Part shown: positions 1 to 64,000 of the stretch, one piece after another
How the letters are laid out: each line of letters opens with the position of its first letter
Position numbering within the stretch: the first letter of the stretch is position 1
Assembly (NCBI GenBank): GCA_015143295.1
Contig: CM026553.1
Coordinates: 1,612,001 to 1,676,000 of the forward strand
Direction: 5' to 3'
DNA length: 64,000 nt
Source of the DNA: Tetracentron sinense
Lineage: Eukaryota > Streptophyta > Magnoliopsida > Trochodendrales > Trochodendraceae
Made by a program: the position numbers and the translations under genes
The notes under the pieces: generated by a model
Database searches by the model: none
Told to the model about the DNA's origin: nothing
Seen by the model: only the letters and a program-made list of their open reading frames with translations

Positions 1-826
1 AGGTTCCCCCAAAATGCCCAAAAACTCGGTTTTAAGAGCAAACTGGGCGCGAGTGCGATCGATCGCACCTTTGGTGCAATCTATCACACTTGGACCCAAA
101 GGGAATAAAAAAAAATTGCCTGAATGAGATCGATCATAGAAATCTGCAATAGATCTCAGAAATCTGCGATAGATCGCACCATTTTGCGAAATATCACAGC
201 TTATTTGCGATAGATCGCACCCTTATTTTCCGGATTCCGACAAATTTTACCCCACTTTAGTATTTTGACCATAACTTTTGGGCCGTTCATCAGATTTTGA
301 CGATTCAACTTGCGTTGGATTCGTCTTTGAAAGTAGAACAACTTTTATGTTGACAAAAATCCTAATTTTGAGTTTTAAGAGGTCCAAATGGGCCCACAAG
401 TGGACTGGTCTGTAATTTCAGCAGAAAAACATCGGAAAACCCACTTTTGACTTAGCTTAGACTGAAAATATGGAAAATCATTAAACATGAACCTCAAAGA
501 CGATTTGAATACGGTTCTAATGGTTTAAGAATCACTCGATTCTGATAATGGGTGAGAAAACTAGACTACTCTCAAGTTTGAGGGATGTAGAGACTTCCCT
601 CTTTTTACCCCTAGAACCTTTTCCATAGCCATAACCCATGAAAATGTTCCTAAGGCCTTTACACACCTTAACATACATTGTTCATACAAGTTTTGAAAAC
701 CAATTCCTCATTTTCGTTGAGAATGATTCAAGACCATACCTTAGGCATTCATCCGTAGATACTATTCATGGCACTATTCACTACCCTATTCACATGAACA
801 GTGCATGTGAAATTCGAGATTCTACA
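1..826 (-). repeat. Ty3/gypsy LTR, partial (runs off left edge)
   Basis: In minus sense the LTR opens with TGTAGAATCTCG at 826; its other end lies outside the window. It cuts a gag reading frame at 827, so it is either a later insertion or a recombination product. It carries palindromes of the type TGCGATCGATCGCA (about 49-66) and further GCGATAGATCGC copies to about 215. A block at about 285-345 resembles the GCAAGTTGAATCGTC block of the other LTRs. It is a diverged relative of the LTR at 2157-4362. No coding capacity was recognised. Confidence 0.75.
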
Positions 827-1630
827 CCTGACCCTTCGCTCTAGTGGCATCGGACCCCTAAACTTGCCTCTATTCATGCCTCTCACTAGGCCATTGTCAC
901 TCCTCATGAAGAAGTCCTCTAAGTTAGTCTCAGCTAACTGGGCCTTGTCGTTCACCTCTGCATATGTCTTGTGTTGAAACATCGATAATTTTTCTCTCAA
1001 ATAGCCCTTCAAACCTCTTTCAATCTTTCGGGCTTTCATAACCTCTATGGCTATCATGTGTGGAGCAAAGCGAGACAATGCCGAGAACTTAGCCTCATAC
1101 TCGGCCACAGACATATTACCTTGTTCCAAGGTGATGAACTCCATCTCTTTCTTCTCACGTACTCCGACTGGAAAGTATTTCTTATAGAACACGTCAAGAA
1201 ACTCTCCCCATGACTACTCTTGACCCATTCGAGTCAAGTCTCGAGTCCTGATAATAGATCTCCACCAGTGGTTTGCCTCACCTTCCATCACAAAGGTGGC
1301 CCACGATACTCTTTCTGCCTCCGTAGGCATCAACACTGCAAACAACTTCTTTAGCTACATGACCCAAGCTTCTGCCACCATCGGTTCTTTACCACCATAG
1401 AAGATGGGAGGTCTCATTCTCTGGAAAGCCTCAACTCTTGCTTGAGTTCTATGTGGAGGAGGTGCAGGTGTAGCAGCCACAACAGGAGTATTAGCCCTGT
1501 CTGCAAGCAAAGTCATAGTTGTTGGTATAGCACCAAGGATCTGAGTCAAGTCTGGCTACTCATCTCCCATCAGAATATCTCCTCCGTTCCCTCTGGTTTG
1601 ATACCGTCTACCTCGGATGCCACGCCTCAT
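827..1630 (-). pseudogene. Gag fragment of a Ty3/gypsy chromovirus-like element
   Basis: The ATG at 1630 opens MRRG, the same start as the other chromovirus gags here. The capsid region is recognisable: the RMRPPIFYGG segment, EGEANHWWRS and the LEQGNMSVAEYEAKFSALSR segment, ending in GPMPLERR. One frame is kept throughout but is broken by three TAG stops (in the contexts DE*PD, VM*LK, QE*SW). The zinc knuckles and all of pol are missing because the LTR at 1-826 follows directly. The element is dead. The block sits between a primer-binding site at 2141-2152 and that LTR. Confidence 0.85.
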
Positions 1631-2140
1631 GATCTAATCCTGAGGACAATAGCAAAGCGTGAGTCTAACGGGAATCAAGTTCAGTTGACATATCAATTCA
1701 ATGAGCATAACTTGCCTATATAGGCGTGTATTGTATACATCAAGGTATACACGTAATAATATAATCATACAACTTGGTTTCCTGGCGATGCTAAGTTCTC
1801 ACGTTTGGTTAAGACATTAATCGACTTAAAACAAAGACTAAATAATAGTCTACACTGGGAATATGACTCCTAATTTCCGCTCTGCTTAGAACATAACCTA
1901 GCCCAAGGGATTCAAATCCCTGAGTATTGACACCAATCTTGTCGTAGTATCAACCTATAAGGTAGAGTTCATCTGAGTTCCAAGTTAACTCAAAGAACAA
2001 CTTCAGTCCCTATGGGTCTAACGTCTAAGCTTGAAACCAACTTTTTCGCGATACCAACCTCTGACTAGAACATACTCAACTCGAAGGCGACATGTCTCTC
2101 TTAAAACAATAACCCTAGCCTGAGGGAATCTAGAGCCTAA

Positions 2141-2152
2141 GCTCTGATACCA
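2141..2152 (-). other. Primer-binding site, initiator Met-tRNA type
   Basis: On the minus strand this reads TGGTATCAGAGC, the plant Met-tRNA-type primer-binding site, a few bases inside the LTR that ends at 2157. It fixes the orientation of the LTR at 2157-4362 as the 5' LTR of a minus-strand element. Confidence 0.9.
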
Positions 2153-2156
2153 AGTT

Positions 2157-4362
2157 TGTCGCGACCCAAAATACCCCCTAGGAGTTAGGATACCTTGGCA
2201 TCGTGAACTCATTACGAAACGATCCTGTACAACACATAAGACATGTTACAACGGAAGTGAAATACAAAACTTCGATACATCCTATATCCAAGTTTATACA
2301 CAACCAAAATAAAGAACGAACATGCTTGCTCATCAAAATACATGTATCAGTCTCTCCCTATCTCACTCATTTTGGGGCCACCACCTATCAAGTATCCTCT
2401 GATACTCCTGAAGCTCCTCTAGAGTAGGTATCTCCTCAGCATATTCCTCCTCGAACCAAGGCTTCTGAGGATGCTCGCCACAGATGTCGAGAGGACCTAC
2501 CGCCATAATATGTACGGTTGAGCATTGAATACTCCTCGTATACAAACCACTAGATAGTAATGTCATAAACATGAATACAATATATATATTTCCGTTTAAA
2601 TAATTTCACATGCATTATTTTAATCAGAGCGCGGAAAACGTAATTTAAAATAATCATGTGCATATACCCTTAGAAAAATATCTTCTTTTGCTTTACCATC
2701 TTTACTTTACGTTCCTTTACATATTTGCATTACGGGTATTTTAAAATACCTTAGTTTCCATTTCTTTTCCTTTTACTTTCCATTTACATCTTATACTTTA
2801 CTTTTGCCTTTACTTCTTTGGATAACCATAATTGATAAAATCTCGATCATGCAAACATATGTGCTTGTGTAGCAATTGTGAATAACATGGTAGACAAAAA
2901 GGAAAACTATACATATCACCAATATTTCACCTTTTCATTTATAGTAATAGCCAAGGTATAAGTAAATTCATACACATCCAAGCACAAATGAAATATATGG
3001 TTTTCTCATTGGTTTTCCCCATAACATGAAGCTTTTAATCATGCTTTTCATCTTTGAATTCTAACATCAAGAACAGATAATAAACTAGGAATTTCTACAC
3101 TTTTTATTAGTTGGTTGAAAGCATAAAAGTATCACAATTTGCTAGTAGGATTCCCTACTAGTTCAAGTACAACCAAAGGATTTTATCTTAAATTTATAAG
3201 ATGATTTATGCCATTAAAAGCTAGTAGAAAGTATCTATATATTAAAATTCATAACAAAACCTAGTATAACAACAACAAGTGGATTTGATCTAGATTTATA
3301 ACATATGGTTCATGAAATTAACATCTAGTAGAGTGTATCTACCTTTCTCAAACCAAATCCCTTTGGTTGAGCACTTGAGAAATGACTTAGAGATGAGCTT
3401 CAAGCTTGAAGAAGACTCGTGGAAGTGAAGATCGAACTTCGGAAGCAAGAACAAGCTTCACCTAGCGATCCTTGATGAAGCACAAGCAAAACCCTTTGCA
3501 AAAACCCTAACTTCTCTCTCTTTTCTCTCAATATCTACTCTAAGGGTGTTGTAAACCCTAAGCCACGAAATTGGCTTGTATTTATAGCCAAATGGGTTGG
3601 CCAAAGACCCCCATACCCTTAAAAGATCTCAAAAGAGTCGGTTTCAGCACAAAAAAGTATGGAGGGGTCGACCAGAGGTGTGACCGGTCGACCGGTTGAG
3701 TTTGGGGGTTTTGGACATGAACCCCATACAAAATAAGTGCTAGAGGGGTCGACCCCTGGTCTGACCAGTCGACCGTTGGTCTCCCGCTCATGCTGCCTTG
3801 TTTTGTCTGCCTCGATGTTTCAGCCATAAATTTTGAATCAATGATTGGATTTCGACAATTCAACTTTTGTTGGATTTTTCATTCAAATGGGAACAACTTT
3901 CATGTTTTGTACAAAGCCCAATTCGAAGTTTTAAAGGGTCCAAATGAGCCCACAAGTGGACTAATCCAAACTGTTCCAGGAATTTTCAGTCGGAAATCCC
4001 ACATTTGACTTAACTTCTATTCCAAATCTCAAAAAGTGATAACTATGAAATTTAAAGAGGGATTCAATATCTTACTAATGGTTCAGGAATCACTCGATTC
4101 TGATAATCTATGACCCAACTAGAGCTCCCTCAAGTGAGGTTATGGTAAGACATCCACCCTCTTCGACACTTAGAGTATTTTATACTCTTTTTTCATTTAT
4201 CCCAAACACCCTAAACAATTTTCCTATATAATCTAATTCATTCAAAACACCCCCTTTTCATCTTTAAACATGAAGCCATAATTCCTTGAGGCTTTAGGCC
4301 TTGAAAAACACTATTCATAACACTATTCACTCTACAGTGATCCCAAGTTCCGGGGTTCTACA
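2157..4362 (-). repeat. 5' LTR of minus-strand Ty3/gypsy element (2,206 bp)
   Basis: It is bounded by TGTAGAACCCC at 4362 and GGTCGCGACA at 2157, both on the minus strand, and is followed by the primer-binding site. It inserted into the 5' LTR of the copia element, whose sequence resumes at 4363. The palindrome cluster at 3662-3778 uses GGTCGACC and ACCGGTCGACCGGT cores. A TATAAATA box lies about 75 bp further in the sense direction (3579-3586). The conserved module around GAGTATTCCATGCTC is present but degraded at about 2510-2540. Confidence 0.88.
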
Positions 4363-5355
4363 GACCCATATACATAAACCCATTTAATATGGACCTTTAA
4401 TATGGGCCTAAACCCATGGATTAAAACCCAAGGGGGGTTGGACGCCCCCTTAGAGTAATCCTAATTGGATTAGGATTAGGTTAATTGAATAATTGTTAAA
4501 ATATAATTTCTTTTATTATGGAATTTAAATCCAATGGTTGGATTGCAATTAGGATTAAGATGAGATTAAGTTGGAATGCAACTAGGAGTCTAAAGCTCCT
4601 CAAAGTCCATGCCCCCTTGATGCTCACGCCCTCCCATTTGTGGTTAAGGTTTCCTAGTTTGACTACGATTCCTACCTTATGTTGGTTGTTGACTAATCTC
4701 TTTATTTGAGGAATTCTCAATTAATAAGGACTCCTTAAATGGTAGGTTTACTATAACTAAAGTAGTTATACATAAACTTGGATTTTGTTTAATTAATAAT
4801 AAGAGTTATTATTGATAAACAATTCCTAAGGGATAAGATCAAGTTGGAGTTGGAGTAGGATTAGGATTTGATCCTAGTCTATAAATACACCAAGACCAAA
4901 ACATGTGGGAGGTATTAAAAAATTCAACAAAATTTTTTCTCTCTCACTCTCCTCTCTCAAAACTGTGAGTCCCTAGGGTCTCCCCTAGGGAATTTCGTGA
5001 GCTACTAAGGGTGGTCTAAGTTGGGTTTTGCTACTTTAGGGTTTTGAACCTTAAGGTTGTTGGTGATGGAAGGTCTACACCATTACTCCATCTCTTTCCT
5101 CTTGCTTCAACAATTTCAAAGAAAGATTCTAAAGCTTCGTAGGGATAGCGAAGAACAAGGATCGAGCTTCGAGTATTTCTTCGAGAAATCTCTGCAATGA
5201 GTTCTGATGGTTCGAGTGAATTTAAGCTTCACCGGTGAACATCATTCACCGAGGTGATATGACTAAAAATTTTATATAGAATTTGAGGTTTGCTATGGTG
5301 TTAAGATCTAGGGGATCCTATTTTCCGCATAAATTTTTATCCGGATCCTCCTACA
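4363..5355 (+). repeat. Copia 5' LTR, 3' half only
   Basis: This aligns with 24575-25556 of the 3' LTR at a few percent divergence by eye and ends in CTACA at 5355 just before the primer-binding site. The first roughly 960 bp of the LTR are absent because the gypsy LTR ending at 4362 sits in it. A TATAAATA box is at 4880-4887. Confidence 0.9.
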
Positions 5356-5357
5356 AG

Positions 5358-5369
5358 TGGTATCAGAGC
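5358..5369 (+). other. Copia primer-binding site
   Basis: This is TGGTATCAGAGC, two bases after the LTR end, the usual Met-tRNA primer site of plant LTR retrotransposons. Confidence 0.92.
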
Positions 5370-6983
5370 ATGGTTAGAGAGTACTTTTTTGTTTATTTTG
5401 ATAAGGTAATTGAATGGATAATTTAATTCATGAGATGAATTTAATTGTTCATGAGATGAATAAATAAATATTTATTTTATTACATTATTGAATGAGATTT
5501 GATAATTTAATAATTTAAAAAACTAGTATTATATGTGATATAATTAAATTCGAAATAAAGAATTTATTTTAAAATTTCTTTTTAAATGATTTAATCATTT
5601 AATATATATTTATTAATTTTTTAAAATAATTAATAAATGAATTTTCCCATAAATAGATTTTATTCAAAAAATTATAAAACCCTAATTTATGATGAGATCA
5701 TATTTAGGATTTTTGATTCTCTTAATTTTTATTTTAATCTTGGATAATAGTAGAACCAATCTATATGAAAGGATCTTGCATTCGAGAACGAAATAAAATA
5801 TTGCAAAGATTTTAAGAAATTTCTATCTTATATTTTAAAAATAATTTTATGAAAATTGTTTTATGGAAAATATAATTGTTTTATTTTTTCTGTGGTTTGA
5901 TCTATATAAGATATAGATTTTATCAAGTGAATTGATAATTGTTATCAAATTTTAAATCCTTTTGAAATAAGAAAAATTACTCCATCACCATGTAGCATCT
6001 TTCTTATATGAGATTATAGTTATGGGTCAAATTTTTTGATAAATTATTTATCATTCATGCATTCATATTAGAGGATAATATGTAGTAGGTTTTGGCAATT
6101 TGTAAATGGCAGATTCATTCGGTTTCCTTGAAAAGGGTGAATGGAATACTGGTTTCCCTAATGCCATTATTTTGTCATGCATTGGTGGAGATGCTGTTAA
6201 GGAAGATGCTGCGATGATGATCTCGATAAGATGATAAAGGAAGGGATCGCGAAGGAGTTTGCGAGCTGTCTTTATTCTTATCTCATTCTCTTGCATCCAT
6301 GCATTTTAATTTATTGACCCATAGCGATTAATCTCATATATTATTATTTTTATTATCATGAGATGATACTTGTTTATTTTATTATGAGATGATATCTGTT
6401 TATATGTTTAATTATTCTGTTGAAATAATTGCCCTAATATATCATGTGTATATAAGATTGGGGATAAGTCCCTAAGTATTATGATCTTCTACCATTCACT
6501 ATGTGATCCTATAGTGGGGAGTGTGAGTAAGCTGACAGGTCAAAGCAGGGCCCAATCCTTCTCACTAATGTGTGAACATGGTGAAAACTGTATAAGTAAA
6601 TAGTGGGAGCAATAACACCAAAGCATGAGCTTTTGCTAGGTGTTTAATAGGTTCATGGTAGATGGGCACATGAATAAGAGATATTATACAATAACGCCAA
6701 AGCGTGAATATAACATCCCTTATAGATCAGACAGTAGATCAAATGCTTCAGGATTCACAAAATGAGATCTGTGAAATTGGAGAAGATAGTTTCTATCTGC
6801 CTATTCAAGGCGATGTGATATTGTGCCCAAAAGCAGGATCACATTAAGCCAGTGTCTAGGTTTTCGATGCCAATTGATATCTTCCCAAATTGGCAATACC
6901 ATTAGAAACAGACCCATAATCTAATAGGTAATAATGAATACAATAGATCCCTAATACTATCTTATCTGTCATTTGATTAGATC
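5370..6983 (+). other. Copia untranslated leader, AT-rich
   Basis: This 1.6-kb stretch between the primer-binding site and gag holds no convincing reading frame. It is AT-rich to about 6460 and then more balanced, with a loosely repeated phrase (CACCAAAGCATGA and CGCCAAAGCGTGA at about 6617 and 6690). I see no other structure in it. Confidence 0.6.
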
Positions 6984-7829
6984 ATGACAGGCCTACACCC
7001 AATGACTGAAATTCTTCGTGATGAAAAGTTAGTCGGAACTAACTATGTAGACTGGAAAAGAAAAATTAGAATAGTCTTTGCTGCTGATAACCTTGACCTG
7101 TGTCTTAAAACACTTAAACTCGAAATTCCTCCAGATGTTTCACCGGTCTAAAAGGCTATGTTAGAGCAATGGGAGAGGTCCAATCAAATGACCAAGTGTT
7201 ACATTCTGGGTTTGAAGTCTAACATCTTGTAAAGCCAGCATAAACACATGGATAAGGTTTCTGACATTTTGCAAAACCTACAAGAGATGTTTGGTGAGCA
7301 AAATAGGTTAGGTCGACAAGTAAAATTGAAATCCCTTGTTAACACCAAGATGGCTGAGGGAACTCCAGTCAGGGAGCACATCATAAAGATGATGGGCTTA
7401 TTGAATGAACTGGAAATTCTTAATGGGGAGATGGATGCCATCACTCAAGTTGACACTGTTCTGCAGTCACTCCCTTCGTCCTTCAATGCGTTAGTGTTAA
7501 ATTATAACATGAACAAGAGTGATATGTCACTAAGTGAGCTTATGAACTCATTTGTGTTTGTAGAAGGTTTGATCAAAAAGTCAACAAAGGGTGAAATTTT
7601 TACTGTCGATAAACCTGATACCTCCTATCGATCTAAAAAGCTTAGAAAGAAGAATAAGGGTAAAGGTAAGTTTAAGGACAATAAGGGTAAGGCAAAAGTT
7701 GCCAAAGATTCTGTAGGAAAGCTGGTAAGGAAAAGAAGGTAATGGAAAGTGTTTCCACTATTGTAAAATAGGCCACTAGAAGAGGAATTATAGGACTTAC
7801 CTCGCAACTCTTAAGAAGGGTGGCGGTAG
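6984..7829 (+). pseudogene. Ty1/copia gag, decayed
   Basis: The ATG at 6984 opens MTGLHPMTEIL, followed by the capsid pattern LVGTNYVDWKRKIRI and, after stops near 7150 and 7230, MDKVSDILQNLQEMFGEQNR and PVREHIIKMMGLLNELE. A lysine-rich stretch (7630-7740) leads into a broken CCHC knuckle at about 7747-7785. Stops and a frameshift make it non-functional. It is cut at 7829 by the chromovirus, with GGTAG (7825-7829) duplicated at 17915-17919. Confidence 0.85.
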
Positions 7830-8259
7830 TGTCACGCCCCAAAATACCCCCTAGGAGTTAAGGGATACTTTAGAGGTAACTACGTGTACCTGCCAAACCA
7901 TCCTGTAATGCAAGAGGCTAAACATAATATAATTCAGTGAAAATCAGAGCGCGGAAACTAAACATAAGTGCGGAAGCATAAGCCAACTTTTCTTTTCTTC
8001 TATAACTCCAAATAGTATTCCAAGTTAACATATACCAAAATACAATCAAAGTAAAGGTGGACATGCCCACCTATCAAAATACAAAAAGGAACTCTCTAAC
8101 CCTCTCCTCTCAACAGTAGTCGAGGTATGGCCACACATCCAAGTCCCCATCCTCCTGAGACTGCCATGGGATAGGTGGCTCCCTCTCCTCTACATACTCC
8201 TCCTCGACCCAAGGCTCGGGGTCGAGGACATCCACAGTACCTGCCGACATAAAAGTACG

Positions 8260-8280
8260 GCTGAGCATGGAATACTCAGC
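8260..8280 (-). other. Conserved LTR hairpin, GCTGAG stem
   Basis: The stem is GCTGAG/CTCAGC around a nine-base loop that reads TATTCCATG in LTR sense. The same loop recurs at the equivalent position of several other LTRs here, with ACTGAG/CTCAGT at 49832-49852 and 56843-56863. A GGCAG|GT motif follows about 20 bases downstream in LTR sense. The second LTR copy is at 15872-15892. Confidence 0.6.
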
Positions 8281-8525
8281 GAGTACAAACTACTTGCTAA
8301 CCATAACAATAGCGAAAGCATAACAACAGTGAGCAATACAAGATATTAATTTAAAGCAATAGTGAAAGCATAAGATACATAGCCATATCTTGACATGCGT
8401 GTATGAATGCAAAAACCTCGGTAAAACTCATGTCTCGGAAACCCTTTTCGTGTCTCGGTCAAATCATGTATATGTGTCGTGTCTTGTCTTGTATTTCATG
8501 TCTTGATTTGTTCTTGACTTGTATA

Positions 8526-8940
8526 CTTGTGAGCCAGAGGCTAGCACCCTTCCTTGGGCTACCAACCTCCTTGTCATGTTCTTGTTCCATTTCTCTTGTG
8601 AGCCAGAGGCTAGCACCCTTCCTGGGGCTACCAACCTCCTTGTCATGTTCTTGTTTCATTTCACTTGTGAGCCAGAGGCTAGCACCCTTCCTTGGGCTAC
8701 CAACCTCCTTGTCATGTTCTTGTTCCGTTTCTCTTGTGAGCCAGAGGCTAGCACCCTTCCTGGGGCTACCAACCTCCTTGTCATGTTCTCTCTTGCAATT
8801 CACTTGTGAGCCAGAGGCTAGCACCCTTCCTTGGGCTACCAACCTCCTTGTCATGTTCTTGTTCCGTTTCTCTTGTGAGCCAGAGGCTAGCACCCTTCCT
8901 GGGGCTACCAACCTCCTTGTCATGTTCTTGTTTCATCATA
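8526..8940 (-). repeat. LTR tandem array, six 69-bp units
   Basis: Units start at 8526, 8595, 8664, 8733, 8803 and 8872 (spacing 69-70). They alternate between CCTTGGGCT and CCTGGGGCT variants, so the array is three 138-bp dimers. In LTR sense each unit can fold using GAGG/CCTC, TAGC/GCTA and CCC/GGG. Open frames across it are a by-product of the repeat length (69 is divisible by 3), not genes. The identical array is at 16138-16552. Confidence 0.9.
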
Positions 8941-9902
8941 TACAAATACAATCTTGGAAAACCCGGTTTCATGCATGCATGCGTGCTTGTGTGCTTGTCA
9001 ATGGTGGTAATCATGATGACATACTTAAAAGGGGCGGATCACATGACTATGGCATTTCAATCCTTAACATAGTGGTATGAAAGCTTAGGCAACATATAGC
9101 ACATTTGAGCAATTTATCATTTCTAAGAACATTTACACAATTTCTATTTCCATTTTCTTCATTAATTCCATTTATCCCTTGTTTAGTCATTTTATCAAAC
9201 ACCCGGTGGGCCACATTTCTTAGTCCTTCCATTTCCCTTATTTAGTGCGTATTTTTCATCAAGACATCAAGGTACATTTGTTATTTGTAAAGTGCCCATC
9301 TTCCATTTTCCATTTCACACATCACACAACATCCATACGGCATCCAATCGCCTCAATCGACATCTCATCCACACATCCATACCTTTTTCTTTATCTTGTT
9401 TATATTTAGTGGAGATGATACATTTTATAAGGAAGTAAACATACTACCAAGAGTCACATTTCACAATAGAAAATCTAGACTATTGCTAAAGAAAGTTAGT
9501 AGAGTGTACTAACCTTGAATCAAGGCTTGATCCTTAGTAGAAACCTTGATTGAAGCTCCAACTTGCAAGAAGAAAGATCCTTGCTTGAAGAAGGCTTAGT
9601 GTGGGGAAAACAACCTTGAAGTTGCCGTAGAAAACGCTGCCCTACCTTGGAGAAGGAGTCCCACACGAACTTGAGGTTGGATTTTCGAAATCCAAGCTTT
9701 TAGGGATGCTCTTGGGGTGCTTAAACCATTGATCTTACTCTCAAATGGAAAGGGGGTTTTGGAACCCTAGTTTCTTCTCCCTCTCTCTCAAATATCCCTA
9801 AGTGTTGTAAGTGAGGCCTCAAAGGGTCGAGCAAACCCTTATGGGTAAGGGTTTAACACCCAAAAGACGAAAAAGCCCTTAATGAAAATTCTGAAAAACA
9901 CG

Positions 9903-10101
9903 AAGACCGAGCGATCGGTGGTTATGACCGATCGATCGGTTGCCTACCGAGCGATCGGTGTTTATGACCGATCGACCGGTCAAAAACTCACTCTCTGGAA
10001 AATTTCCCCATACAAAATTTCTGACCGTGCGATAGCTACCGATCGATCGGTTATGGACCGATCGATCGCTGACTGGACCGAGCGATCGGTCTTCTGTATG
10101 T
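9903..10101 (-). promoter_or_regulatory. CG-rich palindrome cluster in LTR, putative upstream promoter element
   Basis: About eight copies of CCGATCGATCGG-like palindromes (variants CCGAGCGATCGG, CCGATCGACCGG, GTGCGATAGC) flank a conserved AT-rich core containing CCATACAAAATTT. In LTR sense the cluster lies between the CGCAAGTTGAATCGTC block and the expected transcription start. The same cluster is at 17515-17713. The promoter role is inferred from its position upstream of TATA boxes in related LTRs. Confidence 0.6.
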
Positions 10102-10302
10102 CTGGACTGTTTTGACCATATCTTTTGACTCGCTCGTCGGATTTCGACGATTCAACTTGCGTTGGGTTCGTCTTTCGAAAACGCACATTTCTGACGTTTC
10201 GGAATTTCCGATTTCTCCCTTATTTATTAATTAGACTACAAAAACGGCCAATTAGCTACGAATGTGCTATTCATTAAGGATGAAAAAGTCCGGGGTGCTA
10301 CA

Positions 10303-10319
10303 TTCTCCCCCCCTTACAA
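10303..10319 (-). other. Polypurine tract of intact chromovirus
   Basis: On the minus strand this reads GTAAGGGGGGGGAGAA, immediately before the 3' LTR. It is the plus-strand primer site. The related element at 48474 has GTAAGGGGGGAGGGA at the same place. Confidence 0.88.
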
Positions 10320-10412
10320 AAATTTCGTCCTCGAAATTTGGACAATGCGTGCTTTACAATTTAAACAACTTAGCATAACAATTTGAAACAAAATTACAAG
10401 TCATACATAAGA

Positions 10413-13400
10413 TCATTCAAACAACTCGGGGTGCTTCGCCTTGACTTCGGCCTCACGTTCCCACGTAGCCTCTTCTCGAGCGTGATGTTGCCATTGCACG
10501 AGAACTAGCGGAATAGTCTTGTTGCGAAGTACTTGGTCTCTTCGATCCAAAATATGAACCGGCTTCTCAACCAAAGTGAGATCCTCTCGAATCTCAACCG
10601 GATCAAGCTCGATGACGTGAGAAGGATCCGGGATGTACTTCCGAAGCTGGGAGATATGAAACACGTTGTGGACCGCCGCCATGTGAGTGGGCAAAGCAAC
10701 ACGGTAAGCCACCTCGCCAACTCGAGTAATGATCTCGAACGGACCCACATATCTCGGGCTAAGCTTGCCTCTCTTCCCGAATCGCATAACACCTTTGGTC
10801 GGTGAAATCCTTACAAACACAAAATCACCGACTCGGAATTCAAGATCCCTCCTTCGGTTGTCGGCATAGCTTTTCTGTCTATCTTGTGCGGTCTTTAACC
10901 TCTCCCGGATAAGCTTGACCCTATCCGCGGTTTGTTCAATTAACTCGGGGCCTAAAATCTTTCTTTCTCCCACTTCATCCCAATACAACGGGGATCTACA
11001 ACTCCTTCCGTACAAAGCCTCGAAAGGCGCCATTTGTATGCTTTCTTGATAACTATTGTTGTAAGCGAATTCCACCAAAGGTAGGTGATCTTCCCAACTT
11101 CCCTTGAAGTCTAGCATACATGCTCGGAGCATATCTTCAATAACCTGATTCACCCTCTCGGTTTGCCCGTCGGTCTGTGGGTGGAAAGCTGTGCTAAAGT
11201 CTAATCGGGAGCCCATTGCACCTTGAAAACTTTTCCAAAACCTGGATGTGAATCTTGGGTCTCTATCCGACACAATACTCACTGGCACCCCATGCAATCG
11301 GACTATTTCTTTGATGTATAGTTCTGCTAACTGGTTGGAGTTGAATGTAGTCCGGTATGGTAAGAAATGAGCGGACTTCGTGAGTCTATCAATAACTACC
11401 CATATAGCATCGGTCTTCTTGACCGTCTTTGGCAATCCCACGATGAAGTCCATAGAGATATGTTCCCATTTCCACTCGGGAATAGGGAGAGACTGCAAAA
11501 GACCCGCTGGTCTCAAATGCTCTGCTTTCACCTGTTGGCATACCAAACACCGTGCCACATACTCCGCAACCTCCCTCTTCATGTTTCGCCACCAAAAGTG
11601 ACTCTTGAGGTTCCGGTACATCTTTGTCCCCCCGGGATGCACTGTATACTTAGACCGGTGAGCTTCGTCCATAATCTCTCTCCGAAGGTCTGCATTGGCT
11701 GGGACACAAAGCCTTCCCTTGAATGTAATAGCACCTCGGCTAGTGAGAGAGAAGTCCGTACTACCCTTGGCCACTTCCTTATCCCGGAAAGCCAACAAGT
11801 CAGTGTCTGTGGCTTGATACTCCTGGATCAAGTCTATAAGGTACGACCGAACTGTAACATTTGCCAAAACCGGACTGCGGACAGAATCGTTCACACTGAT
11901 GTCTAGATTTGCCAAATCGTCTAACAGTCTCCATTCCCGCACCAACATGTGAGCCAACAACCCCGATGGTTTCCTACTCAGAGCGTCTGCCACCACATTT
12001 GCTTTTCCCGGGTGATATTGGATAGTGCACTCGTAGTCCTTTAAGAACTCAATCCAACGCCGTTGTCGTAAGTTTAACTCTTTTTGGGAAAAGAGATACT
12101 TGAGGCTCTTGTGGTCCGTGTACACATAGAACTCCACCCCGTACAGATAATGTCGCCAAATTTTAAGTGCAAACACGACCGCCGCAAGCTCCAAGTCGTG
12201 AGTGGGGTAGTTCTTTTCATGCTCTTTCAACTGCCTTGATGCATAGGCAATGACTTTCTTGTGTTGCATTAGGACACACCCGAGTCCGACGTGCGAGGCA
12301 TCACTATACACCTCATACCCAAAAGGTCCAGATGGCACAGTAAGGACAGGGGCTGTGGTGAGGCGTTTCTTCAACTCTTGGAAACTTACTTCACATCGGT
12401 CACTCCAACTGAACTTTGCACTTTTTCTTGTCAAGTAGGTGAGAGGTGCAGCCAAACTGGAGAATCCCTCCACAAATCTCCGGTAGTAGCCTGCCAATCC
12501 GAGGAAACTACGTATCTCCGTGACGCTCTTGGGCCTCTCCCAACTCATGACTGCCTCAACCTTGGCTGGATCTACCGAAATGCCCTCGGCCGACACCACG
12601 TGTCCAAGAAATGCGACCTTCTCTAACCAGAACTCGCACTTACTCAATTTGGCATATAGCCTATGCTCTCTCAACATCTCTAGAGCAAGGCGGAGGTCTC
12701 GCGCGTGATCTTCCCGTGTCTGGGAATACACCAAAATGTCATCAATGAATACAATCACGCATCGATCCAAGTAAGATCGGAACACCCGGTTCATCAAATC
12801 CATGAATGCCGCCGGTGCATTCGTCAGCCCAAAAGGCATGACAAGGAACTCGTAATGCCCATACCGAGTCCTGAAGGCCGTCTTCGGAACATCTTCCGCC
12901 TTGATCCTTAATTGATGATACCCCGATCTAAGATCAATTTTGGAGAAGAATCTCGCTCCCTTCAGTTGGTCGAACAAGTCATCGATCCTTGGCAAGGGAT
13001 AACGATTCTTGATAGTTACCTTGTTCAACTGACGGTAGTCTATACACATTCTCATCGACCCGTCTTTCTTCTTTACAAAAAGGACCGGAGCTCCCCACGG
13101 TGACACACTTGGTTGGATGAAACCAAGTTGTTGTAACTCCTCAATTTGCTTCTTCAATTCTTCAAGCTCTATCGGGGCCATTCTATATGGGGCTCTTGAA
13201 ATTGGAGCGGTGCCCGGAGTAAGCTCTATAGCGAACTCAATCTCCCGATTCGGAGGTAACCCGGGAAGTTCCTCCGGAAACACGTCCAAGAAATCACTCA
13301 CGACCGGAATGGCCGAGGAGTTTTGTGCTTCTAGGTTTGTTACACTCAAGGCTGCGAGGCGAGCAATGTCCCTCTCTCTTAATCCTCGGAAGTGAAAAGG

Positions 13401-13744
13401 CTTACCCCCTTCCGGCTTGAAATTCACCATCTTCTCAAAACACGCAACGTGCCCGTGATGGTTTGACAACCAATCCATCCCTAAGATGACATCAAAATCC
13501 AAGTCTTGAAAATCTAGGACGATGAGATCGGCTAACAGTTCATTCTCCCCCACTTGAACCACACTATCCCCGAATATCTTGTCCGTATCAACTGACTTGC
13601 CGAGTGGAGTTGCAATGGTCAACTCCTGCTTTAACGGAGTAGCCTCAGTCAAAAATCCCTTTGCGAAACTAGGCGACACAAAGGAGTGAGTGGATCCTGT
13701 GTCGATCAACACTCGGGCAAGACATTCGTTCACTAACAAAGCGC
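10413..13744 (-). CDS. Pol polyprotein (PR-RT-RNaseH-INT-chromodomain), exon 2 of gag-pol
   Basis: This 1,108-residue open frame (counted from the TTG at 13739) encodes the full pol. Protease has DTG at 13-15. RT carries KIDL near 269 and FIDD at 331-334. RNase H shows D480, E517, D542 and D585. Integrase has an HHCC finger (H694, H701, C731, C734) and catalytic D764, D825, E861 with the usual 35-residue D-E spacing. A chromodomain-like tail (about 1052-1105) ends in KHPELFE. It has no good ATG of its own; the first codons are reached by joining across the intron-like interval 13745-13876, which gives [15 protein letters not shown] without a break. The predicted Gag-Pol is about 1,522 residues. 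No inactivating change seen. Confidence 0.93.
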
Positions 13745-13876
13745 CTGTGCGATTAAGTGACTACTATTAGTAGATTTCAAACAACAAGCATCATACATAG
13801 GTAACCCTTAGTATAGAAACTCACAAAGCAAACCATAGAAATTTTACACAATTTAAATTCTAGAATTCGTGCGTAC
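13745..13876 (-). other. Candidate 132-bp spliceosomal intron between gag and pol
   Basis: In minus sense the donor is CAAG|GTACGCACGA and the acceptor is ATCGCACAG|GC. A TACTAAT branch-point match lies about 22 bases before the acceptor, and the interval is AT-rich as plant introns are. Splicing joins gag to pol in frame; unspliced RNA adds THEF and stops at 13860. The diverged element at 48474 has the same donor and the same join (51904-52040). Confidence 0.78.
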
Positions 13877-15113
13877 CTTGCACGACATCGTCGGATGCAC
13901 GTGCGTCTCTCTCGGATAAAGCAAAGACTCGGCCCTGTGTGGCTGGGCGAGGAGGCCGGGTAGACTGTGAGGCCCTCGAAGCCTGAGAAGAGCTAGGCTG
14001 AGATGTCTGCCTAACCGGGGGCCTGCTCCCTGAAGACTGAGTTGGCAATTGACGCCGGGGACAATCTCTGACCATGTGGCCTTGGTCACCACAATGAAAG
14101 CAACTTCCTGAAACTCTCCGGCATTCTCCCGCTGGATGCCTCCTCCCACAAAGAGTGCAAACATCATGCAAATAGGAGGAAGGAGCATATCCCGTAGCCT
14201 GAGTAACTGCGGGGCGAGGAGCATATGAGGTAGCCGGGCGAAAGGCCGGTGGAGCAAAAGAGTGAGGGGCCTGTGGTGCCGAATACATCCTCTGTGACTG
14301 AGCCGGCCCTGCGGACTGATACAAGCTAGTCCTTGCCCTTTTCTCCCCTGAACTACTTGACTGTCCTTTCTCCATTCCTCTTCTCTTAAAGAACTCTTCG
14401 GAATTCGACTCGGCCAACAATGCCTTGTCCACAACTTCTGAATATGTCTCATGTCGGAACATCGAGACACGATCCTTGAGGTAGGCCTTCAACCCCCTCT
14501 CGAATTTCCGGGCCTTCATAGCCTCGGTCGCTATCATGTGTGGAGCAAATCGAGATAGCTCCGAAAATTTGGCTTCATAAGCCGCTACGGACATATTACC
14601 TTGCTCCAAGGTAATGAATTCGACTTCCATCTTTTCTTTTATCCCGATTGGGAAGTACTTCTTGTTGAAAACCTCCAAGAATTCCTCCCAAGTCCAATCT
14701 TGACCTTGCCGGGTCAACTCTCGGGTCCGAAGTGCAGACTTCCACCAATGATCGGCCTCGCCTTCAAGCATAAAGGCGGCCCATGTGACCCTTTCCACTT
14801 CAGTAGGTGCTAATACCGAGAATATCTTCTCAAGTTGCCGGATCCAACCCTCGGCAACAAGTGGATCAATGCTTCCACAAAAAGTTGGAGGCCTCATCCT
14901 CCGAAAAGCTTCTATCCCGGCTTGGGCTCGGTTAGGAGGAGCCGGTATGAGTGCCGCATTAGGCGGAGTGGCCGGTTGCCTTGCCGCCAACATAGCCAAG
15001 GTCCCGGCTATGGATGCGAATGCTTGGGCAAAATCGGGTTGATCATCACCCGATGGAGCATCACCTCCATTACCCCTCGTGTTGTACCCGCGACCCCGGG
15101 TATTGCGTCTCAT
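13860..15113 (-). CDS. Gag polyprotein of intact chromovirus
   Basis: The ATG at 15113 starts MRRNTRG, matching the start of every related gag here; an in-frame ATG lies seven codons upstream at 15134. The capsid region includes AFRRMRPPTFCGS, EGEADHWWKS and LEQGNMSVAAYEAKF. A serine- and proline-rich linker leads to two zinc fingers: CX2CX3HX4C (C326, C329, H333, C338, counted from 15134) and a canonical CCHC knuckle (C345-C358). It ends QGTHEF*, the last four residues coming from intron-retaining RNA. Gag should form the particle in the cytoplasm and package RNA. About 417 residues, intact. Confidence 0.92.
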   Translation of the reverse strand: MRRNTRGRGYNTRGNGGDAPSGDDQPDFAQAFASIAGTLAMLAARQPATPPNAALIPAPPNRAQAGIEAFRRMRPPTFCGSIDPLVAEGWIRQLEKIFSVLAPTEVERVTWAAFMLEGEADHWWKSALRTRELTRQGQDWTWEEFLEVFNKKYFPIGIKEKMEVEFITLEQGNMSVAAYEAKFSELSRFAPHMIATEAMKARKFERGLKAYLKDRVSMFRHETYSEVVDKALLAESNSEEFFKRRGMEKGQSSSSGEKRARTSLYQSAGPAQSQRMYSAPQAPHSFAPPAFRPATSYAPRPAVTQATGYAPSSYLHDVCTLCGRRHPAGECRRVSGSCFHCGDQGHMVRDCPRRQLPTQSSGSRPPVRQTSQPSSSQASRASQSTRPPRPATQGRVFALSERDARASDDVVQGTHEF

Positions 15114-15425
15114 GATTTCTCCTGAGAACGACAATACAACATGAGTCTAACTTGGATACACAATTAGTACAAATTTCGCAATTCACTTAATACATATTCA
15201 TCAAGCACATTTAATAAGTACAACACAAATAATGTACACATGGTATATAACACAATAGCATAACATACAATCCGTGTTCCTAGCGTAGGACTCTATGTTC
15301 GGTTGAAGTTCAACCCATTTTGACTAAGACTAACTTGTTAGTCTATACTTGGAATACAACTCTCTAAGGTGATTCTAATGCCTTGTTCAATCATCTAAGT
15401 GACCCTAGGGACTCTAATGCCTAGG

Positions 15426-15437
15426 GCTCTGATACCA
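15426..15437 (-). other. Primer-binding site of intact chromovirus
   Basis: On the minus strand this is TGGTATCAGAGC, a few bases inside the 5' LTR. It is a Met-tRNA primer site. Confidence 0.93.
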
Positions 15438-15441
15438 CTTC

Positions 15442-17914
15442 TGTCACGCCCCAAAATACCCCCTAGGAGTTAAGGGATACTTTAGAGGTAACTACGTGTA
15501 CCTGCCAAACCATCCTGTAATGCAAGAGGCTAAACATAATATAATTCAGTGAAAATCAGAGCGCGGAAACTAAACATAAGTGCGGAAGCATAAGCCAACT
15601 TTTCTTTTCTTCTATAACTCCAAATAGTATTCCAAGTTAACATATACCAAAATACAATCAAAGTAAAGGTGGACATGCCCACCTATCAAAATACAAAAAG
15701 GAACTCTCTAACCCTCTCCTCTCAACAGTAGTCGAGGTATGGCCACACATCCAAGTCCCCATCCTCCTGAGACTGCCATGGGATAGGTGGCTCCCTCTCC
15801 TCTACATACTCCTCCTCGACCCAAGGCTCGGGGTCGAGGACATCCACAGTACCTGCCGACATAAAAGTACGGCTGAGCATGGAATACTCAGCGAGTACAA
15901 ACTACTTGCTAACCATAACAATAGCGAAAGCATAACAACAGTGAGCAATACAAGATATTAATTTAAAGCAATAGTGAAAGCATAAGATACATAGCCATAT
16001 CTTGACATGCGTGTATGAATGCAAAAACCTCGGTAAAACTCATGTCTCGGAAACCCTTTTCGTGTCTCGGTCAAATCATGTATATGTGTCGTGTCTTGTC
16101 TTGTATTTCATGTCTTGATTTGTTCTTGACTTGTATACTTGTGAGCCAGAGGCTAGCACCCTTCCTTGGGCTACCAACCTCCTTGTCATGTTCTTGTTCC
16201 ATTTCTCTTGTGAGCCAGAGGCTAGCACCCTTCCTGGGGCTACCAACCTCCTTGTCATGTTCTTGTTTCATTTCACTTGTGAGCCAGAGGCTAGCACCCT
16301 TCCTTGGGCTACCAACCTCCTTGTCATGTTCTTGTTCCGTTTCTCTTGTGAGCCAGAGGCTAGCACCCTTCCTGGGGCTACCAACCTCCTTGTCATGTTC
16401 TCTCTTGCAATTCACTTGTGAGCCAGAGGCTAGCACCCTTCCTTGGGCTACCAACCTCCTTGTCATGTTCTTGTTCCGTTTCTCTTGTGAGCCAGAGGCT
16501 AGCACCCTTCCTGGGGCTACCAACCTCCTTGTCATGTTCTTGTTTCATCATATACAAATACAATCTTGGAAAACCCGGTTTCATGCATGCATGCGTGCTT
16601 GTGTGCTTGTCAATGGTGGTAATCATGATGACATACTTAAAAGGGGCGGATCACATGACTATGGCATTTCAATCCTTAACATAGTGGTATGAAAGCTTAG
16701 GCAACATATAGCACATTTGAGCAATTTATCATTTCTAAGAACATTTACACAATTTCTATTTCCATTTTCTTCATTAATTCCATTTATCCCTTGTTTAGTC
16801 ATTTTATCAAACACCCGGTGGGCCACATTTCTTAGTCCTTCCATTTCCCTTATTTAGTGCGTATTTTTCATCAAGACATCAAGGTACATTTGTTATTTGT
16901 AAAGTGCCCATCTTCCATTTTCCATTTCACACATCACACAACATCCATACGGCATCCAATCGCCTCAATCGACATCTCATCCACACATCCATACCTTTTT
17001 CTTTATCTTGTTTATATTTAGTGGAGATGATACATTTTATAAGGAAGTAAACATACTACCAAGAGTCACATTTCACAATAGAAAATCTAGACTATTGCTA
17101 AAGAAAGTTAGTAGAGTGTACTAACCTTGAATCAAGGCTTGATCCTTAGTAGAAACCTTGATTGAAGCTCCAACTTGCAAGAAGAAAGATCCTTGCTTGA
17201 AGAAGGCTTAGTGTGGGGAAAACAACCTTGAAGTTGCCGTAGAAAACGCTGCCCTACCTTGGAGAAGGAGTCCCACACGAACTTGAGGTTGGATTTTCGA
17301 AATCCAAGCTTTTAGGGATGCTCTTGGGGTGCTTAAACCATTGATCTTACTCTCAAATGGAAAGGGGGTTTTGGAACCCTAGTTTCTTCTCCCTCTCTCT
17401 CAAATATCCCTAAGTGTTGTAAGTGAGGCCTCAAAGGGTCGAGCAAACCCTTATGGGTAAGGGTTTAACACCCAAAAGACGAAAAAGCCCTTAATGAAAA
17501 TTCTGAAAAACACGAAGACCGAGCGATCGGTGGTTATGACCGATCGATCGGTTGCCTACCGAGCGATCGGTGTTTATGACCGATCGACCGGTCAAAAACT
17601 CACTCTCTGGAAAATTTCCCCATACAAAATTTCTGACCGTGCGATAGCTACCGATCGATCGGTTATGGACCGATCGATCGCTGACTGGACCGAGCGATCG
17701 GTCTTCTGTATGTCTGGACTGTTTTGACCATATCTTTTGACTCGCTCGTCGGATTTCGACGATTCAACTTGCGTTGGGTTCGTCTTTCGAAAACGCACAT
17801 TTCTGACGTTTCGGAATTTCCGATTTCTCCCTTATTTATTAATTAGACTACAAAAACGGCCAATTAGCTACGAATGTGCTATTCATTAAGGATGAAAAAG
17901 TCCGGGGTGCTACA
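15442..17914 (-). repeat. 5' LTR of intact chromovirus
   Basis: It is 2,473 bp, the same length as 7830-10302 and offset by exactly 7,612 bases, and all compared blocks are identical. It is flanked on the right by the TSD GGTAG at 17915-17919, after which the copia sequence resumes. It drives transcription leftward. Its repeats are at 16138-16552 (69-bp array) and 17515-17713 (palindromes). Confidence 0.95.
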
Positions 17915-17919
17915 GGTAG

Positions 17920-18291
17920 TACTCAAGTTATGAGATGCTTTGAAGTACTTATTACTATTGAGTCTAACATTCTGGATAGTCCTTCTAAGTCATGATGCAT
18001 GGATTCTGGATCCACTATACACGTTTGTAATTGTTTGCAGGGGTTCAAGGAAATCAGAAAGCCGACCAAACAGGAGCGGAAGCTTAAAGTTGGCTCCGGT
18101 GCAAATGTTACAGTGAAGTCAATCGGCTTGTTTACTCTTTATTTACCTAATGGAAAGACATTAATATTAAAAGATTGCTTTTATGTACCTTCTGCACATC
18201 GTAATTTAATTTCAATATCTGGACTATTACATTATGGAATCTCTATCGTTTTTAATTCAATTGCTAAAATTAAGAAAGATGGACTGGTCTT
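17920..18291 (+). pseudogene. Ty1/copia protease region (element continues)
   Basis: The copia reading resumes after the chromovirus. MDSGSTIHVCN at 17999 is the copia protease active site, and LKVGSGANVTV, LKDCFYVPSAHRNLISI and LLHYGISIVFN are typical of the protease to pre-integrase link. It is cut at 18291 by a solo LTR; GTCTT (18287-18291) is duplicated at 21168-21172. Confidence 0.88.
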
Positions 18292-21167
18292 TGTAACGAC
18301 CCGGAATTTTAATAAAATAAAATTATACGTTTATGGGTTCTTAACTGAGGTTGATTAGTTAAGTATTTTTTAAATTTGTGGAAAATCAGGTTTGAAGGCG
18401 AGGAGTTTCACCTTGGGCGTTGATCTTTTTCCCGAACGTGTTGGTAGTGTCCGTTTTGCCCCTAGACGTCTCGAAAAGCGTGAAAGGAGTAAAATCCCTC
18501 TTCATCTCTTCTTTTTTCTCTTATTTAAGCTACTCTAATTATGTGGAATGATTAGGTGATATTATGTGTGGATGAAAAAAAGGTCAGAGACCTTATGAAT
18601 GATGTATGGATGGGATGAATGGGAGTGAAAATAGAGTAGAGGGACGGAGCCCTCGGTTTCGGGCTGTTTCTAGCTCGGAATTTAGGCTTAGTGTGATTTG
18701 CGATAGATCGCAGGGGAAGTGCGATCGATCGCAGGTGCGATCGACCGCAGGAAGTTATGAGAGCCTGACTGGGCTTCTATATGTCTGATGTCATGTGATG
18801 TTTGTTTTAAGGCAATGGTAGGTCCATTGGCCTGGTAAAAGTCCCACCTCGGGACAACCTTTGTGTATGATGTGATATTGTTGGGACATGGTAAGGCGAT
18901 GGAATGGTCCATCGGCCGAGTAATGTTCCACATCGGAACGGTATACCATCGGACTTGGTACACGGGCGTGAGGCCCAACTGGTTCAATTATTCAAGCAGG
19001 GCTTGAATAGTTGGGGATTTCCTATGGTTAGGAAACTTAACCTACGTGAAATGTTGTCTGTGGTCCCTCTTTGGCTAGGTCTGGAGAGGCGGTATCTATT
19101 ACGAGCCCGGGTTCCTCCGTGACTAATAGTCGGGAGAGTTAGGACGACATTGGGCCATGGGCTCAAGGTTCGATTTGGGTCTATGTACCCAGTGATGTAT
19201 TAAGTTTACGAACTCAATGATGTTACCTTGAGGGGGCATTGGCCTATATCGGCAAGTATGCACCCAACAGATGTTGTGATGATATATGATGGTAGCTGTC
19301 AGAGGTGTTGTGCCTGACAGGATTTGATGTCAGAGGTGTTGTACCAGATAGGATTTGATGTCAGAGGTGTTGTGCCTGGCAGAGGTTAATGTCAGAGGTG
19401 TTATGCCTGGTAGAAGTTAATGTCAGAGGTGTTATGCCTGACAGAGGTTAATGTCAGATACGATTTGATGTTAGAGGTGTTTCATGGTTATCAGATGGGT
19501 GTTCCTGACATGTTAGATGTGTTGTACCTGGCAGATCAGATGTGTTCCTGGTAATCAGATGTGTTTCCTGACAAGAGTGTCATGTCAGAGGTGTTATGCC
19601 TGACAGAGTGATATGTCAGATGTGTACCTGATAGACAGGTGTTTCCTGATGGTCAGGTGTTTCCTGTTAATCAGAGGTGCGTCCTTGACTTTTCAGATGA
19701 GTTTCATTTTCCTGACAGGTTGGATGGGTGTCCTGGCTATCAGATGTGTATCTTGGCTGATCAGATATGTATCATGACAACCAGATGTGTATCCTGGTGA
19801 TCAGATGTGTTTCCTGACAAATGTGGTTGTGTGTGTTGGTGTTCCTACAGATCAAAAAATAGAAAGTAATATGTCAGAGGTGTTGTGCCTGACAGGATTT
19901 GATGTCAGAGGTGTTTCCTGGTTATTAGATGGGTGTTCCTGGTATGTTAGATGTGTTATTCCTAGCAGGTCAGATGTGTTTCCTGACAAGGGTGTCATGT
20001 CAGAGGTGTTATGCCTGACAGAGTGATATGTCAGATGTGTACCTGATAGACAGGTGTTTCCTGATGGTCAGTTGTTTCCTGGTGGTCAGGTGTTTCCTGT
20101 TAGTCAGAGGTGCGTCCCTGGCTTGTCAGATGAGTTTCATTTTCCTGACAGGTTGGATGGGTTTCCTGGCTATCAGATGTGTGTCCTGGCTGATCAGATG
20201 TGTATCCTGGCAATCAGATGTGTATCCTTGCAATCAGATGTGTTTCCTAACAAATGTGGTTGTGTGTGTTGGTGTTACCATAGAGGGAAAATATAAAGTA
20301 ATTGTCAGAGGTGTTCCTGACAGAGTGTGATATGTCAGAGGTGTTGTTCCTGACAGAGTGTGATACGTCAGAAGTGTTGTTCCTGACAGAGTGTGATGTA
20401 TCAGAAGTATTGTTCCTGGCAGTTATCGGGTGAAGACCCGGGTTATGTGTAGAATATGATGATTTAAGGATTAATTGGGTCGACATACCCAATGATTGGT
20501 TATAATCGGGAAAAGTCCCGATTGGTTGATAATTGAGTTTGTGGACTCATGGATAGAGGTTTTACACGGGCGAATGCCCAGTCGATCGAGTCTATGGACT
20601 CAAGGATAAAGCATGAGCGGTTATCTGAAACGGTAACCTGGTGTCATGGACAATAACTGGATGAATTTGACAACTTGGAGGTCGGGAACCTCGAAGATGG
20701 TTAGATAGCCCTGAGTGACCTCGGGTCACAAATTACGATATTATTATTCTGCATATTATTATAATATGAGAATTGTATTGTACTACTATATCATTATTGA
20801 TGAATGTTATTATGTGGAAAATTGTTTAGATGGGCTGTAGATTTTGCTGGGCTATATGGCTCACTCCTTCATCTTATGTCTTCAGATTCTGGAGCGATTG
20901 TAGATTGGCAAGAAGCTATGCTTGATAGAGTCTGGAAAGTGTTCCGGCGCAGTTGCGGCGCCAAAGTAAGGACTACTGTAGCCAGTGAGGTATCACATTT
21001 GCTTATGATGGGTTATTGTGATGACCAGTTGTTATTGCTTATGTAAGTTCATAAGAAAAGTTTAAAATTTTGGCATTTTCGCGGGTAAAGTCTTTCGATG
21101 CGTGGTTATGACGAACGGGCACGTGTCTCAGAACTTGACTCCTTAGGCACGGGTTCGGGGTGTCACA
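18292..21167 (+). mobile_element. Solo LTR, 2,876 bp, TSD GTCTT
   Basis: It is bounded by TGTAACGACCCGG and GGGGTGTCACA, with GTCTT on both sides and no internal coding, so it is a solo LTR left by recombination between two LTRs. It has GCGATCGATCGC-type palindromes at 18697-18752, a possible TATA near 18775 and a large degenerate array at 19290-20425. It is unlike the chromovirus LTRs in sequence; lineage unknown. Small open frames inside are repeat artefacts. Confidence 0.88.
19290..20425 (+). repeat. Degenerate hairpin-type tandem array in solo LTR
   Basis: The repeating phrase is GTCAGAGGTGTTGTGCCTGAC and variants, spaced roughly 30 bases. Many units carry GTCAG...CTGAC, or a GTCAG...CTGAT wobble form. 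A longer segment is duplicated: about 19567-19870 recurs at about 19982-20300, an offset near 415 bp. Confidence 0.85.
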
Positions 21168-23592
21168 GTCTTGATTACTGGTAATCTCATTAATGGTCTT
21201 TATTTAATATTCGCTTTAGTAAATAATGAATGTCTGCAAAGTGACAATGCCTCATCATCTAGAATGTTTGGAATTAATAGACATTGCACTGATTCTACTT
21301 ATCTTTGGCATAAGAGATTTGGTCATATTAATCTTGATAGGATCAAGAGGTTGGTAAAAGATGGCCCCCTTGAATTCCTCAAGGTAGAACCACTCCCTGC
21401 TTGCGAGTCTTGTCTCGAAGGGAAGATGACCAAGAAGCCTTACCTTAAAAAGGTAGGATGAACTGAAGAAAAGTTAAGACCAATACATAATGATATATGT
21501 GGTTCATTTAACATCGTTGCACGAGGACAATACCGATATTTTGTCACATTTACCGATGACTATTCCAGATATGGGTACGTCTATTTGATGCAATACAAAT
21601 CTAACACCTTTGAAAAGTTCAAAGAGTTCAGATTAGAAGTTGAGAATCAAACTGACAAATCCATAAAGAAACTTTGATCAGATCGAGGTGGTAAATACCT
21701 CACTGACGAGTTTATAGATTACTTAAGGGATAATGGGATTATCTCGCAATGGACAAGTCCTGCCTCTCCTCAACAAAATGGAGTTTCTGAAAGAAGAAAC
21801 CGGACCTTATTAGATATGGTTCGCTTTATGATGAGCCATGTTGGTGTTCCTTCATATCTTTGGGGATATGCTTTACAAATTGTCATTTATATTCTGAACT
21901 GGGTTCCATCTAAGTCTATTTCGGTTACATCCTATGAATTGTGGACTGGGCGAAAACCTAGTTTACAACATCTAAGGGTATGGGGTTGTCCTGCGCATGT
22001 ACGCAAACTCGAACCCACTAAGTTGGAATCTAGGACAGAGAAATAGAATTTTGTAGGGTATCCAAAAGAAACTAAGAGTTTCTATTTCTACTCCAAGGCA
22101 GACCAAACAATAGTTGTTAGGCTTCATGCCACTTTCTTGAAGGAAGAAATGAATCTCCTTAAGAAGGTTGAATTTCATGAGAAGAAAGACAACACAGCCA
22201 ATGTCCAAACTGAACCTAATCCTTCTATTAATGATTCTCTTAATTCTATTCCACTGAGAAGGTCTGAAAGAGTTTCTAGACCACCAGATAGACTTCAGTA
22301 TTACAATAATGAGGTTTATCTAGTTACCCTTGATAATGAGGATACAGATCCTAATACTTATCAGGAAGCTACATTAGATGTAGATGCATTTCAATGGAAG
22401 AAAGCCATGAATGCTGAAATAGATTCCATGTATGACAACGGCATCTGGACTTTAGTAGATCCACCAGATGGTATAAGGCCAATTGGATGTAAATGGATTT
22501 ACAAAAGGAAGAAGGGTGCCGATGGTAACGTGGAGACCTACAAAGTTAGACTTGTTGCAAAATGTTACACTCAAATTCAACGAGTTGATTATGAGGATAC
22601 CTTTTCGCCAGTAGCTATGCTCAAATCCATCAGGATATTGCTAGCTATATCCTGCACACCATGACTATGAGATATGGCAAATGGATGTCAAAACTGCTTT
22701 CCTTAATGGAATGTTAGATGAAGACATCTATATAAAGCAACCAGAGGGCTTTATTGCTCCTAACTAGGAGAACATGATATGCAAGCTCAAAAAGTCGATA
22801 TATGGTTTGAAACAAGCTTCTAGAAGATGGAACCAAGGATTTGATCTTTCAATCAAAGAATTTGGATTCCAAAAGAATTTGGAAGAATCTTGTATTTACA
22901 AGGACAGTGGGAGAGCAGTAGTATACCTAATTCTATATGTTGATGACATTCTACTCATTGGGAATGATGTAGGGATGTTATCATCAGTCAAGATATGACT
23001 TTGTCAGCATTTCTCAATGAAAGACTTGGGAGAGGCATCATATATTCTCGGAATAAAGATTCTGAGAGACAGAAAATACCGAATGTTAGGATTAAGCCAA
23101 ACTTCCTACATAGACAAGATATTGTCTAGGTATAGTATGAGTGATTGTAAGACAACACTCATTCATTTTAGACATGGTGTCACTTTGTCTAAAAAGATGG
23201 CCCTTACTTCAACTGATGAGATCGAGTAGATGAAGAGGTGCCCATATGCTTCGGCAGTTGAGAGCCTCATGTATGTCATGCTATATACTAGACCAGATAT
23301 CAGTCATGCAGTGGGAGTTGTTAGTCGGTTCCAAAGCAATCCAAGTAAGAGATAATTGGATTGCAGTGAAGCATATCATGAAGTACCTAAAAAGGACTAG
23401 GGATTATGTGTTTACTTTTCACTTAGAGGAAGTACCTTCTCATTAATGAGATTATTGAGAGATAGGCAAGATTTAGTTGTTACAAAAATTAGGTCTCAAC
23501 TTAATGTTGCTGACCCGATAGCCAAGGCTTTATCAGATAAAGTATTTGTAACACACTTAGATAGTATGAGATTGAAATCTAAGGCACAGTGA
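21168..23592 (+). pseudogene. Ty1/copia integrase, RT and RNase H remnant
   Basis: The order is a pre-integrase domain (LWHKRFGHINLDRIKRL), an integrase core with stops (DDYSRYGYVYL, SDRGGKYL, SPQQNGVSERRNRTL), RT (FQWKKAMNAEIDSM, GCKWIYKRKKGADG, MDVKTAFLNGML) and LYVDDILLIGND, the intact RT catalytic motif, at about 22936. PYASAVESLMYVML follows. Most of RNase H is missing near 23440, where HLEEVPSH jumps to LLRDRQDLVVTKI. The end ADPIAKALSDKVF is normal for copia. At least eight stops or frameshifts make it inactive. Confidence 0.9.
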
Positions 23593-23598
23593 CTTTTA

Positions 23599-23613
23599 GG
23601 GCAAATGGGAGAT
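23599..23613 (+). other. Copia polypurine tract
   Basis: GGGCAAATGGGAGAT lies directly before the 3' LTR start TGTTAGAC at 23614. Confidence 0.8.
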
Positions 23614-25556
23614 TGTTAGACATGATGCCTAGAAATGTCATTTAGATTGTTAGACTCTTATTAATTTGATTAATAAAGACTTCTTCTTAATCTATTGTGT
23701 TTTCATAATGGGTAATTGACCATGATCATGAGATGATCTATACGATATGAGATATCGATAAAGGTCCTTAGGATATATTGTAAGAAAGTTATGTGATTGG
23801 ATTATCTCATGCAGATATAACTTTCCAGTTCCTTATACCTTATATAGTCACAACTATGGGTGAAACTGGGCACTTCACTTATATGGCTGCCAAAATGCTA
23901 TGATGTTCTCAATAGTTGAGATGTAGTTCTATCTCAAACTATTGTAATGGAGACTACACATTAGCATATGGGTACTTAAATGTACACTGACTGATTGCAT
24001 GCAATGAGAGACCTCTTGCATAAACATACTATCAGATAGTTGGTCTCTCATTCATACTGAACAGTTTTGATGATCCTTAGATCTGATGAGTTCATCTATG
24101 ACTGAGCAGTGATCTAACTGTTTTGATTCCACCAAAGTATTTTCTACATTTAGGGAATACAATATAGTGATAGTTGGATAGTCAGAAAGCTGTTCGAGTC
24201 ATGATGAATTTCAAACAAGAAATCCATGCTCATTAATTTGAGAGATTATCCAAGTTCCGGGTAAGACAGTTGATTAAGTTCAAATCTTGTGCAGGTGATT
24301 TTAAAATCAAAATAAGTTTTGAAATATAATTTTATTAAAAGATATTATACTTATAAAATGATTTCCCAGAGCAATCTGTGGAGATGCTCACGTAAGAAAT
24401 ACAAGCTCAATAATTGATTAAATGTTAATCAAGTTATGTAAGTGACTAAAAGTTAATCATTCATTAAATAGTTAAAAAGTTAATCTATGGTTTAAATTAA
24501 TTGTTAATTTAAATCTAGGGGTTATTTTAATAATAATTTAATTAACCTAATTAAAGGGGAAATAGGTTTGAGCCACATCCATAAACCCATTTAATATGGA
24601 CCTTTAATATGGGCCCAAAACCATGGATTAAAACCCTAGGGTTGGGCACCCCCTTATAGTAATCCCTAATTGGATTAGGATTAGGTTAATTGAATAATTG
24701 TTAAAATATAATTCATTTTATTATGGAATTTAAATCCAATGGTTGGATTGCAATTAGGATTAAGGTGAGATTAAGTTGGAATGCAACTAGGAGTCTAAAG
24801 CTCCTCAAAGTCCATGCCCCCTTAATGCTCACGCCCTCCCTTTTGTGGTTAAGGTTCCCTAGTTTGACTAGGATTCCTACCTTATGCTGGTTGTTGACTA
24901 ATCCCTTTATTTGAGGAATTCTCAATTAATAAGGACTCCTTAAATGGTAGGTTTACTATAACTAAAGTAGTTATAGATAAACTAGGATATTGTTTAGTTA
25001 ATTATAAGAGTTATTATTGATAAACAATTCCTAAGGGATAAGATCAAGTTGGAGTAGGATTAGGATTGGATCCTAATCTATAAATACACCAAGACCAAAA
25101 CGTGTGGGAGGTATTCAAAAATTCTCCAAAATTTTTTCTCTCTCCCTCTCCTCTCTCTCAAAACTATGAGCCCCTAGGGTCTCCCCTAGGGAATTTCGTG
25201 AGCTAGTAAGGGTGGTCCAAGTTGGGTTTTGCTACTTTAGGGTTTTGAACCTTAAGGTTGTTGGTGATAGAAGGTCTACACCATTACTCCATCTCTTTCC
25301 TCTTGCTTCAACAATTCCAAAGAAAGATTCTAAAGCTTCGTGGGGATAGCGAAGAACAAGGATTGAGCTTCGAGTATTTCTTCGAGAAATCTCTACAAAG
25401 AGTTCTGATGGTTCGAATGGATTTAAGCTTCGCCGGTGAACATCATTCACCGAGGTGATATGACTAAAACTTTTATATAGAATTTGATGCTTTCTATGGT
25501 GTTAAGATCTAGGGGATTCTGTTTTCCACATAAATTTTTATCCGGATCCCCCTACA
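23614..25556 (+). repeat. Copia 3' LTR (1,943 bp)
   Basis: It is bounded by TGTTAGACATG and CCCCTACA. Its second half matches the 5' LTR remnant at 4363-5355 with scattered substitutions and small indels, so the copia insertion is older than the chromovirus inside it. A TATAAATA box is at 25079-25086. Confidence 0.92.
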
Positions 25557-25626
25557 CTTTTCCTTTGGTGCTTTTAGTCTTCTTCTTCTTTGGTTCCTTG
25601 GCAGGTTTCTTTGACTATGGAGGCAT
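25557..25626 (-). pseudogene. First 23 codons of an unknown lysine-rich ORF, cut by the copia insertion
   Basis: On the minus strand the ATG at 25626 opens MPP*SKKPAKEPKKKKTK and runs into the copia LTR end at 25557. An in-frame TAG is the fourth codon. It sits about 180 bases downstream of a TATA box (25803-25813). Lysine-rich starts like this occur in several plant element proteins, but I do not recognise the family. The rest of the frame is not next to it in this window. Confidence 0.45.
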
Positions 25627-25799
25627 CTTGCTCAAATGGGAGTTAGGGAAAAGAGATTTTAAAAGATTTGAGGGTTTTGGAATGGGTTAGAATGAGATTA
25701 GAGATGATTTGGAGTAAGAAATAGGGTTTGGAGGGAAATGATGATTCGTATTCAAAAGAGGGAAGAACCTTGAGTGTTTTGAAAAATTTTGATTTTTAG

Positions 25800-25965
25800 G
25801 GTTATATTTATACTCACGAGTCCAGTCGTCGATGAGTGAGATGGATAAAATAGTACTCGTCATCGAGTGGCCTTAGCAAGCTTTTGGATTTGAAAAATTG
25901 CCTTGAGTCATCAACAAGTGAGAGCCTAGGAATAGTACTCGTCGACGAGTCATGCACAAACTTTG
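25800..25965 (-). promoter_or_regulatory. Promoter-like region with ACTCGTCGACGAGT palindromes and TATA box
   Basis: On the minus strand, palindromes of the ACTCGTCGACGAGT type (about 25938-25950, with degenerate copies at 25853-25867 and 25815-25832) precede GAGTATAAATATAACC at 25800-25815. The layout repeats that of the gypsy LTRs, with a family-specific CG-rich palindrome placed just before TATA. Downstream is a pyrimidine-rich leader and the ATG at 25626. Confidence 0.5.
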
Positions 25966-26235
25966 AATTCTTTTATTTTTCATTATAAATCCAATTTTCT
26001 CTTTATTTAAACCATTCAATTACAGTCCAAATTTACATTTTAAACATCCAAATCATTATCTTACTTATCCAAAACAATACATCATAGCAATCAAACATCC
26101 AATTTAATTTTAAGCAATTTTGAGCATAATTAGGCAAGATTCATCATTTTTAAGCATTTAGGCATTTAGATATGATCATTTAATTTCATTTTGTCTACCC
26201 ATGCCTAGTTCTCTTCTCAATGTACTGAATCTGTC

Positions 26236-27147
26236 ATATTATAGGGGTTTTGTGAAAATATCAGCAAGTTGGTTATTTGTGTCAACAAATTCCAACACAA
26301 TATCCACATTTTGAACATGGTCTCTTATAAAATGATATGTGATTTCAATATGCCTAGTTCTATAATGTTGAATAGGATTTTTAGTCATACAAATTTCACT
26401 AGTTATCACATTTGATTGGAATTTTATCATAAAACAGTTTGAAGTCTTCTAATTGTTGTTTCATGTATAGAGTTTGAGCACAATAACTCAACTGCTACAT
26501 ACTCAGCCTCAACTGTAGATAGAGCTACGGAGTTTTGTTTCTTGCTAAACCATGAAACTAGAGAGTATCCTAAGAAGTGAAAAGTGTCACTTGTGCTTTT
26601 CCGATCAACTTTGCATCTAGCAAAGTTAGCATCAGAATAACTAACAAGTTCAAGTGAAGTGTTCTTATGGTATAAAAGTCCTAAATCAATTGTCCCAATT
26701 AAGTATCTAATTTTTTTTTACAGTAGACATATATGATTCTTTAGGATTAGATTGAAATCTAGCACATATGCATACACTAAACATAATATCTGGCCTACTA
26801 GTAGTTAGATATAATAGACTACCTATCATACCTCTATACTTCTTTTCATCCACACTAATGTCAGCTTCATCTTTGTCAAGCTTTGTTGAGGGACTCATTG
26901 GAGTGTCAATCACCTTGGTACTCTCCATAACAAATTTCTTGAGTAACTCTCTTGTATACTTTCATTGATTGATGAAGGTTCCTTCCTTGGTTTGCTTGAT
27001 TTGAAGTCTGAGAAAGAAGGTCAATTCTTCCATCATGCTCATCTCGAACTCATCTTGCATAGTCTTAGAAAATTTTTGGCAGAAGGATTGATTATTAGAA
27101 CCAAATATAATATCATCAACATATATTTGTATAATAAGCATGTCATT
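26236..27147 (-). pseudogene. SIRE-like Ty1/copia RT-RNase H fragment
   Basis: On the minus strand an IYVDDIIFGSNN-like RT motif near 27120 leads to MQDEFEMSMM, then MESTKVIDTPMSPSTKLDKDE, YRGMIGSLLYLTTSRPDIMFSV and finally NNQLADIFTKPL at 26239. The wording is typical of SIRE-lineage copia pol. Several frameshifts and stops lie between. It is cut at 27147 by the LTR starting at 27148. The copia element ending at 25556 lies to its left. Confidence 0.85.
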
Positions 27148-30100
27148 TGTAGAACCCCAGATCTCATTTGTATAGTTGGTGAATAGTGTTTAAAGGCTTG
27201 AAACTTTATTTGTTTGCATGGTTTGGTTTTAATGGAAAATGTGGTTTTTCGCAATTTTCATGTAGTGTGTGTAACGAGAAGAGTATAATACTCTAGGTTT
27301 ATGTTTGGGTTGTAGGCGTTCGAAATTAAGAGTAGAAATACTTTAAGTGCCTAAGAAATGGGAATGTATAACATCAAGGTGTTATTTCCGATGTTAGGTT
27401 TTACGGTGGGTTGACAGAGTGTGAACACACTTTTATCGTGTTTTAAAGGGTCTTAAGGACCTTCTTTAATGTTTATGGGTATCGAGGTATGAGTTGAAGG
27501 ATTGTGTGTGTGTTGAGGATCCTAAGGACACTCTTGTGTGATCAAAGTGTAATCGTGTTGGTTAAGAAAATCCCTCCACTTTAAAGCCAATTTAGACAAA
27601 TTATAATTCAAAATTAGGAATTGTTCATTAGAGACAAATTTGTTTAAATTTGAATGAGGAGTCCAACGCAAGTTGAATCATCAAAATATGATACGCGAAT
27701 CAAAATTTATGGCCAAAACACTGAAGCAAAGATTTGCAGCAAAACTCGCTCGAGCGAGCTCGAAGCCAGCTCGAGCGAACTTGACCAAAATAGCGTTTTG
27801 AGTTCCAGTGAGCAGCCTGCTCAAGCGAGACCCAAGCCCGCTCGAGCGAGATCACACAGACTCATTTTGTTAAAGGTTTTTCCACTAACCCAACATTATA
27901 AATACCCAATTTTCAAGGGTCCGAGGGTTCTAACACTTAGAGAGAAACATTTTGAGAGAAAAGGGAGGAAACCTAGGTTTCCAAAAAGGGGTTTTCTTGT
28001 AAGATCAAGGAAGAGCTCGAATCCTTACTTCTCAAGCTTCCACAAGCTTGGATCTTCTTCCTAGAGCGTGAATCTCCATTTCTAAGCTCAAGTTCGTGTC
28101 CAATCATTCATCTAAGCTGAGATTTAGTCCTTGCAAGGTAAGTACATCTTACTATCTAGCTTTGTATGATACAAATATTGAAAAAAAGGATAGTATGTGT
28201 GATTTTGAATAAGGAATTGTAAGTACATCCTACTATCTAGCTTTTGTATGAAACAAGTGTGTATTGAGTCACTGTTCATGTGATTAGGGAGTGAATAGTG
28301 CCTTACATAGTGTATTTAAAGGCCCAAAGCCTTCCATGGGTCCTTGGTTTGAGGAAGCGAAGTGAGGATTGTATATGTGTGTATTGAGTCTCAAAACAAG
28401 AGTATAAAAATACTCTAAGTGTCTAAAAGCATATGGTATAAAATACCCTAAGTGTTTATGGGCTAGGGTCATGTGAATTTTTTAATGTTCATGGGAGTCC
28501 TTGTTTTCCATGGAGGTATTAGCAATTGTGTTAGGGTGTCCGAAGAGCCTTTATGATTAACTTCAGGGTGTTAAAACAAGAGTGTGAAACACTCTAAGTG
28601 ATCAAAGTATGATCAAAGCTAGAAAGAAGAGGGATGCTTTAACATAACCTCAACTTGAGGGAACTCTAGTTTTGTCACCGCTTATCAGAATCAAGTGATT
28701 CTTGAACCATTAAAAAGGTGTTGAAACCCTCTTCAAGGTTCATGTTTAATGTTTGTTCAGATTTTGAGTCTAAGCTAAGTGAAAGGTAGGTTTTCCGAAG
28801 TTTTGTCTGCTGAAATTCCAGACCAGTCAGCTTTAGAGACCATTTAGACCATTAAGAACTCAGAATTTGGATTTGTCCATTAGATACAAAATTGTTCCCC
28901 TTTGAATGAAGACTCCAACACAAGTTGAATTGTCAAAATCCAATAAGCAAGTCAAACGTTATGATCAAAATACCAAAGTAGAGGAAAAGAAAGTCGAAAT
29001 CTGAGGGGGCTGCGATCTATTGCAAAATACTGCGATCTATCGCAGTCAAAGGCAAAACTGAGGAAACATTTGGGTGAAGTTACGATTGATCATAGTTGGT
29101 GTGCAATTGATTGCATACAGTGAAAAAATTTAGAGAAAGGTTCGGGTTCATGTGTGATAGATCAGCTCTAGGTGCGATAGATAGCACTGCAAGCTACGAT
29201 CGATCACAGTTGGTGTGCGATCGATCACACGCGGGTGCCGAGTTACAAAAATTGGGGTTTCAACCCCTTGGGCTATAAATAGGAGGTCATTTGGGGGTTT
29301 TGGGTTTATCCTAAACCTAAAGGAGATGTTGGAAAGGGAAGAGAGAAGAGCTAGGTTTTCAAAAGAGGCTTTCATTGGAGATCAAGGTGGAGCTCAAATC
29401 TTCTTCAAAGCTTGGATCTTCTTCTTCAAGCGTGGATTTCAGTACTTGAAATTGGATTTCACTTCCACAAGATTTCCGAAGCATTCTCAAGGTAGATACA
29501 TTCTACCAACCTCCCTTTCTATAATCCATTGATATGCATTTCTATTTGAGTGATCTTTTTTTGAAAATCAAGATGTAAACCATATTAAGATGTGTAAATT
29601 AATAAGGTTATATTAACTTAAATGATTATGGATGTGTGGGATGTATGAATGGTTAAGGCGAAATTGGATGCCATGGAGAATGTGATGGTTGAGGTGTGAT
29701 AGAAAATAGGGAAGGGCAATGTACACAAAAACACGCACTCTAGGTGTTTGATGAAATGTTTGACTATGAAAATACGAATTAAGCACCTATGGAAATGTCG
29801 AATGTCATGTGTTTGATTAAATGCATGATGGGTTGAGGAGGTTCATGAAGAGTAGGAGCTTGTTCGGGATTGTCATCCAGCTATTAGGGGCCTTGACATG
29901 TGGCCTTATGGTTGGGTTGAGTGAGAGAGGCATGTATTTTGGGATTTAATTTTTGGGGAGTTTCATGTAGGCTTGAGTTGGTAACTCAAATGCTGTACCT
30001 TTTGTACTTATTATAGTTTTTATTCAGTCGGTTGTTTATGTTAATACTTTAAAGAAACTGTTATATAGAAGAAATTTTCAGGTTCACTATTTGTTATGCC

Positions 30101-30185
30101 TTGTATTCTCTTTGTAGGATGGTTTGAAGTATAAGTCACGTTGCCCAAGTACCAAAACTCCTAGGTGGTATTTTGGGGCGTGACA
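27148..30185 (+). repeat. 5' LTR of a Ty3/gypsy fragment, apparently a mosaic of two LTRs (3,038 bp)
   Basis: It is bounded by TGTAGAACCCCAG and GGGGCGTGACA and followed by a primer-binding site. Inside there are two complete promoter modules. The first has the GCAAGTTGAATCATC block (27663), a GCTCGAGCGAGC palindrome cluster (27745-27860) and TATAAATA (27897-27904). The second has the same block (28917), GCGATCGATCACAC palindromes (29010-29231) and TATAAATA (29274-29281). A short repeat AAGTACATC(T/C)TACTATCTAGC at 28140 and 28221 lies at the join. Confidence 0.75.
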
Positions 30186-30189
30186 GAAG

Positions 30190-30201
30190 TGGTATCAGAC
30201 C
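30190..30201 (+). other. Primer-binding site, one mismatch
   Basis: TGGTATCAGACC differs at one base from the TGGTATCAGAGC seen elsewhere and lies four bases after the LTR end. Confidence 0.85.
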
Positions 30202-30511
30202 CTAGGTATTGGGTTCTCTAAGGTCGTTTAGAGTTCAATACCATGAGTAAGCCAAGGCATTAAGTTCATCTTAGGAGTCATATTCCAAGTGGAGACTAAC
30301 AAGTTAGTCTTAGTCAAAACCTATTGAAATCTCAACCGAACTTGGTGTCGTACGCTAGGAAACATTAATTGTATGCTTATACTATTTTATTGTATGCCAC
30401 GATGTATTGTTATGTACCTTATAAATATTAGGTGATTGTTGAAATTGGGGTCGAAATAAAGTTGGTTTCCAAGTTAGACTCATGCTTTACTATTGTTCTC
30501 AGGATTCAATC

Positions 30512-30581
30512 ATGAGGCATGGAAATCAGGGTTGCGGTTATCATACTAGAGGAAATGAAGGTGACGCTCCAATAGGGGATG
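30512..30581 (+). pseudogene. Gypsy gag, first exon-like piece before solo LTR insertion
   Basis: The ATG at 30512 opens MRHGNQGCGYHTRGNEGDAP, the same start as the other chromovirus gags, and is cut at 30581 by the solo LTR. GGATG (30577-30581) is duplicated at 33191-33195, and the frame resumes there. Confidence 0.85.
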
Positions 30582-32127
30582 TGTAGCACCCCGGACTTTT
30601 TCATCTTTAATGAATGGCACTTTCGTAGCTAATTGGCCGTTTTCGTAGTCTAATTAATAAATAAGGGAGAAATCGAAAATTTCAAAACGTTAGAATTGTG
30701 CGTTTTCGAAAGAGGAACCCAACGCAAGTTGAATCGTCGAAATCCGACGAGCGAGTCAATAGATATGGTCAAAACAGTCCAGACATACAGAGCACCGATC
30801 GGTCGGTCCAGTCAGCGATCGATCGGTCCATAACCGATCGATCGGTAGCTATCGCACGGTCAGAAATTTTGTATGGGGAAATTTTCCAGAGAGTGAGTTT
30901 TTGACCGGTCGATCGGTCATAAACACCAATCGCTCGGTAGGCAACCGATCGATCGGTCATAACCACCGATCGCTCGGTCTTCGCGTTTTTGCAGAAATTT
31001 CAGTAAGGGCTTTTTCGTCATTTGGGCATTTCACCCTTGCTTTATATGCCTTGCACGAGCCTAAGGGTTTCATAAACCCTTAGGGCAGATATTTGAGAGA
31101 GAGTGGGAGAGGAGAAAGGGGTTCTAACCTAGGGTTTCATCTTGAGAGTGAATCAAGGGTTTAAACACCCAAGATCATCCCAAAAAGGGCGTGGATTCAT
31201 CAAATCCAACCTCAAACTCGTGTGGCATTCCCATTCCAAGCTAGGGCAGCGATCCTACGGCATTTTGAAAGGGGTTTCTTCCCCAAATTAAGCCTTCTTC
31301 AAGTAAGGGTTCTTCCCTACCATTTGAGGTTCGATTTCAAGGTTTCTTCAAGGTCAAGCCTTGATTTCAAGGTTAGTACACTCTACTAACTTCATTAGTG
31401 ATAACCTTGATTTTTCTTCCTCAAATATGATGATTTTATATGTTGTTGTCCCTTTTTATTGAGTTGTGATGAAATCCCTATAATAAATAAGATAAATGGA
31501 TAAAGGTGTGGGAATTTGTGAAGGGATGGTGGATTGTGGCGAATGGGTGCCGTGTGGGGTGATGTATGTAATGGGATGGATAATGGTGGAAGGGCGTTTT
31601 CAACATAATGAACATACCTTTGTGATGGATGAAAAACATGCACTAAGCAACTTAAATGAAAAGGCTATAATAGTGATGCTTACCAAGTGTTTGAGAAAAT
31701 GTTTAAATGACGATTTGAATGAGTGAACTCGAATTATAAAAGCATGCATTGAATTATTCTTTCTAAAATGCCTATCTTGATCAATTGTGCTACATGTCAT
31801 TTACATTTCCATATTCTCATATTAAGAATTGAAATGCTATGCTCATGTGACCATCATACTCAAGTATGTCCTCATGCCTACCACAATTTCTACACACACG
31901 CACGCATGCTTGCATGAACTGGGTTTATTTCACGAGTATTAGTGCATGAGAAATAAAACGAGAGACAAGCATATGTCAAGGAGGTTGGTAGCCCAGGGAT
32001 GTGCGGGTGCTAGCCTCTGGCTCACAAGTTAAACGAACATGAATATCAAGGGTAGGGCATATCCCTAGGATATGTCATACCTGGCTCACAAGAAAACATG
32101 ACGAGCAAGGATCAAGAAACATGGAAG

Positions 32128-32420
32128 GGTGTTAGTGTACTAAGACCAGGTACGGGCACTAACATCTGTTCCCTAACACGCATGAAAGTATGCTAGTGTA
32201 CTAAGACCAGGTACGGGCACTAGTGTATGTTTCCAAGACAAGCATGAAAGGATGTTAATGTACTAAGACCAAGTACGGGCATTAACATCTGTTTCCAACA
32301 AGTATGAGAGGATACTAGTATACTAAGACCAGGTACAGGTACTAGTATCTGTCTCCAAGCGAGAATCAAGAAATATGGAAGGGTGATGATGTACTAAGAC
32401 CATGTACGGGCATTGTCATC
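32128..32420 (+). repeat. Five-unit array of ten-base-pair hairpins with covarying stems
   Basis: Left arms start at 32128, 32189, 32251, 32311 and 32382; right arms start at 32157, 32218, 32280, 32340 and 32411. Each arm is ten bases and each intervening loop is exactly 19 bases, reading TACTAAGACCAGGTACGGG with few changes. All 50 positions pair (44 Watson-Crick, 6 G-T wobble in LTR sense) although the five stems differ at seven of ten columns. The loop itself has an inner TAC/GTA pairing. Confidence 0.88.
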
Positions 32421-32766
32421 TGTTCCCAGGCAAACAAGAAAACTCACGAGCAAGTCAACAAGAACATACGCATAATACTCACTCACGAGACAAGAACCGG
32501 GCAAGAACCTAGTACGTCTGTCCAGTTCATAGTTCGGGTACTAGCTAAACCAGAACAAAACAAGGCAGGTGTGATTTCCACGATACGAGAACAAGTCATG
32601 ACTTTTGGATACGAATTTACAATGCATGAGTTGATGTTCATGATTTACTTACGTGGTTATGTTGTTTTAGCTTCCGCGCTCTGAATTTGTATCTCTTGGG
32701 TGAACTGTATCATGTATTACATGTTATGCTATTGTTATTACTATTGTTAGTTAGTAGCTTGTACTC

Positions 32767-32787
32767 GCTGAATATTCCATGCTCAGC
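32767..32787 (+). other. Conserved LTR hairpin copy
   Basis: The sequence is GCTGAA-TATTCCATG-CTCAGC, five of six pairs. It is followed by CGGCAGGT, as in the intact chromovirus LTR. Confidence 0.5.
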
Positions 32788-33190
32788 CGTACTTTTATGT
32801 CGGCAGGTACATTATGCAGCATATGAACTCTTGCCCCTTGGATCGAGGTAGCTCGGTGTGAGCAGGAGATCCTTCGGATGGTTACCTAGATATTAGGAGG
32901 CTTGGCATATGGTCAATGGTTGGGATGAGTTAGCGAGAGAGACATGTATTTGGGTTCTTGTGTTTGGGGATGTTGTCTCACTTGAGTTGGGACTCAAGTG
33001 GAGGAGTTCATGTTCATGTTGTAAATCCTATTTAATTATTGTAATCAAATGCACTTGGAATATAGTTAAGTATTTAAAGAAATTTCTAGTTCTCTATTTT
33101 GCATGCCTTGTATACTCTTGCAGGTTGATTTAAGGTTAGGTCACGTCGCCAAAGTATCCTAACTCCTAGGGGGTATTTTGGGGCGTTACA

Positions 33191-33837
33191 GGATGAGCAA
33201 CTTGACCTTACACAAGTCTTGGGGTTGATAGCTGAGACCTTAGCTATGCTCGTAGCCAGGCAACCTGCCACCCTTCCTCCTGCTGCAGCACTAGTCTCTA
33301 CTCCTCCAAACAGAGCATAGGCAGGGATAGAGGCATTTCGGAGGATGAGGCCTCCGGTATTCTATGGTGGCATAGACCCATTGGTTGCAGAAGCATGGGT
33401 AAAGCAGCTGGAGAAGTTGTTCTCTGTCTTGATGCCTATGGAGGCAGAGAAAGTTACATGGGCCGCCTTTATGATGGAAGGTGAGGTAGATCACTGGTGG
33501 AGATCCGTCATCAGAACGAGGGACTTGACTCGAGCAGGTCAAAAATGGACTTGGGAAGAGTTTCTCGATGTCTTCTACCAGAAACACTTCCCAGTATGAG
33601 TTAGACAAAAGAAAGAACTAGAGTTCGTTACCTTGGAGTAGAGGAACTTGACAGTGGCAGAGTACGAGGCCAAGTTCTTTGAATTGTTGAGGTTCGCTCC
33701 ATACTTGTAACCATGGAGACAATGAAGGGCAAGAAATTCGAGAGCGGATTGCAGGCCTGTATCAGAGATAAGGTCTCAATCTTCAGGCATGAGACCTATC
33801 CAGAGGTTGTGGACAAGGCTTAGTTGGTAGAAACGAA
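33191..33837 (+). pseudogene. Gypsy gag, continuation, truncated by the Tat/Ogre element
   Basis: Reading resumes with LTQVLGLIAETLAMLVARQPAT, the AFRRMRPPVFYGG segment, EGEVDHWWRS and WTWEEFLDVFYQKHFPV, then decays through TAG stops and a frameshift by 33700. It ends at 33837, where the Tat/Ogre LTR begins with TGTAAGCACCC. The gag lacks its zinc fingers and all of pol. Confidence 0.88.
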
Positions 33838-34314
33838 TGTAAGCACCCAATTTTTACACCCCTACCTAACCATAGTTAAGGTCTTTTAACCATGGTTATC
33901 CCCTACCTAACCATGGTTAAGATAATTTAATTATTGTTACCCCCAGCCAAGCCCTCTCAACCCTAGGACATAATTCTAGTCAAACCCTAACTCTAGGTAA
34001 ACCTCTAGTTAACCTTAGGTCCAACCCAAAGTCAAACCTTAGGTAACCCTAGAACCAAACCCTAACTCTAGGTAAACCTCTAGTTAACCTTAGGTCCAAC
34101 CCTAGGACCTAACCCTAGTTAAAACATTAGGTAACCCTAGGACAAAACCTTAGCCCTAGCCTAGCCCTAGAGCTCTTAGGGCTTAAACCCTATAGACCGT
34201 GGCCCCTAGGGCCTGAACCCTTGGCTTGTGCCCAATGGGCCCAAAAGTCCATAAGCCAACCCCCCTTACCATAGGCGTGCATGGACCAGGCCCTGTTTAA
34301 ACAAATCCAGAATT

Positions 34315-34335
34315 GGCGGTAGATTTTCTACCGCC
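34315..34335 (+). repeat. Perfect hairpin GGCGGTAGA-TTT-TCTACCGCC in Tat LTR
   Basis: It has a nine-base-pair stem and three-base loop. Related hairpins follow at 34365-34379 and 37273-37309, with weaker ones near 37470 and 37613. Counterparts in the 3' LTR lie near 62855, 62903, 63590 and 63785. Confidence 0.8.
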
Positions 34336-34545
34336 ATTCATTTTATGCCTGGTTTGGCAATGATGGTAGATCATCTACCTCCATTACCTGAGTTTCGGTT
34401 TGCAGACTTGCACTCCTCCCTGCACACTCCACCCGCCTTGTCAAGCTTCTTAATTGACCTTTGGAAGGTCCATACACCTTCCAGGCCTTCCTCTTAATTC
34501 CCTTTGAGTCCCCCAAAGCACTCCCTATAATGGCAGCCTCCCCAT

Positions 34546-36776
34546 TGTCGCGCCCCAAAACCCACCCTAGGAGTTAGAGTGAATCTTGGACGACTTGTTA
34601 TGACTTACGTGACTTGCTTGACAAACAAACTTGCAAGATACATGGAGTAAATACGATAGAGGACACAATAGCAGAAACAAAACCAACATAGCACAGCGAA
34701 AGTCTAACAAAACCTCTATGTATATACACGAAGTCCAAGTTTGTACAAAAAGGGAAAACAAAAGAAGGTGCGGACATACCCACCAAAATACATGAATGCA
34801 ATCTCTCACGCTCACCCACAATCACTCAGAATCAACCATCTAATAGAACTCGTCTACATGAGGTTCTTCCATAGGTTCCTCAACGTACTCCTCCTCCACC
34901 CATGGGCTAGGAGCACAGATGTCAAAAGGAGCCGCTGCTCCACTATCACCTGCTGATATGAGAAGTACGGTTGAGCATGGAATACTCAGCGGGTACTAAA
35001 TATTAACCAACAATCATAGCATAATAATAACGATATATAAAGCAGGAAGCAATTCATATAATAACAGGAAAGTAAAACAGTTTATATTCATGCTTGCATC
35101 ACATAAAAGCCGATAAAACTCTTGAAACCATCGTGCACTTGACTTGACTTAAAATACTCTTTTCGTGCTAAAAAAACTTGTCATGTCTAACTTGCTTGTC
35201 TGTCAGGTGTGTCATGTCATGCGTGCTTGCTTGGAATTTAAACATGCTCATGTAACTTGTGAGATGCACTTGTGAGATGCACTTGTGAGAGAAGGGACAC
35301 TTCTTTTAATGAGATGGGAGGGAAGTGTAAACTCCCTCATGTGCAATGCTTGTTCTTGTCAAAAGGCGAGGCAAAACATATCGTACGATATGTCCTACCT
35401 CTAATTACCAACCCTTACTTTTGGCCTTGTCATGGTGTTCGTGAATCGAGAATAGAACCCTTGATTTTCTTAAAACAAAACGCGGTGTTTAATGCTTGAA
35501 AACCCTACTCATGGACTACATGTGGTGCTCATGGCTTCGTGTACAATTAAGGATGACAATAGTATAGAAAACCTTGCATTTGATAATCAATCAATCAATT
35601 AATAAGCATTTAATCTACCAACATGCCATTTTAGGAAAATAGAGGAGTTCACACATGCATTTTCTAAGAAAGATTATCATCTTCTTCATAGTGGCATTTC
35701 ATCGAACACTTGGTATGTGCGTTATTGTTAAAACCTAAATCTTGCATTTCTAGGTAGGTTAATGCTCACAACATGCGTGTATGTTTGTTATTGGTACAAT
35801 GCCCTTTCCATTCCATTCATCACAACAACCACACGACATCCATCACCCATACACGACCATCCATCTCCATCCATTCATTCCAACACATTATTAAATTTAG
35901 AATTTGGGGAAACATAAAGAAAGGAAAGGGGAAGATGAACTAGGAGGGTAGTATAGGGTACCAACCTTGAATAGGTGAGGAAGACCCTCCAAAACGTGTG
36001 TGGAGTCGCTGCCCTAGTTTGGAGAATGTGTCCCTCACTTGCTTGGAGTTGGATTTGAAGAATCCAAGCCTTGGGGTGAGATCTAGGGTTCTTGAACTCT
36101 TGATTTCTCTCAAGATGCAACCCTAGGTGAAAAACCCCTCTTTCACTCCTCTACTCTCTCTCAAAATGCTGCCCTAATTATGAAACCCTTAGGCTCGAGC
36201 AAGCCTTTATAGGCAAGGTGAAAATGCCCATAAGTCGAAAAAGCCCTTAATGAAATTTCTGCAAAACGCAATAGACCGATCGATCGGTGGTCAGGACCGA
36301 GCGATTGGTCGCCTACCGAGCGATCGGTGTTCTTGACCGAGCGATTGGTTAAAAACAACCTCTCTGGAATTTTTCCCCATACAAAAAAGTGCACCAGTCG
36401 ATAGCTACCGATCGATCGATCGCTATTTTGAACCGAGCGATCGGTTCTCTACAAAAACGTGTTTCGGTATTTTGGCCATAACTTTTGACTCGTTCGTTGG
36501 ATTTCAATGATTCAACTTGCGTTGGATTCGTCTTTTGAAGGGGCACATTTTTGGCATTTCAAAATTCTTCTTTATTCATTGACCAATTACCCCTAAAGTT
36601 AACTGATCTGTAAATGGAGTTCAGTAAACCGGATTTTAACATATCTGACTTAGGAATCCCACTTCTCAACACTTAAAGTTCTTTAAAATTTCTCATTTTA
36701 TAGAAATGAAAGATTACAAAGGCTTAAAGCCTTGGCACAGATTCCAATTCATGGAAAAAAGTTTTGGGGTTCTACA
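34546..36776 (-). mobile_element. Solo LTR, 2,231 bp, TSD CCCAT, in the Tat LTR
   Basis: In minus sense it runs from TGTAGAACCCCAAAA at 36776 to GGGGCGCGACA at 34546. CCCAT flanks both ends (34541-34545 and 36777-36781), and the flanks join to match the undisturbed 3' LTR at about 63073-63110. The palindrome cluster is at 36273-36448, with a TATA-like box about 60 bases further in sense. The conserved hairpin is at 34970-34990 with one mismatch. No coding sequence. Confidence 0.92.
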
Positions 36777-37272
36777 CCCATAGCTTGAGGGACGATCTAA
36801 AAACCCTCTGTTTCGAATTCCTGTTAAAAAACCAAGGCTCGGACCTCTTCCAAGCTCTGCTAAGCAATCCCTGTACACCAGGAATCCTCCAGGGAACACA
36901 CCCCAGCTCCCCCTGCCACTGTGCCGTGCCACCATCATGTACCACCCTCCATTGCTGCCACAGCCACCATCGAAGACCAGTAGCAGGGTGGGTTCACCTT
37001 CTACCATTTTGCATACTCCCTTACATTCTCTGTGAGCCCCTGGTCACTTCCAGGGGACTTTATTTTGTTTCTTATTGTTGTTTTGTTGCTCAAACCCAAT
37101 ACAGGAACTTCCCCTACCTTACTCATAGGTAAGGGGAACTTCTATGGGTATAGCCTCCTCCTTATAGCTCTCAAACCAGCCTCACCCTTCCGGGGGTCCC
37201 TCATTCTATGAGGGAACCCCTGGAACTCTTATAGTGCAGCCCCTATGGGGCCAAACTTGGTTCTGAGCAAAT

Positions 37273-37309
37273 CTAGGAATGGCGGTAAACTCAGTACCGC
37301 CATTCCTAG
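37273..37309 (+). repeat. Perfect 15-bp hairpin in Tat LTR
   Basis: CTAGGAATGGCGGTA at 37273-37287 pairs without mismatch with 37295-37309 around the loop AACTCAG. The 3' LTR copy near 63590 keeps most pairs, two of them by G-T wobble. Confidence 0.88.
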
Positions 37310-38711
37310 CCTTTTTTGTTGCAGCCTCTGTAAGTCCATATAGGTGGGCACTGGTCTAGTTCCAGGGCCTAGACTAGCTCCCCCAGACCTCCATAAGTCT
37401 AACATGGTCGTTTCAGGTTCTTAACTTGAGTCTAACCATGGTTAAAATTCAAAAAGAGAAAGCTGTCAATAACGGCGATAGATCATCTACTGTCATTATC
37501 TGTAACCAAGTAGGGTAACTTTAGCCCTCAGTGGGACCCACTCCAGAATCCTCTGGTTGCACCCCTAGCTCAATCCCTATGCCTGCAAAGACCCTCTGGA
37601 AGAATGACTTTATTGGCGGTAATCTTATTACCGTAATTATTCATTTTCTGTCTTTGGGCCCTTTGCAAGGGCCCTGCCTAGCCCCCTGGACCAATTTTAG
37701 ACCGTCCCCAGCTCCGGTTAGACTTTAACCATGGTTAGCTGATCTAACCATGAGAGAATTGGACCATGGTTAAACAGGACTCAGCAACATTCCTAACCAC
37801 GGTTAAATCATCTTAACCATGGTTAAACACCTTCCTTAACTATGGTTAACCCATTTAATCTTGGTAAATTCTGGAAAAATTCTTTAAAATGCCAAATGGA
37901 CCATAAAACTGATCTTGGCCCTTTTCAACCCTAACCATGGTTAGACCACCCTTAAACCCGGTTAGCAACCCTAACCTCGGTTATTTCTAATTTTGGCCTA
38001 CCGGGCCTAAAATCCAGTCCACCGGACTTAACCATGGCCTACTAGGCCCATCTTAGCCTACCGAGCTTGACCATACCTCCCTTTGATTGTGGTTAGCAAC
38101 CCTAACCACGGTCAGTTTTATTTAACCCCGGTTAGCAAACCTAACCTTAGTCAAACTCTGTCTTCGCCTACCGAGCTTCCCTTTTAGTCTACCGGACCCA
38201 AACCCTAGTCTATCGGACTACCCTTAAGCCTACCAAGCTAGAATCCTGTACTTTACCAACCTCGGTCAATCAAATCCTAGTCTACTAGACTGGTCCAGTT
38301 AGCCACCCTTGATGCACACACACCCCCTAGCCTCGGCACGGGCTCATGTTCCAGAACTACTCTCGGTTTGATTTCACCCTTGTGAGTACGTAGGTAACCT
38401 AACCCGGGTTCAACCCTAGTTAGCACTTCTTTCTTGGATTAGTGTTATCTTAAACGCTCTGACATTTTAACAAACATTGAATTTTAATTGGCTTACACCT
38501 AGGGAGTAGGGAACCATTGTAAAATAGAAGCCTCGGGGTGCCTAACACCTTCCCCGGACTTAATCGAACCTCTTACCCTAATCTCAATCACAGACCAAGA
38601 CCTTATCCAACTCCCGAGGACTTATCCCTTCTGAATGAATAGGTGAAAACTTTAAATATCCTCACACCCGAGAGGGTATACTAGTGAATTAGAAATCTGT
38701 GCTCACAGCTC

Positions 38712-38729
38712 TGTCGATTCTGCTGGGGA
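38712..38729 (+). other. Tat/Ogre primer-binding site
   Basis: TGTCGATTCTGCTGGGGA resembles the TGGCGACTCTGCTGGGGA site common in Tat-lineage elements, which is not the Met-tRNA site used by the other elements here. The tRNA species is not assigned. Confidence 0.7.
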
Positions 38730-39591
38730 TCATCATAAGGTTCAAATCGAAACCTATGTTTAAGCCAATTAAACCTCAATCTTGCTCAAACTGCCTAGGT
38801 ATTTAACCTAATATGAATCATTTTACATCTTTTGGCTAATTATGTACTGTGCATCCATACATGTCATAGTAGTGTAGTTATCCTATTAAACCCAATAAAC
38901 AGGCTTATTACGTTAACGGTTGGTGGATGATCATCCTCAGTGTTAGTGGCTTGATAATCTTGGAGGTCTACGGAGTTACTCCTAGTAGGTGATTACCTTC
39001 AGGGAAGGATTCTGAATGCTCCCGCTTTCACCAATCGTCCATTTTCAGGTATGTTTTATACTAAGAAGTCGCATATATGCTGATAAGTGATCCCCTTATC
39101 CTGTTAGGAACACATTTGCATCAAACCAGCATTCATACATATAGCCTAGGACAGGGTATAGTCTACAAGCAGCCCACCCAGGGAGGGTCACCCTGAACCC
39201 TAACCTACTTGCACCCTATACCTGTCCCCAATCAGGGTCGACTACCCGGGCACATTCTACCCGGATAACCACCTACCCAGGGGTATATAATGAGCCAAAC
39301 TTGTGCTTGTAATAAACTACATCCAACCCCGTATCCTGACATGGCATATGAGTTTCAAATCCCAGGCAGATAGGCGTTCACAGGGCCTACCCCCCAACCT
39401 TGACCTGGTAGATTCCCCAGTTTCTAACAACCCGGGCAAAAGCACGTCGGACCTCCATCCGTCTGCCCTATCGGATCACATATGTCTTGTCACACCCAAT
39501 CAAATCAAGAATAAAAAAAAATTACATCATCATTTTATATTTCCATCTGCACACACAGTTCACTCATAGAGTCTATATGTTGTCAAGGTAG
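38730..39591 (+). other. Tat/Ogre leader, non-coding
   Basis: The stretch between primer-binding site and ORF1 has no convincing coding frame. CCCGG and ACCCGG phrases recur at about 39200-39440. Nothing else recognised. Confidence 0.5.
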
Positions 39592-41274
39592 ATGGCAGGT
39601 CCTTCAAGTATTGTTCTATCAATGGGTCGACCGTCGTAGCCCGTGTATCTAACTTCTCATGGGGCATATGATGACAACCTCCAGAAAGTAATTGATGCTC
39701 TTACTTCGAGTCAGCATCTTGCTTAGGCTCAGTACTACAAAACTGGAACTATCCTAAACCTATCCATGGTTAAACCAGACCCGGGCATCATGAACGCTGT
39801 CATCCAGTGTTGGAACCCCTCATATACGATGTTCCTTTTTAGGAAGAATGAACTGTGTTCAACGCTGAAAGATATTCAGTGCATTTTGGGTTTAAACATG
39901 GACGACGAAGCTATAGTACCGTGCTACAAGACAACATATTAGACAGACATATGCAGGTTCTTGCATATCAAGCCTGCCTGCTTGCAGCCCGATCCTAACG
40001 GCTCTTTTGATCAGATACCCGTATCATATCTTGAAAAGAATTTCAAGTGCAAGTGGAACCCTGACTCATTTACAGCGGAACTTCCCGGTCTCAACGCCCT
40101 TGCACTGATAGCCATGTCTCAGCTGGTATTCCTGAGGTGTTGTACACTTGTCGAATCAGTTCTGGTAGGAATCATCAAGGACATGCAACACTTTGGATCA
40201 ATTGTACCTGTCATCCTAGCAGAGCTTCTCAGGGCTCTCAACCAGGGGGCAGACCGCAGAAAGGGCATCTTCTATGCCAGTACACCTCTCTACACCCATG
40301 GTTGGTAAGTCACCTACCTACAATCATAGCAATACCAATCAATCTTAGTGATGCCTACAGTCTACCTCGAAAAATTTCTTAGAATCAAGGCCCGATAGCG
40401 ACCACAGACGTCAAGAAGCTTTACCAGCTTCTCCAACCATAACAGCAGAAGAGATCATATGCCAATACGAGTGGTTTGTCCTAAGAAGGCTACCTCATGT
40501 TGTCATCACTGTAAGACGATGCATGATTCTTGCTGGTCTTATAGGCTCCGTAGTCTATACACCACTCCGAGTCCTCCGACAGTTTGGATTCCCTCAGCGC
40601 ATCCCAGTGATAGACCGGCCGGGAAATGATTGGCTCACCTTCTCAGTACACTCCGACAGCCTCACCCGATGGCTACAGTCAGTTTAGTGCAGCTCCGAAG
40701 AGACCAATGGCTTGACTTTGTGGTTACATCAGGGCCACTGACTGATTCAGCGTATTGATAGTGGGCGGAAAATCCTGACATTCTGTCCGGTATGCCCACA
40801 CCTAGAGAACTGCCCATACCAGTCTTAGCTCCATTACACAGAATCATACCCTTAGCTGAAATGGTAGTACATCTTCCTAAGGAGATAGCTCCAGATCTAG
40901 CAAAAAGAGAAAAGGCTATAGAAAGCCCAACAAGCATTTCGGTAACAGGAAGCGGATTAGAGCCGTGAACTCCAAGCCACACAAGAATAGGTTGAGCGGC
41001 TCAAGCAGACAGTCCAGTCTCTCTAGAGGAGACGCAGAGATGATGCCACAGAGACAACCATCATCATGGCCCAACTTCACTTCTACCAAGAGCAGCTTGA
41101 GAGTGCAAAGGTTGAGATGACCGATTGGATCCGACAGTTCGGATTCCGAATGTTCCCCGCCACAGAAATAATTGACAATATGGAGGTTGAGATCACATCC
41201 CTCCAACAACAGATCATGGACCTTAATAGAGTGCCCCGACCACTTGATTTCGCAATCCCTGATAGACCTGGCTA
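39592..41274 (+). pseudogene. ORF1 upstream of gag, DUF7745/plant-mobile-domain-like
   Basis: The ATG at 39592 opens MAGPSSIVLS in a frame that continues past three TAG stops to about 40308. The block ALALIAMSQLVFLR, then IVPVILAELLRALNQGADRRKG, then FYASTPLYTHGW recalls the plant protein family annotated DUF7745, found as ORF1 of Ogre-like elements. This is from memory, not searched. The second part is frame-shifted; a coiled-coil-like end (LHFYQEQLESAKVEM to PDRPG*) is open at 41066-41274. Function unknown. Confidence 0.6.
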
Positions 41275-41413
41275 GGGTCGAGTCTTTTCTTTTTTGAGTC
41301 ACATTGTTCTGTTCTCATTACACTTTGTATGCATCAATGAAAAATCCTTTTTCTAGTATCTTCTTCCTGTCGTCATGCATATTCATGTTTAGCCGTTGCA
41401 TTCTTTTCAGTTG

Positions 41414-43140
41414 CATGAGCCGACCCATGACTCGTTCTATGACTGCGATTCTCGTAGAAGCAGCAGCTACAGACGCAGTCCTGATAGAGGTACTAGTCAC
41501 AGGGATAGTACCTTACACAGCCCGATCAGTAAGAAGCTCAGACTCAATGGTAGAACCTCCAGATCAGCATCAGAGAACCAGTGAGATCCTGTAATCTCAC
41601 GACAGGGACATCGTAGCCATGTAAGCAAAGCTCGACAGTGTTCTGGAATCCCTAAAGATTCTAATTGGTATCCGAACTGATGAACCCTTCACCTGGATCC
41701 CGACCGGTGAACCATCTGAACTACCTATTCCAGAGCCTTAACCTATCCCCCTCATCATACCTAACCTATACCCGTAATAGGCGGAGGTGAAGAGTACGAT
41801 CAATATGATGAGCAGCCCAAAGCCTCACACGTCAATCAGGACAGGCCATCATCTTCAGACCCTACCCCATCCCTCAGGGATCAACATGAGGAGATCAAAC
41901 AGATGAAAAAAGAGATGAGGAGAATGAAGGGTGCATCTACTAGTACCAGTCTATCTTTGCAGGACTTAACTTTCTCATCAGGGGATACTATTCCCGCAGG
42001 CTTCAAAGTACCAGACTTTGATAAATATGATGGTTCAGGCTGCCTGAAACAACACCTGTAGTTCTACTTGGGGGACATGCTCCAGCACAACAGAAACCAG
42101 CCTCTACTCATCCAGTACTTTCAGAAAAGTCTGAAGGGGGCAGCCCTTACATAGTGGATGTCTGTGGACAAACAGAAGGTAAAGACTTGGCAGGATGCCA
42201 TGGACTACTTCGTGGAGTAATATTCCTTTAATAAGGAGCTCCAACCTTAGAGGAGCCAGCTCGAACAAATGAGTCAGCATGACAACGAATCATTCCTGGA
42301 ATACGCTACCCGATAGAGAAAAATGGCAGGAAAGATCCCGACTCCAATCCCTAAGGAAGAGCTGGCAAGCATGTTCATGGCCACACTAAAGCAGTCCCAC
42401 TCTACAATTATGGTGACTTTACCAGTAGTGGACTTCGGCACCATTGTCAAGACAGGTGCCCGCATCAAAACTGCCATTAAGAGTAGGGCTATTCACTCCA
42501 GTTTAGGGCTTTCTCCATCCAATACAATTGACTCATCTATCAGAAACATCAGCTCCAGGGACCATAGAAAGAAGGAAGATGTGCATATAGTTGCTCCCAC
42601 AGCACCCATCAGATTACTAGCTCCAGTAGCTCAGCAGAAGCCAACTGTCGTAAACACCCAGCTAACCCGACCTAATCAGGGGCAAAATTGTCAACAAGAT
42701 TGACCCCTCAGAAATTTTACCCTTCTCCCCTATTCACTCAGCCATCTTCTAGAACTTTTGACCAAACAAGGTCTTCTCATCTTGAGAGGCCTTACTCCTC
42801 TCTTGCCCCTCGACAAACAAAACAAAAACTACAGAGCCGATCATCACTGCGCCTTCCATTAAGGCCCAGGCCATGCCACTGACTATTGCATTGGCCTAAA
42901 GTTTTCCATCCAAGATCTTTTGGATGACGGAAGGGTTAAGCTGCCCCCCAGCAATAATAGCATTAACCAGGCACCACCGCCCCCACACAACAATCAAGTC
43001 AACTTCATTCAATGGGAAGAGGCCGGGGCAGGGCAACCAGGACCCTTCGCACCAGCAGTCGATGATGGCATCATCAGGTCCTCTTACCAACCCCCTGTCA
43101 TAATCTCCTTCCCTCAGTCAAACATCCAAGCCATCTAGGC
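41414..43140 (+). pseudogene. Tat/Ogre gag, inactivated by TAG stops
   Basis: A start at MSRPMTRSMTAIL is likely. The capsid core is clear: IPAGFKVPDFDKYDGSG, LIQYFQKSLKGAALT, QLEQMSQHDNESFLEYATR and FMATLKQSHSTIMVTLPVVDFG, the Tat-type gag pattern. Within 42059-42316 there are five in-frame stops, four TAG and one TAA, all in one preserved frame. A degraded CX2C-type segment (PGHATDYCIGLKFS-like) is near 42870. Boundaries approximate. Confidence 0.8.
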
Positions 43141-46100
43141 CCTAGTACGGATCCCCGCTCTTGAAACTGAAGAAGAGCATGTTGTCTACACAATCCCCTG
43201 TCCCACCAATTGGCCCACAGCACTAGCTCAAGCCTCCACCTCCATCGGCCCTATCAGGATCCCTTACATCTCCACTAAACCTTTCACCCTCAGCCATGTA
43301 CCTGCTTCTCACTCTTTTATCATAGAGAGTTAAAGTATAGCCAATCTCACCCGAACTGGCCAGGTGTACCAACCTCCGGCAGCTGAACCGGTAAAAGGGA
43401 AAGGGAAGGAGACAAAAAATGCAAGGGTGTCAGACCTAGAGAAGGAAGCAGCAGACTCTACAGTCCTACTAAAAATATTGGAGAAGGAAGAAGAATTCAA
43501 TATTACACAATAGTTGAGAAAAACACCTGCCCATATCTCCATCATGGGTCTTCTTCTAATATCCGAGCAACATCGAAAACAGCTTCTTCAGGTATTTAAC
43601 AACACCCATGTAACACCAAACATTACAGGGTGGGGCAAGTACTAGATCCAAGAGTTATCTCCTTTATAGAAGAAGAAATACTAGATGGTGACAGGGACCA
43701 TACCTGGGCACTCTACATCACAGTACAGTGCATGGACAGAACATTATCTTCAGTGCTCATCGACAACGACTCTAGCCTAAAGATACGCACTTTATCTACA
43801 CTCTAAAGCTTGGGTATGGATCTCAGTCAGGTGAAGAAGAGATCCATGATAATCAGGTTTTTTGACAACTTGATAAGACAGAATCTAGGCGACATTGACC
43901 TGACCATCGGGGTCGGACCTGCACATTTCACTACAAATTTTCAGGTCGTGAATGTACCTGCCTCATTCACCATCATCCTTAGGAGGCCTTGGATCCACAC
44001 GGTCGGAGCCATTCCCTCTTCTCTCCCCCAGAAAATCAAGTTTATCTAGGATGACCATATGGTCGTGATCCCGTCAGAAGAGTTGGCAAGTACCCTCGGG
44101 GACGTCTAGGAGCTAGGACAGGGCTCTGCCTTTATGATTTATCAATTTGAGTAGGTTATCCTATCGTCTAGAACAGGACCAGCTACTACCATTTGTTAGA
44201 ATGATGGCCAAGATGAACTACCAACCCGGGTCAGGCCTGGGAAACAGGAATCAAGGAATGAAGAAGAGATACCTACCTCCTTGCTACACTCTGCCCTTTG
44301 GATTGGGTTACAAACCCAAGTTTGAGGACTATCTCTCCAGGCTAACACGAAAGAACAGTCGGTCGGTGAAACCAGAACCCCGACCCCACATCTCCATAAC
44401 TTTCCTAGTTAGAACCTTCCAATCCTATCCCAATACCCCAGTTGCACCAATTGCCTTAACCCCTTAGCCCAATGCCGAATCTTTAGGGATTCCAAGTCCA
44501 AAAATTTTCAGCATAGCCCAGATGTTCAATGAGCTGACTATCGAAGATGCTACTGAAGTAAAAGCTCTAGCGGGAGAGCAGATCTGCACCCTCTCCGACA
44601 GCGCCGAAGCGTCATCTAGTTGCCAGCCACTAGGCTATTCAGGGTTGGGGTAAATACAGTGTAGGACAGATTGGTCGAAGCTAGCAGTGACCAAGCATCA
44701 CCCTTATCCTCCATCTATCTCTCTTTTTGCTCCCATTGTAAAATCCAAATGTCAGGCCACTATCGGCCTCCTTTTGTTTGAGTCAGTTTTGTAAGCAGTC
44801 ATCTATTTTGTCAATGAAAATCATATGTTTTGACTCAAAATCATGTTTTCAAAAACAAACTTTTCATATCAAGTGATGACGAAATCATACGGACTCTTCT
44901 CCTGGAAGGCCTAGTGTCCTGAAGCCAACAAAAACATCGAAAACATAAGCATACTAAACTTAAGCTAATTGATTTGTCAAGAAATCACCTCTAAAAGGGC
45001 TACCCCTTAGACCTTCCTCGAACTTTCCAAAGTGTAGTATGACTCAAATTAGGAAGAGGAACTGTCCCAGGAGATTCTGGACCTCCTAGAACATAGTGAA
45101 GGGCTACTGTAGTCAAACATTGAGGACACCGAGACAGTGAACCTGGGAACCACGGATAGTCCCCAGCTAGTTAAAATTGGCACAACCATGAGCCCGTAAA
45201 AGAGAACAGATATGATCAGTTTTTTGAAGAGCGACACTGACGTCTTTGCCTAGTCATATACAGACATGCCCGACCTGGACTCAGCATTGGTGGTACACAG
45301 ACTGCACCTGAACCTTGAAGTCAGACCAGTTAGGTAGAAACTGAGATGGATGAGGCTCGAATGGTCACAGAAGGTTAAAGAAGAGGTAGAGAAGCAAATC
45401 GAAGTAGGCTTCTTGGTAGTAGCAACCTATCCTGAGTGGTTAGCTAACATTGTACCAGTATCCAAGAAGGATGGCAAGGTCCGAATGTTTATCAACTACC
45501 AGAATCTGAACAAGACAAACCCTAAAGATAACTTCCCTCTCCCGCACATCGACATTCTAGTCGAAAATACTACAGGGCACAAGATACTCTCATTCATGGA
45601 TGGTTTCTCCGGATATAACCAGATCAGAATGATAGAAGAAGACATGGAGAAGACCTTCTCCATCATCCCTTGGGGCACATTCTGCTACAAGGTAATTGCT
45701 TTCGAACTCAAGAATGCAAGGGCAACCTACCAGAGAGCCTTGATGGCACTGTTCCACGATATGATCCACAAGTCAACTGAAATCTATGTGGATAAGATGA
45801 TCGTCAAATCGCCTACTACCAGACAACACCCTGAAGACTTGAAGAGACTCTGTGACATACTCCGAGAGTTCGGCCTGAGACTGAATCCGGCCAAATGTGT
45901 CTTTGGAGCCTCATCAGGAAAGCTCCTCAGCTTCATAGTCAGCAAAAGAGGCATTAAGATCGATCCTGCCAAAGCTAAGGCTATCATCGAAATGCTAACT
46001 CCCCAAACTGAAAAGGAAATCCGTGGGTTCCTGGGTAGAATTTAGTACATCAACCGATTCATCTCTCTGCTCACTCCGATATACGAGCCGATCTTCAAGC

Positions 46101-46263
46101 TTCTCTGAAAGAATGTGCCAACATTTTGGACAGCTGAGTGTCAAGAAGCCTTTGACATAATAAAGCAATATCTCATTCATCCTCCAATACATATGCCTCC
46201 TACACCAGGACGGCCACTACTACTCTACATCTCAGTACAAGAGACTTCTAAGGGGTGCATTCT
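43141..46263 (+). pseudogene. Tat/Ogre pol part 1: protease, G-patch, RT
   Basis: Protease is at about 43735-44040; its active site reads VLIDNDSS where DNGSS is usual. A G-patch-like segment, MAKMNYQPGSGLGNRNQG, is at about 44205. A non-coding interval (44650-45037) separates it from RT. RT spans about 45200-46045 (VSKKDGKVRMFINYQNLN, FMDGFSGYNQIRM) with the catalytic motif changed to YVDKM. It then enters RNase H, FWTAECQEAFDIIKQYL, and is cut at 46263 by a solo LTR. The lesions make it inactive. Confidence 0.85.
44650..45037 (+). other. Candidate intron between protease and RT of the Tat/Ogre element
   Basis: The interval is non-coding and T-rich, starting at a GTAAATAC donor-like site and ending at GTGTAG before YDSN and the RT leader. 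Ogre elements are known to have an intron in this place. The exact borders are a guess. Confidence 0.4.
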
Positions 46264-47642
46264 TGTAGAACCCCAAAAATTTCGTATATGTCTTGGAATG
46301 CGTGTCAAGGTACGATGTGTTGTAACCTCCAAATTTCATGAAATGTGAAATTGGAAGCTTTGAGAATTTTACACGAGTACTATAAAATAATTAAATAAGA
46401 TAATTAATGATATGCCATAGTCTTAAAAAGGTCCTAGTCATGTTTAGAAGAGGTTAGAATGGAAGTGGAATGAGTCCAAGTAATGAGATTGAGTGAGAAA
46501 TGGACTCAGTGTCAAAATTGCACAACACCGATCTCTCAATCCATATTAGCGATCGATCGGTCCACAACCAATTGATCAGTAGCTATCGACTGGTTAACTA
46601 ATTTGTATGGAGAATTTTTCTAGAGAAGGTGTTTTTGACCGATCGCTCAGTCAAGAACACCGGTCGATCGGTAGGCAACCGATCGCTCAATATTAACCAC
46701 CGATCGATCGGTCTACCGCGTTTTGCAAAAATTTCATTAAGGGCTTTTTCTTCTTTTGGGCGTTACACCCTTGCTTATAAAGGCTTGCTCGAGCCATAAG
46801 GGTTCATAAACCCTTAGGGCAGAGTTTTGAGAGAGAATGACAGAAGAGAAAGTTGGTTTTTCACCCTAAGGCATCAACTTGAGAGAATCAAAGGGTTTGA
46901 AAATCGTAGATCACCACAAGCTTAGATTTCTTCAAACTCACGGCTCAAGCACGCGAGAAGCACCTCCTCCAAGCTCGACAGCAACTCCACACACGTTTAG
47001 AGGGTTCTCTTTCCCTATTCAAGATCGGTACTATATGCTACCCTCCTAGTTCATATTCTCCCTTTTCTTCCCTTCGTTCTTGTTTTCCCTAAAGTATGAA
47101 TATAATAGGAGATGGATTGTGGTGTGGAAATGGATGTTTGGCGATGGATGCCGTGTGTGTGTTTGTGATGAATGAAATGGGAAGGGCATTGTACCAATAA
47201 TGAACACATATGTATGTTGTGAGCATCAATCCATCTAGAAAAGCATGATGTAGGCCTTAACCATAATGTACGCACCAAATGTTTGATAAAATGCTGCAAT
47301 GAAGAAAATGATGATTTTGCTTGAAAATGCATGTATGAACTTTCTTTAAATTCCTAGAATGGCATGTTGTAGATTTAATCGCTTTATTAATTGCTTGGAT
47401 TATTCATCTACTGTGATGATATTATGCGCCATTTCTTATGCTTTAATTGTACACAAACAACAAGCACGACATGTAGTCCATGAGTAGGGTTTGTCACACA
47501 TGAAATACCATGTTTTGTTTTCAAGAAAACCAAGTACAAAAGTCTCGATTTATGACCACCATGTCAAGGCCAAACATAATGGTTGGTAAATAGGGGTAGG
47601 GCATATCCTAAGATATGCTTTGCTCTGATATCACAAGTTCAA

Positions 47643-48040
47643 CATAGTGGATACTAGTTGCGACGGGTTATGAACGGCAGCTAGGCATTCCCAGTCAAGC
47701 ATAAGGGATGCTAGTTTGCGACGGACTATGAATGGAAGCTAGGCATACCCAGTTCTGCATAGGGGATACTAGTTACGATGGACTATGAATGGCAGCTAGG
47801 CATACCCAGTTCAGCATAGGGGATACTAGTTGCGACGGACAATGAACGACAGCTAGGCATACCCAGTTCAGCATAGGGGATACTAGTTGCAACGGACTAT
47901 GAACGACATCTAGGCATACCTAGTTCAGCATAGGGGATACTAGTTGCAACGGGCTATAAACGGCAGCTAGGCATCCCCAGTCAAGCATAAGCGATGCTAG
48001 TTTGCAATCGACTATGAACGGCAACTAGACATACCCAATT
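47643..48040 (+). repeat. Tandem array, about seven 59-bp hairpin-forming units
   Basis: The repeating phrase is GGATACTAGTTGCGACGGAC and then TATGAACGGCAGCTAGGCAT, at intervals of 57-61 bases. CTAGTTGC can pair with GCAGCTAG in each unit, with an outer GGGAT/ATACCC pairing in some. Same LTR position as the unrelated array at 32128-32420. Confidence 0.85.
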
Positions 48041-48276
48041 TCAAGAGAATATGAACCAGGACATGACGAGTAAGACAGAAATGATAAGATAAGTTCTCAA
48101 ATGCGAAAAGAGTATTTTAAGTCAAGTCAAGGACATGATGTTTTCAAGAGCTCTTCCAATTTGATATGATGCAAGAATAAACTATAAGCTGTTTATATTT
48201 CCTGTCAATTATATGAATGGCTTCCTGCTTTACTCTGTATTTTATTGTTATGGTTGTTGGATAGTATTTGGTAGCC

Positions 48277-48297
48277 ACTGAGTATTCCATGCTCAAT
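48277..48297 (+). other. Conserved LTR hairpin copy
   Basis: ACTGAG-TATTCCATG-CTCAAT, one mismatch in six pairs, at the same position as in the other LTRs. Confidence 0.5.
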
Positions 48298-48910
48298 CGT
48301 ACTTTTGATGTCTGCAAGTGTTAGTGGAGCACCTGCTCTTTTTGACATATGTGCTCCCGATCCGTGGGAGGAAGAGGAGTACGTCGAGGAGGCCCCTGTT
48401 GAGGAGCCTCATGTAGAGGGCTACTACTAAGTGGTAGATTCTAAGTGAGTGGGGGTGAGCGTGAGAGATTATATGTAGAGCCCCGAAATTTCATTTCACT
48501 AAGAATGAATAGTGTGTGAATAGTGCCCAAGTGTGGTTTTGTACACTTATGGGTCTTATGTTAATATATGTGTTTGGAATTATGGCGTATATGTTCCAAT
48601 GGGTCTATATGTCCTTAGGGAATGTGTTGAAAGCATAAAAGAGTGTTGGAAGTGCATTGGGGAAGATTCGAGTGGTGTAAACAAGGTTTTTCAGCAAAGC
48701 AGGGGTCGATCGATCGCTCGGTCATTACCTGCGATCGATCGGTCAACTACCGATCGCTCGATAGCTGTCGCACGGTCAACTTTTTTGTATGGGGAAAAAT
48801 TTCAGAGAGTGTGTTTTCGACCGATCTCTCGGTCCATACCACCGATCGATCGGTCATACGCAGATTTTCTTCATTAAGGGTGTTTAAGACTTTAACCATC
48901 ACCCTTTGCC

Positions 48911-48918
48911 TATAAAAG
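48911..48918 (+). promoter_or_regulatory. LTR TATA box
   Basis: TATAAAAG lies about 55 bases after the palindrome cluster. The 3' LTR copy is at 55922-55929 with the same spacing. Confidence 0.7.
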
Positions 48919-49831
48919 GGCTGGGTTCGTGCCTTAAGGTTTCACAAACCCTTTGTGCATTGTTTTTGAGGGATTTGAAGAAGAGAAGGAGGAGAGGACC
49001 TTGGTGATCGTTCAAGCTTGTGGAAGATCAAGTTCTTCCTTTCCATTTGGTGTTTTCCAACCAAAAACTCACTGTTCTTGCTTGTTCTAGCCATTGGGAG
49101 TCAAACTCATTGATTTCTCTAAGGTAGATACACTCTACTACAATCTTGCAATCCTACTAGTTACTAATTATGATTCTTCTTATCTATGCCCTATCTATAT
49201 GTATTGATTTTATGTATGAAAATGTGTGATTATATACTTGGATGAAGGTTACTATTATGATGCACTCTAAGTGTTTGATAAAATACCTCTAAGGGATTTT
49301 ATGCTTAAATACGACGATTTATCTTATTAAGTGCATATGCTCGCATGTCTCGCATAAACCGATGGTTTCCATGGATTTCTCCAAGTACAAACAAAGGTTT
49401 TTCACGAAAAGACGAATAATGAATGATTCTAAGTAACTCTATGATTTCTCTAAGATCGTTTCACAAGCTCTAAGGATCATACCATGCTCACAAGGAAACT
49501 TTATGATAATGCTCTAAGATCGTCTCACAAGCTCCACGGATCACAATGAAATGCTCTAAGATCTCTAAGATTATGCTCTATGGAAATGCTCTAAGGTTAT
49601 TGCTCTATGCTCTATGTCTCTACGGATCATAATGACTCTAAATAACTCCATGAACTCACAAGAACTCATAAGGCTATGATTATCGATTGACTCACACGGT
49701 TACAGTTTTGGTTTCGAATATTATCTCACATACATTTTCACGGTTTCCATGCTTTAAGGAATTTACGGATTTCATTCTCCATGTCTTGTATGCTCCATGC
49801 CTAACCGCTTTATTGTTATTAGTTTGTATAC

Positions 49832-49852
49832 ACTGAGTATTCCATGCTCAGT
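49832..49852 (+). other. Conserved LTR hairpin, ACTGAG stem
   Basis: ACTGAG and CTCAGT pair fully around TATTCCATG. Compared with GCTGAG/CTCAGC in the intact chromovirus, both bases of the outer pair have changed together. The 3' LTR copy is at 56843-56863. Confidence 0.6.
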
Positions 49853-50315
49853 CGATATTGTTATGATCGGCAGGTGCTCGGATTCCATTCGATTTGTGTG
49901 GCGAAGAACCTTGGGTCGAGGAAGAGTACCATGACCCGGAGCCTTCCATGGATCACTATCATGACGATGGTGCTTTAGATAGGAGTCGTGACTTCGATTT
50001 CTGTTGATCGACTGACTTAGAACTTGTGTCATTTTGTTATGTGAGTGTGGGGTTTGTCCACTCCACTTTTGGGTTTCTCACACATGTATACTTGTTGGTT
50101 CTTACTTGAGCCAAGTTATAGGAGTATTCATTTTGCTTCCGCTATGTTTAGTATTTTATTTTCCGCTGTGCATTGTATTTCGTTTCCGCTATGTATATTC
50201 AGGTACTCTGACAGGTTTCCACGTGTGCTTTATGTGTCATACTGGAGGTATGATATGGCGGTCACGAGTCAAAGTATCCTTAACTCCTAGGGGGTATTTT
50301 GGGTCGCGACAGACT

Positions 50316-50327
50316 TGGTATCAGAGC
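50316..50327 (+). other. Primer-binding site of the 48474 chromovirus
   Basis: TGGTATCAGAGC, four bases after the LTR end; Met-tRNA type. Confidence 0.93.
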
Positions 50328-50688
50328 TAGTTATGTCTAACGACAGACTTAGTTAGGTCACTCAGGCTTGGCCTAAGCGGAAGTAATTCCTATGAGTTGA
50401 ACTTAGAACTCAGAAGGACTCAGTTGTCTTAGGCTTGTTACCATGACATAACCGGTATCAAGTGAATCCTTAGGTTAGTGTAGGATCCTAGAAAAGATAG
50501 ATGCCCAATGCAAGTGTCTTAGCTACGCTAGGGTACTCTAAGTTGTGATGGTATTCTTACATGTATACCTTGATGTATACTAAATGCGGTGTTAGCATTT
50601 CATGATTGTTGGATTGCTATATGATATGTGAGGTTTGGTATCCAGGTTAGACTCATGTTTTGCCAAATTGATCTCAGGATTTGATATC

Positions 50689-51947
50689 ATGAGACGTGGC
50701 AATCGGGTCGAGGTTACCATACTCGGAGGGCCGAGAGTGAAGTTCCGAGAGAAGAGGAACCGTTGTATTTCACAAATGCTATGGACTCCATAGCCGAGAC
50801 TTTGGCATTGTTGGCAGCGAGGCCTATGCCTACCCCACCGTCCACGCCTGTGCCTACACCGGTGCATCACACCGCGGGGCTCGAAGCTTTTAGGAGACTG
50901 CGGCCTCCTACATTCTATGGCACTCTGGACCCCATGGTGGCCGAGTCTTGGATTATGCAGTTGGAGAAGACCTTCCGGGCTCTCCGTTGTACCAATGAGC
51001 AAAGGGTAGAATGGGCTTCCTTCGTGATGGAAGGTGAAGCCGAACACTGGTGGAGAGCTGCCCAAAGGCAGAGGGATGTTGCTAAGGCAGGTGTGCCCTG
51101 GACTTGGGCGGAGTTCTTAGAGACTTTCAGGGAACAGTACTTTCCCAGGTTTATTTGGGAACAAAAGGCGAGAGAGTTTATGCTTTTGGAGCAAGGGTCG
51201 ATGAGCGTAGCCGAGTATGAGGCTAAGTTCACCGAGTTGTCTAGGTTTGCTCCGCACTTGGTGGCTACTGAAGACCTACAGGTCAGGAAGTTTGAGATGG
51301 GCTTGAAGGCTTTCATCCGAGATCGGGTGTCCATTCTCCAGGTAGAGTCTTGGAGAGAGATAGTAGGGAAGGCGAAGATCGCCGAAAAGAATGCGGAAGA
51401 CTTCGTGAGAAGAAGAGACAGTGGCTTCGGGAAGAGCATGTCTCAGGGTCAGTCGAGTAGTTCTTCAGAGAAGAGGACTAGGACTGCACCGTACCAGTTC
51501 TCCCAGCCGATGTCGGCTCAGAGACCTTCTTTTGCGCCTCAGGCACCGCGTCCTATGGCATCGCAAGCTACGAGGGTTATGCCTCCGGCTTCCTCCGCAT
51601 CGCAGATATTTGAGGAGTGCGCCGTATGTGGTCGTCGGCATAAGACTGGAGATTGCCGAAGAATGTCAGGTGGATGCTTCCACTGTGGCGAGATGGGCCA
51701 TATGATTCGAGATTGCCCGCGTAAGCAGTCACAGTCTGGATCACAGGGAGTACTACCTCCAGGCAGGCAGAATTCACTTCAGGGGTCTTCATCTTAGGCC
51801 TCTAGATCCTTGCAGCCTACCCAGCAGCCTCGTCAGGCGAACCAGGGCAGAGTCTTTGCCATGACTGATAGAGACGCACAGGCATCTGATGATGTTGTGC
51901 AAGGTACGCACGAACTAGTCTTTGTCGAAGTTCTAATATTGCCATGA
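50689..51947 (+). pseudogene. Gag of the 48474 chromovirus, frameshift and nonsense
   Basis: The ATG at 50689 opens MRRGN, but a one-base indel within the next few codons shifts out of the frame that carries GRGYHTRR and the rest of gag. The body (about 50763-51797) has AFRRLRPPTFYGT, EGEAEHWWRA, LEQGSMSVAEYEAKF and two zinc fingers, CAVCGRRHKTGDC and CFHCGEMGHMIRDC. A TAG at about 51795 replaces the glutamine of the intact copy (SSS*AS versus SSSQAS), consistent with C-to-T change in a CAG. The unspliced frame ends at 51945-51947. Confidence 0.88.
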
Positions 51948-52040
51948 TATGTTCGTATCTATATATATCCTATGTGGTGTTTTGCGATGTTGTATCTATA
52001 TGTATAGTTGTGTTATAACTGGGATGATTCAAATTCTCAG
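51904..52040 (+). other. Candidate 137-bp intron between gag and pol
   Basis: The donor CAAG|GTACGCACGA is identical to that of the intact element, and the acceptor is AATTCTCAG|GT. The interval is T- and A-rich. Joining gives [15 protein letters not shown] in frame with pol. The interior has drifted far from that of 13745-13876 while the ends and reading frame are kept. Confidence 0.76.
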
Positions 52041-55000
52041 GTTCGTTGCTCGTAAATGAATGTTTGGCAAGAGTGTTGATAGACACAGGATCCACTCACT
52101 CGTTCGTTTCACCAAGCTTTGCCAAAGGCTTTACGTCCGAGCCAAGCAAACTACCTAGGGAGTTGTCCATTTCGACTCCATTGGGAAAATCTATTGAGAC
52201 AGATAAAGTGTATCTGGATAGTGTTGTACAAGTCATGCAGCACGAGTTGCCAGTCGACTTGATCCTTCTGGGATTTCAGGATTGGGATTTCGTTGTCATC
52301 CTAGGTATGGATTGGCTCTCAACTCACCATGGACACGTGGCGTGTTTCGAGAAGGTGGTGCATTTTAAACCCGTGGGGTTAAAGCCGTTTCATTTCAGGG
52401 GACTTCAGAGAAGAGACATTGCCCGCTTTGCAGCTCTTAGTCTCGAGGGTGTAGAAGTGCGAGACACCACACCCATTCCGGTGGTATGTGAGTATATGGA
52501 TGTTTTTCCGGAAACCTTGCCGGGATTGCCTCCCGATCGTGCAATCGAGTTTGCGATTGAGCTAACTCCAGGCACAGTTCCGATTTCAAGAGCTCCGTAT
52601 AGGATGGCCCCTATTGAGCTTAAGGAGTTAAAAGAGCAGTTAGAAGAATTGCAAGGCCTTGGTTTTATCCGGCCAAGTGTTTCACCTTGGGGAGCTCCGG
52701 TTCTCTTCGTGAAGAAGAAAGATGGATCAATGCCTATGTGCATTGATTACAGGCAATTGAACAAGGTCACGATCAAGAATCGTTATCCATTGCCTCGGAT
52801 AGACGACTTGTTTGACCAATTGAAGGGTGCACAGTTTTTCTCCAAGATTGACCTTCGATCTAGTTATCATCAGTTGAAGATCAAGAAAGAGGACATTCCG
52901 AAGACAGCATTCCGAACTCGATACGGTCATTACGAGTTTTTGGTCATGTCTTTTGGACTGACTAACGCGCCGGCAGCATTCATGGATTTGATGAATCGGG
53001 TGTTCAAATCGTCTCTCGATCAATGTGTGATCGTGTTCGTAGATGATATCCTTGTGTATTCACAGTCACAGGAGGATCACACGAGAGATCTTCGTCTGGT
53101 ATTGCAGACACTTCGAGAGCATAGTCTGTATGCTAAGTTGAGCAAGTGTGAGTTCTGGCTGAACAAGGTGTCTTTTCTTGGACACGTGGTATCTGCTGAA
53201 GGTATTTCAGTTGATCCTGTAAAGATTGAAGCAGTGATGAATTGGGAAAGGCCGAAGAGTGTCACCGAGATTCGTAGTTTCCTCGGGTTGGCAGGATATT
53301 ACAGAAGGTTTGTGGAAGGATTTTTAAGTTTAGTAGCTCCGCTTACCTATCTCACACGGAAGAACATGAGGTTAACTTGGAGTGATAAGTGCGAGGCTAG
53401 TTTCTTGGAGTTGAAAAACAAGCTTACTTCGGCTCCTGTTCTCACAGTTCTATCTGGGAGCGGTGGTTTCGAAGTCTATAGTGATGCTTCACTAGTGGGA
53501 CTTGGATGTGTTTTGATGCAGCATAAAAAGGTGGTGGCCTATGCTTCCCGTCAGCTGAAGGAGCATGAGCAGAATTACCCCACACATGACTTAGAGCTCG
53601 CTGCGGTCATTTTTGCACTAAAACTTTGGCGTCACTACCTCTACGGAGAAGAGTTTGTGGTGTTCACAGACCACAAGAGCTTGAAGTATCTTTTCCTCCA
53701 GAAGGAGTTGAATATGAGACAGCGTCGTTGGATGGAGTTCATGAAGGACTACGACTGTTCCATCCAGTACCACCCGGGTAAGGCTAACGTGGTAGCCGAT
53801 GCTCTTAGCAGAAAACCTTACGGAGTTATGGCTCAATTGAGAGTGCAAGAGTGGAAGTTATTACATGATATGTGTCATTTGGACACTACTCTCAGGCATG
53901 TCACCTATGGACCGATAATGTCCAACGTGGTGGTTAGGCCACAGATCCTAAGCCAGATCAAGGAGTTACAGAGTTCAGATGTTGAGTTGCTTGCTTACCG
54001 AGACAAGTCGGTGAGTAACTGCAATCAGGAGTTCGCTTTAAATGATGATGGTGCTATCACATTTAAGGACAGGTTGTGTGTCCTCGCCGACACAGTTTTG
54101 AGGGATGAAATTTTGAATGAAGCTCACCGATCAAAGTACACGGTACATCCGGGAGGTACTAAGATGTACCAGAATCTCAAGAAGCACTACTGGTGGCGAA
54201 ACATGAAGAGGGAAGTCGCTGAGTACGTCACCAGATGTTTGATTTGCCAACAGGTAAAAGCCGAACATCAAAGGCCGGCAGGTCTTTTGCAGTCCCTTCC
54301 TATTCCGGAGTGGAAATGGGAGAACATCTCGATGGATTTCATTATGGGTTTGCCGCGAACGGCGAAGGGCTCCGATGCTATTTGGGTGATTGTGGACAGG
54401 TTGACTAAGTCTACACATTTTATTCCGTACCGAACTACTTTCAATGCAAATCAGTTGGTAGCCCTATATGTTAAGGAGGTGGTTCGACTGCACGGTGTGC
54501 CAGTTTCTATCGTGTCTGATCGAGATCCTCGGTTTACTTCCAGGTTTTGGAAAACTTTCCAGGATGCTATGGGTTCTCGTTTAGAATTCAGTACCGCCTT
54601 CCATCCTCAGACCGATGGACCAACGGAGAGGGTGAATCAAGTAGTGGAGGATATGCTCCGAGCTTGTATGCTGGATTTTCAGGGTAGTTGGGAGGAACAG
54701 TTGCCATTGGTTGAGTTTGCCTACAACAATAGCTATCAAGCAAGCATCCAGATGGCACCTTTTGAAGCTCTGTATGGTCGGAGTTGTCGATCACCGCTAT
54801 ACTGGGATGAAGTTGGTGAGAGGAAAATTTCTTGGTCCTGAGTTGATAGAGCGGACCGCAGAAAGGGTCAAAATTATCCGGGAGCGATTGAAAAGTGCTC
54901 AGGATAGGCAGAAGAGCTATGCGGATATATGCCGCAGAGATTTAGAGTTCCGAGTTGGAGATCGGGTCTTTGTGAAGATTTCGCCGAGTCGGGGAATCAT

Positions 55001-55373
55001 GCGATTCGGGAAGAAGGGAAAGCTCAGTCCTAGGTACGTGGGACCATTTGAGATCGTCACAAGGGTTGGTGAGGTTGCTTACAGGGTAGCACTACCGCCT
55101 CACATGGCAGCGGTCCACAATGTATTTCACGTCTCTATGCTTAGAAAATACATTTCGGATCCGTCTCACATCATCGCTCTTGATCCTGTTGAGATTCGAG
55201 AGGATCTTTCGTTGGTTGAGCAACCAGTTCAGATTCTGGATCGTCGAGATCAAGTGTTGCGAACCAAGACTATCCCTTTAGTCCTAGTGAAGTGGCAACC
55301 TCATTCCAAGGAAGAGGCTACATGGGAGCGAGAAGCGGAAGTGAAGGAAAAGTACCCTCACTTGTTTGAGTAG
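52041..55373 (+). pseudogene. Pol of the 48474 chromovirus, one-base frameshift
   Basis: The frame is open from the intron to 54841: protease ([10 protein letters not shown]), RT with FVDDILVYS, RNase H ([26 protein letters not shown]) and integrase ([30 protein letters not shown]; the intact copy has GQTERVNQ). Near 54825 an extra T turns ERKILGPEL into ERKISWS*; the remainder, with a chromodomain-like tail, is open in another frame to 55373. The single lesion is probably recent. Confidence 0.9.
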
Positions 55374-55450
55374 TTTTCCTTGTTAGTTTTGTGTGTATTT
55401 TGTTCTTGTTATGTTTTTGGCATCGTTCTAATTTCGAGGATGAAATTCTT

Positions 55451-55465
55451 GTAAGGGGGGAGGGA
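55451..55465 (+). other. Polypurine tract of the 48474 chromovirus
   Basis: GTAAGGGGGGAGGGA lies directly before the 3' LTR. Confidence 0.9.
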
Positions 55466-57322
55466 TGTAGAGCCCCGAAATTTCATTTCACTAAGAATGA
55501 ATAGTGTGTGAATAGTGCCCAAGTGTGGTTTTGTACACTTATGGGTCTTATGTTAATATATGTGTTTGGAATTATGGCGTATATGTTCCAATGGGTCTAT
55601 ATGTCCTTAGGGAATGTGTTGAAAGCATAAAAGAGTGTTGGAAGTGCATTGGGGAAGATTCGAGTGGTGTAAACAAGGTTTTTCAGCAAAGCAGGGGTCG
55701 ACCGATCGCTCGGTCAACTACCGATCGTTCGGTAGCTGTCGCACGGTCAACTTTTTTGTATGGGAAAAAATTTCAGAGAGTGTGTTTTTGACCGATCTCT
55801 CGGTCCATAACACCGATCGACCGGTAAGCCACCGATCGCTAGGTCCATACCACCGATCGATCGGTCATACGCAGATTTTCTTCATTAAGGGTGTTTAAGA
55901 CTTTAACCATCACCCTTTGCCTATAAAAGGGCTGGGTTCGTGCCTTAGGGTTTCACAAACCCTTTGTGCATTGTTTTTGAGGGATTTGAAGAAGAGAAGG
56001 AGGAGAGGACCTTGGTGATCATTCAAGCTTGTGGAAGATCAAGTTCTTCCTTTCCATTTGGTGTTTTCCAACCAAGAACTCACTGTTCTTGCTTGTTCCA
56101 GCCATTGGGAGTCAAACTCATTGATTTCTCTAAGGTAGATACACTCTACTACAATCTTGCAATCCTACTAGTTACTAATTATGATTCTTCTTATCTATGC
56201 CCTATCTATATGTATTGATTTTATGTATAAAAAGGTGTGATTATATACTTGGATGAAGGTTACTATTATGATGCACTCTAAGTGTTTGATAAAATACCTC
56301 TAAGGGATTCTATGCTTAAATACGACGATTTCTCTTATTAAGTGCATATGCTCGCATGTCTCGCATAAACCGATGGTTTCCATGGATTTCTCCAAGTACA
56401 AACAAAGGTTTTTCACGAAAAGACGAATAATGAATGATTCTAAGTAACTCTATGATTTCTCTAAGATCGTTTCATAAGCTCTAAGGATCATACCATGCTC
56501 ACAAGGAAACTCTATGATAATGCTCTAAGATCGTCTCACAAGCTCCACGGATCACAATGAAATGCTCTAAGATCTCTAAGGTTATGCTCTATGGAAATGC
56601 TCTAAGGTTATTGCTCTATGCTCTATGTCTCTACGGATCATAATGACTCTAAATAACTCCATGAACTCACAAGAACTCATAAGGCTATGATTATCGATTG
56701 ACTCACATGGTTACAGTTTTGGTTTCGAATATTATCTCACATACGTTTTCACGGTTTCCATGCTTTAAGGAATTTACGGATTTCATTCTCCATGTCTTGT
56801 ATGCTCCATGCCTAACCGCTTTATTGTTATTAGTTTGTATACACTGAGTATTCCATGCTCAGTCGATATTGTTATGATCGGCAGGTGCTCGGGTTCCATT
56901 CGATTTGTGTGACGAAGAACCTTGGGTCGAGGAAGAGTACCATGACCCGGAGCCTTCCATGGATCACTATCATGACGATTGTGCTTTAGATAGGAGTCGT
57001 GACTTCGATTTCTGTTGATCGACCGACTTAGAACTTGTGTCATTTTGTTATGTGAGTGTGGGGTTTGTCCAGTCCACTTTTGGGTTTCTCACACATGTAT
57101 ACTTGTTGGTTCTTACTTGAGCCAAGTTATAGGAGTATTCATTTTGCTTCCGCTATGTTTAGTATTTTATTTTCCGCTGTGCATTGTATTTCGTTTCCGC
57201 TATGTATATTCAGGTACTCTGACAGGTTTCCACGTGTGCCTTATGTATCATACTGGAGGTATGATATGGCGGTCACGAGTCAAAGTATCCTTAACTCCTA
57301 GGGGGTATTTTGGGTCGCGACA
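55466..57322 (+). repeat. 3' LTR of the 48474 chromovirus (1,857 bp)
   Basis: It matches 48474-50311 except for substitutions and two palindrome-cluster changes: a 21-base segment absent near 55712 and a 40-base segment extra near 55811-55850. The TATA box is at 55922-55929 and the conserved hairpin at 56843-56863. Flanked on the right by TTATA. Confidence 0.93.
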
Positions 57323-57327
57323 TTATA

Positions 57328-57583
57328 TTCATGTATTTTGGTGGGCATGTCTGCACCTTCTTTATTTTGTTTTCACTTTTGTACAAGACTTGGATTACAT
57401 GTATATACATAGAGGTTTTGTTAGACTTCCACTGTGCTCTGTTAGTGTAAGCTTCCACTATTTTGTCCTCTATTGTATATGCTCTGTAAATTTTGCAGGA
57501 TGGTTTGTCAAGCATGTCATGTAGGTCATGATAAGTCATCCAAGATTCACTCTAACTCCTAGGGTGGGTTTTGGGTCGTGACA
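57328..57583 (+). mobile_element. Solo LTR, right part
   Basis: This is the continuation of the LTR begun at 46264, after the nested chromovirus and its TSD. It ends GGGTCGTGACA at 57583, beside the right TSD GTTCT and the resumed Tat RNase H frame. Confidence 0.88.
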
Positions 57584-59719
57584 GTTCTGGCACAACATGA
57601 TGAGACAGTCAGAACAGAGCAAGCCATCTACCACATTAGTAAGCGCCTACTAGAGTATAAGGAGAGGTACAGCCCACTCGAGAAAACTTATCTAGCACTA
57701 GTCTGGGCCACTCATCGTCTTCAGCACTATCTGCTTTCCTATTGGTAATCCTGATCTCCCGGATGGATCCACTCAAGTACCTGCTGGAAAAGCCAGCCAC
57801 CACTAGGAGGACAACCGGATGGCTCATGATGTTGTTTGAACTCTACATCAAGTACATGACTCAGAAGTTAATCAAGGGGCAGACGATTGCAAATCACCTT
57901 GCCCACAGTCCAGCACAAGATTATGTTTTAGTACATAGTCAGTTTTTAGACGAAGTCATCCTACATACAGAAGCAGAAGAGCAGCAATACCTCGGTTGAA
58001 AATTATATTTCGATGGAGCCGCTAATAGTTATGGGCATGAGGCAGGAGCAGTCCTAATCTCACCTAAAGGAGCACACCTCCCTATCTTAGTTAAGCTGCG
58101 ATTCAGGTGTTCAAACAACGAAGCAGAATATGAGGCATGCATAGCCGGACTAAAAGAAGCCCTGAGCATCGGGAACGAAGAGGTAGATGTCTACAGTAAC
58201 TCATCTTTGGTAATCTATCAAGCAATTGAATATTGGGCCATCCGAGAAGCAAGGCTAGTCCAGTACTTGGCCTCTCTCAATGTGCTAATCACTCAGTTCA
58301 GAAGAATCAACTTCAGTCATAGGTCTAGGAACCACAACAGATTCACCGATGCACTGGCTACTCTCACTTCCATGGTTCAGATCCCCACAGGCATCATGCT
58401 TTGGCCAATCGAAATTAAGCAGCAGGATCAGCCTGCCTACTGCCTTCAGATTGAAGAGGTATCAGATAATAAGCCTTGGTACGCAGACATCAAGCAATAC
58501 CTCGAGGACGGGACCTTCCCACTTGATGCTACCAAAATAGACCGTCGGTCAATCAGAAGACTGGTTATTCAATTTTTCCTCTCCAGACGAATCTTGTACA
58601 AAAGGTCACCGAACCTAATCTGGCTCAGATGCCTAGATACCAGTGAAGCAGCACAGGTAGTCGAAGAAGTTCACGGAGGAACTTGCAGCCCACACATCAA
58701 TGAGTTGATGTTATCTACGAAGATACTCAGACTAGGCTACTACTGGTCTACAATGGAATCTAACTGTTGCAAGCATATGCAGAAGTGCTACCAGTGCCAA
58801 CAGAATCAATACACCGCCAACTAGGCTACAAAATCTCACTGCTCCTTGGCCACTCTCAGCTTGGGGCATCGACATCATCGGACCCATAGCACTGAAAGCA
58901 TCCAACGGACATCGATTCATCCTGGTTGTAATCGATTATTTCACAAAATGGGTCGAGGCAGCCTCTTATGCAGATGTCACAGCCAATGTGGTTTAGCGCT
59001 TTCTAAAAAGGGATATCATCTATCGATATGGAGTCCCATTTGAGATTATAATAGATAATGCTCTCAACTTCTGCAACAAGGGGATGACTGATCTCTGCCA
59101 GAAGTTCAAAATTGAACATAACAACTCTACGCCATACAAGCCACAGGCCAATGGTGCAGTTAAAGCCTCCAACAAGAACATGAAGAAAATTATAGAAAAG
59201 ATGGCAACCAATTACTCTGCCTGGCATGAGATGCTACCATACGCACTCATGGCCTACAGAACATCCATCTGGACTTCAACTGGGGCAACGTCATTCTCTC
59301 TGACTTATGGTATGAAAGCAGTCCTCCCCATCAAAGTACAAGTTCCATTACTCCAGGTGCTAATGAAAGCAGAACTCTCAGAGGCAGAATGGGCACAAAC
59401 CCGATATGAGCAGTTGAATCTGATCAAAGAGCGGCGACTGAAAGCCATCAACCACTCTCATGCCTATCAGAGACGCATGGCTAAGGCAATTAACAAGAAA
59501 GTGAAGCCGTGAAGTATTGAGATCAGTGACCTGGTTCTCTAGAAGATGTTGCTAAACCGCCCTGACCCAAGAGGCAAGTTCACTCCCAATTACGAAGGCC
59601 TATACATCATCCGAGACAAATTCTCAGGTGGCACACTTCGACTTGGACATGTGGATGACGGAGACCTCCCAGAGCCCGTCAAATGGACAAAGTTAAACGA
59701 TACTACGCTTAGGGTCTAG
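57584..59719 (+). pseudogene. Tat/Ogre pol part 2: RNase H, archaic RNase H, integrase
   Basis: It resumes with VRTEQAIYHISKRLLEYKERYSPLEKTYLALVWA. A second RNase H follows: LYFDGAANSYGHEAGAVL at about 58005, then CSNNEAEYEACIAGLKEAL. This archaic copy is diagnostic of the Tat lineage. Integrase has an HHCC region (CCKHMQKCYQCQQ), a frameshift near 58824, IDIIGP, DNALNF and GAVKASNKN; the catalytic glutamate (usually GAVEAANK) is lysine. It ends at the TAG at 59717. Stop, frameshift and catalytic changes make it inactive. Confidence 0.87.
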
Positions 59720-62355
59720 ATCTGATAGGCACTTTGCACTTGTAGTTTCTCTGGGAAATGATAGGAAGCCATCCTTGGCATGCTCCTTATCCCCAGCAAA
59801 TGTAATCCCGTTTTACAAATTAATGAAATCCACTATTTAGCCTCTCGAGCCTAACAACCCTTCTTTCATAAAACATTTGCAGGGACACCCTCCCTTACCA
59901 ACCTGTGGCATTCACCTGAACTACGTCATGACCTGATCCTTCAAAGAGTACGTAGGCAACCTGATAAATCAGGTACGGTAACAAAAGGGAGTCATTCCTC
60001 CCCCCACTTTCCCACGTAGAGTCAAACCATCCCCAGGGGAACCAAAGCCTCTCTAAAACCTCTCCCCATAGAGTCCAGACATAACAAAAGCCCTATCAAC
60101 TTCTCCAAATAAGTCAACTCTCACGGGTACAAAGTTTTCATCAAAGGAAAACTCAAAATAGAAGTTGAAACATTGTCAAAGCCAAAGACTCCTCCACGGA
60201 GACAACCTCTTCAGATCTGACCTTTCAGGGACAACCTCTCCTGAAATCCCCTCCCCAAGCAAATACAACCTCTCTCGAATTCTCCGGTGGAGCCCCCCAA
60301 AAAAAACTCCGCGGGGAATCATAAAGTACAAATCTTCAACAGGAGAAAACTCCAAGAGAGTGAAAATCAACTATAACAATACAAATCTCCAAGGGAGTGC
60401 AAATGAGCCACAATAGGAGAATTCCTAGGGTGTCCCAAACTTTGGTCCCCTAGCCTACATTTCGTCCTACTCTAAGTCCTTCTAGATCCCATAGAAGCTA
60501 CAAGTGCAAGTGCAATATCACATCTATATCCTCAGTGGAAACATAGTTCCTATAATCCCCAGAGGAGCACCATTCAGGGCAATGAAGGGAGAAGACCCAT
60601 TTTCCCCAATAAATCGCGGGCATGAGTGAAAACTAGCAACGGCCTCATTGCACAAAAATCACGTGACCCCAAGCCTAGTCTTGCGATTAGGGGTAAAAAA
60701 TGGACAAAAATCAACCAGCTTCGTAGGCGTAAGGAAAGCCAGTAACGGCCTCATCGTGCAAAAATTATGCAAATCCCATGACTTGGTCATTCCAATGGTA
60801 AAAAAGGGATAAAAGCTGAAGAGCTATTTGGCAACAGAATCCGGCAACATGTAGTCTCACCAAACTCCCGACAATCCTCCACAGGTCACCAGCAGATGGC
60901 ACTGAGAAATGGGTATTCCTGTAGTATTCCCTAGCAGATGAGACTGAGAAATAGATTCTCAGGCAGCAGTCTCCAGTAGGTCACAATTCCCCAAGCAAAC
61001 AGCTATCAGCCTTCAACAAGGTAGTCCCCTACTAAAGTTTAGTCTCCAACCGAAAGATCCCCAGTAGCGGTCTACAATGGTGTCACATTCCCCAGTAAAT
61101 CCCTAGTAAAAGCCTCGAATTGCTCTCTACAAGCGCTCTCCCTAATAAGAGTATAGAAGCATCCAATTTACTCCCAAGCAAGCTTCTCCCCAGTCAGAGT
61201 ACAATCTCTAGCAGTGGCAAGACAAACAATTCTACCAACGGACATCCCCAGTAGTGACGAAACCTCTTCTGGGTCATACTCCACTCTCCAAGAGAGAAAG
61301 ACAGATTACGAAGGCCCTAAACCCTGACAAAGGCATTCCCTGGAAAAATCCGAAAAGCTAAGCTAAGCTTTCTTTCTGTCAAAATTAAAAACTTTTGCAA
61401 ATATCCAACACTTTTCTAAAAATGTTTTTAAAGCAAAGCTTCCAGTATCCATGCCTAGTCATACAGACCTACACTGAGCAGCCCTGGTAAGACAAAACAG
61501 AAGAACCCGACATTGTGCATCTTACAAGTTACAATCAACAGTGTCGTGAAAAAGCATCCTCACATTTATCCCTTGCATGACATCATAGCGTCACACCCCG
61601 TGTGACCAAACCCCTCAGCATCAATCAACTGGATCAAAATCCAGCACCTCTCGACCATTTCAAATCAATCTGGCTAGTGCCTCTTCGACATGCCCCGATC
61701 TCGACACACCCGCGTGTCCTCGACATCCTGTGTGTTCCTTGACGATCTCGTCATACCGCAGCATTACCTCCTGCACGTCTCCCTTAAGACACCCTCACGT
61801 GTCCTTGATATCCTGTATGTTCCTTGACAATCTCGTTATACCGCAGCATTACCTCTTACATGTCTCCCCTTCGATACCCCTGTGTGTCTTTAACATCTTG
61901 TATGCTCCTTGACAATCCCGTCATATTGCAGCATTACCTCCTACATGTCGCCCCTTCAACACCCCAGTGTGTCCTCGACATCCTATGTGCTCTTTGACAA
62001 TCTCGTCATACCGCAACATTACCTCCCGCATGTCTCCCCTTTCAACATCCCATGTGTTCTTGACACCCTGTGTGTCTTTCGTTCGATTTGGTCAAACCCC
62101 TGGTTGCTGCCTTTGGACGACACTCTCTTTTGGCTAAGTGCCCCTGGGCTATGCCATTCTTGCATCCATCAATCCCCAGTGAGCAGACTGAACTACTCGC
62201 TCTTCCTCAACAGTGTCTATGCCACTTCATTGCACCCGCCATTTGCATTGCATGCATATATGTCATTTATACTAAATCACTAAGATTCAATCTCAGTGTA
62301 AAAATAGGATGATTCCAGTCCTTGCCATTCGAAGTGCCAACCTTGGCATTCTCCA
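59720..62355 (+). other. Tat/Ogre 3' non-coding region
   Basis: This 2.6-kb stretch between integrase and the polypurine tract has no credible coding frame. It holds CCCCAGTAG-type short repeats (60860-61260), a loose direct repeat around AACGGCCTCATTGCACAAAAAT and AACGGCCTCATCGTGCAAAAAT (about 60638 and 60743), and the 85-bp array at 61716-62100. No env-like frame seen. Confidence 0.6.
61716..62100 (+). repeat. 85-bp tandem array, about four units
   Basis: Unit starts (GTCCTCGACATCCTG and variants) fall at 61716, 61801, 61886, 61971 and 62056, exactly 85 bases apart. Each unit includes TCTCGTCATACCGCAGCATTA. Small open frames across it are repeat artefacts. Confidence 0.9.
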
Positions 62356-62370
62356 ACAAGGAGGGGCAAT
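62356..62370 (+). other. Tat/Ogre polypurine tract
   Basis: ACAAGGAGGGGCAAT lies immediately before TGTAAGCACCC. Confidence 0.75.
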
Positions 62371-64000
62371 TGTAAGCACCCAATTTTTAATCCCGTGCCT
62401 AATCATGGTTAATGTACTTTAACCATGGTTATCCCCTGCCTAACCATGGTTAAGGTATTTTAATCAAGGTTACCCCCAGTCAAGCCCCCTCAACCTTAGG
62501 ACATAACCCTAGTTAAATCCTAACTTTAGGTAAACCTCTAGTTAACCTTAGGTCAAACCCTAGGTAACCCTAGAACCAAACCCTAACTCTAGGTAAACCT
62601 CTAGTTAACCTTAGGTCCAACCCTAAGTCAAACCCTAGTGAAACCCTAGGACCTAACCATAGTTAAAACCACAGGTAACCCTAGGACAAAACCTTAGCCC
62701 TAGCCTAGCCCTAGAGCCCTTAGGGCTTAAACCCTATAGACCGTAGTCCTTAAGGCCTGAACCCTTGGCTTTGGCTCAGGGGGCCCAAAAGTCCATAAGC
62801 CAACCCCCTTACCATAGGCATACATGGGCTAGGCCCTGTTTAAACAAATCCAAAATTGGTAGTAGATGATCTACTGCCTTTCATTTTATGTCTGGTTTAG
62901 AAATGGTGGTAGATCATCTACCGCCATTACCTGAGTTTCAGTTTGCAGACCTACACTCCTCCCTGCACACTCCACCCGCCTTGTCAAGCTTCTTAATCGA
63001 CCTCTGGAAGGTCCATACATCTTCCAGGCCTTCCTCCTAATTCTCTTTGATTCCCCAAAGCACTCCCTATAAATGGCAGCCTCCCCACAGCCTGAGGGAC
63101 GATTTAAAAACCCTCTGTTCTGAATCCCTGTTAGAAAACCAAGGCCCTGCGCTCTTCCAAGCTCTGGTAAGCAATCCCTGAACACCAGGAATCATCCAGG
63201 GATCACACCCCCATTCCCCCTGCGACTATGCAGCGCCACCATCACGTACCACCCTCCGTTGCTGCCGCAGCCACCATCGAAGACCAATAGACCAGTAGCA
63301 GGGTGGTTTCACCCTCTACCCTTTTCCTTACTCCCTTATATTCTCTGTGAGCCCTTGGTCACTTCCAAGGGACTTTATTTTGTTTCTTGTTGTTGTTTTG
63401 TTACTCAAACCCAATACAGGGACTTCCCCTGCCTTACTTATAGGTAAGGGGAACCCTTACGGGTATAGCCTCCTCCTTATAGCTCTCAAACCTGCCTCAC
63501 CCTTTCGGGGGTCCCTCATTCCATGAGGGAACCATTGAAACTCTTGTAGTACAGTCCCCATAGGGCCAAACCTGGTTCTGAATAAATCTAGGAATGGCAG
63601 TAAGCTCAGTACCGTCATTCTTGCCATTTTTTATTGTAGCCTCTTTAAGCCTATAAAGGTGGGCCCAGGTCTAGTTCCAAGGCCTGGACTAGCTCCCCCA
63701 TACCTCCATGAGTCTAACCTGGTTCTTCCAGGTTCTTAACTTGAGCCTAACCATGGTTAAAATTCGAAAAGAAAGCTGTCAATAATGGCGGCAGATCATC
63801 TATCGCTATTATCAGCAACCAAGTAAGGTGACTTTAGCCCTCTATGGGGCCCACTCCAGGCCACCCTCAGAGCTCCCATCAATTTTAGGGTCTTCCTTGA
63901 AGTCCCCTATTCAGCCCCATGGGTTCAGAATCCTCTAGTTGCACCTCGAACTCAATCCTTATGCCTGCAAAGACCATCTGGAAGAATGGCTTTAATGGCG
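62371..64000 (+). repeat. Tat/Ogre 3' LTR, partial (runs off right edge)
   Basis: It starts TGTAAGCACCCAATTTTTA like the 5' LTR and repeats its order: TTAACCATGGTTA palindromes, AACCCTA-rich block (62510-62700), GGTAGA hairpins (62855, 62903), then the region that in the 5' copy carries the solo LTR but here is uninterrupted (about 63073). About 1.63 kb of about 2.63 kb is in the window. Confidence 0.9.

Follow-up and report, generated by a model that had tools for sequence, protein, structure and literature searches.

The five tandem hairpins in a long terminal repeat (LTR) of Tetracentron sinense raise the question of whether arms that differ from unit to unit, and are nevertheless fully paired, reflect selection on an RNA structure or have been matched in the DNA itself, by correction of one arm against the other or simply by descent. 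We have investigated the array within its window, the whole stretch of 64,000 nucleotides analysed here, and in copies found elsewhere in the same genome. Taken together, the results make it very probable that a sense-strand RNA structure is under selection.

Results

Geometry and pairing of the hairpin array

An earlier note on this DNA had described five units with ten-base arms around 19-base loops, a description that holds, as 50 of 50 arm cells are paired (44 Watson-Crick, 6 G-T, no A-C and no other combination) and seven of the ten left-arm columns are variable, as claimed. The ten-pair arms are therefore real, but an outer helix had been overlooked. In every unit the ten arm pairs are followed outwards by a G.U pair, then by a G bulge and then by four more pairs (GGAA/TTCC in units 1 and 5, GAAA/TTTC in units 2 and 3, GAGA/TCTC in unit 4), giving a full helix of 15 pairs, and the outer four pairs likewise vary in a compensated fashion between units. 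The loop, said to be nearly constant, varies by one letter in three of the five window units, and in the majority sequence of 30 copies the identical 19 letters are present in all five.

With the 15-pair model, 75 of 75 cells are paired in the five window units and 7 pairs have changed on both sides. The covariation score of this model is 0.613 compared with a mean of 0.333 for shuffled sequences, a value reached in none of 500 shuffles, and models slid by 1–3 columns pair in only 36–51% of cells. When the right arms were re-dealt to the left arms in 120 ways (mean 66.4), 75 of 75 was obtained by the true deal alone, the runner-up being as high as 73 because the arms of different units are alike. 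Left arms pair with the right arms of other units at 11–15 of 15 positions, and mispairing between units is thus possible. The loop, allowing at most three mismatches, occurs five times in the window against an expectation of 0.00.

Folding of the sense strand produced the 15-pair helix in all five units. On the antisense strand, a like helix was formed in units 3 and 4, eight pairs were formed in unit 1 and the helix was lost in units 2 and 5. Folding energy of the single units is ordinary (sense z −0.33 to −2.08), and for a 641-base region around the array z was −1.99 in the sense (none of 20 shuffles as good) and +0.38 in the antisense orientation. The weight of the observation lies in the set of five units and in the genomic copies, rather than in single-unit stability. 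A search of the window with 4,227 Rfam families at the gathering score returned no matches. By eye, a further possible hairpin with a different loop (CTAGTAC/GTACTAG, 32509–32544) is seen 3′ of the array; it is absent from the minimum-energy fold.

Table 1. Positions of the hairpin array, its host LTR and related features in the window.
Feature	Positions	Strand	Remarks
Hairpin array, five units	32123–32426	+	inside solo LTR 30582–33190
Unit 1 (type 1)	32123–32172	+	loop 32138–32156
Unit 2 (type 4)	32184–32233	+	loop 32199–32217
Unit 3 (type 5)	32246–32295	+	loop 32261–32279
Unit 4 (type 6)	32306–32355	+	loop 32321–32339
Unit 5 (type 7)	32377–32426	+	loop 32392–32410
Solo LTR, 2,609 bases	30582–33190	+	TGTAGCACCCC...GGGGCGTTACA; ends, 5-base target duplication, insertion into leader of another element
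Target site duplication GGATG, left	30577–30581	.	
Target site duplication GGATG, right	33191–33195	.	
TATA-like motif	31735–31741	+	sole + strand TATAWAW match in LTR; possible promoter 5′ of array
Hairpin H1	31980–32018	+	GGAGGTTGGTA/TGCTAGCCTCT, four G.U; single copy here, six in neighbour LTR
Hairpin H2	32050–32082	+	GGGTAGGGCATATCC...; relative in LTR-like region near 47600
Six H1 copies, 69-base period	8526–8936	−	matching place of related LTR; found with TRF
Identical six-copy H1 array	16138–16548	−	other LTR of neighbour element; LTRs 100% identical
Seven 57-base repeats	47636–48037	+	third LTR-like region; possible hairpin

The host LTR and related LTRs in the window

The flanks of the solo LTR (30156–30571 and 33192–33838) match 15471–15054 and 15047–14403, stretches which are nearly continuous in the element at 7830–17914, indicating that the LTR was inserted into the leader of a different element. 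This second element, at 7830–17914, is itself a complete-looking Ty3/gypsy element on the minus strand, with gag and pol frames, the latter containing a chromodomain, and the identity of its two LTRs indicates a very recent insertion. Its six-copy H1 region is stable in the sense orientation (z −3.47) and not in the antisense (+1.76) when compared with shuffles, and the H1 stem in this neighbour also has four G.U pairs. Since the six stems are invariant, they yield no covariation information. In the 57-base array near 47636, changes on both sides were found in none of 13 predicted pairs.

Within the solo LTR, a sequence resembling a splice acceptor was noticed by eye at 32759–32810, consisting of CTGAG..CTCAG, which is hairpin-like, then a run rich in T and GTCGGCAG/GTAC. 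Similar stretches, also by eye, occur in the LTR at 7830–10302 and near 48270–48320.

Copies of the array in the genome

Copies were sought in the 1.16 Gb assembly (1,479 contigs). With the array as query 40 of 1,706 candidates were scored, all of them 98–100% identical, and with a neighbouring LTR stretch 40 of 3,128 candidates; the 30 copies that define the majority sequence are loci taken from the array query. Searching with a pattern in which the third base of the right arm is a purine located 25 places, and 15 of these were retrieved; an older unit used as query located 196 places, from which 60 stretches were retrieved. Exact duplicates and loci in which at most one loop was recognised were excluded, so that the analysed set comprised 99 distinct arrays with 575 units, from loci L001–L136 other than L061.

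The arrays of this genome draw on seven unit types that follow a fixed sequence, the commonest orders among the 99 arrays being 14567, that of the window, in 29 and 1234567 in 15. The window subfamily, consisting of types 1, 4, 5, 6 and 7, appears to have lost two units. Left and right arm types agree in 526 of 543 classified units, the remaining 17 being chimeras, and 32 units could not be classified. Whole-unit rearrangement is seen at L039, where two unit types are repeated and the final unit is chimeric with a mismatch; the array at L042 has nine units. One unit type exists in three forms, GGTGTTAATG/CATTAACACC at 12 loci, GGTGTTAATG/CATTAACATC with a G.T pair at 10 loci and GATGTTAATG/CATTAACATC, the form of window unit 3, at 36 loci. 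The series from GGTGTTAATG/CATTAACACC to GATGTTAATG/CATTAACATC looks like compensation by way of a wobble intermediate, with this direction being the presumed one.

The pattern had been called classic covariation, a description that is only partly right. With a null that respects relatedness, in which the same changes evolved along the tree (60 nulls), just 1 of 1,225 column pairs, corresponding to stem pair 6, was significant at E<0.05. If the 15 stem pairs only are tested (E × 15/1225), pairs 1, 3, 6, 10, 13 and 14 fall below 0.05. The weakness of the phylogeny-aware covariation is due to the small number of independent events that separate the stem types. Covariation alone is thin, and the case rests on the comparison of private with shared changes.

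Private and shared changes in the stems

Stems present at five or more loci (16 stems) contain 210 Watson-Crick, 13 G.U and 1 A.C cells and no others, and stems confined to a single locus (226 stems) contain 2546 Watson-Crick, 247 G.U, 131 A.C and 240 other cells. The invariant G.U pair is excluded from these counts and from those of the cleaned set described below. Changes were placed on a tree built from 361 unique units, after 29 of 390 had been removed with a sequence rule that took no account of pairing, and changes from one non-pair to another are omitted from the counts of kept and broken pairs. Private changes kept 78 pairs and broke 129, compared with 58 kept and 13 broken by changes common to at least three loci (p=8e-11). 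Similarly, private changes from Watson-Crick pairs gave 63 G.U and 60 A.C, compared with 26 and 7, respectively, for changes common to at least three loci (p=0.005). Changes at exactly two loci resemble the private ones (G.U:A.C 11:15), and the G.U excess for changes at two or more loci (37:22) is not significant (p=0.16).

A cleaned set was obtained by removing the 70 units that had served to select loci, with 25 of 334 unique units dropped by the same rule. In this set the kept:broken ratio was 44:12 for changes at three or more loci and 70:110 for private changes (p=2e-7), with G.U:A.C ratios of 21:8 and 55:55, respectively (p=0.04). Changes at 3–9 loci gave 14:2 for pairing (p=0.0003) and 10:2 for G.U:A.C (p=0.03), and those at 10 or more loci gave 30:10 for pairing (p=4e-5) and 11:6 for G.U:A.C, the latter not significant (p=0.3). 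In young copies, 10 of 4184 stem sites are variable compared with 14 of 1458 spacer sites (p=0.0007), a comparison based on 27 copies picked by another LTR stretch, with L031, L039 and L042 excluded.

Shared changes thus keep pairs and favour G.U, an excess predicted by pairing in sense RNA, suggesting that the lineages which replicated were selected for sense-strand pairing. The RNA-level structure proposed in the earlier note is supported by these changes at several loci, together with the conservation of the loop from one unit type to another.

Conservation of the loop

Loop changes are rare on deep branches, those with at least 10 loci, where 6 were counted compared with 169 private ones. 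In the cleaned set the numbers are 3 and 151, rarer at depth than pair-keeping stem changes (30 deep and 70 private; p=6e-11), and loop changes at 3–9 loci show no depletion in this set (p=0.51). In young copies 14 of 2565 loop sites are variable, a level similar to that of the flanking LTR, and three loop changes are peculiar to the window copy when it is compared with the 30-locus majority. As deep loop changes are rare and young ones are LTR-like, the loop appears to be held in the long term while tolerating young changes.

A kissing-loop duplex between two loops has an energy of −7.6 kcal/mol, which 68% of letter shuffles equal or better, giving no sign of dimerization by this route. For two LTR stretches, 39 and 43 of 60 shuffles equalled or bettered the complementarity to the loop, and for the internal part 4 of 60 did so; none of these was convincing. 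Viral contigs searched with the loop and with the conserved LTR hairpin gave no matches, and those searched with the pol frame of the neighbour element gave two stretches, none confirmed. The loop letters CCAGGT presumably correspond to a six-base match to the T-arm of the initiator tRNA, for which we estimate a chance expectation of about 0.2.

The internal region of the family

On one contig (C5), two LTR copies, L020 and L019, flank an internal region (L061). Four frames of at least 100 amino acids were found in this region, of which the two on the plus strand were scanned for families. One, of 443 residues, contains Retrotrans_gag, Ty3_capsid and zf-CCHC (zinc knuckle) domains; the other had no family, and no pol was recognised in the region. 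Among 30 LTR loci, seven continue into a leader with TGGTATCA(G/A)AGC, and six of these leaders are 96–100% identical to the internal part, the seventh being 82% identical. Among 33 matches to the Gag of this family, the named protein relatives are from flowering plants including Vitis, Camellia, Cornus and Solanum. TR-GAG elements are described as non-autonomous, with only a GAG domain, or GAG and AP domains, between LTRs (PMC6022998). As judged from one internal region, the family fits this definition, the window copy itself being a solo LTR. L019 and L020 lie 5.45 kb apart and share the internal sequence on their 3′ side, as if they were tandem copies.

Discussion

A proposed multivalent RNA signal

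We consider it probable that the array is an LTR-borne, cis-acting element of the sense RNA in a Ty3/gypsy-type family, gag-only in the internal region examined, and that it acts as a multivalent signal with Gag as the most likely partner. A promoter 5′ of the array would cause it to be carried in the element RNA; with the sole TATAWAW match at 31735, the array would lie in the RNA leader. There, each unit would present the 19-base loop on a rigid 15-pair stem with a bulged G, and repetition of the loop on such stems could create a multivalent docking site, the occurrence of one loop on several stems suggesting multivalent binding. The differing stems would be expected to lower, without abolishing, pairing between units. 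As the internal region keeps gag only, Gag packaging would be the likeliest use, in which the Gag zinc knuckle might read the array and thereby select the element's own RNA for packaging. We offer packaging as a possible function and as a guess. The related element, in which six copies of another hairpin occupy the matching place of the LTR and stability is confined to the sense strand, is consistent with an RNA signal.

Extension to the LTR group as a whole can be made tentatively. Multivalent recognition arrays might be a property of this group, with a loop repeated 5–9 times and stems kept different for the sake of self-folding, and with related families using other hairpins at the same LTR position, as the neighbour may do with its six H1 copies. 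A gag-only element could in this manner secure capsids for itself, and which Gag packages which RNA could be set by the way in which arrays turn over from family to family.

Alternative explanations

Selection on the same hairpins could instead come from a host protein acting in export, translation or stability of the RNA. This is a somewhat doubtful candidate, to which the same structural evidence applies, the binder being named by none of it; that the scanned internal region keeps gag and no other recognised domain makes a link to Gag somewhat likelier, if weakly so. The remaining explanations dispense with a protein-binding RNA signal and are all improbable. Arm correction without function, by DNA hairpin repair or by snap-back copying in reverse transcription, would account for the complete match of the arms in the window and had been offered in the earlier note in its DNA-level form. 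The genomic copies speak against it, and we rate it very unlikely. Their private changes broke 129 pairs and kept 78 and produced G.U and A.C equally, the even split that strand-blind mutation gives, indicating that no arm-to-arm correction operates in these copies. Correction of either kind should also erase wobbles, yet stems with two or three G.U pairs persist at 27–29 loci, and among shared changes G.U is preferred on one strand. Just as unlikely is shared descent only, in which matched arms were inherited through unit duplication and the pattern is drift. The similarity of the unit types and the weakness of phylogeny-aware covariation are in its favour, but drift does not explain the difference between 58:13 and 78:129, nor the 14:2 at 3–9 loci in the cleaned set, and stems change more slowly than spacers.

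Still less credence is given to a role of the array as DNA elements, that is, as tandem palindromic sites for transcription factors. Tandem repeats in the U3 of the LTR of tobacco Tnt1 are reported in the regulation of transcription (PMC3601003), and the present array resembles them as a set of tandem repeats within a plant LTR. The Tnt1 repeats are described as regulators of transcription, whereas here sense-strand pairing and the loop are held and the array lies 3′ of the sole TATA-like motif. A DNA site should moreover fix the letters of the arms, which vary while pairing and loop are held, and could not distinguish G.U from A.C, of which G.U is favoured. The least probable reading is that the hairpins feed small-RNA silencing as miRNA-like precursors. 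A miRNA precursor has a long stem with a conserved arm of 20–22 bases, and the hairpins were rejected as such, as the stem has just 15 pairs and the arm letters vary, the loop being held instead. Transposon hairpins in maize have been reported to accompany small RNAs (PMC10760457), an observation that favours this reading.

Relation to known systems

To our knowledge, few RNA signals have been mapped in plant LTR retrotransposons. In RNA viruses, dispersed packaging signals have variable stems and a shared loop motif, as does the present array. Stem-loops for packaging and dimerization are described in the RNA of the retrovirus MMTV, with loops that bind Gag (PMC8096270), and of Ty1 (PMC5454406). 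The proposed signal is like these in consisting of stem-loops in the RNA of an LTR element, in which Gag presumably contacts the unpaired letters of the loop. As described in those sources, the MMTV and Ty1 signals comprise a small number of different stem-loops close to the 5′ end for which binding has been shown, whereas the array consists of 5–9 tandem copies with the same loop inside a plant LTR, with Gag as a putative ligand. Multiple dispersed packaging signals are reported for MS2 and STNV (PMC6281560, PMC4751978, PMC3593212), where many stem-loops serve as multivalent capsid contacts, a role which for this array is a proposal. Their signals are scattered over single-stranded genomes, whereas this array is tight, tandem and located in an LTR. 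The TR-GAG elements share LTRs around a gag-only internal part, and differ in that hairpin arrays are not mentioned for them in the available text of PMC6022998. In the open-licence literature, mainly as titles and the beginnings of abstracts, no report was found of stem-loops arrayed in tandem within a plant LTR; titles and beginnings of abstracts likewise gave no paper on a packaging signal of a plant LTR element.

Compact, with a conserved loop on variable stems, such an array offers a convenient bait for the protein that recognises this kind of RNA, and it could reveal what distinguishes gag-only families from their relatives. Setting private against shared changes among the copies of a single genome also distinguishes selection on RNA from repair of DNA, with no experiment required.

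Elsewhere in the window, at 19297–20422, another array of short inverted repeats is present (CCTGACA/TGTCAGG-like, with periods of 18–33). Folding of 19290–19790 compared with shuffles gave z −3.13 on the minus strand and −0.64 on the plus strand.
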